From the NCBI RefSeq assembly GCF_001192835.1, contig NZ_DF968183.1, positions 1,199,338 to 1,263,337 on the forward strand: DNA of 64,000 nucleotides. The letters run 5' to 3'. Below the pieces are notes generated by a model. It saw only the letters and a list, made by a program, of their open reading frames with translations, searched no databases and was not told the DNA's origin. Origin of the DNA: Lentimicrobium saccharophilum (GTDB taxonomy: Bacteria > Bacteroidota > Bacteroidia > Bacteroidales > Lentimicrobiaceae). Position 1 is the stretch's first letter, and each line of letters starts with the position of its first letter. Below, piece after piece: positions 1-64,000 of this stretch. Both the position numbers and the translations under genes were made by a program.

Positions 1-741
1 CTTCTTTCAGCCAAATCGGTAAAAGTTGAAATTTACCAGAATACCCACCGTATTAAACTCGGGAAATACAGGTGGTTTCCCGTTGAAAAACTTACAAAAA
101 CTTACTATGTCGGGGATGCAACCATGGACAACAACGGCACATACGCCCTGCTCGAAGGCGCCGATGCACCAGTGGTAATTTACATGCCCGGCCTGCGCGG
201 GTATGTCGCCACCCGATACTCCACGCTTGAAAACGACTGGAGGGAACATACCGTATTTAATAAAAAGCTCCCTGAGATAGACCATATTCTCGTTGAATTC
301 CCCAGTCATCCTGAAGAATCATATAAAGTCGTAAACCGCGAAAATACCAGACTGGAACTGGTCCGTTTAACTGACAACAAAACGCTGGCTGCCTACGATA
401 GCCTTCAGCTGATGGCCTTTGTAAACGCCTTCCGGAATATCCGGTACGAGGCTTTGTTCAATGATATGGAACCGGAACGCAGGGATTCCATCACCAGCCC
501 GGTTCCCATGCACGTGATCACACTGTTTGCGAAGGACGGATCCAGACAGAATGTCAAAACATACCCGAGGATGCTCCCCGAGCCTGAAATTGATGTATTT
601 GACGGATCAACGGTCACCTTCGACCGCGACCGCATGTATGCCCTGATCAATGATGATGAAGACTTTGTGCTGATACAATACTTTGTTTTTGACAAAATTC
701 TCCGACCTTTGTCATTCTTCACCCGTGGACGAAATGAATAG
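1..741 (+). CDS. DUF4340-type protein, 5' end missing
   Basis: The reading frame is open from the first base of the window, so this is the C-terminal 246 residues of a longer protein; an internal ATG at 124 is not a credible start because the upstream codons read on sensibly (ending YYVGDATM). The sequence has the look of the Bacteroidota DUF4340 family: a PERRDSI segment, and a C-terminal block MYALINDDEDFVLIQYFVFD that I recall as typical. Members are usually membrane-anchored and often lie near ABC transporter genes of the gliding/GldG type, but that part is outside the window. No catalytic motif is visible and the function is unknown. The family call is from memory of the family, not from a search. 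Confidence 0.7.
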   Translation, partial: LLSAKSVKVEIYQNTHRIKLGKYRWFPVEKLTKTYYVGDATMDNNGTYALLEGADAPVVIYMPGLRGYVATRYSTLENDWREHTVFNKKLPEIDHILVEFPSHPEESYKVVNRENTRLELVRLTDNKTLAAYDSLQLMAFVNAFRNIRYEALFNDMEPERRDSITSPVPMHVITLFAKDGSRQNVKTYPRMLPEPEIDVFDGSTVTFDRDRMYALINDDEDFVLIQYFVFDKILRPLSFFTRGRNE

Positions 742-766
742 ATTTCAGGCCGACTGATTAAACAGG

Positions 767-1759
767 ATGCAGGCTATGCAACAATTGGGATCATCAAAAA
801 TACTGGTAACCGGCGGGGCCGGCTTTATTGGCTCCAACCTGGTTGAGGCATTGCTCGGAAAGGGAAGCCGGGTTGTTTGCCTTGATAATTTCAGTACCGG
901 GAAGCAGGAGAATATCAAAGACTTTCTCACCCACCCGGATTTTTCGATGATTACCGGGGATATCCGCAATGCGGATGATTGCCGGAATGCCTGTGAAGGG
1001 ACAGACTATGTGCTTCACCAGGCTGCCCTGGGATCCGTCCCGAGGTCCATCAAGGATCCTGCAACTTCAAATGATGTAAATATCGGTGGTTTCGTGAATA
1101 TGCTGGTCGCTGCGCGCGATGCAGGCGTCAAACGATTCGTTTACGCGGCAAGCTCCTCCACTTACGGCGACCACCCTGCCCTTCCCAAAAAGGAAGATGT
1201 AATCGGCAAACCGCTCTCCCCTTATGCGATTACCAAGTATGTGAATGAACTCTATGCCGGGGTTTTTGCTGATCTTTACGGTATGCAGACCATCGGGCTG
1301 AGGTATTTCAACGTGTTCGGCAAACGCCAGGACCCTGACGGGGCCTATGCTGCGGTGATACCGAAGTTCATCAAACAACTGGTACGGGGCGAATCCCCGG
1401 TAATCAACGGAGACGGAAGTCAGTCACGCGATTTTACCTATATCGACAATGTAGTGCAGATCAATCTGCTGGCGCTCCTCACCGACAATCCCGCCGCCCT
1501 CAATACAGTATATAACGTAGCCTACGGCGAAAGCACCACGCTGAACGAATTGTTTGTCCTGTTAACCATGTTGTTGCAGGGATTGGGGCTTCCTGCCGGA
1601 GAGATCAGACCGGTGTACGGACCACCAAGGGCCGGGGATGTGCAGCACTCTCTTGCTTCCATCGAAAAGGCAAGGAAGTTGCTCGGGTATAACCCGAAGT
1701 ACAGCCTCCCGGAAGGTCTGAAGCAGGCAATAAACTGGTATTACGAAAATCTTAAATAA
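767..1759 (+). CDS. NAD-dependent nucleotide-sugar epimerase (UDP-GlcNAc 4-epimerase type)
   Basis: Extended short-chain dehydrogenase of 330 residues. The N-terminal Rossmann motif [10 protein letters not shown] (about residues 15-24) binds NAD, and the catalytic YxxxK lies in [15 protein letters not shown] (about 150-164) with the upstream Ser in [28 protein letters not shown] is characteristic of the WbpP/TviC-like UDP-N-acetylglucosamine 4-epimerases, which interconvert UDP-GlcNAc/UDP-GalNAc (or the uronic acids) for surface polysaccharide synthesis; the exact substrate cannot be read from sequence. It starts 25 bp after the DUF4340 gene and may be cotranscribed. A second ATG at 776 is an alternative start. 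The gene converges on yjbQ with an 8-bp gap. Confidence 0.85.
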
Positions 1760-1762
1760 TTT

Positions 1763-1780
1763 GCTGATCAGCTGATCAGC
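1763..1780. repeat. 18-bp perfect palindrome at a convergent gene junction
   Basis: GCTGATCAGCTGATCAGC reads identically on both strands. It lies between the stop of the epimerase and the stop of yjbQ and overlaps the last yjbQ codons. It could fold in RNA from either direction, but no T-run follows it, so it is not a clear intrinsic terminator. Confidence 0.5.
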
Positions 1781-2184
1781 GTAGCCATCAGTCTGCGCTG
1801 CCCGCCACGGTTGCGGAATTCGCACAGATAAATTCCCTGCCAGGTTCCAAGATTCAGTTTTCCGTTGGTTACAGGAATATTCACTTCTGCGCCGGCCAGC
1901 ACCGATTTGATGTGTGCGGGCATATCGTCATTCCCCTCAATAGTATGGCGGTAAAAAGGCTGCCCCTCGGGAACCATTCTGTTAAAAACGGTTTCGAAAT
2001 CAATCAATACGGTGGGATCTGCATTTTCGTTGATGCAGATTCCTGCCGATGTATGCCTGATAAAGAGATGCAGCAATCCGGTCTCCGGCAAAGGAGGCAG
2101 CTGGGACAATACCAGCTCTGTGATAAGGTGAAATCCGCGGGGGAAGGCCGGAAGCACAATTTCCTTCTGATTTACCATATTCAA
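1768..2184 (-). CDS. YjbQ family protein (UPF0047)
   Basis: A 138-residue single-domain protein, the normal length for the YjbQ/UPF0047 family. Visible family signatures are LLHLFIRHTSAGICINENAD near residues 37-56 and TWQGIYLCEFRNRGGQRR near the C-terminus. Database names for the family include secondary thiamine-phosphate synthase, because some members rescue thiamine-phosphate synthase mutants, but the physiological role is unsettled. Two start codons are possible (MNMVNQKE or MVNQKE, 6 bp apart). It points the same way as gltA, with a 111-bp gap on its upstream side, so it could be read from the icd-gltA transcript; no own promoter was found. Confidence 0.85.
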   Translation of the reverse strand: MNMVNQKEIVLPAFPRGFHLITELVLSQLPPLPETGLLHLFIRHTSAGICINENADPTVLIDFETVFNRMVPEGQPFYRHTIEGNDDMPAHIKSVLAGAEVNIPVTNGKLNLGTWQGIYLCEFRNRGGQRRLMATLIS

Positions 2185-2295
2185 TATAAAAGGGTATCGG
2201 ATAAGATAACCTGCAAAAGTCCACCGGATGAATTATCACACCTGATATACAGGTTTCACAGGTAAAGTTCGTTTTAACGGGCTGGCTGAACTGAA

Positions 2296-3621
2296 CTAAT
2301 CTTCGATCACCACATCCTTGCCGGCTGCAAAGTCTTCAAGGATGGCTGTAGTCAGCGACTTGGGCCTTTCGAGCGGATACCCCAGGGCTCGGTCCCAGAT
2401 GATATTCGCACAGATTCCGATCGACCTGCCTATCCCGAACAGTACGGTATAAAAGTCGTACTCCTTGATGCCATAGTGCCATTGGATAACTCCGGACTGT
2501 GCATCCACATTGGGCCATGGGTTTTTAGCCTTGCCCTGTTCGAGAAGAATGGGCGGCACCACATTGTATAACATATCCACAACTTTGAAAAGCGGATCTT
2601 CAGGCATATTTTTCAGGCTGAACTCCCGCTGAAGCATATAGCGCGGATCGGTTTTACGCAGCACGGCATGACCGAAGCCCGGTATAACCTGCCCTGAATT
2701 CAGGGTATTCCAGACAAATTGTTTGAGTTCATCTTCGGTGGGAACTTCCCCGTTCATTTTATCCATCAGATCCTGCAGCCAGCGCAGCACTTCCTGGTTG
2801 GCAAGACCATGCAGCGGACCTGCCAGTCCGTTTACCATTGCAGAAATCGAAAGGTAAACATCCGAAAGCGAACTGGCAACCAGATGACCGGTATGTGCAC
2901 TTACGTTACCGGCTTCATGATCGGCATGCACGATAAAGTGCATCCTGGAAACATCATCATAAGGCTTTCCTATACCCATCATGTGGGCAAAATTCCCTCC
3001 GAAGTCAAGATTGGGATTCGATTGAATTCTTTTACCGTCACGATAGAGTTTCGCATATGTATAAGTGGCAATCTCCGGCAGCTTGGCAAGCAGGTTAAGC
3101 GAATCCTCATAGGTAGGATCCCAGTAATCAAGTTTACTGATCCCGGCATGGTATTTCTTGGTAAAAAACGACTCACGATGCAGGGTAAGGATAGCAGTGG
3201 AGAAAATAGTCATTGGATGGCTGCAGCATGGCATGGCATCGATCAGCTCATAGATGAACCGGGGAAGTATCCTGCGTTTGTTAAACTCGTCCGCCACCTC
3301 AGCAGCCTGTTCTTCTGTGGGCATATCGCCGGTAAGCAGCAGATAAAAAAGGCCCTCCACCAGGGGCATATTTCCTCCTTTTGCTTTCGGAAGTTTTTCA
3401 AAAACCTCAGGAAGTGTATATCCTCTGTAACGGATACCTTCCTGCGGGTCGAGGTAAGAAATATCTGAGACCAGGGATTTAATTCCCCTCATCCCGCCAA
3501 GGATCTGACCAATGGTAACCTGATCGACCACCACATTGCCGTATTCTTTCATCAGTCGCTCAGTACGGGGACGCCAGTCCATGATCTTTTCGTACAGTGT
3601 ATCTTTCAGTCTCTTTGCCAT
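2296..3621 (-). CDS. gltA: Citrate synthase, mitochondrial-like type
   Basis: Condenses acetyl-CoA and oxaloacetate to citrate, the entry step of the TCA cycle. At 441 residues it resembles the eukaryotic mitochondrial enzyme rather than the short type or the NADH-regulated hexameric Gram-negative type. The catalytic triad is visible: His271 in GPLHGLANQEVL, His318 in GFGHAVLRKTDPRY and Asp373 in NVDAQSG. The gene is 36 bp downstream of icd on the same strand, so the two enzymes are almost certainly cotranscribed from the promoter upstream of icd. No aconitase gene is present in the window. The start MAKRLKDTLYEK is supported by its spacing to the icd stop. Confidence 0.95.
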   Translation of the reverse strand: MAKRLKDTLYEKIMDWRPRTERLMKEYGNVVVDQVTIGQILGGMRGIKSLVSDISYLDPQEGIRYRGYTLPEVFEKLPKAKGGNMPLVEGLFYLLLTGDMPTEEQAAEVADEFNKRRILPRFIYELIDAMPCCSHPMTIFSTAILTLHRESFFTKKYHAGISKLDYWDPTYEDSLNLLAKLPEIATYTYAKLYRDGKRIQSNPNLDFGGNFAHMMGIGKPYDDVSRMHFIVHADHEAGNVSAHTGHLVASSLSDVYLSISAMVNGLAGPLHGLANQEVLRWLQDLMDKMNGEVPTEDELKQFVWNTLNSGQVIPGFGHAVLRKTDPRYMLQREFSLKNMPEDPLFKVVDMLYNVVPPILLEQGKAKNPWPNVDAQSGVIQWHYGIKEYDFYTVLFGIGRSIGICANIIWDRALGYPLERPKSLTTAILEDFAAGKDVVIED

Positions 3622-3657
3622 AATGATTTGGATATTGTGTTAATTGGTTCTTCCTGC

Positions 3658-4932
3658 TTATGAATTGTGGATTGCCTCTGTTATGGCCGTACCGAATTCA
3701 GAAGTCTTTAATTTGGTGGCATGCTGCATCAGGCGGTGAAAATCATAAGTCACCCTGCCCTGAAGAATTGTTTTTTCAATGCCATCATAGATCAGTCTGG
3801 CTGCTTCAATCCAGCCCATGTATTCCAGCATCATGGCGCCCGAAAGAATCACGGATCCGGGATTCACCATATCCAGCCCGGCATATTTGGGGGCGGTGCC
3901 ATGGGTGGCCTCGAAAATAGCATGTCCGGTTACATAATTGATATTTGCTCCGGGGGCAATGCCGATTCCTCCGACAATGGCAGCCAGGGCGTCGGAAATG
4001 TAATCACCGTTCAGGTTCAGGGTGGCAATAACTGAATATTCGGCCGGACGCAGAAGTATCTGCTGCAGAAAAGCATCCGCGATCACATCCTTAACAATGA
4101 TTTTACCTGCCGATACTGCATCCTGCTGCGCCTTGTCTGCGGCTTCCTTGCCGGATGCTTCAACAATTTCATCATACTCCGCCCAGGTAAAGGTATACTT
4201 TCCGAATTCCCGGCGTGCAAGATCATATCCCCATAACTTGAAGGCGCCTTCGGTAAACTTCATGATGTTCCCTTTGTGCACCAGGGTTAATGAGGGCAAT
4301 CCCCGGCTGATGGTATATTCAAGGGCTGCCCTGACCAGGCGCTCTGTCCCTTCCTTCGATACCGGCTTAATCCCGAAGGAGCTGGTTTCAGGAAACCGGA
4401 TTTTTTTCACCCCCATTTCCTGCTGGAGAAAATCACGCATCTTCCGGGCCTCCGGCGTACCGCTCATAAATTCAATCCCGGCATAAATATCTTCGGTGTT
4501 TTCCCTGAAAATATGCATATCAACTTTTGAGGGATCCTTTACCGGACTGGGAACCCCGGAAAACCATCTGACCGGTCTCAGACAAACATACAGATCGAGC
4601 TGCTGACGCAATGCCACATTCAGGGAGCGGATTCCGCCCCCTACCGGGGTGGTGAGCGGCCCTTTTATCCCAACTTTATAATCCCTGAAAGCTTCAAGTG
4701 TTTCTTCGGGCAACCAGTTACCCGTAAGATTGAACGCCTTTTCACCCGCCAGTACTTCAAGCCATTCAATCTTTCTTTTTCCGCCGTATGCTTTCGCAAC
4801 CGCTGCATCCATAACCCTTACCGCTGCAGACCAGATATCCGGGCCGGTGCCATCGCCTTCAATAAAAGGGATAACCGGCCTGTCAGGCACCATCAGCTTG
4901 CCGCCGGCAATGGTGATCCTATTTTCGTCCAT
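3658..4932 (-). CDS. icd: NADP-type isocitrate dehydrogenase
   Basis: Oxidatively decarboxylates isocitrate to 2-oxoglutarate. The 424-residue length and motifs match the homodimeric E. coli-type enzyme: [13 protein letters not shown] at residues 22-34, the substrate loop [20 protein letters not shown] (its Ser is the residue phosphorylated by AceK in E. coli; no aceK is seen here), and the C-terminal block [11 protein letters not shown] with [18 protein letters not shown]. It is the first gene of an icd-gltA operon. The 2-oxoglutarate it makes is the substrate of the glutamate dehydrogenase encoded at 33.5 kb. Cofactor preference for NADP is inferred from the subfamily. Confidence 0.95.
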
Positions 4933-4986
4933 TATTCGTATTTAATTAGGTATTTATGTTTATTGATGAAATGTTTTCAATGATGG

Positions 4987-5017
4987 CAAAGATAATAAAG
5001 TAGTGAAAACTTTCAAA
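4987..5017 (-). promoter_or_regulatory. Promoter of icd-gltA
   Basis: On the minus strand the sequence reads TTTG (5014-5017), 19 bp, then TATCTTTG (4987-4994). This matches the Bacteroidota -33/-7 consensus TTTG-N19-21-TAnnTTTG exactly. Predicted transcription start is near 4980, giving a leader of about 48 nt to the icd ATG at 4932. Confidence 0.75.
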
Positions 5018-5138
5018 ATCCCGCTGAATCTAACAAACCGCCCCCTGATTTGTTTGAAAATACAGGTTAAAAAACGTTTCCCGGCAACAATAAATGAACA
5101 TACGTTCGTAAATAATATACACTTTCATAGGTTTTCGA

Positions 5139-5600
5139 ATGAACAAAAGCATTTCTGATAAAGTCATTCCTTCTGAAAAGAGCCTGGTCATTTTCGATGG
5201 ATTTTGCATTCTTTGCAGCAGAGCAACTAACTTTTTACTCCGGGCAGACAGAAAGCGGAAATTATTTTTCATCGCTGATCCGGGCCGGCCGGCCGTTTTG
5301 CCATCAGCGGCATCGCAGGCGGAAACCCTGAGAGGAGAAAGTATTATTTTTATCAGGGATGGTAATGTGTTTTCAGCTTCACGGGCAGTTATTGAAATCC
5401 TCATCACGCTCGGAGGAGGCTGGAAGGTTTTCGCACTTTTCAGGATAGTTCCCCGGCAATGGAGCGATTTCATATACCGCTATATTGCCCGTTACCGGTA
5501 TCAGTGGTTCGGGAAACGAAGCGTTTGTTATATGCCCGGTACCCTTCAGACGGACAGGGTACTTATCTTAAATGAGATTGAAAAAGAAAATAAAATTTAA
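5139..5600 (+). CDS. DCC-family (DUF393) thiol-disulfide oxidoreductase-like protein
   Basis: A 153-residue protein with the hallmark near the N-terminus, VIFDGFCILCSRATNFLL (about residues 17-34): the DxxCxxC pattern of the DCC/DUF393 family, named for its conserved Asp-Cys-Cys. The family is grouped with thioredoxin-like oxidoreductases on the basis of the CxxC, but a substrate is not established. The C-terminus keeps the usual segment RYRYQWFGKRSVCYMPG. It stands alone between the divergent icd promoter and the TonB receptor. A strong promoter was not found; the 206-bp spacer is AT-rich. Confidence 0.85.
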   Translation: MNKSISDKVIPSEKSLVIFDGFCILCSRATNFLLRADRKRKLFFIADPGRPAVLPSAASQAETLRGESIIFIRDGNVFSASRAVIEILITLGGGWKVFALFRIVPRQWSDFIYRYIARYRYQWFGKRSVCYMPGTLQTDRVLILNEIEKENKI

Positions 5601-5609
5601 TTAATTTTG
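5577..5609 (+). promoter_or_regulatory. Promoter of TonB receptor gene
   Basis: TTG (5578-5580), 21 bp, then TAATTTTG (5602-5609). It overlaps the 3' end of the DCC-family gene. Predicted start of transcription is near 5616, about 95 nt before the ATG at 5710. Confidence 0.6.
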
Positions 5610-5709
5610 TCCGGTTTCTCCAAAACGGGGGCCATTACCCGGCACAATCAATAATAACAAACAGCAGGCTTCCTGCAAGATATGACTCACCCAGCTCACT
5701 GACTCCAAT

Positions 5710-8040
5710 ATGCAAAACTTTTCCAGAATTACGATTATTACTGCCATCCTACTGGCAATCAGCACATCAGGGGTTTTCGCCCAGAACGGAACCGTTCGCG
5801 GATTTGTATATGAGCAGGAGACCGGGGAACCGGTTATTTTCACGAATGTCTATTTTTACAAAACCACTTACGGTTCATCCACCGATGTGAACGGATACTT
5901 CACCATTTCTAAAATTCCCGACGGGCAGTACACGCTGATGGTAACTTATCTTGGTTATGACACCCTGCGTGAACAGGTGACGATAAAAGGCAATACGGTA
6001 CTGACGAAGAAACTGTATCTGACCAAATCGGCCTTTAACCTGGATGCGGTGCAGATAACCGCAGACAGGGAAGAAGCCAGGAGTGACACCCGTACCTCGG
6101 TGATCAAACTGACGCCCAAACAAATCAGCCGTATCCCGACCATTGGCGGTCAACCTGACCTGGCACAGTACCTTCAGGTGCTCCCCGGTGTTATTTTTAC
6201 CGGCGACCAGGGCGGTCAGTTATATATCCGCGGAGGCTCACCGATTCAGAACAAAGTGCTGCTCGACGGAATGATTATCTACAATCCTTTCCATTCCATA
6301 GGACTTTTTTCGGTTTTTGACACCGATATTCTCCGTAATGCTGACATTTATACTGGTGGGTTCAACGCCCAGCATGGCGGCCGGATTTCATCGGTGATGG
6401 ACCTTACCACCCGCGACGGAAACAAAAAACACCTGGCAGGAAAAGCCGGCGCCAGCACTTTCGGCGCAAAGCTTATGCTCGAAGGGCCATTGAAAAAACA
6501 GACCGACGATAGCCCCAGCAGCATCTCCTTCCTGCTCTCGGCAAAAAACTCATATCTGAAACAAACCTCTGAACTGATCTATAACTATATTGACTCTGCC
6601 GGACTTCCTTTCAACTACACCGATGTTTACGGAAAGGTATCGGTAAATGCTGCAAACGGATCCAAAGTAAATTTCTACGGCTTTAACTTCAACGATAAGG
6701 TTGACTACACTGACCTGGCCACTTATAAATGGAATTCAACCGGCGGGGGGACCAACTGGGTGGTGATACCCGGAAACAACCCGGTACTGATGGAAGGTAA
6801 CTTTGCTTATTCATCCTATAACATTACCATGGAGGAAGGATCGCTTCCGGCGCGATCAAGCGAAATCAACGGTTTTAACCTGGGGCTCGGATTTACTTAT
6901 TTCCTTGGTAAAGATGAAATCAAATACGGATTGGAAATGCTCGGATTCAAGACCGAATTCGATTTTTACAATACCGTTGGCCGGCAGATTTCACAAACAG
7001 AGAACACCACTGAAATTGCCGGTTTTGTCAAATACAAGATGACCCGCGGAAAACTGCTTTTCGAACCGGGCTTCCGGCTTCAGTATTATGCATCCCTCGG
7101 GAATTTTTCGCCTGAGCCCAGGCTGGCCATGAAATATAACTTTTCAGATAATTTCAGGATGAAAATGGCCGCCGGCCTATACTCACAAAACCTGATCAGT
7201 GCCAACTCCGACAGGGACGTGGTTAACCTGTTCTATGGTTTCCTCTCCGGACCTGACAACCTGCAGGAGACCTTCGATGGGAAACAGGTAAAGCATAAGT
7301 TGCAGAAAGCAGGGCATATTATCCTTGGTGCTGAAATAGATCCCCTGCCGAATGTCAGTGTAAATTTAGAGGTCTACTACAAGGATTTCTCGCAACTTAC
7401 CAATATCAACCGTAACAAGGTATTTGAAGACAACGGGGATTACAATGATCCCACCAGTAATAGTTTTAAACCGGAATACCTGCGCAAGGATTTTATCATT
7501 GAAAACGGCGATGCCAATGGTTTTGATGTATCTGTCAAATATGATTCACGCAAAATCTACTTCTGGGCCGTGTATTCGCTGGCTTACGTCAACCGTTTCG
7601 ACGGGTTGATTAACTATGTTCCCCATTACGACAGAAGGCACAATGTGAATCTTGTAAGTTCATACCGCTTCGGAAAGGAACTTAACTGGGAATTCAACGC
7701 CCGCTGGAACCTGGGTTCAGGCTTCCCCTTTACACAGACTCAGGGATTCTATGAAAAGCTCACTTTCCAGCAGGGAGCCGGAACCGATTACCTGACCTCA
7801 AACGGTCAGCTTGGCATTATTTACGCCGAATATAACAAAGCCCGCCTGCCCTACTACCACAGGCTCGACTTCAGCCTTATGCGCAGGTTCAGAATCGGAG
7901 AAAAAGGGATGCTGGAATTTAACCTGAGTGTTACCAACATATACAACCGCGACAATATCTTCTACGTAAACCGGATTACAGGAGATAAGGTTTACCAGTT
8001 ACCTGTTATGCCAAGTTTCGGCATGACCATGAGCTTCTGA
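5710..8040 (+). CDS. TonB-dependent receptor with carboxypeptidase-regulatory-like domain
   Basis: Outer-membrane active-transport channel of 776 residues. Order of parts: signal peptide (residues 1-25, cleaved after SGVFAQ); a carboxypeptidase D regulatory-like beta-sandwich (about 28-110, GTVRGFVYEQETGEPV); a plug domain (about 120-240, with LPGVIFTGDQGGQLYIRGGS and KVLLDGMIIYNPFH); and a beta-barrel ending in MTMSF, a terminal Phe suited to Bam insertion. It lacks the SusC-specific signatures and has no SusD partner, so a siderophore, metal or other small-ligand role is as likely as glycans. It stands alone with its own promoter and converges on dtd. Confidence 0.9.
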   Translation: MQNFSRITIITAILLAISTSGVFAQNGTVRGFVYEQETGEPVIFTNVYFYKTTYGSSTDVNGYFTISKIPDGQYTLMVTYLGYDTLREQVTIKGNTVLTKKLYLTKSAFNLDAVQITADREEARSDTRTSVIKLTPKQISRIPTIGGQPDLAQYLQVLPGVIFTGDQGGQLYIRGGSPIQNKVLLDGMIIYNPFHSIGLFSVFDTDILRNADIYTGGFNAQHGGRISSVMDLTTRDGNKKHLAGKAGASTFGAKLMLEGPLKKQTDDSPSSISFLLSAKNSYLKQTSELIYNYIDSAGLPFNYTDVYGKVSVNAANGSKVNFYGFNFNDKVDYTDLATYKWNSTGGGTNWVVIPGNNPVLMEGNFAYSSYNITMEEGSLPARSSEINGFNLGLGFTYFLGKDEIKYGLEMLGFKTEFDFYNTVGRQISQTENTTEIAGFVKYKMTRGKLLFEPGFRLQYYASLGNFSPEPRLAMKYNFSDNFRMKMAAGLYSQNLISANSDRDVVNLFYGFLSGPDNLQETFDGKQVKHKLQKAGHIILGAEIDPLPNVSVNLEVYYKDFSQLTNINRNKVFEDNGDYNDPTSNSFKPEYLRKDFIIENGDANGFDVSVKYDSRKIYFWAVYSLAYVNRFDGLINYVPHYDRRHNVNLVSSYRFGKELNWEFNARWNLGSGFPFTQTQGFYEKLTFQQGAGTDYLTSNGQLGIIYAEYNKARLPYYHRLDFSLMRRFRIGEKGMLEFNLSVTNIYNRDNIFYVNRITGDKVYQLPVMPSFGMTMSF

Positions 8041-8079
8041 CCCGAAGTATAGCAGCTCTGCATCTGGAGTGTTAGGTGG

Positions 8080-8532
8080 TTATTCTTTGTCTTTTGAATC
8101 AATGATAATGGTAACCGGGCCATCATTGATCAGTTCTATCTGCATCATGGCGCCAAACCAGCCTGTCTGAACTTCAAGCCCCGTGGATTGCTTCAGTTGC
8201 TCCACAAACATCTCATACATCGGAATGGCCGTTTCGGGCCGGGCCGCACGTATGTAGGAAGGGCGGTTCCCTTTCCTGGTGCTTGCATGCAGTGTAAACT
8301 GGCTGACAACCATAATACTGCCATTGACATCCATGACTGAAAGATTCATCACGCCATCAGCATCGGAGAAAATCCTTAATCTTGAAATTTTCCCGACCAG
8401 CCATGCTACATCAGACTCACTATCAGTCTCCTCAATACCCAGCAAAACAAGCAACCCCTCACCTATCCGGCTGGTTCCATATTGGTTGCTGCTTACTACT
8501 ACCCTGCTGACACGTTGAATAACTACTCTCAT
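8080..8532 (-). CDS. dtd: D-aminoacyl-tRNA deacylase
   Basis: Removes D-amino acids (and Gly mischarged on tRNA-Ala) from tRNAs, acting as a homodimer in the cytosol. The 150 residues are the usual length. Both active-site motifs are present: VVSQFTLHAST (SQxxL type, about residues 77-87) and the C-terminal NDGPVTI (GP motif, about 137-143). The start MRVVIQRVSRVVV is typical of the family. It lies 33 bp downstream of rsgA on the same strand, so the two form a likely two-gene operon of translation-quality factors. Confidence 0.95.
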   Translation of the reverse strand: MRVVIQRVSRVVVSSNQYGTSRIGEGLLVLLGIEETDSESDVAWLVGKISRLRIFSDADGVMNLSVMDVNGSIMVVSQFTLHASTRKGNRPSYIRAARPETAIPMYEMFVEQLKQSTGLEVQTGWFGAMMQIELINDGPVTIIIDSKDKE

Positions 8533-8565
8533 AAATCAGAATGCATTTTTTTCTGTAACCAGGAA

Positions 8566-9507
8566 CTAATCCCACTCACTCTCTTCAAAATATTCATCAT
8601 TGACGATACTGATATAATTGTTGTACCGGTCCGGATGAATACGTCCTTCAGCAAGTGCTTTCTTTACGGCACAGCCCGGTTCATGAAGATGTGTACAATC
8701 GTTGAACTGACATTGGTGCATCAGATTACGCATTTCAGGGAAACGTTCTGCAACTTCCTGCCTGTCGAAATGTACAAGGCCAAATTCCTTGATTCCGGGC
8801 GTATCAATAACAAAGCCGCCAAAACTCAGGGGCAGCATTTCGGCAAAAGTGGTGGTATGCTTTCCTTTATTATGATAGTCGGAGATTTCACCTACCTTAC
8901 GCATCAGACCGGGTTCAATCGAATTGATCAGCGCTGTTTTACCCACTCCGGAATGGCCGCTGATCAGGCTGATTTTATCTTTGAGGAGGGCAATTGTTTC
9001 TGCTTTCCCGGCTCCGGTCAGGGCTGATGTTCGGATACAACTGTATCCCAAAGATGAATAGAGGCTAAACAGTTCATCAAGGCGGTCCAGTTCATGGCCG
9101 GTTATCAGATCACATTTATTGAAAAGGATTGCGGCCGGGATGTGATACGCTTCGGCAGTAACCAGAAAGCGGTCGATAAAACCGGTAGATGTTCTTGGCT
9201 TTGATAAGGTTACCATCACCACCGCCTGATCAACATTGGCTGCAATGATGTGCGACTGCTTCGACAAGCGGGTGGCTTTCCGGATTATAAAGTTCTGTCG
9301 GTCGCTGATGCTTTGTATCAGCCCAACCTCCTGATCCGGCTGCAGAATAAACTTCACTTTATCCCCAACTGCCAGAGGATTGGTTGAACGAATTCCCCTG
9401 ATCCTGAAATTTCCCTTCAGCTTGCATTCTGTTACAATGCCACCGGGCGACATAACGGTGCACCAGCTCCCGGTTGAACGAACCACAACGCCTTCATGCA
9501 GATCCAT
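8566..9507 (-). CDS. rsgA: Ribosome small-subunit-dependent GTPase A
   Basis: Late 30S assembly GTPase that checks and releases RbfA. The protein has the family's circular permutation: an N-terminal OB fold, then G4 (NKCD), G1 (GHSGVGKTALIN) and G3 (DTPG) in that order, and a C-terminal zinc knuckle CQFNDCTHLHEPGCAV with Cys-Cys-His-Cys ligands. I chose the ATG at 9507 (MDLHEGVVVRSTGSW, 313 residues); an in-frame ATG at 9552 would add 15 residues (MISGRKFQGIIISVA) that do not look like the family N-terminus. It is cotranscribed with dtd. Confidence 0.93.
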   Translation of the reverse strand: MDLHEGVVVRSTGSWCTVMSPGGIVTECKLKGNFRIRGIRSTNPLAVGDKVKFILQPDQEVGLIQSISDRQNFIIRKATRLSKQSHIIAANVDQAVVMVTLSKPRTSTGFIDRFLVTAEAYHIPAAILFNKCDLITGHELDRLDELFSLYSSLGYSCIRTSALTGAGKAETIALLKDKISLISGHSGVGKTALINSIEPGLMRKVGEISDYHNKGKHTTTFAEMLPLSFGGFVIDTPGIKEFGLVHFDRQEVAERFPEMRNLMHQCQFNDCTHLHEPGCAVKKALAEGRIHPDRYNNYISIVNDEYFEESEWD

Positions 9508-9552
9508 AGCAACAGATATTATTATACCTTGAAACTTGCGCCCTGAAATCAC

Positions 9553-9971
9553 TTTGGCAGAACTACATTTCGCCCGGGAAAAAAAGCCACCTGACAGGCG
9601 CTCAAATCAGCCTCTCCTGCAAATGAAGTCAGTACACATTCTTTAAAAAACAGTAATTCCTTGTATCAAAAACCCTCGGAAACCCCGGCCTTTCTCTTTT
9701 CAACTCCGGCCTGCCCATAATTCCGCGTTTCATTGATCGCCTGCGGTAAGCCTTTAATTTCAACTGTTTCTTAAAGATTTTACTGCAAAATAAAGCATAA
9801 ACATTGCAGGAAGCTAAATTTCTTTATATATTTGTCTCTATTCGGGAATGTTCTGAACCTACTCCCTGCCGCTAACCCTTATTTTTCAACGATTCTATCT
9901 GCCAGCCATTTCCCAGAGCAATTCAATCCAAAGTCCTTTCAAATAAACTTTTTTGACCAAATCCTGAAATT
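9553..9971. other. Intergenic region, no gene seen
   Basis: About 420 bp between the divergent rsgA and PrsW-like genes. I see no credible coding frame or RNA gene. The only recognisable element is the promoter near 9803-9834. Confidence 0.6.
9803..9834 (+). promoter_or_regulatory. Promoter upstream of PrsW-like gene
   Basis: ATTG (9803-9806), 20 bp, then TATATTTG (9827-9834), a good Bacteroidota -33/-7 pair. The predicted start near 9841 leaves a long leader of about 130 nt before the ATG at 9972; no riboswitch fold was recognised in it. Confidence 0.55.
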
Positions 9972-10634
9972 ATGGAAAGATACTTTACTTTGCTGATTTC
10001 GCCATTATTGTTTGTCTGTCTGTATTTATACCTTAAATACAGGTATCCCAAAGGAGAATTCGGATTGCTTTTCAGGGCATTGTTATACGGACTTGTCATG
10101 GCTTTACCGCTGGTTGCGCTGGATCAGGCCGCACATTATCTCAGGATAGACGGCGCCATGAGTTTACGCAGGATGATTATATACTCTTTTGTTTTCATTG
10201 GCTTTGCCCATGAGTTATCGAAATTCCTGCCCCTGCATTATGACATTACACGCAGGAAGATATTCGGAGGTGCGGCGGATGGAATTGTTTATGCCATGGC
10301 TGTTGCCCTGGGATTGACCACTGTCTTTGCAGTTTATTATTCATTTTTTGGCAATCACGCCGAGGGAGACTGGCTTTACCTGATCACCATAGGGCCAATG
10401 AACGCTCTTTTTGCCGTGATTCTGGGATTTTTCACCGGAATGGGCAAAATGCGCAAAAACCGTTTTATCGATTCCATGACAGGCCTCGGGGCAGCAACTT
10501 TCTTTCACGGAATATTCCGCTTCACCCTGCTGAGCAATGATATTCTTTTCTTTACTGCCTTTGCGGCCGGAACGCTGCTGATCGCATTCATCCTGATCCA
10601 ACGCAGCAGATACGTCAAACCGGATTCAAAGTAA
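9972..10634 (+). CDS. PrsW-like membrane protein with altered active-site motifs
   Basis: A 220-residue protein with about seven hydrophobic segments. The order of motifs recalls the PrsW/CPBP-like intramembrane metalloproteases: FAHELSKF (residues 78-85) where PrsW has EExxK, then GAADGIVYAMAVALGLTTVF where PrsW has DGxVYGxxxGxGF and normally a downstream Glu, then TFFHGIFRF where PrsW has HxxxD. The first Glu is His (His80-Glu81), the second-motif Glu is not evident, and the third-motif Asp is absent. It may therefore be a non-peptidase homologue. PrsW itself cleaves an anti-sigma factor in Bacillus, but no such gene is nearby. The 3' end overlaps dprA by 9 bp, tail to tail. Confidence 0.55.
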   Translation: MERYFTLLISPLLFVCLYLYLKYRYPKGEFGLLFRALLYGLVMALPLVALDQAAHYLRIDGAMSLRRMIIYSFVFIGFAHELSKFLPLHYDITRRKIFGGAADGIVYAMAVALGLTTVFAVYYSFFGNHAEGDWLYLITIGPMNALFAVILGFFTGMGKMRKNRFIDSMTGLGAATFFHGIFRFTLLSNDILFFTAFAAGTLLIAFILIQRSRYVKPDSK

Positions 10635-11744
10635 ACGATAAATCTTTCCCGGAAGGCTTTTCACGATTCCCTCAAATTCGAGGTTAAGCAATGCAGCGGC
10701 TACCTTGCTGGTTTGCATTCCCGAGTTGATACATATCCTGTCGAGGCTGCATTCTCCCTTTTCCTGCAGTATTGCCACTACCGCCTCTTCGTCGGGCTTT
10801 AGCTGAACAAACAGTTTGCGTTGTGCAGCCGGAGGCTTATCCACCGGTTTGTCCCACCCCATGATGTACATGACATCAGCGGCCGATTGCAGCAGGGCAG
10901 CGCGGTTAGTCTTGATCAGGTTGTTACAGCCTTCCGACATCGGGTCACCTATTCTTCCGGGAACCGCAAACACATCACGGTTGTATGAATTCGCTATATC
11001 CGCCGTGATCAGTGCTCCTCCCTTTCCGCCAGCCTCAATCACAATGGTGGCATCAGCCAATCCGGCAATCACCCGGTTGCGCCTGGGAAAATTCTCCCTG
11101 TCGGGATTGGTTCCACTCAGAAACTCTGTAATCAGCCCGCCATGCTCCTGCATACGCTGGGCCAGGATATTATTCTGCGAAGGATAAATCCTGTCGAATC
11201 CGTGGGCAAGCACGCCGACTGTCCTTAACCCTTCATCCAGGGCCGATTTATGGGCGCAGGTATCAATCCCGTATGCCAGACCGCTGACGACCAATACATC
11301 CAGTTCCTTCAGTCCGGCAATGAGTCTGCGGCACATTTCGCGCCCGTATTCCGTGGCGCGCCGGGTCCCCACCACACTCAAAATTCTGGGTGCATTCAGG
11401 TCAGCATTTCCAAGCGAATAGACCAGCACCGGGCTGTCGGCACAATGCTTCAGGCGCTCAGGGTAACCCTTCTCAGTAAAAAAGCTCGTGCGGATGCTGT
11501 ATTTCTGCACAAATTCTACCTCTTCGCTAGCTCTTCTCAATACATCGCGATGGCTGAAAATCACATCCACTGTAGCTTCGCCTATCCCCGGAATCTTCCG
11601 CAAAGCCAGACGGCTTTCTTTGAAAACCGCTTCGGGGCTGCCGGTGTAGGAAACCAGCTTGCGTGCATTGACATCACCTATGCCCGGAATCAGGGTGAGT
11701 GCAATCTGATAAAGGAGTGGTTCAGCGTCCATAAACAGAATCAT
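10626..11744 (-). CDS. dprA: DNA processing protein DprA
   Basis: Loads RecA on incoming single-stranded DNA during natural transformation. The protein has an N-terminal HhH-like region (LTLIPGIGDVNARKL and LRKIPGIGEATVDV), then the Rossmann-like DprA core with VVGTRRATEYG, VVSGLAYGIDTCAHKSAL, the loop FPRRNRVIAGLADATIVIEA and GGALITADIAN, then a C-terminal winged-helix (DprA_WH) ending LPGKIYRLL. At 372 residues it is full length. An ATG at 11732 (MDAEPLLYQIALTLIPG) is the better family start; 11744 adds four residues. No competence genes adjoin it. Confidence 0.93.
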   Translation of the reverse strand: MILFMDAEPLLYQIALTLIPGIGDVNARKLVSYTGSPEAVFKESRLALRKIPGIGEATVDVIFSHRDVLRRASEEVEFVQKYSIRTSFFTEKGYPERLKHCADSPVLVYSLGNADLNAPRILSVVGTRRATEYGREMCRRLIAGLKELDVLVVSGLAYGIDTCAHKSALDEGLRTVGVLAHGFDRIYPSQNNILAQRMQEHGGLITEFLSGTNPDRENFPRRNRVIAGLADATIVIEAGGKGGALITADIANSYNRDVFAVPGRIGDPMSEGCNNLIKTNRAALLQSAADVMYIMGWDKPVDKPPAAQRKLFVQLKPDEEAVVAILQEKGECSLDRICINSGMQTSKVAAALLNLEFEGIVKSLPGKIYRLL

Positions 11745-11940
11745 TGTTATCCGGGGAAATTATTCTAATTTGACCGGAATGCTTTATAGGTGGTGGTTTC
11801 AGAAGATTTTAACAGCATACAACTTACTTTTAAATATTTCGCCTCTAAGCGATGCACTGAGCCTGCCGAAGTGGCACAAAGGCACCAGGTTGCACAAAAC
11901 CTGTTTTTCTCATTTAGTGATACTGAGTGTCTTCGTGACC

Positions 11941-11981
11941 TTGCGGCAAATTCTTTCTTTATCTTATCCGGACAATGGTGA
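11941..11981 (+). repeat. Dispersed 41-bp repeat, copy 1
   Basis: TTGCGGCAAATTCTTTCTTT and the following 21 bp match 35991-36031 with only three mismatches (38/41). Both copies lie in gene-free DNA. The flanks do not match beyond short words. Confidence 0.7.
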
Positions 11982-12186
11982 AACAGAATAAGTAAAGCGA
12001 ATTTAAAAATTCCTGAAATTACTTCGACACTTCTGCCCGGAGTAATTTTCAACAGCCTCGCATTGAAATTTTCCGGTAATTGTCCTGCTGACGAACCTGA
12101 GTAAAGCTATAGCTTAACCCCGAACCTGTATGTCAATTCTTCGCATTGAAACACGGCCGGATTCCTGGAATTAAAATCCGGCTTAC

Positions 12187-12194
12187 TATCTTTG
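12187..12194 (+). promoter_or_regulatory. -7 element upstream of glycosyltransferase
   Basis: TATCTTTG matches TAnnTTTG exactly; the -33 region is weak. The predicted start near 12201 would leave a leader of only about 8 nt before the ATG at 12209. Confidence 0.45.
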
Positions 12195-12208
12195 CATAAA
12201 AACCGGAG

Positions 12209-13342
12209 ATGAGCCATAGGAAACCCCGCATACTTGTTTGTCCGCTTGACTGGGGACTGGGGCATGCCACCCGCTGCATCCCGGTGATCAGGAGCCTGAT
12301 GAAAGCCGGCGCCGAAACGGTGATCGCTGCCGATGGACCCCAGCTTCAATTGCTCCGCCTCGAATTTCCCGGGGTCGAGTTCATCAACTTCCCTGGATAC
12401 CGGGTCAATTACAGCAAAAGAATTCCTGCAGGCATCCATATCCTGTTTCAGACGCCCCGCCTGCTTTTCAATGTTTACCACGAACACCGGAAACTCAAAA
12501 AACTGATAACATCTCTGGATATTGATGCGGTGATTTCCGACAACCGTTACGGCCTGTGGCATCGTCATACCTGTTCCGTAATAATTTCCCATCAGGTGAA
12601 TATCCTTCCTCCTCCGGCTTTACGCGTTTTCACTCCGTTATTGCATAAACTTGTCCGGTCTGTTATCCGGCACTTTCATTTTTGCTGGGTGCCTGATCTG
12701 GCAGCAACCCCCAATCTTTCAGGGGAACTTTCGCATGGGAAGTCACTGCCTGAGAACACAAGCTACATCGGGCTGCTGAGCCGGTTCAGCGAGTCTCCCG
12801 AAAATGAAAAAGAAATTAAGGCATACGATATGGTGGCCATCGTTTCGGGGCCTGAACCACAAAGAAGCATTTTCGAGGAGATGCTGATTGACCAGCTGCC
12901 GCCAGACGGAAAAAAATGTCTGTTACTTAGAGGGCTTCCGGGTGATCAGGAGATCAGACCTCTCAGGGAAAACCTGGATGTGGCGCATCACCTGCCTTCA
13001 GATATGCTTGGCAGATTGCTCCGAAGCGGCCCCCTGGTGATTTGCAGGGCAGGTTATTCAACACTTATGGAAATTGCAATGATGGGAAACAAGGCCATTC
13101 TGATTCCCACTCCCGGCCAGACCGAGCAGGAGTACCTTGCTGAAACCCTTGATAAATCAGGCATTTATCTGACGTGCAGGCAGGGCAATTTAAACCTGAA
13201 AACAGCCATTACAGAGGCGGACCGTCGACCGGGCCTCAACATTCAACAGGAAAATAAACTGCTTGAATCAGCAATAAAAGCACTTATGGAAAGCATTGAA
13301 CAGGGTCCCGCGGCCGGCCGCAAATGGAACGGAACTCAGTAA
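12209..13342 (+). CDS. MurG-like glycosyltransferase (GT-B fold)
   Basis: Soluble 377-residue protein with the two-domain GT-B plan. The N-terminal domain opens with ILVCPLDWGLGHATRCIPVI (residues 8-27), the glycine-rich loop of GT1/GT28 enzymes. The C-terminal half has VICRAGYSTLMEIAMMGNKA followed by IPTPGQTEQEYLAETL, the nucleotide-sugar-binding signature seen in MurG and related UDP-sugar transferases. It is not MurG itself because the acceptor-side motifs differ. The acceptor is unknown; a lipid or surface glycan is likely. It precedes lgt by 57 bp in the same direction, but lgt has its own -7 element. Confidence 0.8.
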   Translation: MSHRKPRILVCPLDWGLGHATRCIPVIRSLMKAGAETVIAADGPQLQLLRLEFPGVEFINFPGYRVNYSKRIPAGIHILFQTPRLLFNVYHEHRKLKKLITSLDIDAVISDNRYGLWHRHTCSVIISHQVNILPPPALRVFTPLLHKLVRSVIRHFHFCWVPDLAATPNLSGELSHGKSLPENTSYIGLLSRFSESPENEKEIKAYDMVAIVSGPEPQRSIFEEMLIDQLPPDGKKCLLLRGLPGDQEIRPLRENLDVAHHLPSDMLGRLLRSGPLVICRAGYSTLMEIAMMGNKAILIPTPGQTEQEYLAETLDKSGIYLTCRQGNLNLKTAITEADRRPGLNIQQENKLLESAIKALMESIEQGPAAGRKWNGTQ

Positions 13343-13374
13343 ATCAAAGCAGCATCCTTTGCCAATTAAATCGT

Positions 13375-13382
13375 TACATTTG
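13375..13382 (+). promoter_or_regulatory. -7 element upstream of lgt
   Basis: TACATTTG matches TAnnTTTG; a -33 TTTG exists at 13358-13361 but only 13 bp away. Predicted start near 13389, about 11 nt before the ATG at 13400. Confidence 0.45.
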
Positions 13383-13399
13383 CAATTTAATCCATTTTT

Positions 13400-14188
13400 A
13401 TGCTACTCAATCAGATAAGCTGGGACGTCAGTCCGGTCATTTTCAGCCTGGGAAGCCTGCATATCAGGTGGTACGGCCTTTTCTTTGCCTTATCCTTTTA
13501 CCTGGGTTATGTCATCCTCGAAAAACAGGTATTCAGGCGTGAGGGTTTGCCCATCGGCCTGCTCGACCGCCTGGCCACCTACGTGGTAATCGGCACCGTG
13601 GTAGGTGCCAGGCTGGGCCATGTATTTTTCTACGAACCTGCCTCATACCTTCGCGACCCCCTCAGCATACTGAAAATATGGGAGGGTGGGCTGGCCAGCC
13701 ACGGGGCTGCCATCGGAATATTACTTGCCCTCTGGATCTTTAAACGCAAGTCGGGCAAGACTTACCTCTGGACCCTCGACAGGCTGGTGATTGTTGTCGC
13801 GCTTGGAGGCTTCTTTATCCGTATGGGTAACCTGATGAACAGCGAAATATACGGGCATTATACCTCTCTGCCCTGGGGATTTGTTTTCCTGCGCGACGGA
13901 GAAACCGAGCCCAGGCACCCAACACAGATTTATGAAGCGCTTTCATACCTTATCCTGTTTTTTGCATTGCTGAAATATTATATCAGCAACTACAAAAAGC
14001 TGAAAGAAGGTTTTATTTTCGGTATTTTCCTCATCGTGCTGTTTGGCGTCCGTTTCCTGATTGAATTTGTAAAGGAACCCCAGGTCGCCTTCGAGCAAAC
14101 CATGACGCTGAATATGGGTCAATGGTTAAGCATTCCATTCATACTTGCAGGCGCAGGACTGCTTTGGTGGACCAACAAAAAGAAATAA
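13400..14188 (+). CDS. lgt: Prolipoprotein diacylglyceryl transferase
   Basis: Inner-membrane enzyme that moves a diacylglyceryl group from phosphatidylglycerol to the lipobox cysteine of prolipoproteins, the first lipoprotein maturation step. The 262-residue protein has about seven membrane segments. Family landmarks are IRWYGLFFALSFYLGY near the N-terminus, GGLASHGAAIGI (the essential His), and FIRMGNLMNSEIYG, the Lgt signature with Arg and the G-N-x-x-N core, followed by RHPTQIYEA. The start MLLNQISWDVSP fits the family. Confidence 0.96.
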   Translation: MLLNQISWDVSPVIFSLGSLHIRWYGLFFALSFYLGYVILEKQVFRREGLPIGLLDRLATYVVIGTVVGARLGHVFFYEPASYLRDPLSILKIWEGGLASHGAAIGILLALWIFKRKSGKTYLWTLDRLVIVVALGGFFIRMGNLMNSEIYGHYTSLPWGFVFLRDGETEPRHPTQIYEALSYLILFFALLKYYISNYKKLKEGFIFGIFLIVLFGVRFLIEFVKEPQVAFEQTMTLNMGQWLSIPFILAGAGLLWWTNKKK

Positions 14189-14390
14189 GACTGCAGTTAA
14201 TGGTTCCGGCCGGCAGCGGATGTTGTTAAAAACAATGCATCCTCCTGATTCAGTGAATCGTTGTTAACCCGGAAAACCTGAGAAATATCTTAAACACCGC
14301 TGTAATTCATTCTGCAAAACCCGGGAAAACCGGCATCCTGAATGCGCCTTCAGCAGGGAATGAACATTACCATCCGAATCCGATATAAAA

Positions 14391-14424
14391 TCAAACGCCG
14401 GCTGTGCATGCAACCGGCGTTTGA
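14391..14424 (-). terminator. Intrinsic terminator of the GT117 gene
   Basis: A perfect 11-bp stem, TCAAACGCCGG (14391-14401) and CCGGCGTTTGA (14414-14424), with a 12-nt loop. On the minus strand the stem is followed by TTTTATATCG, a T-rich tail, so it serves the minus-strand gene ending at 14446. It could also slow read-through from lgt. Confidence 0.75.
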
Positions 14425-14445
14425 TTATCAATAAAATGCAAAGGA

Positions 14446-17400
14446 TTATTTAAAAATATCCTTCAGATCTTCGGGAATCATCATCTTTGATTTGAACTCT
14501 TCAAGCAGCGCCTGTTGTCCGTATGCTTCTGCCCATTCCCACACTCGTGACATAACAGCGTAGGCCTGCATGCTGTCTTCCTGGTAGTAAGATGCAAATG
14601 CAGGTTCCACTGAATTATAATAGTTCAGGTTCTCAATATAGATACCGGCGATGGTACGGATAAAATCATTGGCTTTTTCAGTGGCACCGGCTTTATAGTA
14701 AACCTCGGCCAGTGGCAGCATATAGTAGTCAAAAGTGATCTTGTTGTTCGGGAACTCAGCCAGGCAGCGGTCCGCAACAGCCACGGCCTCAGTATGCTTA
14801 CCTTTGCGCTGCAGTGCCTGGGCCAGGCGCATGTAATTCTGCTTTGGCATCATGGAATTGCGGTAGCTTTCACGATCCACATAAACTCCCGGCTGGTTCA
14901 GGTTACCCCATTTGCAATTATTCATCAATATATCGTATGAAGCTTCTGCATCAATACCGCCCAATCCGGGAACATAATCTTCGGCCAGCACAGGAATAAA
15001 CTTATACACAATACCCGTGAGATGACAGTATTTATCGATATCGAGCACTTTGCTTACACTTCCAGGGCTGGCAAAATACAGGGGCCGCTCCCAGTTACTG
15101 GTTGCCAGGAAGTCCATCAGCATCAGATCGTTCTTATAGAGGTAGTTGCTCCTGACGTCCCATTCAATCACCGGTACGATGCTGTCGGCCATATAGGCAG
15201 GAACTACTCCGCTGCTGACCGCCCTGGCTGAATCTACCGTTAATTTCAGTTTTTTGGTAGGGAAATAATTGATCCGCTCCCCGCTTTGAAGGGTCACTTT
15301 ACTGCGGGCCGATTCGTCGGCAATAAAACCGATCAGGTCTTTCAATTCCACCCGATCAGTGACTTCTCCCCTGCTGAAATAAGGAAGAAACTCATTCACT
15401 CCTTTATTGTATTGTTCAGGAGTCAGTGTAAAACTGAGGGGTTCTGAGTCGTAAATCTTACGCGCCAGCTGATGTACATACCAGTCACCGGATGAAAGCA
15501 TATAATTCACTACGCGGATATCCGTGCGGATGCCCTCCACCTCCTGGGCGTACCACAAAGGGAAAGTATCATTATCGCCATTGGTAATCAGTACAGCGTT
15601 GGGTGCACAGGAATTCAGATAGTTGGCAGCAAAATCGCGGGCCGGATATTTACCGGAACGATCATGGTCATCCCAGTTTTCGACTGCCATGATTCCGGGC
15701 ACCAGTACCAGGCAAACCGCTGTTATTCCGCCGGCGACCGCAAGCTGACTTACTTTCAGCCTTTTGGTGACTGCCTCATAGAGTGAGAGCACTCCAAGTC
15801 CGATCCAGATCGCGAAAGCATAAAAGGAGCCTGCATAGGCATAATCTCTTTCCCTCGGTTGAAACGGCGTCTGGTTCAGGTAAAGCACAATGGCGATGCC
15901 AGTCATAAAGAACAGCAGTGCCACCACCAGACCATCCTTGTAATTCCGGTTGAAATGGTAAAGCATGCCTACCACGCCAAGGATCAAAGGCAGCAGGTAA
16001 TAGGTATTGCGGGCGGGGCTTTGCATACTCTGCGGCAGGTCGCTTTGCTTGCCCAGCCTGGCTTCATCAATAAAATTAATGCCGCTGATCCAGTTGCCGT
16101 TACTGATTCCCCCGTGCCCTTCTATATCATTCTGCCTGCCGGCAAAATTCCACATAAAGTAACGGAAGTACATATGGCCGAGCTGATAACGGAAAAGGAA
16201 ACGCATGTTTTCTCCGAAAGTCGGCCTGATGATGGTTTCAGGTTCCCCGCTGTTATTGGTGGCTGCGATGGGAATCCCCTGTATCTTTCCCCAGCTTTTA
16301 TAAGCCCGGACATGGTTATCCTGCGAACTCCACATACGCGGAAAAATCGTGGTGAACTTCGGGTCGTAGTTCGGAATTGAATTTTTACGCGCGTCGGTGA
16401 TCACATATTTTCCCGATTTTTTATCCCGGATATATACCGGCGAGCCATCCTTGTAGGGATCCTGCGGATCAAGCGGAGCGCTGTAATATTGCCCCTGGAA
16501 TAGCGGCCATGTGCCATATTGCTCACGGTTGAGATAGGAAAGCAGACTGATGGCATCGTCAGGATTGTTTTCGTTGATCGGGGTGTTGGTATTGGCCCGG
16601 ATCACCAACATCAGAAAAGATGAATAACCGATCAGGATAAAGGTAAGTGCCAGCAACGCGGTGTTCGCAATCAGTTTTCCTTTGCGGCGCGTATATCCGA
16701 GACCAAAAACCAGCCCTGCCGTAATCAGTGCAAAATAGACCAGTGTCCCCGAATTGAAAGGTAATCCAAAAGAATTTACAAATAAAAGCTCGAATCTGGC
16801 TGAAAGGTCAACCACCCAGGGTATAATGATATACATGATGGCAGCCAGCAGGAAGATGGAAACAGTGCCGGTGAGAAAAATTCCCTTGGTGGTTGGCTTG
16901 TACTTCTTGAAATAATAAACAAACGCGATTGCCGGGATGGCCAGCAGGTTAAGCAGGTGAACCCCGATAGAAAGGCCTACCAGGTAAGCGATCAGCACAA
17001 TCCAGCGGATGCTGTGTTTCTCATCGGCATTTTCCTCCCATTTCAGAATAGCCCAGAATACCACGGCAGTAAAGAAAGAGGACATGGCATAAACCTCGCC
17101 TTCGACAGCCGAAAACCAGAACGAGTCAGAGAAAGTATATGCCAGCGCGCCCACCAGTCCGCTGCCAAGGATAACGGCCAGTTGAGCTTTCGACATTTCA
17201 TTGTCTTTCACGATCACTTTCCTGGCAAGGTGGGTAATGGTCCAAAAGAGAAATAATATGGTAAATGCACTCACAAGTCCCGACATAAAATTCACCATCA
17301 GGGCCACATTTTCGTTATTGCCGGATGCGAACAACGAGAAAAAGCGGCCTGCCATCTGAAACAGCGGTGCTCCGGGAGGATGGCCCACCTGAAGTTTAAA

Positions 17401-17529
17401 GGCGGTAGCGATATACTCACCACAATCCCACCAGCTTGCGGTTGGCTCAAGGGTAAGGGTGTACACAACAAGGGCAATGGCAAAAGTGATCCAGCCGATG
17501 ATGTTGTTGAATTTCCTGTAGTTGTTCAT
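14446..17529 (-). CDS. DUF2723 / glycosyltransferase family 117 membrane protein
   Basis: Very large integral membrane protein (1027 residues from the ATG at 17529, MNNYRKFNNIIGW; an upstream ATG at 17559 would add ten residues). The N-terminal half is a multi-pass module of the PMT/GT-C type with TLEPTASWWDCGEYIATAFK and QVGHPPGAPLFQMAGR at about residues 25-62, the DUF2723 hallmark; the acidic residue in WDCGEY sits where GT-C enzymes have a catalytic acid. The C-terminal half, about residues 640-1027, is mostly soluble and ends with TPR-like helices (YMRLAQALQRKGKHTEAVAV). Databases name the family GT117; its lipid-linked donor and acceptor are not known. Found across Bacteroidota as a lone gene, as here. 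Confidence 0.88.
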   Translation of the reverse strand: MNNYRKFNNIIGWITFAIALVVYTLTLEPTASWWDCGEYIATAFKLQVGHPPGAPLFQMAGRFFSLFASGNNENVALMVNFMSGLVSAFTILFLFWTITHLARKVIVKDNEMSKAQLAVILGSGLVGALAYTFSDSFWFSAVEGEVYAMSSFFTAVVFWAILKWEENADEKHSIRWIVLIAYLVGLSIGVHLLNLLAIPAIAFVYYFKKYKPTTKGIFLTGTVSIFLLAAIMYIIIPWVVDLSARFELLFVNSFGLPFNSGTLVYFALITAGLVFGLGYTRRKGKLIANTALLALTFILIGYSSFLMLVIRANTNTPINENNPDDAISLLSYLNREQYGTWPLFQGQYYSAPLDPQDPYKDGSPVYIRDKKSGKYVITDARKNSIPNYDPKFTTIFPRMWSSQDNHVRAYKSWGKIQGIPIAATNNSGEPETIIRPTFGENMRFLFRYQLGHMYFRYFMWNFAGRQNDIEGHGGISNGNWISGINFIDEARLGKQSDLPQSMQSPARNTYYLLPLILGVVGMLYHFNRNYKDGLVVALLFFMTGIAIVLYLNQTPFQPRERDYAYAGSFYAFAIWIGLGVLSLYEAVTKRLKVSQLAVAGGITAVCLVLVPGIMAVENWDDHDRSGKYPARDFAANYLNSCAPNAVLITNGDNDTFPLWYAQEVEGIRTDIRVVNYMLSSGDWYVHQLARKIYDSEPLSFTLTPEQYNKGVNEFLPYFSRGEVTDRVELKDLIGFIADESARSKVTLQSGERINYFPTKKLKLTVDSARAVSSGVVPAYMADSIVPVIEWDVRSNYLYKNDLMLMDFLATSNWERPLYFASPGSVSKVLDIDKYCHLTGIVYKFIPVLAEDYVPGLGGIDAEASYDILMNNCKWGNLNQPGVYVDRESYRNSMMPKQNYMRLAQALQRKGKHTEAVAVADRCLAEFPNNKITFDYYMLPLAEVYYKAGATEKANDFIRTIAGIYIENLNYYNSVEPAFASYYQEDSMQAYAVMSRVWEWAEAYGQQALLEEFKSKMMIPEDLKDIFK

Positions 17530-17925
17530 CCGAAAAAGATATATGTTAAAACAAGGCAATATGCGCTGTGAAATAATCGAAAATGAAGCTACCAGGGCTG
17601 GTTGTCCATCTCCGGCACTTACAAACTCCTGCCATTTCCGGCGGTGCGAAGTTAGTGAATTTGGAATAAATGTTTATGCAGTGAAGCCTACAAATAATGT
17701 TAATGAGCGCCAGATTCAATCTCCTGCCGGGTTGCATTCGGATTATATCTCTGCAAACCGTTATTATGAGCCGGTTCCTGTCCGGAAATCGGCAGACAGA
17801 AGCATCAAAAATGATAAGTATGGTGATTTTCCGGCCTCAAGCCACTATAAATATGAAATATTGAAGGGATTTCTTTATCGTTTGGAAAAAAATATCTATT
17901 TTTGCACACCTTTTTGAAGGGAAAC
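17530..17925. other. Intergenic region, no gene supported
   Basis: About 400 bp between the GT117 start and the tRNA. A 131-codon frame on the plus strand (17522-17917) overlaps the GT117 N-terminus in antisense and has no family look, so I do not call it. The only recognisable element is the tRNA promoter at its right end. Confidence 0.55.
17897..17904 (+). promoter_or_regulatory. -7 element of tRNA-Gln
   Basis: TATTTTTG matches TAnnTTTG 22 bp before the tRNA. The -33 position (near 17873-17876) is only T-rich. Predicted start near 17911. Confidence 0.5.
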
Positions 17926-17996
17926 TGTCCGATGGTGTAAAGGCAGCACAAGAGATTTTGGTTCTCTTGGTCTAGGTTCGAATCCTGGTCGGACAA
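17926..17996 (+). tRNA. trnQ: tRNA-Gln (anticodon UUG)
   Basis: A 71-nt cloverleaf. Acceptor stem TGTCCGA pairs with TCGGACA. The anticodon stem AGAGA/TCTCT closes a 7-nt loop TTTTGGT, giving anticodon TTG (reads CAA/CAG, glutamine). The T arm contains GGTTCGAATCC, and the discriminator is A. CCA is not encoded, so it must be added after transcription. Confidence 0.95.
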
Positions 17997-18057
17997 CGGA
18001 TGGAAACAATCACCCCGCGCGTGGCAAGCTGCGTGTACTCAATGGTGAAACGAAGTT

Positions 18058-18086
18058 GAGGGGACTGCATTGTCCCCTCTTTTATT
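18058..18086 (+). terminator. Intrinsic terminator between tRNA-Gln and rimP
   Basis: GAGGGGAC (18058-18065) and GTCCCCTC (18072-18079) form a perfect 8-bp GC-rich stem with a 6-nt loop, followed by TTTTATT. It ends 13 bp before the rimP ATG, so rimP transcripts must either read through it or start very close to the gene. Confidence 0.75.
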
Positions 18087-18099
18087 ACAATAACTGAGT

Positions 18100-18549
18100 A
18101 TGATAGACAAATCAGACATACAGCGTGAAGTTGAAAAGGCGCTGGGCGAAAGTGATAAATTCGTGGTTGAGGTGAAGGTGAAAGCCGGCAACCGCATAAC
18201 GGTGCTGCTTGACAGCGACACCCATATCACCATTGATGATTGTGTGGCTGTGACACGCCACATTGAATCGGCATTCAGCCGCGAAACCGAGGATTATGAC
18301 CTTACTGTCTCTTCGGCAGGCATCGATCAGCCTTATAAGCTTCTGAGACAGTACATCAAAAACATCGGACGCGAAGTTGAAGTCAGCCTGGCTGACGGAT
18401 CAGTTTTCAAAGGGAAGCTCACCGCAGCCGATAAAGACAAAATCACGGTTTACAGAAAAGCCAAGGTCAAAAAAGTTGAAACTGAAGAAACCAGGGAAAT
18501 CCCCTTTGGCGAAATCAAACAGACAATGGAGATCATCTCTTTCAAATAA
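18100..18549 (+). CDS. rimP: Ribosome maturation factor RimP
   Basis: Cytosolic 30S assembly factor of 149 residues. The N-terminal alpha/beta domain contains VLLDSDTHITIDDCVAVTRH (about 46-65) and DYDLTVSSAGIDQPYKLLRQ (about 66-85), the YP_00x/DUF150 signature with a conserved SSAGID-P core; the C-terminal half is the Sm-like domain with VEVSLADGSVFKGKLTAAD. It opens the rimP-nusA-infB operon, which is conserved across bacteria, and nusA follows after 38 bp. Confidence 0.95.
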   Translation: MIDKSDIQREVEKALGESDKFVVEVKVKAGNRITVLLDSDTHITIDDCVAVTRHIESAFSRETEDYDLTVSSAGIDQPYKLLRQYIKNIGREVEVSLADGSVFKGKLTAADKDKITVYRKAKVKKVETEETREIPFGEIKQTMEIISFK

Positions 18550-18587
18550 TCAAGTAAATCACCTGTTCTAAAGAACAATTCAAGAAA

Positions 18588-19823
18588 ATGGAACATATCA
18601 ATTTAGTCGAAACCTTCTCCGAATTCAAGGAGTTTAAAAACATCGACCGTGAAACCATGATGCGCATCATCGAAGATGTGTTCAGGCATATGCTCATCAA
18701 AAAATATGGCTCGGATGAGAACTTTAACGTGATTGTTAATATCGACAAGGGAGACCTTGAGATATGGCGCAACCGTGAAATTGTTGAAGACGGGGATATT
18801 GAAGATGAAAACAAACAGATTGCCTATTCCGAAGCCATCAAAATTGAACCGGACTTTGAAGTAGGCGAAGAGGTTTCGGAAGAGATCAGGCTGATGGATT
18901 TCGGCAGGCGGGAAATCCTTACCATCCGTCAGAACCTGATGTCGAAGATCCAGGAATACGAGAAAGACAACATCTTCAAGAAATACAAGGAGAAGATCGG
19001 CGAGATCATTACCGGAGAGGTATATCAGGTATGGAAAAAAGAAATCCTGGTGCTCGACGATGAATACATTGAGCTGACGCTCCCCCGTTCCGAACAGATC
19101 CCTTCGGACTTTTACCGCAAGGGCGACACCATCCGCGCGGTGGTTTCGAAAGTGGATATGAGGAACAACACCCCGGTAATCGTCCTTTCACGCACATCTC
19201 CGGCATTTCTCGAGCGGTTGTTCGAATCGGAGGTGCCTGAGGTGTATGACGGGCTGATTACCATCCGCAACATTGTAAGGGTTCCGGGCGAGCGTGCCAA
19301 AATCGCCGTAGAGAGTTACGACGACCGCATCGACCCTGTAGGCGCCTGCGTTGGGATGAAAGGATCACGTATCCACGGGATTGTCAGGGAGTTGCGCAAC
19401 GAGAATATCGATGTAATCAACTTTACCAACAATCCATCGCTTTACATTACCCGCGCCCTCAGCCCGGCCAAGATCTCCTCTATCAGCATCAACGAAGGAG
19501 AGAAACGCGCCGATGTTTATATGAAGCCCGACCAGGTTTCTCTTGCCATCGGAAAAGGCGGCTACAATATCAAGCTGGCCAGCAGGCTTACCGGTTATGA
19601 AATTGATGTTTACCGCGATTCTGATGTTGACAATGAAGATGTTGACCTTCAGGAATTCTCTGATGAAATCGATCAGTGGATCATCGATGAGCTGAAAGCC
19701 ATCGGCTGTGACACTGCCCGCAGCGTACTCGACCTCAGCGTTGATGAGCTGGTAAACCGCACCGATCTTGAAGAAGAAACCATCAGGGAGGTGGTCAGAA
19801 TACTGAGGGCAGAGTTTGAATAA
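18588..19823 (+). CDS. nusA: Transcription termination/antitermination factor NusA
   Basis: RNA-polymerase-binding elongation factor, 411 residues, the usual length for Bacteroidota. Order of domains: N-terminal RNAP-binding domain (1-125), S1 (about 130-200, GEIITGEVYQVWKKEILVLD), KH1 with VGACVGMKGSRIHGIVREL, and KH2 with LAIGKGGYNIKLASRLTG. A short acidic C-terminal HhH-like tail follows, without the second acidic repeat of the E. coli protein. It sits between rimP and infB in the standard operon. Confidence 0.96.
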   Translation: MEHINLVETFSEFKEFKNIDRETMMRIIEDVFRHMLIKKYGSDENFNVIVNIDKGDLEIWRNREIVEDGDIEDENKQIAYSEAIKIEPDFEVGEEVSEEIRLMDFGRREILTIRQNLMSKIQEYEKDNIFKKYKEKIGEIITGEVYQVWKKEILVLDDEYIELTLPRSEQIPSDFYRKGDTIRAVVSKVDMRNNTPVIVLSRTSPAFLERLFESEVPEVYDGLITIRNIVRVPGERAKIAVESYDDRIDPVGACVGMKGSRIHGIVRELRNENIDVINFTNNPSLYITRALSPAKISSISINEGEKRADVYMKPDQVSLAIGKGGYNIKLASRLTGYEIDVYRDSDVDNEDVDLQEFSDEIDQWIIDELKAIGCDTARSVLDLSVDELVNRTDLEEETIREVVRILRAEFE

Positions 19824-19950
19824 GCCCTGAATGCGGTTAATATCAGGAAAACACGGGAATTTAAGGAACTCTCAGGACTTGAATAACATAATTAGCGTAT
19901 TTTTACAGCAGATCCGCGGCAGGAAGCGGAGCTTAACAGCAAATCACAAT

Positions 19951-22900
19951 ATGTCAGAAGTAAGTAAGAGCACAAGACTTGGTAAGGCAGCGCAGGAGTT
20001 TAATGTGGGCATGAATACCATTGTCGAGTTCCTTCACAAGAAAGGAATCAAAGTCGACAATAATGCCAACACCAAACTCACGCCCGAAGCTTACGCATTG
20101 CTGGTGAAGGAGTATCAGTCGGAGAAGACGGTTAAGGAAGTCTCAAAGAAAATCGAACTCGAATACACCCAGCACAAGACCATTTCCATTTCGGACAAGC
20201 GGCAGGCCGTCGATGAAGAATTTGAGCCTGAAGTTACCCGCGAAGAGCTTTTCATCCGTAACATGCCACTGGAGCCTGAAAAAGTCAGCAAGCCCCAGCC
20301 CGTGAAGGAGGAAAAACCTGTTGCACCGAAAAAAGAAGCTGCTCCGGAGCCTGCTCCTGAAGTAAAAACTGAACCTGAACCGGTTGTTCCTGCCCAACCT
20401 GTTGTTTCAGAGATTGAAAAACCGGAAGAGAAGCATGTTGCTGATACTGACCTTGATGAAAAAAAGAAAGAAGCAACACCGGCGGCGCATCCTTCAGAAC
20501 CTGCTGAAGCCTTAAGTAAACCGGAAGCAGCAAAGGAAACTCCGGCTGAAGAAGTTCCTTCAGAACCGGCCGATCAGCAGCCCGGACGACTCAAGGTACT
20601 CGGAACAATGGATCTTGAAGCCTTGCAAAAATCAACATCGCGCAAGCCAAAAGAACCCAAAAAGAAAGGAAAACATGCGGAAGCAGCGCAGCCGTCTGCG
20701 GAAGAAAAACAACCCGAAGTCACTGCAGATGAAACCCCTGCTCCTTCGGAAGCGCCTGCAGCCCAGCCTGCCGCTGAGGTTCCGCAAACCCCTGAAGTTG
20801 AAGAAAAACCTGAAGTTGTCGAAACTCCTCCCGTTGTGGAGCGTGAATCCAACTTCCTGAAAACAGAAGTCAGAAAGCTTGAAGGGCCTACCATCCTTGG
20901 CTCGATGAAGCTTCCCGAGCCACGCAAACCGGAGCCCAAGAAACCGGTCGCCTCTTCATCGGATGACTCAATGAAGTCGAAAAAGAAAAAAAGAAAGCGC
21001 ATCAAAAAGACAGGAGAAGATACTGCCGGAGCAGAAAGCACACCGGGAAGCACCCCTGCCCAGTCAGGACACGGTGGCGGAGCGCCCAGGGGCAAGCCCT
21101 CACGCGACAAGAAGGGCGTGCGCCGTGATATTCCTAAGGCCGAGCTATCACCCGAAGATATCCAGAAACAAATTAAAGAAACCCTTCAGCGACTCAGTTC
21201 GGGAGGAAAATCCAAAACTTCGAAACACCGCCGCGAGAAAAGAAGCATTGCCAGCCAGATGATGGCTGAAGAAGCAATGAAACGCGAAGAAGATCTGAAA
21301 ACAATCACTGTGGCAGAATTCGTTACAGCCAACGAACTTGCCAACCTGATGGATGTTCCGGTGACCCAGATTATCTCCACCTGCCTCTCGCTGGGCCTTT
21401 TTGTTTCGATCAATCAGCGCCTGGATGCAGAAACCATTGTGGTGGTAGCCGATGAATTTGGTTATACCGTAAAATTTGTAGGTGTTGAGGATGTTGAAGC
21501 TATGTCGGCAGTGGAAGAAGAAGATGCTCCTGAAGATCTCCTGCCCCGGGCGCCCATTGTTACGGTTATGGGACATGTTGACCACGGAAAGACTTCGTTG
21601 CTTGACTATATCCGGCATACAAACGTTATTGCCGGAGAAGCCGGTGGAATCACCCAGCACATCGGTGCTTATGAAGTAAAACTCGAAGGCGGGAAAAAGA
21701 TCACTTTCCTCGACACACCCGGCCACGAAGCATTTACCGCCATGCGTGCCAGGGGAGCAAAAATCACTGATATCGTAATTATTGTGATTGCTGCCGACGA
21801 TACCGTTATGCCTCAGACCGTTGAGGCCATCAACCACGCGCAGGCAGCCGGCGTACCCATTGTATTTGCCATCAACAAAATAGATAAACCCAACGCCAAC
21901 GCCGAAAAGATCAGGGAAGAACTTTCGAAGCGCAACATTCTTGTGGAAGATTGGGGAGGCAAGTATCAGAGCCAGGAAATATCGGCTAAAAAAGGCCTGA
22001 ACGTTGAACTCTTACTGGAAAAAGTATTACTCGAAGCAGAAATGCTCGACCTGAAAGCCAATCCGACAAGACTGGCCAGCGGCACCATACTTGAATCCTC
22101 TCTTGATAAAGGTCGTGGTTATGTGGCTAAAATCCTGGTTCAGACAGGCACTTTGAAACAAGGCGACCTTGTTATGGCCGGAACTACGATCGGAAGGGTC
22201 AAAGCAATGTACAACGAGCGTAACCTGCCGATCAAAGAGGCCGGACCAAGTACGCCTTTGTTGTTGCTCGGACTTAATGCCGCCCCCCAGGCCGGTGACA
22301 CTTTCAAGGTAATGACTGACGAAAGGGAAGCCAAGAATATTGTGGCCAAACGTCAGCAACTGCAGCGCGAACAGGGCATCCGTACACAAAAACACATTAC
22401 CCTCGACGAAATCGGCCGCCGGATCGCCATTGGTGACTTTAAGGAACTTAACATCATTGTCAAAGGTGATGTAGACGGATCGGTTGAAGCACTCTCCGAT
22501 TCATTACTTAAACTCTCAACACAGGAAGTCCAGGTCAATATCATCCATAAATCAGTGGGTGCCATTACTGAAAGTGATGTACTGCTGGCGTCCGCATCGA
22601 ATGCCGTAATCGTTGGCTTCCAGGTGCGTCCATCGCTGGGCGCCCGTAAGCTGGCCGAACAGGAGCAGATCGACATCCGCACTTACTCCATTATCTACAC
22701 CGCCATCAACGAAATCAAGGCGGCCATAGAGGGGATGCTTTCTCCCGATATTGAAGAGAAAATCGTCTGCAACATTGAAGTCAGGGAGACCTTCAAAATC
22801 ACCAAGGTTGGTACCGTGGCAGGATGTATGGTGCTCGACGGCAAAATCCACCGGAACACCAAAATCAGAATCATCCGCGACGGTATCGTGGTATATACCG

Positions 22901-23052
22901 GTAATCTCGGCTCTCTCAAACGCTTCAAGGATGATGTGAAAGAGGTATCCGCCGGCTATGAATGCGGGCTGAACATCGAGAACTTTAACGACATCAAAGT
23001 CAGGGATATCATCGAAGGCTATGAGGAAGTTGAAGTAAAACGGAAACTCTGA
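19951..23052 (+). CDS. infB: Translation initiation factor IF-2
   Basis: GTPase that places fMet-tRNA on the 30S subunit and drives subunit joining. From the ATG at 19951 ([20 protein letters not shown]) it has 1033 residues; the frame stays open 40 codons upstream to 19831 but that extension does not resemble the family. The N-terminal IF2_N module is followed by a long low-complexity linker rich in Pro, Glu and Lys (about residues 90-420). A second IF2_N-like helix region follows, then the G domain with [17 protein letters not shown] and NKID, and domains II-IV. It ends the rimP-nusA-infB operon, with a terminator directly after. Confidence 0.96.
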
Positions 23053-23075
23053 CCCCGTTAATTGATACTAATCAT

Positions 23076-23112
23076 AAAATAAGGCAGTCCTGCGGGGCTG
23101 CCTTATTTTTTA
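23076..23112 (+). terminator. Intrinsic terminator after infB
   Basis: AAAATAAGGCAG (23076-23087) pairs with CTGCCTTATTTT (23098-23109) around a 10-nt loop, ending in a run of T. It closes the rimP-nusA-infB operon. Confidence 0.85.
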
Positions 23113-23160
23113 CAATGATAAATGGCTGCGTAGCGCCCCCCCGGCTTCAACTTCGCGGAT

Positions 23161-23185
23161 AAAAAAAGCCCCGCAATCGCGGGGC
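23161..23185 (-). terminator. Intrinsic terminator after the exported SOD gene
   Basis: GCCCCGC (23168-23174) and GCGGGGC (23179-23185) form a 7-bp GC stem; on the minus strand seven T residues (23161-23167) follow. It lies about 110 bp downstream of the SOD stop at 23293. Confidence 0.75.
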
Positions 23186-23292
23186 GCAGACAGAAGAGGA
23201 ATGATAACCTGTAAATCCTCAGGCTATTGTGTGGAAAGGCAAACAGGCCGATGGTCAAACGGAATGCTTACCTATGTCCGCTTCCCGGGGAT

Positions 23293-24156
23293 TTACCTGA
23301 ACAGTTTGTCCTTCATTTCATGAAACTGCTTGTAGCGGGCTTCAACATCCTGCCAGTTCACAATTTTCCAGAAAGATTCAACATAATCGGCCCTTTTGTT
23401 CTGATATTTGAGGTAATAGGCATGCTCCCAGACATCAATTCCCAGAATCGGGAACCCCCGGCGGGATTCCGTATTCATCAGCGGATTGTCCTGATTGGCA
23501 GTGGAACTGATAAACAATTCCCCCTTTTCGGGATCAACTGAAAGCCAGGCCCAGCCGGAACCAAACCTTGTTTTGGCTGCTTCATCAAATTTAGCCCTGA
23601 ATGCCTCAAAACTGCCGAAATATTTGGTGATTGCTTCCCCGAGTTCTCCGCCAGGCTCTCCGCCACCCTTGGGAGACAGGTTGTTCCAGTACAATACGTG
23701 GTTGAAGAAACCGCCGCCATTGTTACGCACCGAAACCGGCAGTTCAGACATCTTGCTGAAAATCTCGAAAATGGTCATGGTCTCCATTTCAGTGCCACCA
23801 ACCGCCTTGAGAAAATTATTGTAGTAAGCCCGGTGATGACGGTCATAATGAATTTCAACCGTCAGTTTATCGATAACAGGTTCAAGTGCATCCAAATCAT
23901 AGGGCAGTGCCGGGAATGTAAGTCCGGCGGCCGGCAGCATCCACCCGCCGTATAGTTTCCCGGCTTTTTCAGGTTGCTGGGCAGCAACATCGGCTGCCGA
24001 TTTAACCGTGGAACTAAGCGGAACAGCCGCCGGTTTTGCCTGTGTCTGAGCCTTCTTTGCTTCTTCTTTTTTTGTGTCAGACTGCTGGGCAAAACTGCCT
24101 GAAGTAATCAGCAAAACAGCAGTCATCATGACGAATGAACTGATTAAATTTCTCAT
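23293..24156 (-). CDS. Exported Fe/Mn superoxide dismutase
   Basis: Dismutates superoxide outside the cytoplasm. The 287-residue protein is longer than a normal SOD because of an N-terminal signal peptide (MRNLISSFVMMTAVLLITSG, cleaved near SFAQ) and a roughly 55-residue Lys/Ala/Gln/Pro-rich linker. The catalytic part keeps all metal ligands: His in EIHYDRHHRAYY, His in FFNHVLYWNN, and Asp and His in [21 protein letters not shown] and the later GSGWAWL are family landmarks. There is no lipobox Cys, so it is probably periplasmic. It lies downstream of a second SOD gene on the same strand, with a terminator-like hairpin between them. Confidence 0.92.
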   Translation of the reverse strand: MRNLISSFVMMTAVLLITSGSFAQQSDTKKEEAKKAQTQAKPAAVPLSSTVKSAADVAAQQPEKAGKLYGGWMLPAAGLTFPALPYDLDALEPVIDKLTVEIHYDRHHRAYYNNFLKAVGGTEMETMTIFEIFSKMSELPVSVRNNGGGFFNHVLYWNNLSPKGGGEPGGELGEAITKYFGSFEAFRAKFDEAAKTRFGSGWAWLSVDPEKGELFISSTANQDNPLMNTESRRGFPILGIDVWEHAYYLKYQNKRADYVESFWKIVNWQDVEARYKQFHEMKDKLFR

Positions 24157-24175
24157 AATAAAAAGGTTTTTGATT

Positions 24176-24207
24176 AAAACAAATGCCGGAAGTACAATCT
24201 TCCGGCA
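24176..24207 (-). terminator. Hairpin between the two SOD genes
   Basis: TGCCGGAAG (24184-24192) and CTTCCGGCA (24199-24207) form a perfect 9-bp stem with a 6-nt loop. On the minus strand it is followed by TTTGTTTT. It lies 36 bp downstream of the cytosolic SOD stop and 28 bp upstream of the exported SOD start, so it may terminate or attenuate transcription between them. Confidence 0.65.
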
Positions 24208-24242
24208 CCATATTAACAGTTAATCAGCGAAAAAGTCTTTTT

Positions 24243-24851
24243 CTAAAGTGCCTTTTCGTAGTTTTCACTTACTTTGTCCCAGTTCACCAGGCTCCAGAAT
24301 GCATTGATATAATCGGGTCTGCGGTTCTGATACTTCAGATAATATGCATGTTCCCATACATCCAGGCCCATAATCGGTAGTCCGGGGCAATCGTGCACAT
24401 CCATCAGCGGATTGTCCTGATTGGGCGAAGAGCAAACGCAAAGGCTTTTATCAGCTTTCACGCTCAGCCAGGCCCAGCCGCTGCCAAAACGGTTGGCGGC
24501 AGCATCGTTGAATTTTGTCTTAAAAGCTTCAAACGAACCAAAATCCTTATTGATCGCCTCAGCAAGTTTACCCCCGGGCAATCCTCCGCCTTTCGGACTC
24601 AGGATTTCCCAGAAAAGGTTGTGGTTGTAGAAACCGCCGCCATTGTTGCGAACGGCAGCCGGGGCTTTGCTGATGGAAGCAAAAATCTCCTCCAGGCTCT
24701 TGTTTTCCAGTTCAGTGCCCTGAATGGCAGCAGTAAATTTATCGAAGTAAGCCCTGTGGTGTTTGGTGTGATGGATTTCCATCGTCATCCTGTCAATATG
24801 TGGCTCAAGTGCATCATACGCGAACGGCAGTGCCGGAAATTCAAATTTCAT
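24243..24851 (-). CDS. sodB: Cytosolic Fe/Mn superoxide dismutase
   Basis: A 202-residue SOD starting at the ATG at 24851 ([17 protein letters not shown]). This start is chosen because GGAGG lies 7 bp upstream, and an upstream in-frame ATG at 24935 would add 28 residues absent from the family. Metal ligands are in [22 protein letters not shown] and [19 protein letters not shown]. The [15 protein letters not shown] block and a Gly-rich NNGGGFYNH fit the Fe or cambialistic enzymes. Metal use cannot be fixed by eye. It is the likely first gene of a two-SOD cluster. Confidence 0.93.
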
Positions 24852-25081
24852 TCGTGTTCCTCCAAAATATTTAAAATAGTAAAATTGGTTATTTAGATTT
24901 ATTATAAATAACGCAAAGAGGGGAATTTTGTTCATCCGGAGAAGCCCGGCCTGACGTCATCCTGAATAATTCCGGATTAATAATTTGACGAAGCTTAAGT
25001 CACAGTGCCGCAATCCGGAAGCTTTAAACCACAGAAAGATTCCAGAGGAATGATATAACCAGCGAAGGTGTAATGAAAGGT

Positions 25082-27661
25082 TCAGAACTCCACCGAAAGT
25101 TTCACATTCAGCTGCCTGGGTGTCAGATAATTGGGCACGCCATACTGCCGGTTATTTACATCCTTTACCCAGATATAGGAAATGGTATTGTTTACCTGCA
25201 GCAGGTTCAGCACTTCCGCGCTGATCCAGATATTGCGGATATGCCTGAGCAATCCTTTCCGGTTGATTTCATTGGGGCCGAACCGGCCCGATTCACCGAT
25301 GATCTGCTTCGAAAATCCGATATCCACCCTGCGGAAAGATGGCATGCGCTGGGCATTCCTGGCGCGCGGAACGCCCGGCGGGCTGTAGGGCAGGCCTGTG
25401 CCGAACAGCAGGTTCAGGTGCATCTTGTAGGTCGGGTTGCGGGGCAGGTAATCCTGGAAGAACAGTGCGAAACTCAGGCGCTGATCGGTGGGGCGGGGCA
25501 TAAAACCACGTTCGGCGGTAATGCTGTCAGCCACAGTAGCATCGCTGGTATATCCGGGTATAATAAGTTCGCCGGCTGCATTGTAGTAATCGGTATAAAA
25601 ATCACCTTCAATATCCTCCCGGGTCCGCATCAGCGAAAGACTGGCCCACGACTCCACCCCTTTCACGAACTCACCGTTCACTTTAAAATCAATACCGGCG
25701 GCATATCCTTTTGCACTGTTGGTGGCGAAATACCTGATCCTGACATTGTCGACATCATAAGGCACCAGGTTATCAAGGAATTTGTAGTATGCTTCGGCCA
25801 CAAACTTGAAAGGCCGCCCCCAGGCATTGAAATTCAGGTCGGATGCCGCCACAAAATGCAGGGAGGATTGCGCCTTAAGGTCGCGGTTGATATTACCTTT
25901 AATATCGCGAAGCTCACGGTAGAAAGGAGGCTGGTAATACAGTCCCGATGAGAAACGGAAAAGGATATCGGTCTCCCAGTAGGGTCTGAAAGAGACAGCT
26001 CCCCTCGGACTGAAAAGCAACTGCTTATTCAGGTCCCAGTAATTGAAACGGGCGCCTGCATTCAACCCCCACTGCCCTCCGGAATTGTCAATCTCCCACG
26101 ATTGCTGCAAAAAACCTGAGAAGCGGCTGGATTCAAGATTGATTGTCGTTCTGAGAACATCCTGAAGTTCGATGTCAGCCTGGTTCCCGCTCATCCCGGG
26201 GACACCTCCGTTGTATGGCAAAGTAAATCCCGCCGAATCATTCATAATCCACTCATTCAGCCGGTCAGTCACCGCCTCATGCTGCGCCTTCAGCCCCCAG
26301 ATAAGGGTTGAATGCGGTTTCAGCCAGGTACCGCGGTGTTCCGCGGTGCTTACCGTGGCGTTCAGATAGTTCCTTGCATGATTCAGGTAGGTGCCCACTC
26401 CCCTGGATTCAAGCGCCTGCCCGAATGTTTCGCTGCCCTGATCCGTTTCAAGTTCACCAATCCAATACTGGCCCATAATGTCGAATGTCTCGCTTTCGAT
26501 GGTTTGAAATGCTGAAACGATCAACTTCAGGGAGAGATCTTTCACAGGCCTGAAGGTTGTAGTGAAAGCGCCCATGTAATTGACAAAACGGTCTGCCTCT
26601 TTGCCATCGAAATAAACGCGGAGCTGAAGCGCTTCGTTGATGGTTCCGAAACTCGTGGTCCGGTCAGATGGCTCAAGGTTATAGGCATTCCTGGCATAAT
26701 TTCCGAGTACTGAAAACTCCAGTTTCGGATTTACCTCGAACATCAGCATCCCCTGAAGGTCGGTGAAGGAAGGCTTGTAATCGCCTTTTGTTTCAAGCGA
26801 CTTCAGGACATAGGCATTTGACTTTTGCCTGAAACCCATCAGATACATTAAGCGACGGTCTTTCGAGGATCCTTCGAGGTGTACGGAGGCCCCGAGCAAG
26901 CTGGCACTCACAGATCCGGAGGTTTCGGAAGGGCGTTTATACCGGATATCAAGCACCGAGGACATTTTATCGCCGTAGCGGCTTTCGAAACCACCCGCCG
27001 AGAAAAGAATGGAAGCCACAAGATCGGAGTTCAGAAAACTCAGTCCCTCCTGCTGTCCAGATCTTACCAGGAAAGGCTTGTAAATCTCCACATCATTTAC
27101 ATAAACCAGGTTTTCATCATAATTCCCTCCCCTGACAGAGTATTGTGAACTCAGTTCATTGTTTGATGAAACGCCCGGCATGGTTTTGATCAGCGCTTCA
27201 ATCCCCCCCGCTGTGCTGGGGATGGTATTGGCAAGTTTCGGATCGATGGGGCTGAGGCTGGTGGCCCTGATCTGCCTGTCTTCAACCACAAAATCGGGCA
27301 GTTGTGTGGTTGACTCTTTCAGTTTGCGGTTCAGTTCAATTTTTTTACCTGCTTCTGCTTTTACTTTAAAGGTTAAAGTAGCATAACCTATTGAGGATAT
27401 AAAGAGCGTAATATCACGATTGGCAGGAATCTTCAGGCTGAATGTTCCGTCGGGCCTGGTAACAGCGCCTCCGGGAAACCCCTGAATATATACATTGACA
27501 AGCGCGAGCGGCAGGTTTCTTTCATCGGTAATCTTCCCATGCACCTCAGCGTATTCCTGCGACATGGCCGACAGATTGAGCAGCAGTAAAGTAAATCCGA
27601 GACAATACCGCATGTATTTTCTGAGTAACTTATATTGCATAGCAGTGTAAATGCATCTCAT
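25082..27661 (-). CDS. TonB-dependent receptor with carboxypeptidase-regulatory-like domain
   Basis: Outer-membrane receptor of 859 residues (843 if translation begins at the ATG at 27613, MRYCLGFTLLLLNLSAMS, which starts the signal peptide directly). A CarboxypepD_reg-like domain follows (AEVHGKITDERNLPLALVNV), then a plug with MPGVSSNNELSSQYSVRGGN and ENLVYVNDVEIYKPFLVRSG, then the barrel, which ends in LNVKLSVEF with a terminal Phe. The upstream ATG at 27661 overlaps the preceding gene's stop as ATGA, which suggests translational coupling to the small protein encoded just upstream. Substrate unknown; no SusD homologue is adjacent. Confidence 0.88.
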   Translation of the reverse strand: MRCIYTAMQYKLLRKYMRYCLGFTLLLLNLSAMSQEYAEVHGKITDERNLPLALVNVYIQGFPGGAVTRPDGTFSLKIPANRDITLFISSIGYATLTFKVKAEAGKKIELNRKLKESTTQLPDFVVEDRQIRATSLSPIDPKLANTIPSTAGGIEALIKTMPGVSSNNELSSQYSVRGGNYDENLVYVNDVEIYKPFLVRSGQQEGLSFLNSDLVASILFSAGGFESRYGDKMSSVLDIRYKRPSETSGSVSASLLGASVHLEGSSKDRRLMYLMGFRQKSNAYVLKSLETKGDYKPSFTDLQGMLMFEVNPKLEFSVLGNYARNAYNLEPSDRTTSFGTINEALQLRVYFDGKEADRFVNYMGAFTTTFRPVKDLSLKLIVSAFQTIESETFDIMGQYWIGELETDQGSETFGQALESRGVGTYLNHARNYLNATVSTAEHRGTWLKPHSTLIWGLKAQHEAVTDRLNEWIMNDSAGFTLPYNGGVPGMSGNQADIELQDVLRTTINLESSRFSGFLQQSWEIDNSGGQWGLNAGARFNYWDLNKQLLFSPRGAVSFRPYWETDILFRFSSGLYYQPPFYRELRDIKGNINRDLKAQSSLHFVAASDLNFNAWGRPFKFVAEAYYKFLDNLVPYDVDNVRIRYFATNSAKGYAAGIDFKVNGEFVKGVESWASLSLMRTREDIEGDFYTDYYNAAGELIIPGYTSDATVADSITAERGFMPRPTDQRLSFALFFQDYLPRNPTYKMHLNLLFGTGLPYSPPGVPRARNAQRMPSFRRVDIGFSKQIIGESGRFGPNEINRKGLLRHIRNIWISAEVLNLLQVNNTISYIWVKDVNNRQYGVPNYLTPRQLNVKLSVEF

Positions 27662-28287
27662 TCTTTGCGTTTAAAGTCTCCCCGTTTCCAGGCCTTGATA
27701 AATTCGGCCCAGGCAAAGGGATTAAATAGGGGAATCGGCTGTGCCTGACCGCGATAATACAGTTTACTTACCTGGTTATCCATGTAGTTGCGGTAGTTCA
27801 TGCTGCCATCCATCGGCATTGCCCTGGCCCGCTCACGCATTTCCATCCTGTCCAGGTTTTTTTGGGCAATGGTAAGGTCATCATCCGGTATCTTGTTCCA
27901 GACAAATGCCTGCTTGAACTGCCCGGGCGTCGGCCAGGGATATATAACGGTCTCCTTTAACAGAATAGTATCATTGGTTAAAATTTGCACGAGCGAATAC
28001 CTGCTGGCAGAAAGGGTATCAGGAATATGATAACTACCCTTTTTAAAACCAACGGCCGAGAACTGAATCACGTCACCCTTCCGGGCAACAAGGGAAAAAA
28101 AACCGTAAAGATCACTGGTCGTACCCCGGTGCGTCCCCTTTATCCTGATGTTGACAAAAGGTACCGCCCTGATGCTGTCGCCGGTAACCACCACCCCGGA
28201 GAACTGAACCAGATCGGTTTCCTGCACCTGAGCAAGAAGGCCGGTCAAAGAGAAAAAGCAGAAAATGGCTGTCAGGAGAGTTCTCAT
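27658..28287 (-). CDS. Carboxypeptidase-regulatory-like exported protein
   Basis: A 209-residue protein from the ATG at 28287 (MRTLLTAIFCFFSLTGLLAQ, a clear signal peptide); an ATG four codons upstream at 28299 would lie before the predicted transcription start. One CarboxypepD_reg-like domain follows (VQFSGVVVTGDSIRAVPFVN to about residue 100), and the remaining ~100 residues are polar with no recognised domain. There is no barrel or plug. It overlaps the TonB receptor start by 4 bp, so the two are probably produced together and the small protein may work with the receptor at the cell surface. The exact role is unknown. Confidence 0.75.
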   Translation of the reverse strand: MRTLLTAIFCFFSLTGLLAQVQETDLVQFSGVVVTGDSIRAVPFVNIRIKGTHRGTTSDLYGFFSLVARKGDVIQFSAVGFKKGSYHIPDTLSASRYSLVQILTNDTILLKETVIYPWPTPGQFKQAFVWNKIPDDDLTIAQKNLDRMEMRERARAMPMDGSMNYRNYMDNQVSKLYYRGQAQPIPLFNPFAWAEFIKAWKRGDFKRKE

Positions 28288-28296
28288 GGTAACCGG

Positions 28297-28328
28297 CAAA
28301 TATACTATTATTCCGTGTGCACTGCGAA
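28297..28328 (-). promoter_or_regulatory. Promoter of the small surface protein-TonB receptor pair
   Basis: On the minus strand TTCG (28325-28328, one mismatch to TTTG), 20 bp, then TATATTTG (28297-28304). The predicted start near 28290 lies only about 3 nt before the ATG at 28287, implying an almost leaderless mRNA. Confidence 0.5.
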
Positions 28329-28352
28329 GTCATGCGGCACTGGCCATGGGAT

Positions 28353-28384
28353 AAAAAAAAAGCTGTTGTCGGTCAGACAACAGC
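28353..28384 (-). terminator. Intrinsic terminator of rpmB
   Basis: GCTGTTGTC (28362-28370) and GACAACAGC (28376-28384) form a perfect 9-bp stem with a 5-nt loop; the minus strand continues with TTTTTTTTT. It lies 33 bp past the rpmB stop. Confidence 0.85.
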
Positions 28385-28416
28385 ACAGCTGTAATACGTT
28401 CAGATAATCCCGGGAT

Positions 28417-28656
28417 TTAGCGAACAAGGAAACCCTTTTCGCGCGCCTCTTTCAGGCAGGCAGTAATCCCCTTTTTGTTGATGTGACGGATGCCGTCGGC
28501 AGAGACCTTCAGGGTGATCCAGCTATCCTCTTCGGGAATGTAAAACTTCTTCACCTGCAGATTGGGATAAAACCTGCGTTTGGTCTTTATATTGGAGTGG
28601 GAAACCTTGTTTCCAACCATCATTCCTTTACCGGTAATTTCACAAATTCTTGACAT
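28417..28656 (-). CDS. rpmB: 50S ribosomal protein L28
   Basis: A 79-residue ribosomal protein from the ATG at 28656 ([20 protein letters not shown]). The frame continues 13 codons upstream, but the L28 family starts at the Met chosen here. [20 protein letters not shown] is the conserved core. Bacteroidota commonly follow rpmB with rpmG (L33); here a terminator comes directly after and no rpmG is present. Confidence 0.95.
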
Positions 28657-28967
28657 GACTGACTTTATCTGAAGGTTTTTAATTTCGGTCTGCAAAGGAC
28701 GTAATTTTTTTCAAATTATACAACATGTTTCTAAAAAAAAATCATCAGCGTCAAAAATCTAAAAATCGTGATGAAAAACTCAGCTAAGAAAGTGTTATGA
28801 ACCTGATTCCCTTATTATTAAAATGATCAAATCAGGAAATCCGGTCTCCCGGTTCATTTTTACCGGCATTTACAATGGTAAAACAGCCGAAACTCCCTGC
28901 GGTGAAGCAATTTACATTAATCCGGCAGGTAAATTAGTCCGGTATCAATATTTGCTGAATATAGTTT
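28657..28967. other. Intergenic region, no gene seen
   Basis: About 310 bp of AT-rich sequence between the rpmB start and the 3' end of the receiver/ATP-grasp gene. A 64-codon frame at 28823-29017 runs into that gene in antisense and has no support. No repeat or RNA gene was recognised; the rpmB promoter must lie here, but no consensus -7 element was found. Confidence 0.5.
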
Positions 28968-31900
28968 TCAGCTATCCCAGATCACCGCTGCAATGCGTTT
29001 CTTTCCATCCATTTTAATCTGTATGGGTTTCCTGAACCTGACATGTTTAAAATGGGGGGTCCTTTGCACCAGTTCCTGCTGATCAAGAATTTCCCATCTG
29101 ATGAACGAGCCTGAAAGCTCCTGTTGAATCGAAAAGTAACCGACATTCATGGAGGTGACATTGTGGAAAAAATGTGATCCTGAAGAGGCATCAAGCGGGT
29201 AACCTTCCAGGCTGGTTTCCACAATCACCCCTGCCGATGATATCTGAGGCCAGTTCACCGGAATGCCGATCCAGCGGTCGCGGGTGCCCCATCGACCGGG
29301 TCCTATAAGCAGGTATTTCCGGCCCGATTCACGAAAGGCCTGATTGAGGGATTCCACCTCCTCAGCCATTTCAACCGTCCTGCGCTTGTCAAATACATTT
29401 ATGTCGATATAAATCACATCGGAAATGTCGCTGATCAGCCCGTTTCCCATCCCCTTTTCAGAAATCATGAGCAATTTTTCCGGATCAATCTGCCCAGGCT
29501 CGAAACTATAGTCCTCCATACTTCCGATCAAAGGTTTTATCTGCAACAGATAAAAAGAGGCTTTCAGCTCCTTGTCGCGGTTAAGGTCAACGGCAAATTC
29601 AATTTCGACCGGCGCTCCCATGGCCTCCTTAACCACATCGAGCACGGTTTCAATGGTTTTGGCAAGGGGGATATAATTATATTTCAGAATATTTGAGAAA
29701 TTGATGATGCGGGGGCCAGGCTGTGTCAGACCGGGAACAATACGATGGTTATCCACATCGTAAACCGATGCAAGGTGCCGGAGTGTCCCGTGGCGTTCAG
29801 CATCATCAAGGTCAAGTTTTGTTAATCCGGCTGTATCACCTTCCATCAGATTGATCTCCTTTTTTGCCAGATCCACTGCATAAAAGTCTATCTGCGAATT
29901 TTTATACTGATCAGCCGGAGTGTTGATTTCAGTGGTCGGGTACTTTGGTGAAAAACGGTAGGCTTTCCCGCCTTCCACCACCTGTTTTCCAAGCCCGAGC
30001 GCAGCCACGGCAAATCCTTCCTCAGGCTTCATGTGGGCAAACGGATAATAATTGTATGACTGTGCGACCCCGCTGATATGCGGATAATAACAGTCCTCAA
30101 ACCGGTTGCCGACAACTTCCTGAATGACGACAGCCATTTTTTCCTCTTCCAGTTTGTAGCGGATGGCCTCGATGTAGCCCCTGGCAATCTTCGAATACAC
30201 AGAGGCATACACCAGTTTGATGGCATCCATAGTCTGCTTCAGCCTGATGTTGAAGTCCGGATCATTATTGGGCAGCAGGTAAGTCTCAAAGATGCCCGCG
30301 AATGGCTGCATCAGCGAATCTTCAAACAAGCCCGACGAACGTATGGCAATCGGATTGGTGATATGTTTCAGCAGAATGCGCAGGCGCTTGATAAGGGTTT
30401 CGGTGAGCGATGATTCAATAAACAACTTTTTTACCTGTTCATAATCCAGACCATCCATTACCTTGTCATGCAGTTTATTACGATCGATGAAATACTCAAA
30501 CTCATCCGTGCCGATGATGGAGGTTTTCGGCGTGCGTATATTAATGTTCGGTAGCAGTTGCTCAAAATCGTAATTATAGATCAGGGTATTGATAAACGCC
30601 AGACCCCGGCCTTTTCCCCCTAAGGAACCGGAACTGAGGCTCACCACATTACTTTCGTCAAGCAGGGCCGATTCTTCAAATGGAATCACCTTTCCCTTAT
30701 TCTGCTCATTCCTGAACTGCTGAATTACCCTGATCAGGTAAGCCCGCAGCTGGGCCGGGCTCTCAAAATCGCTGACCTTGGCAGGATTAATGATCTTGGC
30801 AACCTGGATTTCGCCCCTGGCCATCAACCACAAAGAGAAATGATCCTTGCGCGCGTGGTAAATCAGCGATTCTTCAGGAATAATTCTTAGGTAAGACTCG
30901 AACTCCCGCAGCGACCGTGCAATGGCGATCTGAGCCCCTTCCTTGTCGCGATAAATGAAGTTTCCGAATCCGAGATAATGGGTGATAAAACTTTTAAAAT
31001 CCTGCACCAGGGTTTCGGAATTCTTATCGATAAAAGTGGTTTTCAACTCGTAGGCAAACTTTGCATTTTCGATATTGTGCGACTGGATAATTACAGGCAA
31101 TTCCTTTACCACTCCCCGGGCATACTTCACAAGGTCGAAACCGGCCATTTCATCTGCCCTTCCATTTTTCGGGTATTTTACATCTGTGATCAGGCACAGC
31201 ATAAAATCCTTGTATCTGTCAATGACTTCCTTGGCTTCTTCGTAAGTGGATGCCAGCAGAAGTTTGGGACGCGCCCGCATGCGCAGCACTTTGTAAAGTT
31301 CGTCTGTACTCACATCTTCAATGATCCGCCTGGTTTGTTCCAGCACAATACTATACAACAGGGGCAGATAACGCGAGTAATACTGAGGAGAGTCCTCCAC
31401 CAGCAGCAGTACCCTTACCAGACCTACCTTGGTATCATTCTCCACATTGATCTTATCCTCAATCAGTTTGATCATGGCGAAAAACACCTTGGATTCCCCG
31501 TTCCAAACAAAAATGCGGTCAACAAAGCGCATCATCGGTTGCTCTGTGTAATAGGAAAGATCGTTGTTATTATTAAGCAACAGGAAAATGGGTATGTAGG
31601 GAAACTCTTCCTTAACTTTTTCGGCCAGCATCAGGGGTTGTTTCTTCTCAACACCTACCATAAAAATGATCAGGTCGAAATGCTTCGACTGTAACTGAAC
31701 AAAGACCTCTTCTTCACTCGAAACTCCGGTAATCCTGGGCATAGAAGTAAGGTTCAGCTGATGGTATTCACCCAGCACATGCTCTGAAAACCTTCCTTCC
31801 TTTTCGATGCTGTAAGCGTCGTAAAGATTGGCCACCAGCAGGATTTCCTTCACTTTGAAGGGCATCAGGTCATGATAGACATCCCGGTCATAATTGCTTT

Positions 31901-32423
31901 TATTCAGGAACTTCTGCAGCAACTGCCTGCTGGTAACCTGCGGGATTTTCTTATCCTCTGCCTGTGAGATTTTCTGCTGGACCAGGGTATGGCGCAGCAG
32001 CATTTTTGCTTCCTGACTGTTCAGGTAGCCGGTAATCATATTTGCCAGGTTCCCGATCAGGTGCCGCTCTTCAATCAGAAAAGGTCCTTCGTCGGCCTCA
32101 ACAAATTCGCGGGTGTAAAAAACCTCGATACTCCCCTTCTTACCATTGATGGACTCAAACTGCTGCCGCTGCACCCAGATGCTCTCCCTGAATCCGACAG
32201 ATCTGTATTCCCTGCCATCAAAGATAATTCTGACGACCGTATAGGCGGGATACTGCCAGGCATCGGGAAAAATCATGGCAAGTTGCTGAAGCGTTTCCTC
32301 AACAGGTTTTCCCTCTTTAAGTATCTGGGTCGTCTGATTGATGGCCGCCAGTTCTTTTAAACGCTCGCGGCGCTCATACATCAGCTTTTGAATATCAGGA
32401 TTCTTCTCAGGAATGTCAGTCAT
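28968..32423 (-). CDS. Multidomain receiver / PEP-pyruvate-binding (PPDK N-terminal) protein
   Basis: A 1151-residue soluble protein of unusual design. Residues 1-150 resemble a GAF-type sensor region (ELAAINQTTQILKEGKPVEE is a common lead-in to sensor domains in this phylum). About 190-310 is a degenerate receiver-like fold (KEILLVANLYDA to FDLIIFMVG, with no acidic pocket). About 335-470 is a second receiver with the acidic pair in LLLVEDSP, a candidate phospho-Asp in LCLITDVKYP and a Lys in FIDKNS. About 590-980 is the ATP-grasp domain of PEP synthase/PPDK (GSLGGKGRGLAFIN, AIRSSGLFEDS, PFAGIFETYL, MAVVIQEVVG, PVEIEFAVD). The swivelling phospho-His domain and the PEP/pyruvate barrel of true PEP synthases are absent; the last ~150 residues are unassigned (LLIGPGRWGTRDRWIGIPVN). 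It is divergent from the response regulator at 32566. Function unknown. Confidence 0.75.
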   Translation of the reverse strand: MTDIPEKNPDIQKLMYERRERLKELAAINQTTQILKEGKPVEETLQQLAMIFPDAWQYPAYTVVRIIFDGREYRSVGFRESIWVQRQQFESINGKKGSIEVFYTREFVEADEGPFLIEERHLIGNLANMITGYLNSQEAKMLLRHTLVQQKISQAEDKKIPQVTSRQLLQKFLNKSNYDRDVYHDLMPFKVKEILLVANLYDAYSIEKEGRFSEHVLGEYHQLNLTSMPRITGVSSEEEVFVQLQSKHFDLIIFMVGVEKKQPLMLAEKVKEEFPYIPIFLLLNNNNDLSYYTEQPMMRFVDRIFVWNGESKVFFAMIKLIEDKINVENDTKVGLVRVLLLVEDSPQYYSRYLPLLYSIVLEQTRRIIEDVSTDELYKVLRMRARPKLLLASTYEEAKEVIDRYKDFMLCLITDVKYPKNGRADEMAGFDLVKYARGVVKELPVIIQSHNIENAKFAYELKTTFIDKNSETLVQDFKSFITHYLGFGNFIYRDKEGAQIAIARSLREFESYLRIIPEESLIYHARKDHFSLWLMARGEIQVAKIINPAKVSDFESPAQLRAYLIRVIQQFRNEQNKGKVIPFEESALLDESNVVSLSSGSLGGKGRGLAFINTLIYNYDFEQLLPNINIRTPKTSIIGTDEFEYFIDRNKLHDKVMDGLDYEQVKKLFIESSLTETLIKRLRILLKHITNPIAIRSSGLFEDSLMQPFAGIFETYLLPNNDPDFNIRLKQTMDAIKLVYASVYSKIARGYIEAIRYKLEEEKMAVVIQEVVGNRFEDCYYPHISGVAQSYNYYPFAHMKPEEGFAVAALGLGKQVVEGGKAYRFSPKYPTTEINTPADQYKNSQIDFYAVDLAKKEINLMEGDTAGLTKLDLDDAERHGTLRHLASVYDVDNHRIVPGLTQPGPRIINFSNILKYNYIPLAKTIETVLDVVKEAMGAPVEIEFAVDLNRDKELKASFYLLQIKPLIGSMEDYSFEPGQIDPEKLLMISEKGMGNGLISDISDVIYIDINVFDKRRTVEMAEEVESLNQAFRESGRKYLLIGPGRWGTRDRWIGIPVNWPQISSAGVIVETSLEGYPLDASSGSHFFHNVTSMNVGYFSIQQELSGSFIRWEILDQQELVQRTPHFKHVRFRKPIQIKMDGKKRIAAVIWDS

Positions 32424-32513
32424 AACCTATAAATTGCGATGCACTAAATTAAGCATTTCAGATACAAACCGGTCATGTTTTAGCAAAAATGGCCTTCACA
32501 ACTGACCCGGAAC

Positions 32514-32543
32514 TTGAAAATTCATCAGAAAATTATAATTTCG
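32514..32543 (+). promoter_or_regulatory. Promoter of NarL-type regulator
   Basis: TTG (32514-32516), 19 bp, then TAATTTCG (32536-32543), one mismatch from TAnnTTTG. Predicted start near 32550, about 16 nt before the GTG start at 32566. Confidence 0.5.
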
Positions 32544-32565
32544 TGGCACAAAAGCAGCAACAGCA

Positions 32566-33225
32566 GTGAATAAAATAGAAGTCATACTTGTTGACGATCA
32601 CCGCATCATGTGTGAAGGGCTGAAATCCATGCTCGGCGATTCGCACGAAATCACCGTGATGGGATGCGTAAGAAACCTTTCTGAGTTGCTGATCAAACTC
32701 AGAATCCTTCCCATACACGTTATTCTGCTGAGTTGTTACGAACCGGGAGATCATGATATTGAAATGATCCGCATCATACAGCGGGAACATCCCCAGATTA
32801 AAATCCTCATCCTTGCCATGACCGCACAGGAAAGTTTTATCCTCAGGACCCTGAAAGCAGGCGCCAAAGGATTTCTGAGCAAGGACGCCGACCGCAATGA
32901 ACTGATTGAATCCATTCTTACCATACGCAACGGGTACGATTATTACAGCAAGTCCATTTCTGAAATAATCCTCAAACGCTATCTGAACCAACCAGGCAAC
33001 GGCAATGCCCAGCGTAACCAGCCCGCAGGCGTGTTGAGCGACCGCGAAATGGAAGTACTGAAACTTTACGCCGAAAGCTATACCAATCAGGAAATCGCCG
33101 ATAAACTATTTGTCAGTATCCGCACCGTTGAGTCGCACAAGAACAACATTATGCGCAAGATCAACCTCAAAACCACGGTAGATATGGTAAAATTCGCCAT
33201 CCGCAACAACCTGATTGAAATCTGA
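32566..33225 (+). CDS. NarL/LuxR-type response regulator lacking the phospho-acceptor Asp
   Basis: A 219-residue DNA-binding regulator. Residues 1-120 are a receiver fold with the acidic pair Asp10-Asp11 (VILVDDHRIMCEG) and the conserved Lys in GAKGFLSKDADRNEL. Where the phosphorylated Asp is expected, the sequence reads HVILLSCYEPGDHD, putting Ser56 in that position. Residues about 150-219 are a LuxR-type helix-turn-helix (LSDREMEVLKLYAESYTNQE then SIRTVESHKNNIMRKI). It starts with GTG. Without the Asp it is unlikely to be controlled by classical phosphotransfer. It is divergent from the receiver/ATP-grasp gene across a 142-bp spacer, so the two may be functionally linked. Confidence 0.9.
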   Translation: MNKIEVILVDDHRIMCEGLKSMLGDSHEITVMGCVRNLSELLIKLRILPIHVILLSCYEPGDHDIEMIRIIQREHPQIKILILAMTAQESFILRTLKAGAKGFLSKDADRNELIESILTIRNGYDYYSKSISEIILKRYLNQPGNGNAQRNQPAGVLSDREMEVLKLYAESYTNQEIADKLFVSIRTVESHKNNIMRKINLKTTVDMVKFAIRNNLIEI

Positions 33226-33322
33226 CAATCCCGGGTATAAGATCCATGCTTCTGTCTCATTCAATTTGACAACCGGGCGGTGTGACCTTCAGTGCGCCTT
33301 ATTACCGGCAGAACCCGGCTAA

Positions 33323-34831
<1,509 letters not shown>

Positions 34832-34855
34832 ACCTCAGCTTTTTGTAACAGTGCG

Positions 34856-34889
34856 GAGGCTCCGGCTCAGGCCGGAGCTTCTTTTTTTT
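34856..34889 (+). terminator. Intrinsic terminator of gdhA
   Basis: GGAGGCTCCGGC (34855-34866 region) pairs with GCCGGAGCTTC (34871-34881) around a TCAG loop, with one G-U pair, followed by eight T residues (34882-34889). Confidence 0.88.
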
Positions 34890-34897
34890 CAGCATGT

Positions 34898-35509
34898 TCA
34901 GTAGTTATGCCCTTTTCCGCTTAGTTTCAGTGTTTGCATATAATCCCCGGCATATTGCCTTAAATCAGGGAAAAACAGGTTAAAACGCTCCCTGTAAAAT
35001 TCATAGTGTTGTTGAAGTTCACCTGCCGCATGCTCCAGGTTCGAACTGAAAACCGTGCGTCTGGCCATGCCGTTCAGTGCATGGTTCAGTCCTTCGATAT
35101 CGCGGTAATGCAGCAACCAGTTGTGCTGCATCATAAACGGAAGCATATAGCGCGTCCTCGCCGGCAGAATTACAAAAGAACCCATCAGCACCCTGTACAT
35201 CCGGCCGGTAAACGCCTCCAGGGGTTCCGCCGACCAGGCAGGCCATCCGGAAGCCAGAAAATGGTCAAAGAACATATCCAGTGCGACGCCGGCATACTTC
35301 CTGAAACCCGGCCGGAGGTACTCCACTGTTTCCTTCACAACACCGTGTGTATCGGTATAGGCATCAATCGCCCGGTGCAGCCTGATCCCGTCCTGAATGC
35401 CGGTCCGGTAGCGGTCCATCTTCCTGCCTTTCACATGATCGGCGATAAAATTGCCGATGATGATGTCAGGGTCATCGCCCGAAAGATACAGGTGTGCCAG
35501 GAAGTTCAT
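34898..35509 (-). CDS. ACP phosphodiesterase-like protein (AcpH/DUF479)
   Basis: A 203-residue protein of the AcpH family, whose characterised members remove the phosphopantetheine group from acyl carrier protein. The start MNFLAHLYLSGDDPDIIIGN and the HD-like metal-binding motifs are typical: GNFIADHVKG near residue 20, then LHRAIDAYTDTH near 45, then DMFFDHFLA near 78. Tail-to-tail with gdhA across its terminator. Functional assignment rests on family membership only; many Bacteroidota members are unstudied. Confidence 0.85.
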   Translation of the reverse strand: MNFLAHLYLSGDDPDIIIGNFIADHVKGRKMDRYRTGIQDGIRLHRAIDAYTDTHGVVKETVEYLRPGFRKYAGVALDMFFDHFLASGWPAWSAEPLEAFTGRMYRVLMGSFVILPARTRYMLPFMMQHNWLLHYRDIEGLNHALNGMARRTVFSSNLEHAAGELQQHYEFYRERFNLFFPDLRQYAGDYMQTLKLSGKGHNY

Positions 35510-35528
35510 GTGATCAGATTTCAGGATT

Positions 35529-35536
35529 CAAAATTA
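35529..35536 (-). promoter_or_regulatory. -7 element upstream of the AcpH-like gene
   Basis: On the minus strand TAATTTTG matches TAnnTTTG; no good -33. Predicted start near 35522, about 13 nt before the ATG at 35509. Confidence 0.4.
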
Positions 35537-35802
35537 GCCGATTTGTCCGTACATTTTGCATCTGCACTATATTGCACTGATATTGTGCACTTTATGCCAA
35601 ATATGTATTCATTAACAATAGTCCGTTAAATTTAAGAATCACGCAAGGACGCAAAGACCCCGCAAAAGTGGCGGGGCAGGCAGCAACGACTTGATTATGA
35701 ATAACTTGTTATCATTAAACGAGTTTTATAATCCACTGTAAGTCAATTCATTAAAAGTTCTTTACGGACTACTGCATTAAATGAAGTGCTGATTATTAGC
35801 CA

Positions 35803-35820
35803 TCCCGATCGCCATCGGGA
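35803..35820. repeat. Small inverted repeat
   Basis: TCCCGAT (35803-35809) and ATCGGGA (35814-35820) with a CGCC loop; no T-run on either side, so not a clear terminator. Lies in the gene-poor stretch. Confidence 0.5.
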
Positions 35821-35990
35821 CACCAAAACCCGGAATAGCACAAAAATATTTAATAAGAAGATATTCATCCCCAATATTGTCCGGTTGAATTATGAGATTA
35901 CCTTCTGTGAGCACACTGCCCCTGGCGGATCGGTTCTTCGCTAACGCTCAGAATGAATTTGACTTACACGGGTTTGAGGGGAAGGGAGCT

Positions 35991-36031
35991 TTGTGGCAAA
36001 TTCTTTCTTCATTTTATCCGGACAATGGTGA
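35991..36031 (+). repeat. Dispersed 41-bp repeat, copy 2
   Basis: Matches 11941-11981 at 38 of 41 positions, including the exact block ATCCGGACAATGGTGA. Copies are in the same orientation and both are intergenic. Confidence 0.7.
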
Positions 36032-36376
36032 TTTAAAATATAGCTGCATCCGCAATCAGCATCCGGTTTTTTCAGGTTCTCATGAAAAGAGAAAAAAAAT
36101 TGTGTATTTCTGTGTTTTTGAGATTTTGTGGCAGATATCTTAAATCAAATGGCAAAGTTAATGTCAGCATATCAAAAAGGAATTGCCATGTCAAGCGCCA
36201 TTTGCCGTTGACGGAAGCAGTTTTCATGATCAGTTTAATCAGAATCCGGCCAATAATGTCATCTCCCCTGACGGATAGCCGGAAAGGGTGATCAGATACT
36301 GAAAATACCTGATCATTCTTATTATTTAAAACAATTCCAGATAATTTTAGCTGAACTGCATGTAATCAAATTTTTA

Positions 36377-36384
36377 TAGTTTTG
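36377..36384 (+). promoter_or_regulatory. -7 element upstream of iorA
   Basis: TAGTTTTG matches TAnnTTTG; the -33 region is weak. Predicted start near 36391, giving a leader of about 52 nt. Confidence 0.5.
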
Positions 36385-36442
36385 CCCCGTAGAGATTCCT
36401 CTGATTCTTTCAGTTGAAAAAAATCAAAACCTTAAATATATT

Positions 36443-38068
36443 ATGCAGAAGTTATTATTACTGGGAGACGAGGCCATAGCACAAGGCGCCATCGATGCCG
36501 GCCTGTCAGGGATTTATGCCTATCCGGGAACCCCTTCCACGGAGATCACCGAGTATGTGATGCACTCGAAGGAAGCAAAATCAGGCAAAGTGGTTGCTTC
36601 GTGGGGCGCCAATGAAAAAACCGCCATGGAAGCGGCCCTGGGCATGTCGTACGCCGGGAAACGCGCCATGGTATGCATGAAGCACGTGGGACTGAATGTT
36701 GCAGCCGATGCGTTTGTAAATTCAGCAATCACGGGCGCCAACGGCGGATTGGTTGTTGTTGCGGCCGACGACCCCTCCATGCATTCATCACAGAATGAGC
36801 AGGACTCAAGGTTTTACGGCAAGTTTGCATTGATTCCCATCCTGGAACCCGGCAATCAGCAGGAAGCCTACGATATGGTTCATTATGGCTTTGACCTGAG
36901 TGAAAAATACGGCATCCCGGTTATGCTGCGCATCACCACGAGGCTGGCTCATTCCCGCTCAGGGGTTGCATTAAAGGAAAGCAGGGTACAAAATGAAATA
37001 CGGCTCCCTGAAAACCTCAGACAGTTTATTCTTTTGCCGGCCAATGCCCGCCGTCAGTATAAACACCTGCTCACCAACCAGGCTGCATTTATTTCAGCTT
37101 CCGGAGCATCTCCTTTCAACAAACTGACAGACCACAAGGACAAAAGCATTGGCATCATCGCCTGCGGCCTTGCCTATAACTATCTGGTTGAAAATTTCCC
37201 GGGGCACGAGGTCCCGCATCCTGTGCTGCGCATCGGCCAGTATCCGCTACCTGAAAAGATGGTCAGGGATTTATATGACAGCTGCGACAGCCTGCTGGTG
37301 CTCGAAGACGGTTATCCGCTGGTTGAAGAACTGATCCGTGGTTTTCTGAACAACGGCAAGCCGGTAAGGGGTCGCCTTGACGGTACCGTGCCACGCGACG
37401 GGGAACTCAACCCCAATATTGTGGCCCGTGCGCTGGGCCTTGCCGATACCAGGGGAAGGGATATCCCGGCCATCGTAAGCAGCCGGCCGCCGTCACTCTG
37501 CAAGGGATGCCCGCACATATACAGCTACAATGCCCTCAACGAAGCCCTCGCCAGCCTGAGCAAAGGCAGGGTATTCTCTGATATAGGCTGTTATACCCTC
37601 GGCGCCCTCGAACCTTTTGATGCCATCAATTCCTGTGTGGATATGGGCGCTTCCATTACCATGGCCAAGGGTGCCGCTGACGCCGGCCTCGTTCCCGCCG
37701 TGGCTGTTATCGGGGATTCCACCTTTACCCATTCGGGTATGACCGGACTGCTCGACGCGGTGATCAGCAAATCGCCCATCACCGTGATGATCCTCGACAA
37801 CGCTACTACAGCTATGACAGGTGGTCAAAACTCAGCCGCCGTAGGAAAGATTGAAGACATCTGCCTGGCCATCGGTGTGGAGAAAGAGCATATCAGGATC
37901 CTAAACCCTTTACAAAAACACCATGAGGAAAACCTCAGGATTATGATGGAAGAGATCGCCTATCCGGGCGTTTCGGTCGTAATCCCCCGCAGGGAATGTA
38001 TTCAGACGGCTGCCAGAAGGCTGAGGGAAGAAAAGAAAAAACAGGAAACAAGCAAAGCAGAGGCATAA
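36443..38068 (+). CDS. iorA: Indolepyruvate ferredoxin oxidoreductase alpha subunit, short form
   Basis: Thiamine-diphosphate enzyme that decarboxylates aryl-pyruvates to aryl-acetyl-CoA with ferredoxin in anaerobic aromatic amino acid metabolism. Visible are the N-terminal pyrimidine-binding half (YPGTPSTEITEYVM, and GANEKTAMEAALGMSYAGKR), CKGCPH at residues 353-358, and the TPP half (GCYTLGALEPFDAI, VIGDSTFTHSGMTGLLDAVI, LDNATTAMTGGQN). At 541 residues it stops in a charged tail (EEKKKQETSKAEA) where classical IorA continues for about 60-100 residues with two [4Fe-4S] ferredoxin motifs; no such Cys clusters are present. iorB follows 2 bp after the stop, so electron transfer must use another arrangement. 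Confidence 0.9.
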   Translation: MQKLLLLGDEAIAQGAIDAGLSGIYAYPGTPSTEITEYVMHSKEAKSGKVVASWGANEKTAMEAALGMSYAGKRAMVCMKHVGLNVAADAFVNSAITGANGGLVVVAADDPSMHSSQNEQDSRFYGKFALIPILEPGNQQEAYDMVHYGFDLSEKYGIPVMLRITTRLAHSRSGVALKESRVQNEIRLPENLRQFILLPANARRQYKHLLTNQAAFISASGASPFNKLTDHKDKSIGIIACGLAYNYLVENFPGHEVPHPVLRIGQYPLPEKMVRDLYDSCDSLLVLEDGYPLVEELIRGFLNNGKPVRGRLDGTVPRDGELNPNIVARALGLADTRGRDIPAIVSSRPPSLCKGCPHIYSYNALNEALASLSKGRVFSDIGCYTLGALEPFDAINSCVDMGASITMAKGAADAGLVPAVAVIGDSTFTHSGMTGLLDAVISKSPITVMILDNATTAMTGGQNSAAVGKIEDICLAIGVEKEHIRILNPLQKHHEENLRIMMEEIAYPGVSVVIPRRECIQTAARRLREEKKKQETSKAEA

Positions 38069-38070
38069 CC

Positions 38071-38664
38071 ATGAAAAAAGACATTATACTCGCCGGCGTC
38101 GGCGGACAGGGAATTTTATCGATCGCTGCCACTATCGGAACAGCAGCGCTCAGCACGGGATTGTTTCTCAAACAGGCGGAGGTACATGGGATGAGTCAGC
38201 GCGGCGGCGACGTGCAGTCGAACCTCCGGATCTCGGACAGGGAAATCGCTTCCGATCTGATCCCACAGGGCAAAGCCGATATGATTATTTCCGTGGAGCC
38301 CATGGAATCGCTGCGTTATCTGCCCATGCTTTCGCACGAAGGCTGGCTGGTAACCAATACCAAACCCTACATCAATATCCGGAATTACCCGGAAATGGAA
38401 AAACTGATGGCCGAAATTGAAGCCCAACCCCGCCATATCGCGCTGGATGCCGATGAAATCGCCAGACAGATGGGATCCCCCAAATCGGCCAATATGGTTA
38501 TACTCGGGGCAGCCTCCCCATTCCTGGATATTGAATACACATCTTTACAGGATGCGATACGGTCGATCTTCCGTAAGAAAGGCGATGATGTGATACAGGT
38601 CAACCTCGATGCCCTGGAAGCAGGACGCAGGTTCACCTCAGAAAAGCTTAACAACAGGGCCTGA
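38071..38664 (+). CDS. iorB: Indolepyruvate ferredoxin oxidoreductase beta subunit
   Basis: The gamma-type domain subunit of the 2-oxoacid:ferredoxin oxidoreductase family, 197 residues from the ATG at 38071 (MKKDIILAGVGGQGILSIAA). The frame is open upstream to 37996 but that part lies inside iorA. Landmarks are GVGGQGIL at the N-terminus and EVHGMSQRGGDVQSNLRIS (about residues 37-55). Spaced 2 bp from iorA, so the subunits are made together in stoichiometric amounts. Confidence 0.93.
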   Translation: MKKDIILAGVGGQGILSIAATIGTAALSTGLFLKQAEVHGMSQRGGDVQSNLRISDREIASDLIPQGKADMIISVEPMESLRYLPMLSHEGWLVTNTKPYINIRNYPEMEKLMAEIEAQPRHIALDADEIARQMGSPKSANMVILGAASPFLDIEYTSLQDAIRSIFRKKGDDVIQVNLDALEAGRRFTSEKLNNRA

Positions 38665-38839
38665 AACACGATCAGCAGGATTAGGGAAGTTGCTCCTGGC
38701 AGGCAGAACCACCTGAAATCCTCAAATATCATTTAGTGCGCCCGCCTCCCATTAACCTGAAAACCAACATTCCTGAAGCGGGCACCTTCGGGAAGCATGC
38801 CCCAAATGATGAAAATTCCAAATAAATTTTGGTTTTTCA

Positions 38840-38871
38840 TTGTTTTTCGTGTTGAATAATTATTAGTTTTG
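38840..38871 (+). promoter_or_regulatory. Promoter of the Asp-box/T9SS protein gene
   Basis: TTG (38840-38842), 21 bp, then TAGTTTTG (38864-38871). Predicted start near 38878, about 33 nt before the first ATG. Confidence 0.65.
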
Positions 38872-38910
38872 CAATTGAAAGAAGAAAATTTTGTTTCACC
38901 TTAAAAAATA

Positions 38911-40857
38911 ATGCTTATGAAAAAACTGCTACTTATTGCGACTGCTGTTTGCATCAGTGCCGGTCTGTTTGCCCAGAAAAGCCCGGTAAAAGTTAAATCA
39001 GACGTTCCGTCTGTTTCTTATCAGGTTAAAAACATTGATGAAGAAAGCATCGTAAAAACTCCTTCAATGGTGACTGCAATTACCAGACCTGCTGTTAAGG
39101 GTACTGCCGACATCTCCATTGTTGATCTCGGAGGTTCAGCCAATGCTTTTGGCCTTTACAACGGTGGCCGTACCGCGCTTTGGGCTGACCCCATAACCAA
39201 CTCAGTAGCTTTCTTCCACCGTATGCTGATTCCCCCCGGATCGGGTTATGTTGCCTATGATATTTCAAAGGACGGCGGCAACACCTGGAGCAACAACAAC
39301 CAGATTTACAATCCGACCATTGCTCCCGGCGCCAATGCCCGTTATCCCCAGGGTGTAATTTACAACCCCGCAGGAAACACGAACCCTGATGAAGCTTATG
39401 TATCCGGCTTCTTCCCGCTTCTTGACGGAAGTAACGGTACTGCCGGCAGCTGGGGCGGTTACGGCGGAACAACCACTAAAATTGACGGTTCAGTCACTTC
39501 ACAGGTCAGCTGGCCTTCAGCACCTCCGATCAGACATAATGTTCCGGATGCAATGACCATTAACCCGGTTACCAATGAAATTTTTGTAGTTGAGCCTTCT
39601 CTCATCGGCGGACTTGGAAATCAGTATATTGACACACTCCTCATTACCAAGGGTGTTTTCAACGCTGAAACAAGTGCTTTTGAATACGAGCAGTCATTGT
39701 TTTATGCTCCGGTTAATGCTTACGGAACAGCTATAGCTGACACAAGGGTTGCTTTTGCACCCGACGGAATGACCGGATATATCCTGACCCTCAGCGACAA
39801 CGGACAGGATCCGTTTGCCACCGGCCTTGCTTATTATCCTATTCTTTACAAAACTATGGATGGTGGAATGACCTGGGATGAAAATCCCATTACTGTTCCC
39901 CTGGGTGGACCTGACGGCATCCCCGGCATCGTAAACGACCTGCTTACCGACGACCAGATTGCAGAACTTTTTGAAGAGCCTCTTCCTGCACGTGATGAAA
40001 TCGCCTACACAACCGCTTTCACCAGCGACCTCGTAGTTGATATGTATGGCAATCCGTCAATTTCTGTAGTTGTTGGTGTTGCTGCTTCTACAGCTTATTC
40101 AATTGTTTCGGCTGCCGGATTCTTCGCTTCGTACAACATCTTCTCACAGGATGGCGGCGAAACATGGCTTGCCCAGAAACTTGGAACCAACCTGCTTACC
40201 TTCCGTGGTGAATGGGGCGATGTTTCTGAGGACAACCGCTCACAGGCTACCGTTACCTATGATGGCAGCAAGGTGTTCTTCTCATGGTTGGATACCGACT
40301 TCGAAGGTCAGGTAGACAACCTTCAGCCGGATATCTTCTGTGTTGGCTGGGATCCCCAGGAAAACACCTATACCGAAGTTGTAAATGTAACCTTCCTCAG
40401 CGACGCATGGCTGCAGGCCTATATGGGAACCGCTTCCTACTACGCATTTGTTGATGGCGAAAATTACATCATTCCTTTTGCTTATCAGGATATGGATCCG
40501 ACCGATCCCGGACTTCCCGTACAGTACAAGTACATCAAGGACTTTATGTTCAACGAAGCTGATTTCGTCAACATCGGCGTAAACAAAGTTGAAAACACCG
40601 TTGCCGGCGTTTCACAGAACTTCCCGAATCCTTTCAGCGGCGTTTCACAGGTTGAAGTTAACCTTGCGAAATCAGCCAATGTCAGCCTCGAAGTTTACAA
40701 CATCGTTGGACAGAAGGTTTATGAAATTCCCGCCCGTAACCTCGGCGAAGGAAGCCATATTTTCGAAATCAATGCTGCCAGCCTGAAGTCAGGTATCTAT
40801 ACCTACTCAGTAATTGCCAACGGCGAGCGCACCACCCGCAAAATGATGGTTAAGTAA
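38911..40857 (+). CDS. Secreted Asp-box protein with type IX secretion signal
   Basis: A 648-residue exported protein (alternative start two codons in, MKKLLLIATAVCISAGLFAQ, which is the signal peptide). Three Asp-box (BNR-type) repeats are visible: SKDGGNTWSN, TMDGGMTWDE and SQDGGETWLA, which suggest a beta-propeller of the sialidase fold; no sialidase catalytic motif is recognised. The last ~80 residues are a Por secretion-system type A sorting domain (QNFPNPFSGVSQVEVNL, then LEVYNIVGQKVY, ending GERTTRKMMVK), so it leaves the cell through the type IX system and is probably surface-attached. It has its own good promoter and a strong terminator. The ligand or substrate is unknown. Confidence 0.85.
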   Translation: MLMKKLLLIATAVCISAGLFAQKSPVKVKSDVPSVSYQVKNIDEESIVKTPSMVTAITRPAVKGTADISIVDLGGSANAFGLYNGGRTALWADPITNSVAFFHRMLIPPGSGYVAYDISKDGGNTWSNNNQIYNPTIAPGANARYPQGVIYNPAGNTNPDEAYVSGFFPLLDGSNGTAGSWGGYGGTTTKIDGSVTSQVSWPSAPPIRHNVPDAMTINPVTNEIFVVEPSLIGGLGNQYIDTLLITKGVFNAETSAFEYEQSLFYAPVNAYGTAIADTRVAFAPDGMTGYILTLSDNGQDPFATGLAYYPILYKTMDGGMTWDENPITVPLGGPDGIPGIVNDLLTDDQIAELFEEPLPARDEIAYTTAFTSDLVVDMYGNPSISVVVGVAASTAYSIVSAAGFFASYNIFSQDGGETWLAQKLGTNLLTFRGEWGDVSEDNRSQATVTYDGSKVFFSWLDTDFEGQVDNLQPDIFCVGWDPQENTYTEVVNVTFLSDAWLQAYMGTASYYAFVDGENYIIPFAYQDMDPTDPGLPVQYKYIKDFMFNEADFVNIGVNKVENTVAGVSQNFPNPFSGVSQVEVNLAKSANVSLEVYNIVGQKVYEIPARNLGEGSHIFEINAASLKSGIYTYSVIANGERTTRKMMVK

Positions 40858-40880
40858 GCTTACCATATAATCCTTTAAAA

Positions 40881-40908
40881 GGCTGCACCCCGGTGCAGCC
40901 TTTTTTTA
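40881..40908 (+). terminator. Intrinsic terminator of the Asp-box protein gene
   Basis: GGCTGCAC (40881-40888) and GTGCAGCC (40893-40900) form a perfect 8-bp stem with a 4-nt loop, then TTTTTTT. It lies 24 bp after the stop codon and directly before the 141-bp repeat array. Confidence 0.88.
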
Positions 40909-40910
40909 TA

Positions 40911-41510
40911 CCCATGTTGGCGCTGACGTCCATGTCCATGCATTCAAAACCAAGCATGGGGAATGATATCTCAGATTTTGATGTTGATGTTGCAGTTGCT
41001 TGCGTCTTTTTCACACCTGACAGGTTAAAAAAAAACCTGTCAGGTGAATCGTGCCCGTTGGCGCGGAAGTCCTCGTCCGTGCATTCAAACCCGCCCAAGG
41101 GAAGTGATATCTCAGATTTTGATGTTGATGTTGCAGTTACTTGCGTCTTTTTCACACCTGACAGGTTAAAAAAAAACCTGTCAGGTGGATCGAGCCCGTT
41201 GGCGCGGAAGTCCTCGTCCGTGCATTCAAACCCGCCCAAGGGAAGTGATATCTCAGATTTTGATGTTGATGTTGCAGTTACTTGGGTCTTTTTCACACCT
41301 GACAGGTTAAAAAAAAACCTGTCAGGTGAATCGTGCCCGTTGGCGCGGAAGTCCACGTCCGTGCATTCAAAACCACGCATGCGGAATGATATCTCAGATT
41401 TTGATGTTGATGTTGCAGTTACTTGGGTCTTTTTCACACCTGACAGGTTAAAAAAAACCTGTCAGGTGGATCGAGCCCGTTGGCGCAGACGTCCACGTCC
41501 GTGCAATTGC
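40911..41510. repeat. Tandem array of a 141-bp unit (four copies plus partial fifth)
   Basis: Four head-to-tail copies; the CCTGACAGG landmark recurs at 41016, 41157, 41298 and 41439, exactly 141 bp apart each time. Each copy holds a block GATATCTCAGATTTTGATGT followed by TGATGTTGCAGTT, then a palindrome whose arms are CACCTGACAGGTT and AACCTGTCAGGTG around an A-run, then CCCGTTGGCGCGGAAGTCC. The first copy is the most diverged (for example CATGTCCATG for CGTCCGTG). The fourth has 8 A in the A-run against 9 in the others. A partial fifth copy ends near 41510. Because 141 is a multiple of 3, both strands stay open over long stretches, but no start context, promoter or family supports a gene. 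Confidence 0.9.
41014..41046. repeat. Palindrome inside the 141-bp unit (copy 1)
   Basis: CACCTGACAGGTT and AACCTGTCAGGTG are perfect reverse complements (13-bp arms) around A7. Three further copies follow at 141-bp steps, near 41155, 41296 and 41437. No T-run follows the stem, so these are not standard terminators. Confidence 0.8.
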
Positions 41511-41602
41511 GCCGCTCCAAACCTAGCGGTTTGCGCACCTCCCACACTATCAACAGTTGCTTAAGGGGAAAGGAAGTATTTACAGATTCAGTATAAAATG
41601 AC
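41511..41602. other. Short spacer after the array
   Basis: About 90 bp of unique sequence between the partial fifth repeat and the end of the M23 peptidase gene. Nothing recognised. Confidence 0.5.
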
Positions 41603-42877
41603 TTACAGCGGCATCACCGTTTGTTTGACCGGCATATTCAATGAATCAAGCTGCCGGGTAAGGCTGAGCCGGTATAGGTTAAAGCTGTCCATCAACTCTT
41701 TTTTAACCGGAAGTGCCGGGGGGGATTCAACTTTCAGCGGGTCAACAGGGGTTCCGTTTTTGTAGAATCGGAAATCCAGATGCGGACCCGTGGATAAACC
41801 CGAGCTTCCTACATATCCGATAACCTGTCCCTGCCGCACCCTCGCACCGGATTTAATCCCGGGGCCATATCCGCTCAGATGCAGGTATGCCGTTGAATAA
41901 GTGGCATTGTGTTTGATCTTGACCATACGGCCGGCGCCACCCGCATAACGTACATCGGTAACCGTTCCGCTGCCCACACTGTGAACCGGGGTTCCTTTGG
42001 GTGCGGCATAATCTACCCCATGGTGAGGCCGGCGGATGCGGAGCACGGGATGCAGCCTGCTGTTGGAGAAACGTGATGAAATTCTTGAAAACTTCAGAGG
42101 AGCTTTCAGAAATGCTTTCCGCAGGCTCTGACCTTTATCGTCAAAATAGTCAGCCGTTCCATCCTGAACAAAACGGAAGGCAAAATTATCCTTTCCGCCA
42201 TGAAAAAATCGTGCCGATATAATATTGCCCAGTCCGATCTGTTCACCTTCGACCTGGAGTTCTTCATAGAAAACAGTAAAATTATCACCCGGCTGAATGG
42301 CATAGAAATCAATTGACCAGGCATAGATTTCCGAGAGGGATACGGTGAGATTCGGACTTGCCCCTGCATCAGTCATGGCATTCCATAACGAGGAGGTGAT
42401 GGTTCCTGAAGCCGATCTTAATTTAACCTGTACTTCTTTTTCTCCCGTATGAATATGCAGCGAATCTCCGGTTTCAAAAACGACGTATTGCGTCGGGCTA
42501 TGCTCATAAATAAAATATTCAGCCCGCTTAAGGGAGTCATTGGTACATAAAACCGTGTACTTATTGCCTGACCTGATGCGCCTGACATCAAAAATGCCCG
42601 CCGATTTCCTTGCCAGTTGCTCAATTGCAAGAGGACCAACACCGTACTTATTCAGGATTGCAGAAAGGTTCTCCCCGGGACTAATTACATCTTTAACGAT
42701 GTAAAAAGAATCAACGACAATCCCGTATTCCATCCTGGGCTCCGGCTCGTAGACATTCTCCGGTTCCGGCGCTTTCCGCAGTGCCGACATGTAGTAATCC
42801 AGTGTAAAAGTCAGTACTATTGCAACAACAATCAATACTCCGGCTTCAATTAATCTCTTCCTCGTGATAAACTTCAT
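41603..42877 (-). CDS. M23-family peptidase with membrane anchor
   Basis: A 424-residue envelope protein. One N-terminal membrane segment (about residues 11-29, AGVLIVVAIVLTFTLDYYM) leaves the rest outside the cytoplasm. Residues 60-200 resemble the OapA/LysM-like region of MepM-type proteins (VKDVISPGENLSAILNKYGV). The M23 domain at about 255-385 has the first motif HHGVDYA (His285-Asp289) and STGPHLDFRF, where His366 is kept but the usual second His of HxH is Asp368. Peptidoglycan endopeptidase activity is likely by family, but the altered ligand leaves it open. It stands alone, with the 141-bp array downstream. Confidence 0.85.
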   Translation of the reverse strand: MKFITRKRLIEAGVLIVVAIVLTFTLDYYMSALRKAPEPENVYEPEPRMEYGIVVDSFYIVKDVISPGENLSAILNKYGVGPLAIEQLARKSAGIFDVRRIRSGNKYTVLCTNDSLKRAEYFIYEHSPTQYVVFETGDSLHIHTGEKEVQVKLRSASGTITSSLWNAMTDAGASPNLTVSLSEIYAWSIDFYAIQPGDNFTVFYEELQVEGEQIGLGNIISARFFHGGKDNFAFRFVQDGTADYFDDKGQSLRKAFLKAPLKFSRISSRFSNSRLHPVLRIRRPHHGVDYAAPKGTPVHSVGSGTVTDVRYAGGAGRMVKIKHNATYSTAYLHLSGYGPGIKSGARVRQGQVIGYVGSSGLSTGPHLDFRFYKNGTPVDPLKVESPPALPVKKELMDSFNLYRLSLTRQLDSLNMPVKQTVMPL

Positions 42878-43008
42878 CTTTTATTATATTAATAGGCATT
42901 TCCGGTGTAAACGCAGCCGGCCGTGACTTATTGCAATCTTCCTTCGATCGGGCCTGATAAATTCATAATGGAACCAGCGTAACAACCGGAGCATCCGCCT
43001 GTTCCAGA

Positions 43009-44193
43009 CTAATCAGCACGCTGCTTTGTATCCATTGGAATTACCGTGGCTTTCTGACTCTGGCCGGGTGCATTAAACAGATAACGGTAAGTAATATGCC
43101 GTTTGGCAAAATGCGACCCTACTGCTTCATGCAATTGTTTCATCTTAGGATTGAAATCTCCGACCCATGACAACTCGACCTCTTTATATCCGGGGCGCTT
43201 GTTCATCACCTTCTCCATATGCCAGAAAATGGCGGACTCGATGCCTGACTTCTGATACTTTGGCCGCACACCCATCACAGTAATACGGGTCCGGGTGAAA
43301 ACATTCCTTTTACTGTAGTACCAGAATTTCAGCTTACCAAAAAGGTTGAGCTTCCCGTTGAGATACCTGAAAATCTGGTTTGCATCGGGAATCATAACCA
43401 GAAAAGCTGCAGGATTATCATCCACATAGGCAAACCAGATAAACTCCTCATCCATAATGGGCTTCATCTCGTTCAGGGCTTTGCGGAGATCGTCGGGATT
43501 GATAGGGGTAAAATTTTCATGGAACTGCCAACCGTCATCGTAGATGGTTTTAAAATCCCGGATAAACTGTTCACTATCCTTCCAGGAAAAATGCCGGAAG
43601 CTGTATCCCGGCTTTTGCCTGACCCAGTCGGCGATTTTCCAGAATCGCTCCGGAAAAGGCTTTGTGATATCAAGGTGATTGGTTACCTGCTCAAAGTAGG
43701 GTCTGAACCCATAGCTCTCGAAAAAGTCTTTGTAATAAGGATGGTGATAATTCATGCCGAAACTTGGCGGCATAAATCCTTCGACCAGTAGCCCCCAGAA
43801 GTTATCGTTCTCTCCGAAGTTAATGGGTCCGTCCATTGCCTCCATGCCCTTTTCCTTCAGCCAGGCCTTACAGGTATCAAATAAAAGGTATGCAGCTTCC
43901 CTGTTGTTGATACACTCAAAAAAGCCCATTCCACCGGTTGGTTGGTCAAAATTGAAAGCCTTTTTCCGGTTGATGAATGCTGCTACCCTTCCTATTGCCT
44001 TGTTGTGATCATCATAGAGGATCCACCGGATGGCTTCGCCATGGGCAAAAAAAACATTCACCCCGGGGTCAAACACCGCTTCAACCATATTATCAAGCGG
44101 ACAAATCCAGTTTTTATCACCCTTGTATATATCTCTTGCAACATCCAGAAAAACCCGGGCGGTTGATTTATCGGTAACTTCTTTCAGAACCAT
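43009..44193 (-). CDS. GNAT-like acyltransferase homologue
   Basis: A 394-residue cytosolic protein common in Bacteroidota and usually labelled GNAT family. The C-terminal half carries the clearest acetyltransferase-like features: a strand-turn ITVMGVRPKYQKSGIESAIF where GNAT enzymes have the Q/RxxGxG/A acetyl-CoA loop, here degenerate (QKSGIES). The N-terminal half has a second fold-like unit (AIGRVAAFINRKKAFNFDQP then GGMGFFECINNREAAYLLFD), so it may be a tandem GNAT similar to Fem-like enzymes. Substrate unknown. A -7 element (TACCTTTG on the minus strand, 44223-44230) lies just upstream. Confidence 0.7.
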   Translation of the reverse strand: MVLKEVTDKSTARVFLDVARDIYKGDKNWICPLDNMVEAVFDPGVNVFFAHGEAIRWILYDDHNKAIGRVAAFINRKKAFNFDQPTGGMGFFECINNREAAYLLFDTCKAWLKEKGMEAMDGPINFGENDNFWGLLVEGFMPPSFGMNYHHPYYKDFFESYGFRPYFEQVTNHLDITKPFPERFWKIADWVRQKPGYSFRHFSWKDSEQFIRDFKTIYDDGWQFHENFTPINPDDLRKALNEMKPIMDEEFIWFAYVDDNPAAFLVMIPDANQIFRYLNGKLNLFGKLKFWYYSKRNVFTRTRITVMGVRPKYQKSGIESAIFWHMEKVMNKRPGYKEVELSWVGDFNPKMKQLHEAVGSHFAKRHITYRYLFNAPGQSQKATVIPMDTKQRAD

Positions 44194-44222
44194 GGCAGGA
44201 AAGTTTGATCGTTATTAACAGG

Positions 44223-44230
44223 CAAAGGTA
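44223..44230 (-). promoter_or_regulatory. -7 element upstream of GNAT-like gene
   Basis: TACCTTTG on the minus strand; no clear -33. Predicted start near 44216, about 23 nt before the ATG at 44193. Confidence 0.45.
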
Positions 44231-44429
44231 AGGAGAATTGAAAATCCACACTCCCCGGCGGATAATAATTGCGCAATAGGATTATTCGTTAAATGATGTG
44301 CTGGTTTTTCACATCGGGATTACTATCAGGTCATTAAAGACCAAGTTTTTATCAGAAAAAATAATCAGTACGGGTTAAAGGTTTATCCCTTAAAATGTGA
44401 CTCGTTGGATCCTTGTAAATAAACAATTA

Positions 44430-44540
44430 CACAGAGCTCACCGAGGTATCACGGAGTAACACTGAGAAGAATACAACCCTCTTTGAATCTCTGCGCCTTC
44501 TCTGTGAATCTCTGTGCATCTCTGTGCATCTCTGTGAAAC
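44430..44540. repeat. Degenerate CTCTGTG-type repeat cluster
   Basis: The left part reads CACAGAGCTCACCGAGG and then TATCACGGAGTAACACTGAG; the right part has the 12-bp unit ATCTCTGTGCAT repeated, and is roughly the reverse complement of the left words (CACAGAG/CTCTGTG). It could form a long imperfect hairpin. Similar words (TTCTGTGTTTTTGAG) occur near 36110. Confidence 0.6.
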
Positions 44541-44655
44541 TATTTTATAAATACATTACAAATTACCAGGTACATCTTAACTCCGGCACATCAAATAACG
44601 AATTACCCACGCTATACGATTTCGGGAGTTTTTACGATATAATAACACAATTACT

Positions 44656-44663
44656 TACTTTTG
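44656..44663 (+). promoter_or_regulatory. -7 element upstream of lptF/G-type gene
   Basis: TACTTTTG matches TAnnTTTG. The predicted start near 44670 leaves about 13 nt before the GTG start at 44683. Confidence 0.5.
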
Positions 44664-44682
44664 CACGAAACAGCCGCTTGTA

Positions 44683-46143
44683 GTGAAGAAACTCTATATT
44701 CTGATACTCCGGTCCTACCTGGGTCCCCTGATTCTTACCTTTTTCATTGCCCTGTTCATTCTGGTCATGCAATTTCTGTGGAAATACATCGACGACCTTG
44801 TGGGGAAAGGATTACAATGGCAGGTGATCGGCGAGTTGCTTTTTTACGCATCCACTACTTTTGTGCCGCTGGCGCTCCCCCTCGCAATACTATTATCTTC
44901 GCTGATGACCTTCGGTAATTTGGGAGAGCGTTATGAACTGGTTGCCATCAAGTCGGCGGGTATAAGTCTGCGGACGGTGATGAAACCGTTGGTGGTCCTC
45001 TCTGTACTGATCAGTATTTTTGCCTTCTTTTTCTCCAACAACATTTTACCTGTTACCAACCTGAAGTTCAAATCCATTCTTTATGATGTAAGGCAACAAA
45101 AGCTGGCGCTCAACATCCGTGAAGGCATCTTTTACAACGGGATAGAAGGTTACACCATGCGGATAGGAAAAAAGGAGAAAGACGGGGTTACCATCCGGGA
45201 TATTATGATTTATGATCATACATCCCGTATGGGCAATACCACGGTTACCCGGGCAGAATGGGGACGTATGGAGCAGAGTGCTGACGGGGCCACCCTCGAC
45301 CTGACACTTTACAACGGGTATAATTACGATGAAAAAACTGATCGAAGGAATGAAAGAAACAGGCCTTTTCAGCGCACTTATTTCGCGGAACAGTACAGGC
45401 GCTTTGACCTGTCGGATTTTAAAATGATGCGGACAAACGAGGAGCTGTTCAGAAACCACTATCAGATGCTCAACCTGAAACAACTCACGCTGGCAGAGGA
45501 TTCACTGCTGAGGGAAACCGATCTGCGCATATCCGGTCTGCTGAGATCGACTGAAATCAGTTATTTTTTCAACAACCAGCTTGACTCAGCCTACATGAGC
45601 CGCATCCCGGACACCCTGAAACCCCCGGACAGATTACCGGTACTCATCGGACTTGACAAAACAGAAACACTTCAGGTTTATGAACTGGCCCTGAATGCGG
45701 CCAGAAATACCCGGAGCAATATTGAGTTCAATAAAACCGATATCGAGGCAAGGCTGGTGCTGATCAGAAAACATCAGGTGGAGTGGCACCGGAAATTCAC
45801 CCTCTCCATTGCCTGCCTGGTCCTGTTTTTTATCGGGGCGCCGCTGGGAGCCATTATCCGGAAAGGCGGGCTGGGACTTCCACTGGTAATTTCCGTAGTC
45901 TTTTTCGTTATCTACCATGTGATTTCCATGACCGGCGAAAAATCGGTCAAAGCCGGAACCATGGATCCGCTCACCGGTATGTGGTTATCCTCGGTGGTGC
46001 TTCTTCCGTTGGGCATTATTCTGACCGTCAAGGCAACCACCGACTCCCCCCTGCTCGACCTTGATGCATGGAAAAGGTTATTCAATATATCCCGTAAACA
46101 AACCAGGGAAAAAGCGCCTGAAAACAATTCAACTACCCGATGA
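44683..46143 (+). CDS. LptF/LptG-family permease (YjgP/YjgQ)
   Basis: Inner-membrane subunit of the lipopolysaccharide export machine LptB2FG, 486 residues, starting with GTG. Three membrane segments lie in the first ~115 residues (PLILTFFIALFILVMQFLW; FVPLALPLAILLSSLMTFGN), a jellyroll-type periplasmic domain in the middle, and three more segments near the C-terminus (IACLVLFFIGAPLGAIIRKG GLG region, about 370-460). FIGAPLGAIIRKGGLGLP is the conserved cytoplasmic-loop signature. Whether it is LptF or LptG cannot be decided here. Its stop overlaps the next glycosyltransferase start as ATGA. Confidence 0.9.
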   Translation: MKKLYILILRSYLGPLILTFFIALFILVMQFLWKYIDDLVGKGLQWQVIGELLFYASTTFVPLALPLAILLSSLMTFGNLGERYELVAIKSAGISLRTVMKPLVVLSVLISIFAFFFSNNILPVTNLKFKSILYDVRQQKLALNIREGIFYNGIEGYTMRIGKKEKDGVTIRDIMIYDHTSRMGNTTVTRAEWGRMEQSADGATLDLTLYNGYNYDEKTDRRNERNRPFQRTYFAEQYRRFDLSDFKMMRTNEELFRNHYQMLNLKQLTLAEDSLLRETDLRISGLLRSTEISYFFNNQLDSAYMSRIPDTLKPPDRLPVLIGLDKTETLQVYELALNAARNTRSNIEFNKTDIEARLVLIRKHQVEWHRKFTLSIACLVLFFIGAPLGAIIRKGGLGLPLVISVVFFVIYHVISMTGEKSVKAGTMDPLTGMWLSSVVLLPLGIILTVKATTDSPLLDLDAWKRLFNISRKQTREKAPENNSTTR

Positions 46144-47348
46144 ATATCCTGATGCTCTGCAACAAATCTCCATGGCCTCCGCTCGAAGGAGGGCCCATCG
46201 CAATGAATGCCATGGCAGAAGGGCTCGTGGATGCAGGACATACGGTAAAAGTCCTTGCCATTAACAGCAATAAATACAGTGTTGACCCGGACCGCATTCC
46301 GCGGGATTACCGTGATAAAACACGGATCGAAACCGTTTATCTCGATCTTTCCATTCAATGGCTTCCTGCGCTGAAATGCTTCCTCAGGCGAAAATCATAC
46401 CATATAGAAAGATTTATTTCGCCGGCTTTTGCCAGAACACTGAAAGACATTTTAAGAAATGAAAAATTCGACATTATTCAGTTTGAGACGCTTTTCACCA
46501 CGCCCTATATTCCGCTGATAAGTTCCTATTCAAATGCGAGGCTGATACTAAGGGCCCATAACATCGAGCACCTTATATGGCAGCGTATGGCAGATAACTG
46601 CCTGAATCCGGTTAAAAAATTTTACCTCCGTCACCTGGCCAGGACACTCAGGGAATACGAGCTTTCCACACTTCCAACCCTTCACGGGATAGTGGCCATC
46701 ACCGCCAAAGATGCTTTGTGGTTTCGCAGTCAGGCTCCGGGAGTACCTGTAACCGACATCCCTTTCGGAATAAACCCGGGCACGCTGCCGGATGAAGGGA
46801 GCAGCATAAGTAACGGCAGCAGGAACGGTCTTTTCCACCTCGGATCCATGAACTGGCAGCCAAATCTGGAAGGGATACGCTGGTTTGTAAAGAAAGTCTG
46901 GCCGGAACTGCATAACCATTTCCCCGGACTGACACTCCACCTGGCCGGCAGGGCCATGCCCGAATGGCTGGTAAAACTGAAGATGCCCGGACTTGTTGTG
47001 GACGGGGAAGTTGAGGATGCTGCCGTTTATATGCAATCACACGGCATTATGGTTGTCCCGCTCTTTTCCGGCAGCGGCATACGCATCAAAATCATCGAAG
47101 GCATGCTGGCCGGTAAAACCATCATAACTACCACGGTCGGTGCAGAGGGCATTGATTATACTGACAGGAAGAACATACTGATCGCCAATAACAAAGAAGA
47201 ATTTATCCATGCAGTCAGGCAATGCCAGGCCGATCCGGACCTCGTGAAACTACTGGGGGCCAATGCCCGGGAACTCGTCATCAGCAGGCATAACAACAGA
47301 CTGTTGATGGAAAAGCTGACTGATTTTTATTCCACCCTCCTCCCGTAA
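46140..47348 (+). CDS. Glycosyltransferase, GT4-like
   Basis: A 402-residue GT-B enzyme. The N-terminus MNILMLCNKSPWPPLEGGPI carries the acceptor-side Gly-rich loop, and RAHNIEHLIWQRM is a typical N-domain landmark. The C-terminal domain has GLFHLGSMNWQPNLEGIRWF and VPLFSGSGIRIKIIEGMLAG with the downstream conserved Glu (KIIEGM), the GT4 nucleotide-sugar signature. Its start codon overlaps the permease stop by 4 bp, so translation is probably coupled. The acceptor is unknown; LPS or exopolysaccharide is likely from context. Confidence 0.85.
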   Translation: MNILMLCNKSPWPPLEGGPIAMNAMAEGLVDAGHTVKVLAINSNKYSVDPDRIPRDYRDKTRIETVYLDLSIQWLPALKCFLRRKSYHIERFISPAFARTLKDILRNEKFDIIQFETLFTTPYIPLISSYSNARLILRAHNIEHLIWQRMADNCLNPVKKFYLRHLARTLREYELSTLPTLHGIVAITAKDALWFRSQAPGVPVTDIPFGINPGTLPDEGSSISNGSRNGLFHLGSMNWQPNLEGIRWFVKKVWPELHNHFPGLTLHLAGRAMPEWLVKLKMPGLVVDGEVEDAAVYMQSHGIMVVPLFSGSGIRIKIIEGMLAGKTIITTTVGAEGIDYTDRKNILIANNKEEFIHAVRQCQADPDLVKLLGANARELVISRHNNRLLMEKLTDFYSTLLP

Positions 47349-47358
47349 TCAAATTTAT

Positions 47359-47366
47359 TACCTTTG
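47359..47366 (+). promoter_or_regulatory. -7 element upstream of second glycosyltransferase
   Basis: TACCTTTG matches TAnnTTTG; no -33 seen. It lies about 175 bp before the ATG at 47541. Confidence 0.35.
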
Positions 47367-47540
47367 CAGAAAGCCTGATAAATGCCGGAAATAAATCACC
47401 AGATTACCGGTTCATTGTTCAGGCTGTACTTCCAGGCTGTAACGGAAAAATACAGCCTGATATCCGTACCGGTGGTGTTTGGACATAAATCAGCCTTTTC
47501 GGATATATTAAGATATTTATTATCAGGCAGTTGACCGGGA

Positions 47541-48701
47541 ATGAAATTAGTTGTTATTCTTCCGCGTTTCCCTTATCCCACTGAAAAAGGTGATAAGCTA
47601 AGGGCATTTAACCAGTTGAAGATATTATCGCGTCACCACAATATTTATCTGTGTGCGATCACTCATCAGAAAGTAGATGAATCGCAGATTTCAGCGGTTA
47701 AGCCCTTTTGTAAGGAAATCAGGGTAATCCGTCAGGGGTGGTTTGCAGTTGCCTGGAACCTTACCAGGGCTTTATTCAGCGGCCTCCCTTTCCAGGCTGG
47801 CTATTATTATTCGGGCAGGGCACATAGTATTATCAGGCAGATGATCAAAAAAGTTCAACCCGATCACATTTACTGCCAGTTACTCAGGACAGCGGCCTAT
47901 GCCCTGGAAGAAAGCATTCCGAAAACCATTGATTTTCAGGATGTGTTTTCAAAAGGCATTGAAAGGCGTATCCCCCTGGCCGGCATTTTCATGAAGCCGG
48001 TGCTAAAACTGGAGTACAGGCGTTTATTAAAATATGAGTCACTGATATTTGACAGTTTCGACAATAAAACCATCATCTCAAAGCCCGACCGCGATTTTAT
48101 CCCCCATCCGGGCCGTGACCAGATTCTGATTGTGCCCAACGGGGTGGACCATGAATATTTCAGACCGGAACAACGTGAGCAGACACATGAACTGATTTTT
48201 ACGGGAAACATGGGCTACCCGCCCAACATCAACTGCGCGGAATACCTGGCTAAAAAGGTGCTGCCCATTATCCACAAGACTGCCCCGGGTGTCAGGATGA
48301 TGCTTGCCGGTGCATCTCCGCACAGCCGGGTAAAAGCGTTGTCATCTGAATCTGTTACAGTTACAGGCTGGGTTGACGACCTGAGGGCATGTTACGCTTC
48401 AGCCGCCATATTCCTGGCTCCCATGCAGATCGGTACCGGCCTGCAGAATAAGTTGCTTGAGGCTATGTCGATGCATCTGCCCTGTATTACCTCTTCGTTG
48501 TGTAATTTTGCACTCAATGCTGTGCCGGGAAAAGAAATCCTGATCGGCGACACCCCGGAAGCAGTAGCAGAACATGTGCTTAATCTGCTCCGGGATGAAA
48601 ATTTCAGATACCAGATCGCTAAAGAAGGTTATAACTTTGTTCAGCGGAACTACAGTTGGGAGGGGGCAACCAGGGGACTGATACAAATTCTGGGGTCATA
48701 A
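47541..48701 (+). CDS. Glycosyltransferase, GT4-like
   Basis: A 386-residue GT-B enzyme related to the previous one but not a close copy. Landmarks are LPRFPYPTEKGDKLRAFNQL near the N-terminus, VPNGVDHEYFRPE before the second domain, FTGNMGYPPNINCAEYL, and the donor-binding segment LAPMQIGTGLQNKLLEAMSM with its conserved Glu. FPYPTEKGDKLRAF and the TIDFQDVFSKGIERR region recall the sugar transferases of the TIGR03087 (PEP-CTERM-associated) type. It follows the LptF/G-GT pair after 192 bp, so it is probably a separate transcript in the same envelope cluster. Confidence 0.85.
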   Translation: MKLVVILPRFPYPTEKGDKLRAFNQLKILSRHHNIYLCAITHQKVDESQISAVKPFCKEIRVIRQGWFAVAWNLTRALFSGLPFQAGYYYSGRAHSIIRQMIKKVQPDHIYCQLLRTAAYALEESIPKTIDFQDVFSKGIERRIPLAGIFMKPVLKLEYRRLLKYESLIFDSFDNKTIISKPDRDFIPHPGRDQILIVPNGVDHEYFRPEQREQTHELIFTGNMGYPPNINCAEYLAKKVLPIIHKTAPGVRMMLAGASPHSRVKALSSESVTVTGWVDDLRACYASAAIFLAPMQIGTGLQNKLLEAMSMHLPCITSSLCNFALNAVPGKEILIGDTPEAVAEHVLNLLRDENFRYQIAKEGYNFVQRNYSWEGATRGLIQILGS

Positions 48702-48846
48702 TCCGGGAGCCTGTATAATAAAGTGGACATCCAACATCATCACTGACCTGATAAATCTTATCGCAAACTGTAAAAGTTACATTTTATCCATTCCACAGGC
48801 ATTACAAACAAGGCAAAGGCTGATTAACAGAAACCAACAGGCAAAA

Positions 48847-51012
48847 ATGAACAAACCAGGATTTACCGGACTACTTATAATATTCTTCCTGATTCTTGCA
48901 AGCCGGTTTATCTATGCCCAGGCCGGAACCGGAAAGGACAGAACACCGGTAAAGATTGAAACCAGGATAGATCAGGTTGCGGCCCTTGCCGACGAATCAC
49001 CGGATCAGGCAATTCCCCTGGCTGCCGAGTTGCTTAAACAGCTGAATAAAAACGAAGACAAACCGAACCGGGCCAAAGTGCTTAAGACGCTGGGTGGTTC
49101 ACATTACAACCTCGGCAACGACCGTCAGGCCCTGGAGTATTATGAGCAGGCCCTGACCTTATACAGGGAACTGGAGGACAAAACCGGCATAGGCAGCATG
49201 CTGAACAATATCGGTTTGATCAGGGAAATACAAGGTGATTACAGCGGAGCGCTCAAGAGATATATTGAAGCGTCGTCACTTTTTACGGAAACCAGGAAAG
49301 ACAAATACCTTGCCCTCAGCCTGACGAATATCGGGAATGTTTATTATACGCTGGGGCGGTTCGACAGGGCACTTGAGTACCTGACCCAGGCCCTGCGCAT
49401 CAATGAAAAGGCAGAAGACAGCTCAGGACTTTCCAAATCATACAACAACATCGGAAATGTTTATCTTAGTCTGAAAGATTACCAGATCGCCCTCGATTTT
49501 TACAACAAAGCACTGGCCATAAATAAAAAAAGAAACAACCTCTACAGTCTTTCAACCAGCTACAACAATATCGGGCTGGTATATCAGGGCTTAAACAAGA
49601 TAAATGAAGCCATTGAATACAACCGGCTTGCCCTCGAACTTTCAAGAAAAATCAATGATCAGAGTGGCGTAATCCACAGCCTGATCAATTCAGGAAATAT
49701 ATATTTCGACGAAAACAACATCGATCAGGCGCTTATTTATTACCAGGAAGCATTGAGAATTTCAAATTCGAACAAGCAGGGATTTACCCATGCAACCATT
49801 CTTCAGAATCTGGCCAGGCTCCGCACAAAGCAGAATTTACCTGATGAAGCGATCGCACTCTATAAAGAAGCCCTTGATTTTGCAGAAAAATCCGGTTCAC
49901 TGATCCTTCTGGAAGATATTTATAACGGTCTGGCAGATGCCTGGCAGAAGAAAGGCGATTATAAAAGGGCTTATGATTATATGACCCTCTACAAAGTTAT
50001 TGCCGATAGTGCATACAACACGGAGAGCAACGACCGGCTGAACCGGCTAAGGGTCAGCTTTGAATCTGAGCAAACCGAACGCGACAATCAACTGCTCAGG
50101 CAACAGAATATCTATAGCCAGCTGGCGTTGAAGCGTCAGCAGACCATCCGTAACCTGCTGATCATCATTTCAATAATTGTGATTGTTTCAGCCATTTTCC
50201 TGTTTTCGCTTAACCAGTCGAAAAAACGCAAGAACACGCTGCTGGCTGAACGGAACGAGCAGATCATCAAACAAAAAGAGGAACTGAACCTGCTTTATAA
50301 AGAGCAGTACAAACTGAATGAAACCAAAAATAAATTTTTCAGTATTGTAGCACACGACCTGAAATCCCCCTTTCAGTCAATTCTTGGATTTTCTGAATTA
50401 CTATGCTCTGAATATGAACATCTGGATGAAGCCCAGCGCCGGGATGCCGCCAGCAACATCCTCAAAGTGTCCACTGACACCTTCCGTTTGATTGAAAATC
50501 TGCTGGAGTGGGGACGCTCCCAAACCGGCGGCGTATATGCTGTTTTTAAAATCTTTAACATAAGGGAACTTGTAGTCAATACCCTGCCGGTATTTGAGCC
50601 TCAGATACAAACCAAAAAAATCCGGCTTACATACGACCTTCCGCCCCTGCTGAATGCCTGGGCTGATCCTGATATGATCATGGCTGTGGTAAGGAACCTG
50701 CTTTCCAACGCAATTAAATTTACTCCGGTTGGAGGCGAAATACACCTGAGTGCCACCATGACTCACGATGCTGTAAAACTTTCGGTAAAAGACTCCGGCG
50801 GAGGCATCCCGCCGGATGTGATGGCCCACCTGTTTACCCTTGATCCCAAAGTGCAGCGCGCAGGAACCATGGGCGAAAGGGGCACAGGCCTTGGCCTGAC
50901 TCTGTGCCGTGAATTTATGGAGCTTAACCATGGCATCATTAAGGTAGAGAGCGAGGCCGGCAAAGGGAGCACCTTTACCATCATTATGCAGCCCAAACAC
51001 CACGCCGTCTGA
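48847..51012 (+). CDS. TPR-containing sensor histidine kinase
   Basis: A 721-residue membrane sensor. Order of parts: signal peptide/first segment (1-24); a stack of about eight TPR units (about 60-400, e.g. ALEYYEQALTLYRELEDKTG and SKSYNNIGNVYLSLKDYQIA); a membrane segment (about 436-457, LLIIISIIVIVSAIFLFSL); a coiled-coil; HisKA with the phospho-accepting His in FFSIVAHDLKSPFQSILGF; and the ATPase domain with N box LLSNAIKFTP, G1 DSGGGIPPD and G2 GERGTGLGL. The TPR part lies outside the cytoplasm and probably senses a protein or peptide. No response regulator adjoins, so the partner is unknown. Confidence 0.92.
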   Translation: MNKPGFTGLLIIFFLILASRFIYAQAGTGKDRTPVKIETRIDQVAALADESPDQAIPLAAELLKQLNKNEDKPNRAKVLKTLGGSHYNLGNDRQALEYYEQALTLYRELEDKTGIGSMLNNIGLIREIQGDYSGALKRYIEASSLFTETRKDKYLALSLTNIGNVYYTLGRFDRALEYLTQALRINEKAEDSSGLSKSYNNIGNVYLSLKDYQIALDFYNKALAINKKRNNLYSLSTSYNNIGLVYQGLNKINEAIEYNRLALELSRKINDQSGVIHSLINSGNIYFDENNIDQALIYYQEALRISNSNKQGFTHATILQNLARLRTKQNLPDEAIALYKEALDFAEKSGSLILLEDIYNGLADAWQKKGDYKRAYDYMTLYKVIADSAYNTESNDRLNRLRVSFESEQTERDNQLLRQQNIYSQLALKRQQTIRNLLIIISIIVIVSAIFLFSLNQSKKRKNTLLAERNEQIIKQKEELNLLYKEQYKLNETKNKFFSIVAHDLKSPFQSILGFSELLCSEYEHLDEAQRRDAASNILKVSTDTFRLIENLLEWGRSQTGGVYAVFKIFNIRELVVNTLPVFEPQIQTKKIRLTYDLPPLLNAWADPDMIMAVVRNLLSNAIKFTPVGGEIHLSATMTHDAVKLSVKDSGGGIPPDVMAHLFTLDPKVQRAGTMGERGTGLGLTLCREFMELNHGIIKVESEAGKGSTFTIIMQPKHHAV

Positions 51013-51153
51013 AAGTTTCATCATCAATCAGACAGGGCTCTCGCAGGAACAGCAATATTATTTCTGAAACAGACCTGCAATAACGCAGCCATCAAATCGG
51101 TACATTACAACAGGTTCCGCAGACGGTTTTTCCACCCGCTTGAAAAAATTTCA

Positions 51154-51161
51154 TAAGTTTG
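51154..51161 (+). promoter_or_regulatory. -7 element upstream of ettA
   Basis: TAAGTTTG matches TAnnTTTG, with only a T-rich -33 region. Predicted start near 51168, leaving about 15 nt before the ATG at 51183. Confidence 0.5.
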
Positions 51162-51182
51162 CCAAAACACAACAACATCCCC

Positions 51183-52859
51183 ATGTCAGACGATAAAAAA
51201 ATCATTTTCTCCATGGTTGGAGTGGGAAAAGTCATTCCGCCCAACCGTCAGATACTTAAGGATATTTACCTCTCGTTTTTTTACGGCGCAAAAATCGGCA
51301 TCATCGGTCTGAACGGATCAGGAAAATCCAGTCTGCTGAAGATCATTGCCGGGCTGGATAAAAGCTACATCGGGGAGGTTGTCTTCTCGCCCGGATACTC
51401 TGTGGGCATCCTGATGCAGGAACCCGAACTGGATGAAACAAAAACGGTAAAGCAGATCGTGGAGGAAGGCGTTGCCGAAACCGTGTCGTTGCTGAAGGCT
51501 TATGAAGAAGTAAACAACCGTTTTGCCGAGCCCATGGGCGATGATGAGATGAATGCCCTGATTGAGGAACAGGGCAGGCTAACCGAATTGCTTGACCAGC
51601 ATGATGCCTGGGAACTGGATGCCAAACTTGAGCGCGCCATGGATGCACTGCGTTGTCCGGATCCTGATCAGCCGGTAAAGACCCTTTCGGGCGGCGAGCG
51701 CCGGCGGGTGGCCCTTTGCCGCCTGCTGTTGCAGGAGCCTGATATTCTTTTGCTTGACGAGCCTACCAACCACCTTGACGCGGAAAGCATTGACTGGCTT
51801 GAGCAATACCTGAGGCAGTACAAGGGCACCGTGATTGCTGTTACGCACGACCGTTACTTCCTCGATAATGTTGCCGGCTGGATACTGGAACTCGACCGCG
51901 GGGAAGGCATTCCCTGGAAAGGCAACTATACCTCATGGCTGGAACAGAAGTCGAACCGACTGGCCATGGAAGAAAAAACCGAGAGTAAACGCCGCAAGAC
52001 CCTCGAGCGCGAGCTGGAATGGGTGCGTATGGCGCCGAAAGCACGGCATGCCAAGTCAAAAGCCAGGCTCGCGGCCTATGAGCGTATGATGAGCGAAGAT
52101 GTTAAACAGAAGGAAGAAAAGCTGGAGATCTTTATTCCGAATGGCCCCAGGCTTGGAAATAAGGTGATTGAAGCCAGAGGCATCTCCAAGGCATTCGGCG
52201 ATAAGCTACTTTTCGAAAATCTTGATTTCAGCCTCCCCCCCGCCGGCATTGTCGGGATTATCGGGCCTAACGGCGCCGGCAAAACCACCCTCTTCAGGCT
52301 GATTATGGGGCTTGAGAAACCGGATTCCGGAGAGTTCTCGGTCGGGGAAACCGTAAAACTCGGATATGTTGACCAGGCGCACACCGACATTGATCCGGAG
52401 AAATCCGTTTGGGAAGTGATCTCCGAAGGCAATGAAAACCTTCAGATCGGTGGCCGCTTGTTCAACTCCAGGGCATATGTCGCCCGGTTCAACTTCAGCG
52501 GAGCCGATCAGGGAAAAAAGGCAGGGGTGCTTTCAGGCGGAGAACGCAACAGGATGCACCTGGCGCTCACCCTGAGATCGGAAGCCAATGTGCTGCTGCT
52601 CGACGAACCCACCAACGATATTGATGTAAACACTCTCCGGGCGCTGGAGGAAGGTTTGGAAAACTTCGCCGGTTGTGCCGTCATTATCTCTCACGACCGC
52701 TGGTTCCTCGACCGTGTGGCCACCCATATCCTCGCTTTCGAGGGCGATTCTCAGGTTGCCTTCTTCGAGGGCGGATATACGGAGTATGAGGAAAATCGAA
52801 AAAAACGCCTGGGTAACGACACCCCGCACCGTATACGGTATAAAAAACTTAAGGTTTAG
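51183..52859 (+). CDS. ettA: ABC-F translation factor EttA
   Basis: Ribosome-associated ABC-F ATPase that gates the first elongation step according to ATP level. It has 558 residues from the ATG at 51183 (MSDDKKIIFSMVGVGKVIPP), preferred over an ATG at 51159 on family grounds. Both nucleotide domains are complete: Walker A GLNGSGKSS and GPNGAGKTT, signatures LSGGERRRVALCR and LSGGERNRMHLAL, and Walker B with Glu (ILLLDEPTNHLD, VLLLDEPTNDID). The linker EWVRMAPKARHAKSKARLAA and the full length distinguish EttA from resistance-type ABC-F proteins. The SatD-like gene starts 2 bp after the stop. Confidence 0.92.
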   Translation: MSDDKKIIFSMVGVGKVIPPNRQILKDIYLSFFYGAKIGIIGLNGSGKSSLLKIIAGLDKSYIGEVVFSPGYSVGILMQEPELDETKTVKQIVEEGVAETVSLLKAYEEVNNRFAEPMGDDEMNALIEEQGRLTELLDQHDAWELDAKLERAMDALRCPDPDQPVKTLSGGERRRVALCRLLLQEPDILLLDEPTNHLDAESIDWLEQYLRQYKGTVIAVTHDRYFLDNVAGWILELDRGEGIPWKGNYTSWLEQKSNRLAMEEKTESKRRKTLERELEWVRMAPKARHAKSKARLAAYERMMSEDVKQKEEKLEIFIPNGPRLGNKVIEARGISKAFGDKLLFENLDFSLPPAGIVGIIGPNGAGKTTLFRLIMGLEKPDSGEFSVGETVKLGYVDQAHTDIDPEKSVWEVISEGNENLQIGGRLFNSRAYVARFNFSGADQGKKAGVLSGGERNRMHLALTLRSEANVLLLDEPTNDIDVNTLRALEEGLENFAGCAVIISHDRWFLDRVATHILAFEGDSQVAFFEGGYTEYEENRKKRLGNDTPHRIRYKKLKV

Positions 52860-52861
52860 CT

Positions 52862-53533
52862 ATGGACAATTCACTTTATGCTGTGCTTACCGGCGATATC
52901 GTGAAATCATCGCGCATGTCGCCCGCTGACCTCAAACGGCTGCCCGAAGCATTGACAACCATTTTCCAATCTATTGATCCCATTTGCAAACCGGCCGGTT
53001 TCGCTACCCGCTTCAGTATTTTCAGGGGCGACAGTTTTCAGCTGATCTGCGAACCGGCATGCGCCCTGAAAGCCTGGCTGATTATCAGAACAGGATTGCG
53101 CAGTACTTACCCTGCTCCCCTGAGCAGATCAGTGGATGCCCGCATCGGCATCGCTGTCGGAAAAGTAAATCACGTTGCCGGGAATATTACCGAAAGCAGC
53201 GGAGAAGTCTTTAACCTTTCGGGCCGGTTGCTTGAAACGCTCAAAGCGCCGCGTCTCACAGGTTTTGTCTCCGAAAACAGGGAAATCAACCGTAACCTGA
53301 ATGCAGGTCTGATGCTCGCCGAAGACATCCTCCGCAGATGGACCACTTCGCAGTGCCGGATTGTACCGCTCCTGCTTCAATCGCTGAACCAATCCGAAAT
53401 TGCAAAGGTTACAAAAACAAGACAACCCACCGTAACTGCAAAAATAAACGCGATGGGATGGAACGCAGTTGAACATTGGATGGATTACTATGTCGCGCTA
53501 TCAAATGAATCCGGTTCATTTACAAACCCTTAA
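52862..53533 (+). CDS. SatD-like protein with C-terminal helix-turn-helix
   Basis: A 223-residue protein. The N-terminus YAVLTGDIVKSSRMS matches the opening of the SatD family (named from a Streptococcus gene cluster linked to acid/SRP stress), and FRGDSFQLICEPA and ARIGIAVG resemble the catalytic face of nucleotidyl-cyclase-like folds. The C-terminus, LNQSEIAKVTKTRQPTVTAK (about residues 180-199), is a helix-turn-helix of the sigma-factor type. It could therefore bind DNA. It starts 2 bp after ettA and is followed by a DUF3307 membrane protein, a pairing I recall as recurrent in bacteria. Biochemical role unknown. Confidence 0.65.
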   Translation: MDNSLYAVLTGDIVKSSRMSPADLKRLPEALTTIFQSIDPICKPAGFATRFSIFRGDSFQLICEPACALKAWLIIRTGLRSTYPAPLSRSVDARIGIAVGKVNHVAGNITESSGEVFNLSGRLLETLKAPRLTGFVSENREINRNLNAGLMLAEDILRRWTTSQCRIVPLLLQSLNQSEIAKVTKTRQPTVTAKINAMGWNAVEHWMDYYVALSNESGSFTNP

Positions 53534-53549
53534 GGCGATAAAAACAAAA

Positions 53550-53636
53550 TATAGCCCTGTAAGGCTATAAAGGCTAATTATAGTGCTGTAAGGCTATAAT
53601 TATCAATTATAGCCATGTGGGGCTTAACCAATCAAC
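53550..53636. repeat. Three direct repeats at 29-bp spacing in the SatD-DUF3307 gap
   Basis: Copies begin at 53550 (TATAGCCCTGTAAGGCTATA), 53579 (TATAGTGCTGTAAGGCTATA) and 53608 (TATAGCCATGTGGGGCTTAA), exactly 29 bp apart. The first is itself an inverted repeat TATAGCC-N6-GGCTATA; the others are imperfect. They lie between two genes that otherwise run as a cluster. Spacing and symmetry fit binding sites for a dimeric regulator, but they could also be a short hairpin-rich repeat. Confidence 0.75.
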
Positions 53637-53687
53637 GATCCCGATAAACTGAATTTTGACCATTACCCTGCACAAAATACTATAGGA

Positions 53688-54440
53688 ATGGAAGCAGTTT
53701 ACCTTTTTGAAACTGATACTGTCTCACTGTTCATCAGACTATTGATTGCTCATTTGGCAGGAGATTTTGTTTTTCAGAAAAAATCATGGATTGAGAACCG
53801 CAGGGCCGGCAGGTGGAAATCCCCTTTCCTTTACCTGAACGCGGGCATCGTAACCGTTCTTTCCTGGGCTTTGTCAGGTTACCACCAGGTGTGGGCCATT
53901 CCGCTGCTGATCTTTGCCGCCCATGCCTTTACTGATCTGCTGAAGTCATATGCTCCGGACTCGACCGCCATCTTCTATACGGATCAGGCCCTGCACCTCG
54001 GGGCCACAATAGTGGCGACAGCGCTATATCTTCCGGTATTGAACGCCGGGTACAGCTGTTGCGGTTTCCTTTTCGGTAATTATCATCTGTGGATTTACAT
54101 TGGCGCTTATCTTACCGTCCTATGGCCCATGGGCATTTTCATCGCGCAGTTCACAAAGCAATGGCAGGCCGAAAGCAATCAGTCAGGCGGCCTGAAAGAT
54201 GCGGGTCGTTACATAGGGATGCTCGAAAGGTTACTGATACTCACCTTTATATTTGTGAACCAGTTTCCGGCCATCGGTTTCCTGATCGCAGCCAAATCCA
54301 TCCTTCGGTTCGGGGATATCCGCGAAAACGGCAACCGGAAAGGGGCTGAATATATCCTTATCGGAACCATGATCAGTTTCGCTGCAGCCATCTTTACCGG
54401 AATTGCTGCCAATTACCTCATCAACCTACCGGATTTATGA
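53688..54440 (+). CDS. DUF3307 membrane protein
   Basis: A 250-residue protein with about six hydrophobic segments. The N-terminal block LLIAHLAGDFVFQKKSWIEN (about residues 18-37) is the DUF3307 signature, with the polar HL-GDF-Q core inside a membrane segment, and HAFTDLLKSYAPDSTAIFYTDQALHLGA carries further conserved His and Asp residues (positions about 84-111). Such intramembrane His/Asp residues would suit metal or ligand binding, but no function is established. It overlaps the WbuC gene by 4 bp (ATGA) and follows the SatD-like gene after the 29-bp repeats. Confidence 0.8.
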   Translation: MEAVYLFETDTVSLFIRLLIAHLAGDFVFQKKSWIENRRAGRWKSPFLYLNAGIVTVLSWALSGYHQVWAIPLLIFAAHAFTDLLKSYAPDSTAIFYTDQALHLGATIVATALYLPVLNAGYSCCGFLFGNYHLWIYIGAYLTVLWPMGIFIAQFTKQWQAESNQSGGLKDAGRYIGMLERLLILTFIFVNQFPAIGFLIAAKSILRFGDIRENGNRKGAEYILIGTMISFAAAIFTGIAANYLINLPDL

Positions 54441-54910
54441 AAAAAATCGACACAGAACTGATGGATCAGCTGACATACAAAGCCAGGCTATCGCCCCGCA
54501 AGCGTATGAACCACAACTTCCACACGGGGCCGGAGGACACCCTGCAACGGTTGCTGAACGCGATGGAACCGGGAACCTATGTGCGGCCGCACAAACACGA
54601 AGATCCTGACAAGCGGGAAGTATTTTTCGCCCTTCGTGGCAAACTCTGCCTTGTGCAATTCGACGGGGAAGGCAATATTACCGGCCACGTTGTGCTGAGT
54701 CCCGGCGGTCAGGCCGTGGCTGCCGAAATCGCTGAAAGAACATTTCACACCGTGATTTCACTGGAACCGGGATCCATCGCCTATGAAGCCAAGGACGGCC
54801 CCTACAATCCGATTGACGACAAGAATTTCGCCCCCTGGGCGCCGGCCGAAAATTCCCCTGAGGCAGCCCTCTACCTGCAGGGACTTATCGGGAAACTTGG
54901 CTTGAAGTAA
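54437..54910 (+). CDS. WbuC-type cupin metalloprotein
   Basis: A 157-residue small beta-barrel protein. The N-terminal ARLSPRKRMNHNFHTGPEDT is the WbuC-family opening, and YVRPHKHEDPDKREVFFALRG (about residues 48-68) is the cupin metal motif with His-His-Glu; a later His lies in ERTFHTVISLEPG. WbuC genes often sit in O-antigen clusters, but the activity is unproven. It is translationally coupled to the DUF3307 gene. The hisS promoter lies in its last codons. Confidence 0.82.
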   Translation: MKKIDTELMDQLTYKARLSPRKRMNHNFHTGPEDTLQRLLNAMEPGTYVRPHKHEDPDKREVFFALRGKLCLVQFDGEGNITGHVVLSPGGQAVAAEIAERTFHTVISLEPGSIAYEAKDGPYNPIDDKNFAPWAPAENSPEAALYLQGLIGKLGLK

Positions 54911-54931
54911 GGTTGTTTTTCCTTATTTTTG
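54902..54931 (+). promoter_or_regulatory. Promoter of hisS
   Basis: TTG (54902-54904), 19 bp, then TATTTTTG (54924-54931), a near-consensus pair. Predicted start near 54938, about 57 nt before the chosen hisS ATG at 54995. Confidence 0.65.
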
Positions 54932-54994
54932 CCGCACCGCTGATCAGCCTTCATGTCTGCAAATAATGACGGCAAGCAGTCAGTTGTTATTGTC

Positions 54995-56359
54995 ATGAGT
55001 ATTACAAAACCTGCCATACCCAAGGGAACCCGCGACTTTTCACCGCTTGAAATGAATCGCAGAAACTACATTTTCGATACCATCCGTTCGGTATTCGGGC
55101 AATATGGCTATCAACCCATTGAGACTCCTGCCATGGAGAATCTCTCCACCCTCCTGGGTAAATACGGGGAAGAAGGGGACAAACTATTGTTCCGTATCCT
55201 TAATTCCGGTGATTTCCTTTCAGGGGTAGATGAGCACGAACTAAAAAAAGATAATGCAGGACACCTGTCGCATAAAATCAGTGAAAAAGGGCTGCGCTAC
55301 GACCTCACCGTACCTTTTGCCCGTTACGTGGTACAGCACCGCAACGACATCACCTTCCCCTTCAAACGTTACCAGATTCAACCGGTATGGCGTGCCGACC
55401 GTCCGCAGAAAGGACGCTACCGCGAGTTTTACCAGTGCGATGCCGATGTGGTTGGCTCAGATGCCATGATCAATGAAGCCGAGTTGCTGCTGATCGCCGA
55501 CCAGGTTTTCAGCCGGCTGGGGATAAAGGTGAATATAAAACTCAACAACCGGAAGATCCTGTCAGGCATCGCCGAATTGATCGGATATGCCGATAAGATT
55601 ACGGACATCACCGTTGCCATAGACAAACTCGATAAAATCGGAGCTGAAAAAGTCAATGAAGAACTCGCCGGAAGGGGAATCAGCAGGGAGGCAATTGAAA
55701 AACTGCAACCTGTTCTTCACCTGCAGGGATCTAATACAGAAAAACTCGGAAAACTGAAAGAGCTCCTCTCAGACACTGCCGATGGCCCGAAAGGGATTGA
55801 AGAAATCAGCGAAATCCTCGACCTTACAGGCATCATGCACATAGATTCGCCCGTTGAGCTGGACCTTACCCTTGCCCGCGGTCTGAACTACTACACCGGG
55901 GCCATTATAGAGGTGAAGGCGGCCGGAGTGGCCATGGGAAGCATCAGCGGAGGCGGACGCTATGATAATCTTACGGGCATTTTCGGACTCCCGGGGATTT
56001 CGGGAGTCGGAATTTCATTCGGAGCCGACCGCATCTATGATGTTATGAACGAACTCAACCTTTTCCCGGAAGGGGCATCGGCCACCACCAGGGTATTGTT
56101 CGTGAATTTCGGCAGGGAAGAAGAAAAAGTCTGCATCGGTCTGGCTGCTGAATTAAGAAAAAACGGTATCAACACCGAAGTATATCCCGACCAGGCCAAG
56201 CTGAAAAAACAATTCTCCTATGCCGATGTGCACCGGATTCCCTGGGTGGTCATTGTCGGTGAAGAGGAAAGGGCCAATGGAAAGGCCGTTCTGAAAAACA
56301 TGTCATCCGGCGAACAGCAATCTGTGGAAGCCGGCGAATTGATGAATTACATCCGCTGA
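54995..56359 (+). CDS. hisS: Histidine-tRNA ligase
   Basis: Class II aminoacyl-tRNA synthetase of 454 residues. I start at 54995 ([20 protein letters not shown]) because the family begins close to the PKGTRDF block; an in-frame ATG at 54953 would add 14 residues. Landmarks are motif 2 around [20 protein letters not shown], the histidine-binding segments [15 protein letters not shown] and [11 protein letters not shown], and the anticodon-binding domain at the C-terminus. Two ammonia-lyase genes, one of histidase type, follow downstream. Confidence 0.95.
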
Positions 56360-56492
56360 TTATGTTTATTGACTGGAACCTGAAATTCAAGGTAAAAATC
56401 AACCGGGCAGGTCTGACGGCGAGAATCAGGGGATAAACCCCGGACTATTCCATCAGTTAACAAAATCAGTCAACAACTTATTCCATTTTCTT

Positions 56493-57992
56493 ATGAATAC
56501 TTTTGCCATCAGTTCACAGAAGCTGAACCTGGAAACCATTGAACAGATTCTTCAGAACAACACGAAACTCATCCTTTCGGAGGAAGCGAAAACGAAAATT
56601 CAGCACTGCCGAGATTATCTCGACAGCAAGCTCGAAAACCACAGCGATCCTATTTACGGCATCACCACGGGTTTCGGATCATTGTGCAATATTCAGATTT
56701 CAGCCAGGGACCTCAGCAAACTACAGGAAAACCTGGTGATGTCGCATGCCTGCGGCACCGGCAATGTAGTATCAGATGATATTGTCAGGCTGATGCTGAT
56801 GCTCAAAGCCCACGCACTTTCGTCGGGCAACTCGGGTGTGCAGGTGCAAACAGTGGAGCGTTTGCTCGATTTTTACAATAATGATGTTCTCCCGGTCGTC
56901 TATGAACAGGGGTCACTCGGCGCCTCAGGCGATCTGGCCCCGCTGGCTCATCTCTGCCTGCCGTTGCTGGGCATGGGTGAAGTATCGGTTAAGGGGAAAG
57001 TACTTCCGGCCAAAAAAGTCCTGAAACAATTTGGCTGGGAGCCTTTACCGCTGCAGTCGAAAGAGGGCCTGGCCCTGCTCAACGGCACACAGTTTATGGG
57101 AGCCCACGCCATTTATATCCTGCTGAAAGCCAAAAAACTCTCTTTGTTCGCCGATATCACAGGAGCCATTTCTCTGGAAGCCTATAATGGCCGGCCGGAT
57201 CCTTTCATGGAGCAGCTGCACACCATCCGGCCGCATCAGGGCCAGATTGAAACAGCCCGTAATTTCAGGAATATCCTGAACGGCAGCCTTCTGATCAGCC
57301 AGCCCGGGAAAAAAGTACAGGACCCGTATTCGTTCCGCTGTATTCCCCAGGTGCATGGTGCCGTTAAAGACACCGTCAGATATGCTGAAAGTGTCGTCCT
57401 TACCGAGATCAACGCGGTAACCGACAATCCCACCATCTTCCCCGACGAAGACCTGGTACTTTCAGGCGGAAACTTTCACGGTGAACCCATTGCCTTTGCC
57501 CTGGACTTCCTCTCCATCGCCCTCGCCGAGCTTGGCAACATCGCCGAAAGAAGGGTTTACCGGCTGATTGCCGGTCAACGCGGGTTGCCTGAGTTCCTGG
57601 TGGCAAAGCCCGGCCTGAACTCCGGCTTTATGATCCCCCAGTACACCGCTGCCAGCATCGTCAGTCAGAACAAGCAACTGGCAACGCCATGCTCGGTCGA
57701 CTCGATCACTTCATCCAATGAACAGGAAGACCATGTGAGCATGGGCGCCAATGCCGCCACCAAAACCCTGAGGGTAGTGAATAACCTCGAAAAGTTGCTG
57801 GCCATCGAACTCTTTGCGGCATCGCAGGCCCTCGAATTCAGGGATGCCACCGCCACCTCCCCTTTCCTGAATGCATTTATTTCGGAATACAGAAGTGCAG
57901 TTCCCTTTATTAAAGACGATACCATCATGTACACCGAAATTCAGAAATCAATAGACTTCCTGAAAAATGTGCGCATTGATTTTCCGGCATGA
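56493..57992 (+). CDS. hutH: Histidine ammonia-lyase (histidase type)
   Basis: Deaminates histidine to urocanate using the self-made MIO cofactor. 499 residues. The MIO triad is Ala144-Ser145-Gly146 in GSLGASGDLAP; the catalytic Tyr55 lies in YGITTGFGSL; the specificity pair is Ser84-His85 (VMSHACGTG), the histidase pattern; and NEQEDHVSMG is the typical active-site Glu region. The other hut genes (urocanase, imidazolonepropionase) are not in the window. A terminator separates it from the second lyase. Confidence 0.9.
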   Translation: MNTFAISSQKLNLETIEQILQNNTKLILSEEAKTKIQHCRDYLDSKLENHSDPIYGITTGFGSLCNIQISARDLSKLQENLVMSHACGTGNVVSDDIVRLMLMLKAHALSSGNSGVQVQTVERLLDFYNNDVLPVVYEQGSLGASGDLAPLAHLCLPLLGMGEVSVKGKVLPAKKVLKQFGWEPLPLQSKEGLALLNGTQFMGAHAIYILLKAKKLSLFADITGAISLEAYNGRPDPFMEQLHTIRPHQGQIETARNFRNILNGSLLISQPGKKVQDPYSFRCIPQVHGAVKDTVRYAESVVLTEINAVTDNPTIFPDEDLVLSGGNFHGEPIAFALDFLSIALAELGNIAERRVYRLIAGQRGLPEFLVAKPGLNSGFMIPQYTAASIVSQNKQLATPCSVDSITSSNEQEDHVSMGANAATKTLRVVNNLEKLLAIELFAASQALEFRDATATSPFLNAFISEYRSAVPFIKDDTIMYTEIQKSIDFLKNVRIDFPA

Positions 57993-58012
57993 TGCCGGAA
58001 TTAAATAACCTG

Positions 58013-58049
58013 AAAATCCGGAATTAAAAATTATTCCGGATTTTTTTTT
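58013..58049 (+). terminator. Intrinsic terminator after hutH
   Basis: AAATCCGGAAT (58014-58024) pairs with ATTCCGGATTT (58033-58043), loop 8 nt, followed by a T-run to 58049. Confidence 0.85.
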
Positions 58050-58105
58050 GCAGAATCCGTCCTTTTGCATTCCTTTGATGAAACAAACTAACTCCCGGAG
58101 GTATC

Positions 58106-59632
58106 ATGACACTTATTATCAAAGGCAGCGGACTGACCATTGAGGATGTGGTTGACGTCGCACGGCACGGAAAACAGGTTGATCTGCATCCCGAAGCCAT
58201 TCAGCGCATACAGGCATGCAGGGCCATGCTGGAGAAAAAAATTGTTGCCGGTGAAATTATGTACGGCGTGAATACCGGTATTGGCGAGTTTTCGGAAGTA
58301 GTTCTCAATGATGACCAGGTAAAGGAGTTTCAGAAGTACCTGATATACAACCATGCCGCGGGCATCGGCGAAGCCATGCCTGCCGAGCATGTGCGGGGGG
58401 CCATGCTGGGCCGCATCAATGTGCATGCCCACGGAAATTCAGGTGTAAGGCCCGAAATCACCATGACACTGGTGGAAATGCTGAACAAAGGCGTTACCCC
58501 TTATGTATGCCAGAAAGGATCGGTCGGAGCCAGCGGTGACCTGGCGCCCATGTCGCAGATCGCCCTGCTGATGATGGGTGAAGGGAAGGCATTTTACAAA
58601 GGAAAACTGCTGGATGGAAAGGAAGCCATGGAAAAGGCCGGCATCCCCATCCCGGGGCTGAAAGCCCGTGACGGACTGGCCACCATCAACGGGAGCAATG
58701 TGCTCACCGCCATGAGTGCCATTTTTCTTTACGATGCCAATAACTGGCTGAAGCAGGCCGAAATCGCTGCTGCCTTGTCATTGGAGGCGCTTAAAGCAAA
58801 TATGAAACCCTACAATGCCCTGCTGCATGAAGTCCGGGGATTCAAGGGGGCCGTAAGAAGTGCAAACGCCATCCGCCGGTTGGTTGAAGGCGGCGATCTC
58901 GCAGAAAACCGCATCAAATGCAAGGTTCAGGATGCATACTCCATGCGTTCCACACCACAGGTGATCGGCGCTGCCCACGATGCCATCGCCTGGGCGAAAT
59001 CGCAGGTTGAAATTGAACTGAACGGCGTCGGCGACAATCCTATCTTTTTCCCCGACCAGAACCTGCAACTCTCCGGCGCCAACTTCCAGGGAACCCCGGT
59101 GGCCGTGCCCATGGATATGGCCGGATCGGTAATTACCATGGTAAGCGTAATGTCAGAACGCAGGATGAACCGCCTCAATAACCCGGCGCTCAGCGTGGGA
59201 TTACCGGCATTCCTCACCAAAGGCGCAGGCATGTTTTCGGGCCTGATGCTCAGTCAGTATACCGCCGATATGCAGATCGTAGAACAACGCATCCTGAGTA
59301 TGCCCGCCTCCATTCAATCCATTCCAGCGGCTGCCGATCAGGAAGACTTTGTATCCATGGGCATGAACACTGCCCTTAAGAACAACATGATCCTTGACAA
59401 TGCCTATGGCATCCTCGGCATTGAATTTATGGCAGCAGCGCAGGCGCTCGATTTCAGGGAATATGCCTTCGGCAGGGGCGTTACCAAAGCCAAAGAAGTA
59501 ATCCGCCGTCATGTTGAATTTCTCGATATCGACCGCCCGCTCTATAACGATCACAACAAGATGAAAGAGCTGGTGAAATCCTGTGAAATCCTCAACGAGG
59601 TGGAAGCAGTTGTCGGTAAACTTGATGGCTGA
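58106..59632 (+). CDS. Second MIO-type aromatic amino acid ammonia-lyase
   Basis: A 508-residue relative of histidase but clearly a different subgroup. The MIO triad is Ala142-Ser143-Gly144 in GSVGASGDLAP, and Tyr53 lies in YGVNTGIGEF. The selectivity pair is Asn82-His83 (YNHAAGIG) where the first lyase has Ser-His, and the Glu region reads DQEDFVSMG instead of EQEDHVSMG. Both changes lie in the substrate pocket, so the substrate may differ from histidine. GGAGG lies 6 bp before the ATG, a strong ribosome-binding site that is unusual in this window. A terminator lies between it and hutH. Confidence 0.85.
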   Translation: MTLIIKGSGLTIEDVVDVARHGKQVDLHPEAIQRIQACRAMLEKKIVAGEIMYGVNTGIGEFSEVVLNDDQVKEFQKYLIYNHAAGIGEAMPAEHVRGAMLGRINVHAHGNSGVRPEITMTLVEMLNKGVTPYVCQKGSVGASGDLAPMSQIALLMMGEGKAFYKGKLLDGKEAMEKAGIPIPGLKARDGLATINGSNVLTAMSAIFLYDANNWLKQAEIAAALSLEALKANMKPYNALLHEVRGFKGAVRSANAIRRLVEGGDLAENRIKCKVQDAYSMRSTPQVIGAAHDAIAWAKSQVEIELNGVGDNPIFFPDQNLQLSGANFQGTPVAVPMDMAGSVITMVSVMSERRMNRLNNPALSVGLPAFLTKGAGMFSGLMLSQYTADMQIVEQRILSMPASIQSIPAAADQEDFVSMGMNTALKNNMILDNAYGILGIEFMAAAQALDFREYAFGRGVTKAKEVIRRHVEFLDIDRPLYNDHNKMKELVKSCEILNEVEAVVGKLDG

Positions 59633-59857
59633 CCCGGCGTTTCCCGTTAAATGTAACCGGTTATCCGGATTGCTTGATAAATCAGGAAATGGCTGCCTTA
59701 ACATCGCTTTGCAGCGCGCTGCAGTTTCATGACGCTTAATATCTGTGTACCCTGCCATTGTCAAAGAATCACAAAAAAATAAAGTAAAACAAGGTCAGAA
59801 AGTTTTGACTGTCCCTAAGATAACATCTTTCTGAAAACTAAAAAGGTCATCATCTCT

Positions 59858-60304
59858 ATGACGGAACAAACGCCTGAAGACAATAAACGACAATTTTATA
59901 CCGGGAAACGCCCGCCAACACTCACCTTGCTTTGCATTCTATCCTTTATCGGGGGAGGGGGTACGGCCCTTTCGTCGCTGTTTGTGGTGATGGCTTACGA
60001 CATTATCCCCCTGGCGCTAAAGCAGATGCCCGTGCCTGAAGCTGAATCCATGCTTGAGCTCGTGCAGTCGGCGGGGAAAAACTTCTTTGTGGTTACAGGA
60101 TTGCTGAACCTGCTTTCACTTACCGGAGCCATCCTGATGTGGAAGCTCCGGAAAACAGGGTTTCATTTTTACACAATTGCCCAACTGCTGTTGCTTGCCG
60201 CTCCGCTGCTGATGATAGCAGGATATCAGATTCCGTTTACAACATTCCTTCTGACGGGAACTTTTATCCTTGGATATGGCCTGAATTTAAGGTTTATGAG
60301 ATAA
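59858..60304 (+). CDS. Small membrane protein, paralogue of the next gene
   Basis: A 148-residue protein with a polar N-terminus and about four membrane segments. The C-terminal part, GAILMWKLRKTGFHFYTIAQ then GTFILGYGLNLRFMR, is shared with the neighbouring gene at 60438. The family appears in Bacteroidota but has no assigned function that I know. The start is the ATG at 59858. Confidence 0.7.
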   Translation: MTEQTPEDNKRQFYTGKRPPTLTLLCILSFIGGGGTALSSLFVVMAYDIIPLALKQMPVPEAESMLELVQSAGKNFFVVTGLLNLLSLTGAILMWKLRKTGFHFYTIAQLLLLAAPLLMIAGYQIPFTTFLLTGTFILGYGLNLRFMR

Positions 60305-60360
60305 GTACCTGTTTAAAACCCACTGTTTATAAACAATTTTAACTTTTTTTCAACTACCTG

Positions 60361-60392
60361 TTGACATTCCGGAGTAATATTCCTTACATTAG
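60361..60392 (+). promoter_or_regulatory. Possible promoter of the second small membrane protein
   Basis: TTG (60361-60363), 21 bp, then TACATTAG (60385-60392), one mismatch to TAnnTTTG. It would start about 40 nt before the TTG start codon at 60438. Confidence 0.4.
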
Positions 60393-60437
60393 CCATGCCG
60401 TTTCAAACGGTAAAACAGGTTTTTAAATGAATATACG

Positions 60438-60845
60438 TTGAGCGACAACCATATTCTACCTAAACATTCCAACAATAACACCCTCTTTTTAAGGGCGCTA
60501 TGCATTTTTTCGCTGATTATTACAGGTTTCTGGGTCATTATTTACATTGCCTGTTCACTTGGTTTTAACCTTATTGCATCATCTCAGGAATTCTCCAACG
60601 CTCACCTGTTCTCCGGTTTCTCTGCCCTCCCTATGATCGGCTTCAGTCTGCTCGCGCTTACCGGAATTATCCTGATGTGGAAACTAAAGAAGCACGGTTT
60701 CTATCTCTATTTCGCTGCTCAATTCCTGCTCTTCAACTACCCCCTGCTCGTTTTCGGAACCGAACATTTTGATTTGAACGAATTGTTCTTTTCCTCTGTC
60801 TTTATCCTGCTTTTCGGGATAAACCTGAGATACATGAAAAATTAG
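60438..60845 (+). CDS. Small membrane protein, paralogue of the preceding gene
   Basis: A 135-residue protein with four hydrophobic segments that appears to start with TTG (no in-frame ATG lies near the N-terminus). It shares GIILMWKLKKHGFYLYFAAQ and VFILLFGINLRYMKN with the gene at 59858; the N-terminal halves are diverged. This is a tandem duplication or an old paralogue pair. No function known. Confidence 0.65.
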   Translation: MSDNHILPKHSNNNTLFLRALCIFSLIITGFWVIIYIACSLGFNLIASSQEFSNAHLFSGFSALPMIGFSLLALTGIILMWKLKKHGFYLYFAAQFLLFNYPLLVFGTEHFDLNELFFSSVFILLFGINLRYMKN

Positions 60846-61187
60846 TTTCGGAATAAACCGGAAATACTTTCGTGCTGGTGGAATTCCAACTCCGGAACTG
60901 ATGGAATACTTGTAAATCAATGTTACCAATCTAGATATCAATTATTTGGGTCACCAATATAATTTATAAATTGGTCAAAGCATTGATTGTTGCTGATGTT
61001 TCGGAAGAAAAAACAATGATTCAACATTAATTATTTGTTAATTTTGTTGTATCAGGTACCGGAATTTATTATAAATTGCACCAACTAATGAAAAACTAAC
61101 CTAAAAAGGAGGTCCTCTGAGAGAAGTAACACCTTAAAACCAACCAACACCAGTCACGAAATTTTACCTAAACAATTATTGTTTAAC
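60846..61187. other. Leader/promoter region of the interrupted SusC gene
   Basis: About 340 bp without a gene. It holds a -7 element at 61039-61046 and, further on, AAGGAGGTCCTCTGAGAG, which could form a small hairpin. I read it as the original upstream region of the SusC gene, now split from it by the insertion sequence. Confidence 0.5.
61039..61046 (+). promoter_or_regulatory. -7 element, probably of the SusC-type gene
   Basis: TAATTTTG matches TAnnTTTG; the -33 is weak. Without the insertion it would lie about 165 bp before the SusC ATG, a usual leader length for such genes. Confidence 0.45.
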
Positions 61188-61196
61188 ATTTTACTC
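61188..61196 (+). repeat. Left target-site duplication of the IS4 element
   Basis: ATTTTACTC, repeated at 62514-62522 directly outside the other terminal repeat. Confidence 0.85.
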
Positions 61197-61292
61197 CATT
61201 ACTGTCCCATTAAAATATTAAAAAGTTCTTTGAAATATTTGAAATTTAGTTAGTTACATGCGTTTTTCGATTAAACGGATTTCAATTTGCAC

Positions 61293-61321
61293 ATTTGCAA
61301 TTCTTAGAAAAAATTGCAAAT
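61293..61321 (+). repeat. Inverted repeat covering the transposase start
   Basis: ATTTGCAATT (61293-61302) and AATTGCAAAT (61312-61321) are perfect 10-bp arms with a 9-nt loop. The right arm includes the first two bases of the ATG at 61320. In mRNA this hairpin would hide the start codon. Confidence 0.75.
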
Positions 61322-62483
61322 GCATAAGGATAAATACGTTTTCGCCCAGCTAACATCTTTCTTGGATAGGAATAAGTTCAACTATATTGTCCGCAAATAT
61401 GACGGGGACAGATATGTTAAACACTTCACTTGTTGGAACCAACTTCTTTCCCTGATGTTCGGACAATTGTCAAACCGTGAAAGTCTCAGGGATTTGGTTG
61501 TCGCGCTTGACGCCCATCACTCCAAAGCTTATCATTTGGGTTTGGGCAAGAACGTATCAAAATCATCTCTGGCCAGAGCCAATCAAGACAGGGACTACCG
61601 CATCTTTGAAGAGGACGCTTATTATCTGGTAAACGAGGCCAGACATAAACGGGCTTCTGACATCTTCAAACTTGGGGGCAATGTCTACGCTTTTGATTCA
61701 ACGACGGTTGACTTGTGCCTTTCCGTGTTCTGGTGGGCAAAGTTTCGCAAGAAAAAAGGCGGGATCAAAGTGCATACATTATATGATGTGGAGACAAAGA
61801 TACCGGCGTTTTTCCATATCACCGAAGCTTCGGCGCACGACTCTACCGCGATGAAAGAAATCCCCTATGAACCAGGATCATATTACATATTTGACCGTGC
61901 GTACAACCACTTCAAGATGTTGTACAAGATTCATCGGATAGAAGCTTTCTTCGTTGTCAGGGCAAAGAATAACCTCCAATACAAGACAATCAAATGGAAA
62001 AGAAGGTTGCCCAAGAACGTGCTTTCAGATTTAACTGTTGAATTGACGGGGTTTTATCCCAAACAATATTATCCAGAGCAACTTCGATTGGTCAAATATT
62101 GGGATGAAGAACAAAAACGCGAGCTGGTATTCTTGACCAACGCCACGCACGTTTCAGCGCTTCAAGTCGCCGAACTTTACAAGAACCGCTGGCAAGTCGA
62201 GCTTTTCTTCAAATGGCTGAAGCAACACCTGAAAATCAAGAAATTTTGGGGAACTACAGCAAATGCAGTTCGGATCCAAATCTACGTCGCTATGTGCACG
62301 TACTGCCTAGTAGCGATCGTCCAAAAAGACATGCGACTCGACAGAAGTACATACGAGGTCTTGCAGATCTTGGGCATATCATTAACAGATAAAACCAATC
62401 TTCTGGATCTGTTCGATAGAACTAAATTTCAAAATGACAAAGAACGTTTTAGGCTTAATGAGCCAAATTTGTTTAATTTTTAA
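61320..62483 (+). CDS. IS4-family transposase with DUF4372 N-terminus
   Basis: A 387-residue DDE transposase starting at the ATG at 61320 (a TTG two codons upstream is also possible). The N-terminal ~70 residues, DKYVFAQLTSFLDRNKFNYI to LSNRESLRDLVV, are the DUF4372 DNA-binding region; the catalytic core has Asp in VYAFDSTTVDL, Asp in YIFDRAYNHF and the exact YKNRWQVELFFKWLK, the Y(2)R(3)E(6)K signature of IS4 relatives. The frame is uninterrupted. Confidence 0.95.
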   Translation: MHKDKYVFAQLTSFLDRNKFNYIVRKYDGDRYVKHFTCWNQLLSLMFGQLSNRESLRDLVVALDAHHSKAYHLGLGKNVSKSSLARANQDRDYRIFEEDAYYLVNEARHKRASDIFKLGGNVYAFDSTTVDLCLSVFWWAKFRKKKGGIKVHTLYDVETKIPAFFHITEASAHDSTAMKEIPYEPGSYYIFDRAYNHFKMLYKIHRIEAFFVVRAKNNLQYKTIKWKRRLPKNVLSDLTVELTGFYPKQYYPEQLRLVKYWDEEQKRELVFLTNATHVSALQVAELYKNRWQVELFFKWLKQHLKIKKFWGTTANAVRIQIYVAMCTYCLVAIVQKDMRLDRSTYEVLQILGISLTDKTNLLDLFDRTKFQNDKERFRLNEPNLFNF

Positions 62484-62487
62484 TAAC

Positions 62488-62506
62488 GTCCCAGTTTTAA
62501 TGGGAC
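62488..62506 (+). other. Hairpin at the right end of the IS
   Basis: GTCCCA (62488-62493) and TGGGAC (62501-62506) form a 6-bp stem with loop GTTTTAA, 5 bp after the transposase stop. It overlaps the right terminal repeat and could hinder read-through towards the SusC gene, though no T-run follows. Confidence 0.5.
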
Positions 62507-62513
62507 ACTAGTG

Positions 62514-62522
62514 ATTTTACTC
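62514..62522 (+). repeat. Right target-site duplication of the IS4 element
   Basis: ATTTTACTC, identical to 61188-61196. It ends 16 bp before the ATG of the SusC-type gene. Confidence 0.85.
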
Positions 62523-62538
62523 ATCAAAAACACACACT

Positions 62539-64000
62539 ATGAGAAAATTTGCATTGATGCTTGCACTTTTGATTTTCGCCGGAGTGCAGGTAGTTCTGGC
62601 ACAAACCACCGTTACAGGTACGGTTTCCAGTTCAGAGGATGGCAAAGGCATTCCCGGAGCTACTGTACTTGTAAAAGGAACAACTGTTGGTCTCACCACC
62701 GACATGAGTGGGAAGTACTCCATCAACGTTCCCGCCAGCGGACGTATCCTTCAGTTTTCGTTTGTGGGAATGAAAACCAAAGAGGTAACCATTGGCAATC
62801 AGACAGTAATCAATGTAGTCCTTGATCCGGATATTATGGATATCGAAGGAGTTGTTGTTACTGCGCTGGGTATCAGCCGGGAGAAAAAATCTCTGGGTTA
62901 TGCCGTACAGGATGTAGGCGCTGAAGACCTTACCCGCACAGGCAACAACAGTTTGCTTGGCGCACTGCAGGGAAAAGTAGCCGGTGTCGAAATCAAGCCT
63001 TCGAGCGGTATGCCCGGCGCCTCTTCACAGTTTCAGATCAGGGGTGCCCGTTCATTTACCGGAAACAACACACCTTTGTATGTTGTTGATGGAATGCCTA
63101 TTTCATCAACCCCTGCTTATTCGACAGGAAACAGTGTTACCGGCGCAGACATTTCAAACCGTGCCATTGACATCAACCCCGCCGATATCGAGAGTATCGA
63201 AGTCCTCAAAGGACAGGCTGCAGGTGCTTTGTATGGCATCCGTGCTTCCAACGGTGTAATCATTATCACCACCAAAAGCGGTAAAAACAATAAGGTTGGC
63301 CGTCCGGTAGTTAACTTCAGTCATACCAGCAGTTTCGATCAGGTTTCAAGAACACCTGATTACCAGACCACCTATGCACAGGGTACCGGTGGAAACTATG
63401 TTCCGACCTCTTCTATGTCGTGGGGTCCGAAAATCAACGATCTGCCGAATGATCCCGTTCGCGGAGGAAATGTTGTTAATGACCTCACCAATGAATGGGG
63501 ATTGCAGGAAGGTAAATTCTATGTGCCCCAGCTTGATCAGGCAGGCCTTAATCCATGGGTTACTCCTCAGGTGTTTAACAACTGGGACGATTACTTCCAG
63601 ACAGGTTATACCATGGCCAATAACATCAGTATTTCCCAGGCTACCAATGAAGGTAACTTTTCTCTCGGTTTCAGCAATACCGAACAAACCGGTATCGCAT
63701 TAAATACCGGCATGACCCGTTACAATGTAAGGGCAAATGCCGAAAGAAACCTCAACAAGAATTTCACTACAGGATTTTCAGCCAATTATTCAACAGTAAC
63801 GATTGACAAGTTATCAGGTGCCAATGACGGTTCATTGGCCGGGGTGCTTGCAGCACCTTCAAGCTATAACCTGAAAGGTTATCCTTACCACAGGCCAGGC
63901 GAACCAACCCGTCAGATATATTATCGTGGCGGAAGTTTTGACAATGCTTACTGGGTTGAACACAACAACACCTTCAATGAAAACACCAACCGTTTCTTCG
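62539..64000 (+). CDS. SusC/RagA-type TonB-linked outer-membrane protein, 3' end missing
   Basis: The first 487 residues of a nutrient-uptake receptor that continues beyond the window. Signal peptide MRKFALMLALLIFAGVQVVL (cleaved near AQ); a carboxypeptidase-regulatory-like domain (about 23-95, GKGIPGATVLVKGTTVGLTT); then the SusC plug with GKVAGVEIKPSSGMPGASSQ, FQIRGARSF, PLYVVDGMPI and the DIESIEVLKGQAAGALYGIR block. SNGVIIITTKSGK ends the plug and the barrel follows. A SusD lipoprotein should follow outside the window. The IS4 element stands directly upstream, separating the start codon from its probable promoter. Confidence 0.93.
   Translation, partial: MRKFALMLALLIFAGVQVVLAQTTVTGTVSSSEDGKGIPGATVLVKGTTVGLTTDMSGKYSINVPASGRILQFSFVGMKTKEVTIGNQTVINVVLDPDIMDIEGVVVTALGISREKKSLGYAVQDVGAEDLTRTGNNSLLGALQGKVAGVEIKPSSGMPGASSQFQIRGARSFTGNNTPLYVVDGMPISSTPAYSTGNSVTGADISNRAIDINPADIESIEVLKGQAAGALYGIRASNGVIIITTKSGKNNKVGRPVVNFSHTSSFDQVSRTPDYQTTYAQGTGGNYVPTSSMSWGPKINDLPNDPVRGGNVVNDLTNEWGLQEGKFYVPQLDQAGLNPWVTPQVFNNWDDYFQTGYTMANNISISQATNEGNFSLGFSNTEQTGIALNTGMTRYNVRANAERNLNKNFTTGFSANYSTVTIDKLSGANDGSLAGVLAAPSSYNLKGYPYHRPGEPTRQIYYRGGSFDNAYWVEHNNTFNENTNRFF

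Follow-up and report, generated by a model that had tools for sequence, protein, structure and literature searches.

A recent IS4-family insertion in the leader of a SusC-SusD operon may switch off a receptor at a locus with apparently exchanged alleles

The right-hand end of the window, by which we mean the whole 64,000-nucleotide stretch of DNA analysed here (genome G000), carries a gene for a SusC/RagA-type TonB-dependent receptor, preceded by a leader that an insertion sequence has entered. The features, in order along the window, are as follows.

61031-61196, + strand: upstream part of the SusC leader, with promoter-like motifs, AAGGAGG and, at its end, the left target repeat; 98% identical to the leader of the related genome G013 (query 1-165)
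61034-61037 and 61043-61046 (TTTG) and 61070-61079 (TATAAATTGC), + strand: promoter-like motifs, assigned by eye and by motif conservation
61106-61112, + strand: AAGGAGG motif in the upstream leader
61188-61196, no strand: left 9-bp target repeat ATTTTACTC, recognised by sequence identity with the right copy
61197-62513, + strand: IS4-family insertion sequence, 1317 bp, with ends CATTACTG...CACTAGTG
61292-61322, + strand: hairpin with an 11-bp stem, its 3' arm holding the transposase ATG (61320-61322), from folding energies against shuffles
61320-62483, + strand: transposase gene, 387 aa from the ATG (open reading frame list, NF033592 and Pfam); a TTG start at 61314 is possible
62488-62506, + strand: subterminal hairpin GTCCCA-GTTTTAA-TGGGAC at the right end (z -2.84 for 62440-62538), with no T run after it
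62514-62522, no strand: right 9-bp target repeat ATTTTACTC, identical to the left copy
62514-62538, + strand: remnant of the native leader, the 25 bp immediately ahead of the SusC ATG (no difference from G013 over query 157-201)
62539-64000, + strand: SusC/RagA-type TonB-dependent receptor, first 487 of 1064 codons; the gene runs past the window end and is whole in L010:5877-9071

The receptor begins with a signal peptide (residues 1-22, by eye), followed by a CarbopepD_reg_2 domain that forms the N-terminal extension, or NTE (25-107), and a plug (116-240), both from Pfam. It scores 608.3 bits against TIGR04056 (cut-off 368.25) and lies next to a SusD-family lipoprotein (PF12771, 201.5 bits, cut-off 27), the pairing that characterizes SusC/RagA TonB-dependent receptors. 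The initial annotation had spoken of a polysaccharide-utilisation-type locus, a description that finds no support: a search of 12 flanking and operon proteins from window position 54953 to L010 position 17031 (against general protein-family libraries, for some of them NCBIfam only) recognised no carbohydrate-active enzyme, and the best solved relative of SusC, Bt2264 (E 2e-102), belongs to a complex that holds peptides. Bt2264 is part of the Bt2261-64 SusCD complex of Bacteroides thetaiotaomicron (PDB 5fq6-5fq8), for which an extract of PMC7782687 gives a peptide ligand. The SusD partner differs in this respect, as it best matches another SusD homologue, 3fdh.

The insertion sequence is placed in the IS4 family (DUF4372 + DDE_Tnp_1 type) by its transposase, which scores 283.5 bits against NCBIfam NF033592 (cut-off 115) and matches DDE_Tnp_1 and DUF4372 in Pfam, and by its ends, which combine imperfect terminal inverted repeats (19 bp at 89%) with 9-bp target repeats. 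It shares with the family AT-rich target repeats and a structure at the transposase start, and differs in that the target repeats of 24 copies (the element and its relatives) are 77% A+T, loosely ATATTAAAT. A second copy elsewhere in G000 (G000:C1:232756-234072) confirms these boundaries; it differs at 3 of 1317 bases and has its own 9-bp repeat, TGATTAACA. A repeat search of 60900-62700 returned three inverted pairs, with all arms within the element or at its ends. As initially annotated, and exact to the base, the element ends 25 bp before the SusC ATG (62539), from which the right target repeat is 16 bp away, with transposase and SusC both on the + strand.

Comparison with relatives bears out the proposed empty site. 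The reconstructed join of 61196 to 62523, taken as a 17-base string across the join, is present exactly in G013 and G004 (a count from forward-strand rows, with the minus-strand loci L015, L016, L019, L021, L022, L024, L026 and L027 left out), and the final 40 bp upstream of the ATG in these two genomes equal the reconstructed G000 sequence. As a DNA query, the G013 leader found matches in 18 of 19 genus genomes. In G000 alone is the match split, into query 1-165 and 157-201, the overlap being the 9-bp repeat; in all 17 other genomes with a leader match it runs uninterrupted across the insertion point, although in 7 of them it covers just the last 48-63 bp. The insertion at this site is private to G000 among the 19 genus genomes compared. 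It is also recent, because four full element copies in three genomes show 1-3 pairwise differences per 1317 bases, against a dS of 0.06-0.31 over five host genes for G000 versus G013. Thus, in one Lentimicrobium-type lineage, the untranslated leader of a SusC-SusD operon has recently received an IS4-family element by transposition. By itself such an insertion is an ordinary natural mutation, and it is useful because the exact empty site in two relatives makes its effect measurable.

The insertion lies inside the 5' leader, as had been suggested, cuts the SusC start codon off from the promoter region and from most of the conserved leader, and is private to G000, so that it likely alters SusC expression. 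The promoter motifs (for which a Bacteroides consensus is quoted in an extract of PMC9330008) were assigned by eye, and a simple scan does not single out this site. A known RNA in the leader was considered and rejected: an Rfam search of 60300-62800 gave five matches (E 5.6-7.9), none near the gathering score, and the predicted fold of the leader is not more stable than those of shuffles (z +1.28).

The initial annotation had offered two outcomes, a silent receptor or one driven by transposase read-through; the first, with SusC off or strongly reduced, is most likely from the sequence, and a third had been missed, namely that the native promoter region, intact upstream, could read through the element. 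Useful transposase read-through is argued against by the hairpin at the transposase start, which occurs in 20 of 22 distinct elements, this copy included. A first set of 18 chosen from 25 elements (this one and 17 relatives) had it in every case, with a mean z of -3.59 against dinucleotide shuffles (-2.10 for this copy). The seven elements added later comprise three near-identical copies with the hairpin and four further distinct elements, two with it (L086 and L158, z about -2.0) and two without (L072 and L100); the latter two also have no ATG at that place. Support for the hairpin is from single-sequence energies only, in that the formal test for covariation, RNAalifold on an automatic MAFFT alignment, predicted no consensus pair. 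Its position near the ATG is uninformative, being found in 18/18 elements yet in 3049/5400 shuffles as well.

On balance, we lean towards the reading that this recent insertion switches the receptor off or strongly down, at a locus with apparently exchanged SusC-SusD versions. In an RNA that begins at the native promoter, the hairpin would form across the transposase start, and about 1.2 kb would therefore stay untranslated and open to Rho-dependent termination before SusC, if Rho dependence is assumed for the genus. Nor was a strong outward promoter seen at the right end. If a surface receptor is lost where exchange is frequent, selection by phage, bacteriocin or nutrient change would fit, though neutral hitch-hiking could also account for it. 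The genes for SusC, SusD and the third protein are all intact, with dN/dS of 0.07-0.11 against G013; so soon after an insertion no decay would be expected, and these values therefore cannot tell off from on.

It is fairly unlikely that the native promoter instead reads straight through the element, giving a longer 5' UTR in which leader control is lost and expression is not abolished. The promoter region is intact, and the sole + strand terminator-like site found in the element, at 62452-62464, has a stem of just 5 pairs (three sites on both strands of 60300-62800, 2.1 expected). Intrinsic termination is not indicated at the right end either, because the subterminal hairpin there (present in most of the nearer relatives, disrupted in L003 and L071 and missing from most distant ones) is not followed by a T run, and a transcript reaching SusC could be translated since the 25 bp next to the ATG are unchanged. 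Against this stand the hairpin over the transposase start, which predicts untranslated RNA and hence Rho polarity, and the displacement of the conserved leader by 1.3 kb from the start codon.

We also regard as unlikely the possibility that the element itself drives or keeps up SusC, whether from a (hybrid) promoter in its right end or by transcripts that continue past the transposase gene. Transposase mRNA is generally scarce. The transposase gene is co-oriented with SusC here, and its stop lies 55 bp from the SusC ATG. Two weak promoter-like matches occur at the right end (62423 and 62474), but the motif evidence is marginal, as they are equalled in 44/1000 mononucleotide and 115/1000 dinucleotide shuffles, and the scan has little power, with one match on the native leader. 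An outward promoter may nonetheless be present. An extract of PMC9330008 does list IS-borne promoters in Bacteroides, with IS1186 or IS4351 driving resistance genes. Co-oriented gene starts lie within 60 bp of the right end in 5 of 24 copies with a target repeat (L177 counted although flagged inside an ORF; L070, with its ATG 50 bp from the right end, classed inside an ORF and left out), yet divergent starts lie within 60 bp of the left end about as commonly, in 6 of 24 (including L148, likewise flagged inside an ORF), which does not point to promoter activity as a reason for the survival of copies; a mobile-promoter orientation bias was accordingly rejected. Many element copies have gene starts close by.

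The 24-copy set derives from 62 loci screened for target repeats, several at the same place, with no-repeat, duplicate-place and no-match loci dropped; a target repeat was required (one has 1 mismatch), and transposase identity is 52-100%. Targeting of SusC leaders by the element was considered and rejected, since the remaining copies examined lie at AT-rich sites with different target repeats. Element surveys, each with its own cut-offs and with G000 counted, were positive in 18/60, 13/393, 3/395, 2/395 (queried with a relative's element) and 33/344 genomes (queried with protein); their copy numbers are lower bounds, few candidates being scored per genome. Reversal by excision, which had been suggested, appears doubtful: precise excision is not known to be typical of IS4 elements, and this transposase copy bears a private Tyr-to-Asp change (base 61614, codon 99 counted from the ATG) at a residue that is Tyr or Phe in 40 and Ile in 2 of 43 distinct rows, this copy counted.

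The locus into which the element moved is itself variable. The genus carries at least five SusC/SusD versions here, lying between the same flanking genes, with barrels as low as about 30% identical between versions, and the trees of the front, the barrel and a flanking gene conflict. The trees used 21 of 22 operons, leaving out G009.2 (cut at 415 aa); G003 (111 aa) and G001 (a 373-aa fragment) stand outside the operon set, and the tree of the flanking gene hutH1 was usable in 15 of 17 genomes, with none from G012 or G005. In several lineages the head (leader, signal peptide and N-terminal domain) goes with the flanking genes and the remainder (TonB box, plug, barrel and SusD) with the allele, the switch lying near codon 107, close to the NTE/TonB-box border; elsewhere in the genus, head and allele move together. 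The flanks also vary: hutH2 is not shown in G002, G006, G007 and G008, G006 is without MATE and aminotransferase, G004 is without aminotransferase in the stretch seen, and the G010 and G013b contigs lack flanking genes. Tandem pairs of operons occur in some genomes. G013, a metagenome bin that could mix species, has two alleles, and the ends of its contig C28 match C130 like an assembly bubble.

From the conflicting trees we infer that SusC-SusD versions have been exchanged by recombination, with the switch near the NTE/TonB-box border in several lineages. Ordinary descent with a slowly evolving leader and N-terminal domain and a fast barrel is very unlikely: it would account for the fall in median identity over 210 pairs (signal 0.86, NTE 0.74, barrel 0.31), for two allele clades that front data do not reject (p 0.32 and 0.07) and for a front tree that, like the barrel, keeps G018.1 with G014.1 and G015.1 with G009.1, but the G008-G017 pair is reversed (NTE 0.64, barrel 0.85), front and hutH1 both group {G002,G007,G008} and reject the barrel's {G008,G017} (p 4.6e-5 and 1.3e-6), and barrel data reject {G000,G013,G004,G013b} (p 1.7e-56) and {G002,G007,G008} (p 2.5e-71).

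It is tempting to speculate, as a tentative extension of exchange by recombination, that the locus is one docking site, probably for peptide receptors, at which a head fixed by the host in many lineages (leader, signal peptide, NTE) would receive tail cassettes (TonB box, plug, barrel, SusD lid and an optional third lipoprotein) from a genus-wide pool of at least five types, swapped near codon 107 under selection, for example by phage. The insertion sequence would then be one means by which a lineage silences its current cassette and retains the site. The hutH1 tree supports the part of this in which the head follows the host; the picture is held back by the lineages in which the head travels with the allele.

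A variable locus of this kind is not without parallel. In the rag locus (RagA/RagB) of Porphyromonas gingivalis, as described in an extract of PMC11817032, there are four alleles, the N-terminal part of ragA is highly conserved and horizontal transfer has been proposed. Both systems have alternative alleles at a single SusC/SusD-type locus, with signal peptide and CarbopepD_reg_2 conserved and receptor and lid differing. The locus described here differs in being spread across a genus, with the divergent barrels and tandem operons noted above, and perhaps in that the non-coding leader is common to alleles too. Alternative SusC/SusD states at one site are also known from Bacteroidales invertible regions and shufflons, which an extract of PMC10939037 places near SusC/SusD genes. 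Set against that account, no site-specific recombinase was recognised among the searched operon neighbours here, and the inverted pairs in 60900-62700 are confined to the element and its ends.

The surrounding locus is of more interest than the insertion itself. It suggests that rag-type allele exchange, known from an oral pathogen, also takes place across an environmental genus, with a sharp head/tail boundary in several lineages. Two questions thereby become testable: one concerns the function of the leader and the conserved N-terminal extension, the other the forces behind the exchange of receptors in Bacteroidota.

The 1317-bp element, whose transposase is of the IS4 family, occupies 61197-62513 with 25 bp between its right end and the SusC ATG at 62539, as the initial annotation had placed it. 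Perfect copies of the target repeat ATTTTACTC flank it at 61188-61196 and 62514-62522, and its ends are independently fixed by a second copy in the source genome (G000) that has a target repeat of its own. The landing place was a TTTACTCATCAAAAACACACACT stretch conserved in the leader, the untranslated DNA before the SusC ATG. The predicted join of 61196 to 62523 is found exactly in two other members of the genus, G013 and G004. A search with the G013 leader gave matches in 18 of the 19 genus genomes, the exception being G001, a 79%-complete bin. In all 17 matched genomes other than G000 the match runs unbroken over the insertion point (in seven of them it covers the last 48-63 bp only), and only in G000 is it split, by exactly the target repeat. 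The annotation had set its account against a junction common to relatives and against the lack of any relative joining the two positions; the element junction is absent from relatives, and related genomes do make the join.

The interrupted operon and its neighbours are as follows:
Upstream of the operon: hisS and two histidine ammonia-lyase-like genes
SusC (ATG at 62539): 1064 aa, TIGR04056 at 608 bits
After SusC: SusD-like_2 protein, operon member
Third operon protein: 265 aa, no Pfam match
Downstream of the operon: MATE exporter and ornithine aminotransferase

We tentatively favour a SusC gene that the insertion would have turned off or strongly reduced. The initial annotation allowed for silence or read-through of the transposase transcript, which is incomplete: because the insertion spared the promoter region, with its TTTG and TATAAATTGC motifs (61034-61079), as well as the leader as far as 61196, native read-through and a new promoter are, beside transposase read-through, also routes to SusC mRNA. 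Read-through from the native promoter is possible, but 20 of 22 distinct elements (window copy counted; transposase identity 52-100%) have a hairpin that overlaps or borders the start codon of the transposase, with a mean z of -3.59 in 18 of them, and in the two elements that lack it the ATG is missing from that position. In IS10-like elements, start-codon structures stop translation of transcripts from outside. Such a hairpin would leave 1.2 kb of the native transcript untranslated, and this could invite Rho termination before SusC. For a new outward promoter at the right end the evidence is slight in either direction. A motif scan gave two weak hits there, a number that 44 of 1000 shuffles reached when mononucleotides were kept and 115 of 1000 when dinucleotides were, and one hit on the native leader. 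Copies of the window element and of related ones show no bias in orientation. The intactness of SusC, SusD and the third gene and their dN/dS of 0.07-0.11 cannot tell recent silencing from continued use. The right end also carries a subterminal hairpin (62488-62506), the inner mirror of the terminal repeat, which most nearer relatives retain, some of them carrying changes in each arm.

Most operons resemble one another over the 40 bp that precede the ATG, and 16 of 22 leaders contain AAGGAGG, 86-111 nt upstream of that codon (that of G013b, a second G013 operon, is cut there). The window copy (61106-61112) is Shine-Dalgarno-like and, on empty-site DNA, lies about 107 nt ahead of the SusC start; Shine-Dalgarno-type sites are seldom used in this phylum. 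The leader gave no credible match to Rfam and no unusual structure on folding.

The element is a recent arrival, because any two of its four full-length copies, of which G000 has two and G013 and G004 one each, show 1-3 differences in 1317 bases, against a dS between G000 and G013 of 0.24-0.31 for hutH2, SusC and SusD, 0.13 for the MATE gene and 0.06 for a lipoprotein-like gene, and because the target repeat is perfect. The window transposase may be inactive, since it has a private Tyr-to-Asp change (window 61614) at a position where Tyr or Phe occupies 40 of 43 distinct rows and Ile two others; the suggestion that the insertion might be reversed by excision is thereby weakened, although other copies could act in trans. 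G000 also holds three copies of a second IS4-type element, 58% identical (L180, L181 and L182, at G000:C2:387357, C1:1743780 and C1:1513095), each with a 9-bp target repeat, and a decayed copy of the window element, 82% identical (L003, G000:C1:2771826-2773139), at which the pattern test used found no target repeat.

The best solved relative of SusC is Bt2264 (5fq6, E 2e-102), followed by a SusC homologue of the Bt1762-63 levan system (5t3r, E 2.8e-45). Bt2264 belongs to the Bt2263/64 complex, described with bound peptide in PMC7782687, and no carbohydrate enzyme was recognised among 12 proteins searched. A polysaccharide-utilisation-type locus is thus not supported, and a peptide transporter is the likelier candidate. 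On locus L010, which holds the whole of SusC, a phospholipase-like protein (15976-17031) adjoins an IS1595-type transposase; it scores 168 bits against the CBASS lipase model, short of the cut-off of 200.

Across the genus, different SusCD operons lie between largely the same flanks, hutH on one side and MATE and ornithine aminotransferase on the other (loci L184, L185 and L187-L202); hutH2 was not seen in G002, G006, G007 and G008, and G006 has neither MATE nor aminotransferase. On a conservative count, this one locus has at least five versions of SusC/SusD, with a common leader and N-terminal domain; clustering the barrels near 70% identity yields eight or nine types. G004 is 95-97% identical to G000 in hutH1, hutH2, a 148-aa gene and MATE, but only 53% in SusC and 38% in SusD. 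Further types occur in G012, G011, G015 and G005, tandem operons (.1 and.2) in G018, G014 and G015, and a second SusC, truncated where the contig ends, in G009. Between G000 and G004, identity is 0.98 in the leader, 0.95 in SusC residues 1-100 and 0.49 from residue 240 to the end, against 0.67, 0.68 and 0.85 between G008 and G017. DNA identity of G000 and G004 per 100 columns falls from 93 to 78 and 53 at +174, +274 and +374. By domain, the identity of this pair is 0.91 for the signal, 0.96 for the N-terminal extension (NTE), 0.67 for TonB box and early plug and 0.48 for the barrel, placing the switch close to the NTE/TonB-box border.

PMC11817032 describes four alleles of ragAB in which the N-terminus of ragA is conserved, and PMC5266723 reports allelic exchange of surface proteins, RagAB being among the variable ones; a limited literature search found no account of such a locus in Lentimicrobium, and we claim no absence. 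In G013, allele A, the type of G000, lies on contig C130 (L185) and allele B on the 4951-bp contig C28 (L186), whose first 130 bp are the C130 leader region and whose last 41 bp are C130 sequence past the operon; its last 157 bp match C130 at 96% and G000 at 99%. Assembly could produce this pattern from two alleles at one site, though a bin may combine several strains or species.

Trees of the front DNA (-120 to +330) and of the barrel, each of 21 operons, conflict. G002, G007 and G008 group in the front tree (support 100/99) and in the flanking hutH1 protein tree of 15 genomes (99/97), which also unites G000, G013 and G004 (99/97), whereas the barrel tree, made by a quick method with long branches flagged, groups G008 with G017. 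With p values that are optimistic because groups were chosen after identities were known, hutH1 data reject {G008,G017} (1.3e-6); front data reject {G008,G017} (4.6e-5) and {G002,G006} (7e-4), reject the allele-A clade marginally (0.038), and are compatible with {G004,G013b,G010} (0.07), {G012,G011,G015.2} (0.32) and {G000,G013,G004,G013b} (0.28), although G014.2 and G016 fall within the last of these in the best front tree; and barrel data reject {G000,G013,G004,G013b}, {G002,G007,G008}, {G007,G008} and {G013,G013b} (p <= 5.4e-6). Several observations count against a simple host-fixed head: the front pairs G018.1 with G014.1 and G015.1 with G009.1, like the barrel; G014.2 and G016 have the allele-A NTE (residues 1-100 0.93 versus G000) with leaders at 0.69; and the two G018 leaders are just 0.77 alike. 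Because of these exceptions, the crossover point appears to vary, the head having come along with the allele in some lineages.
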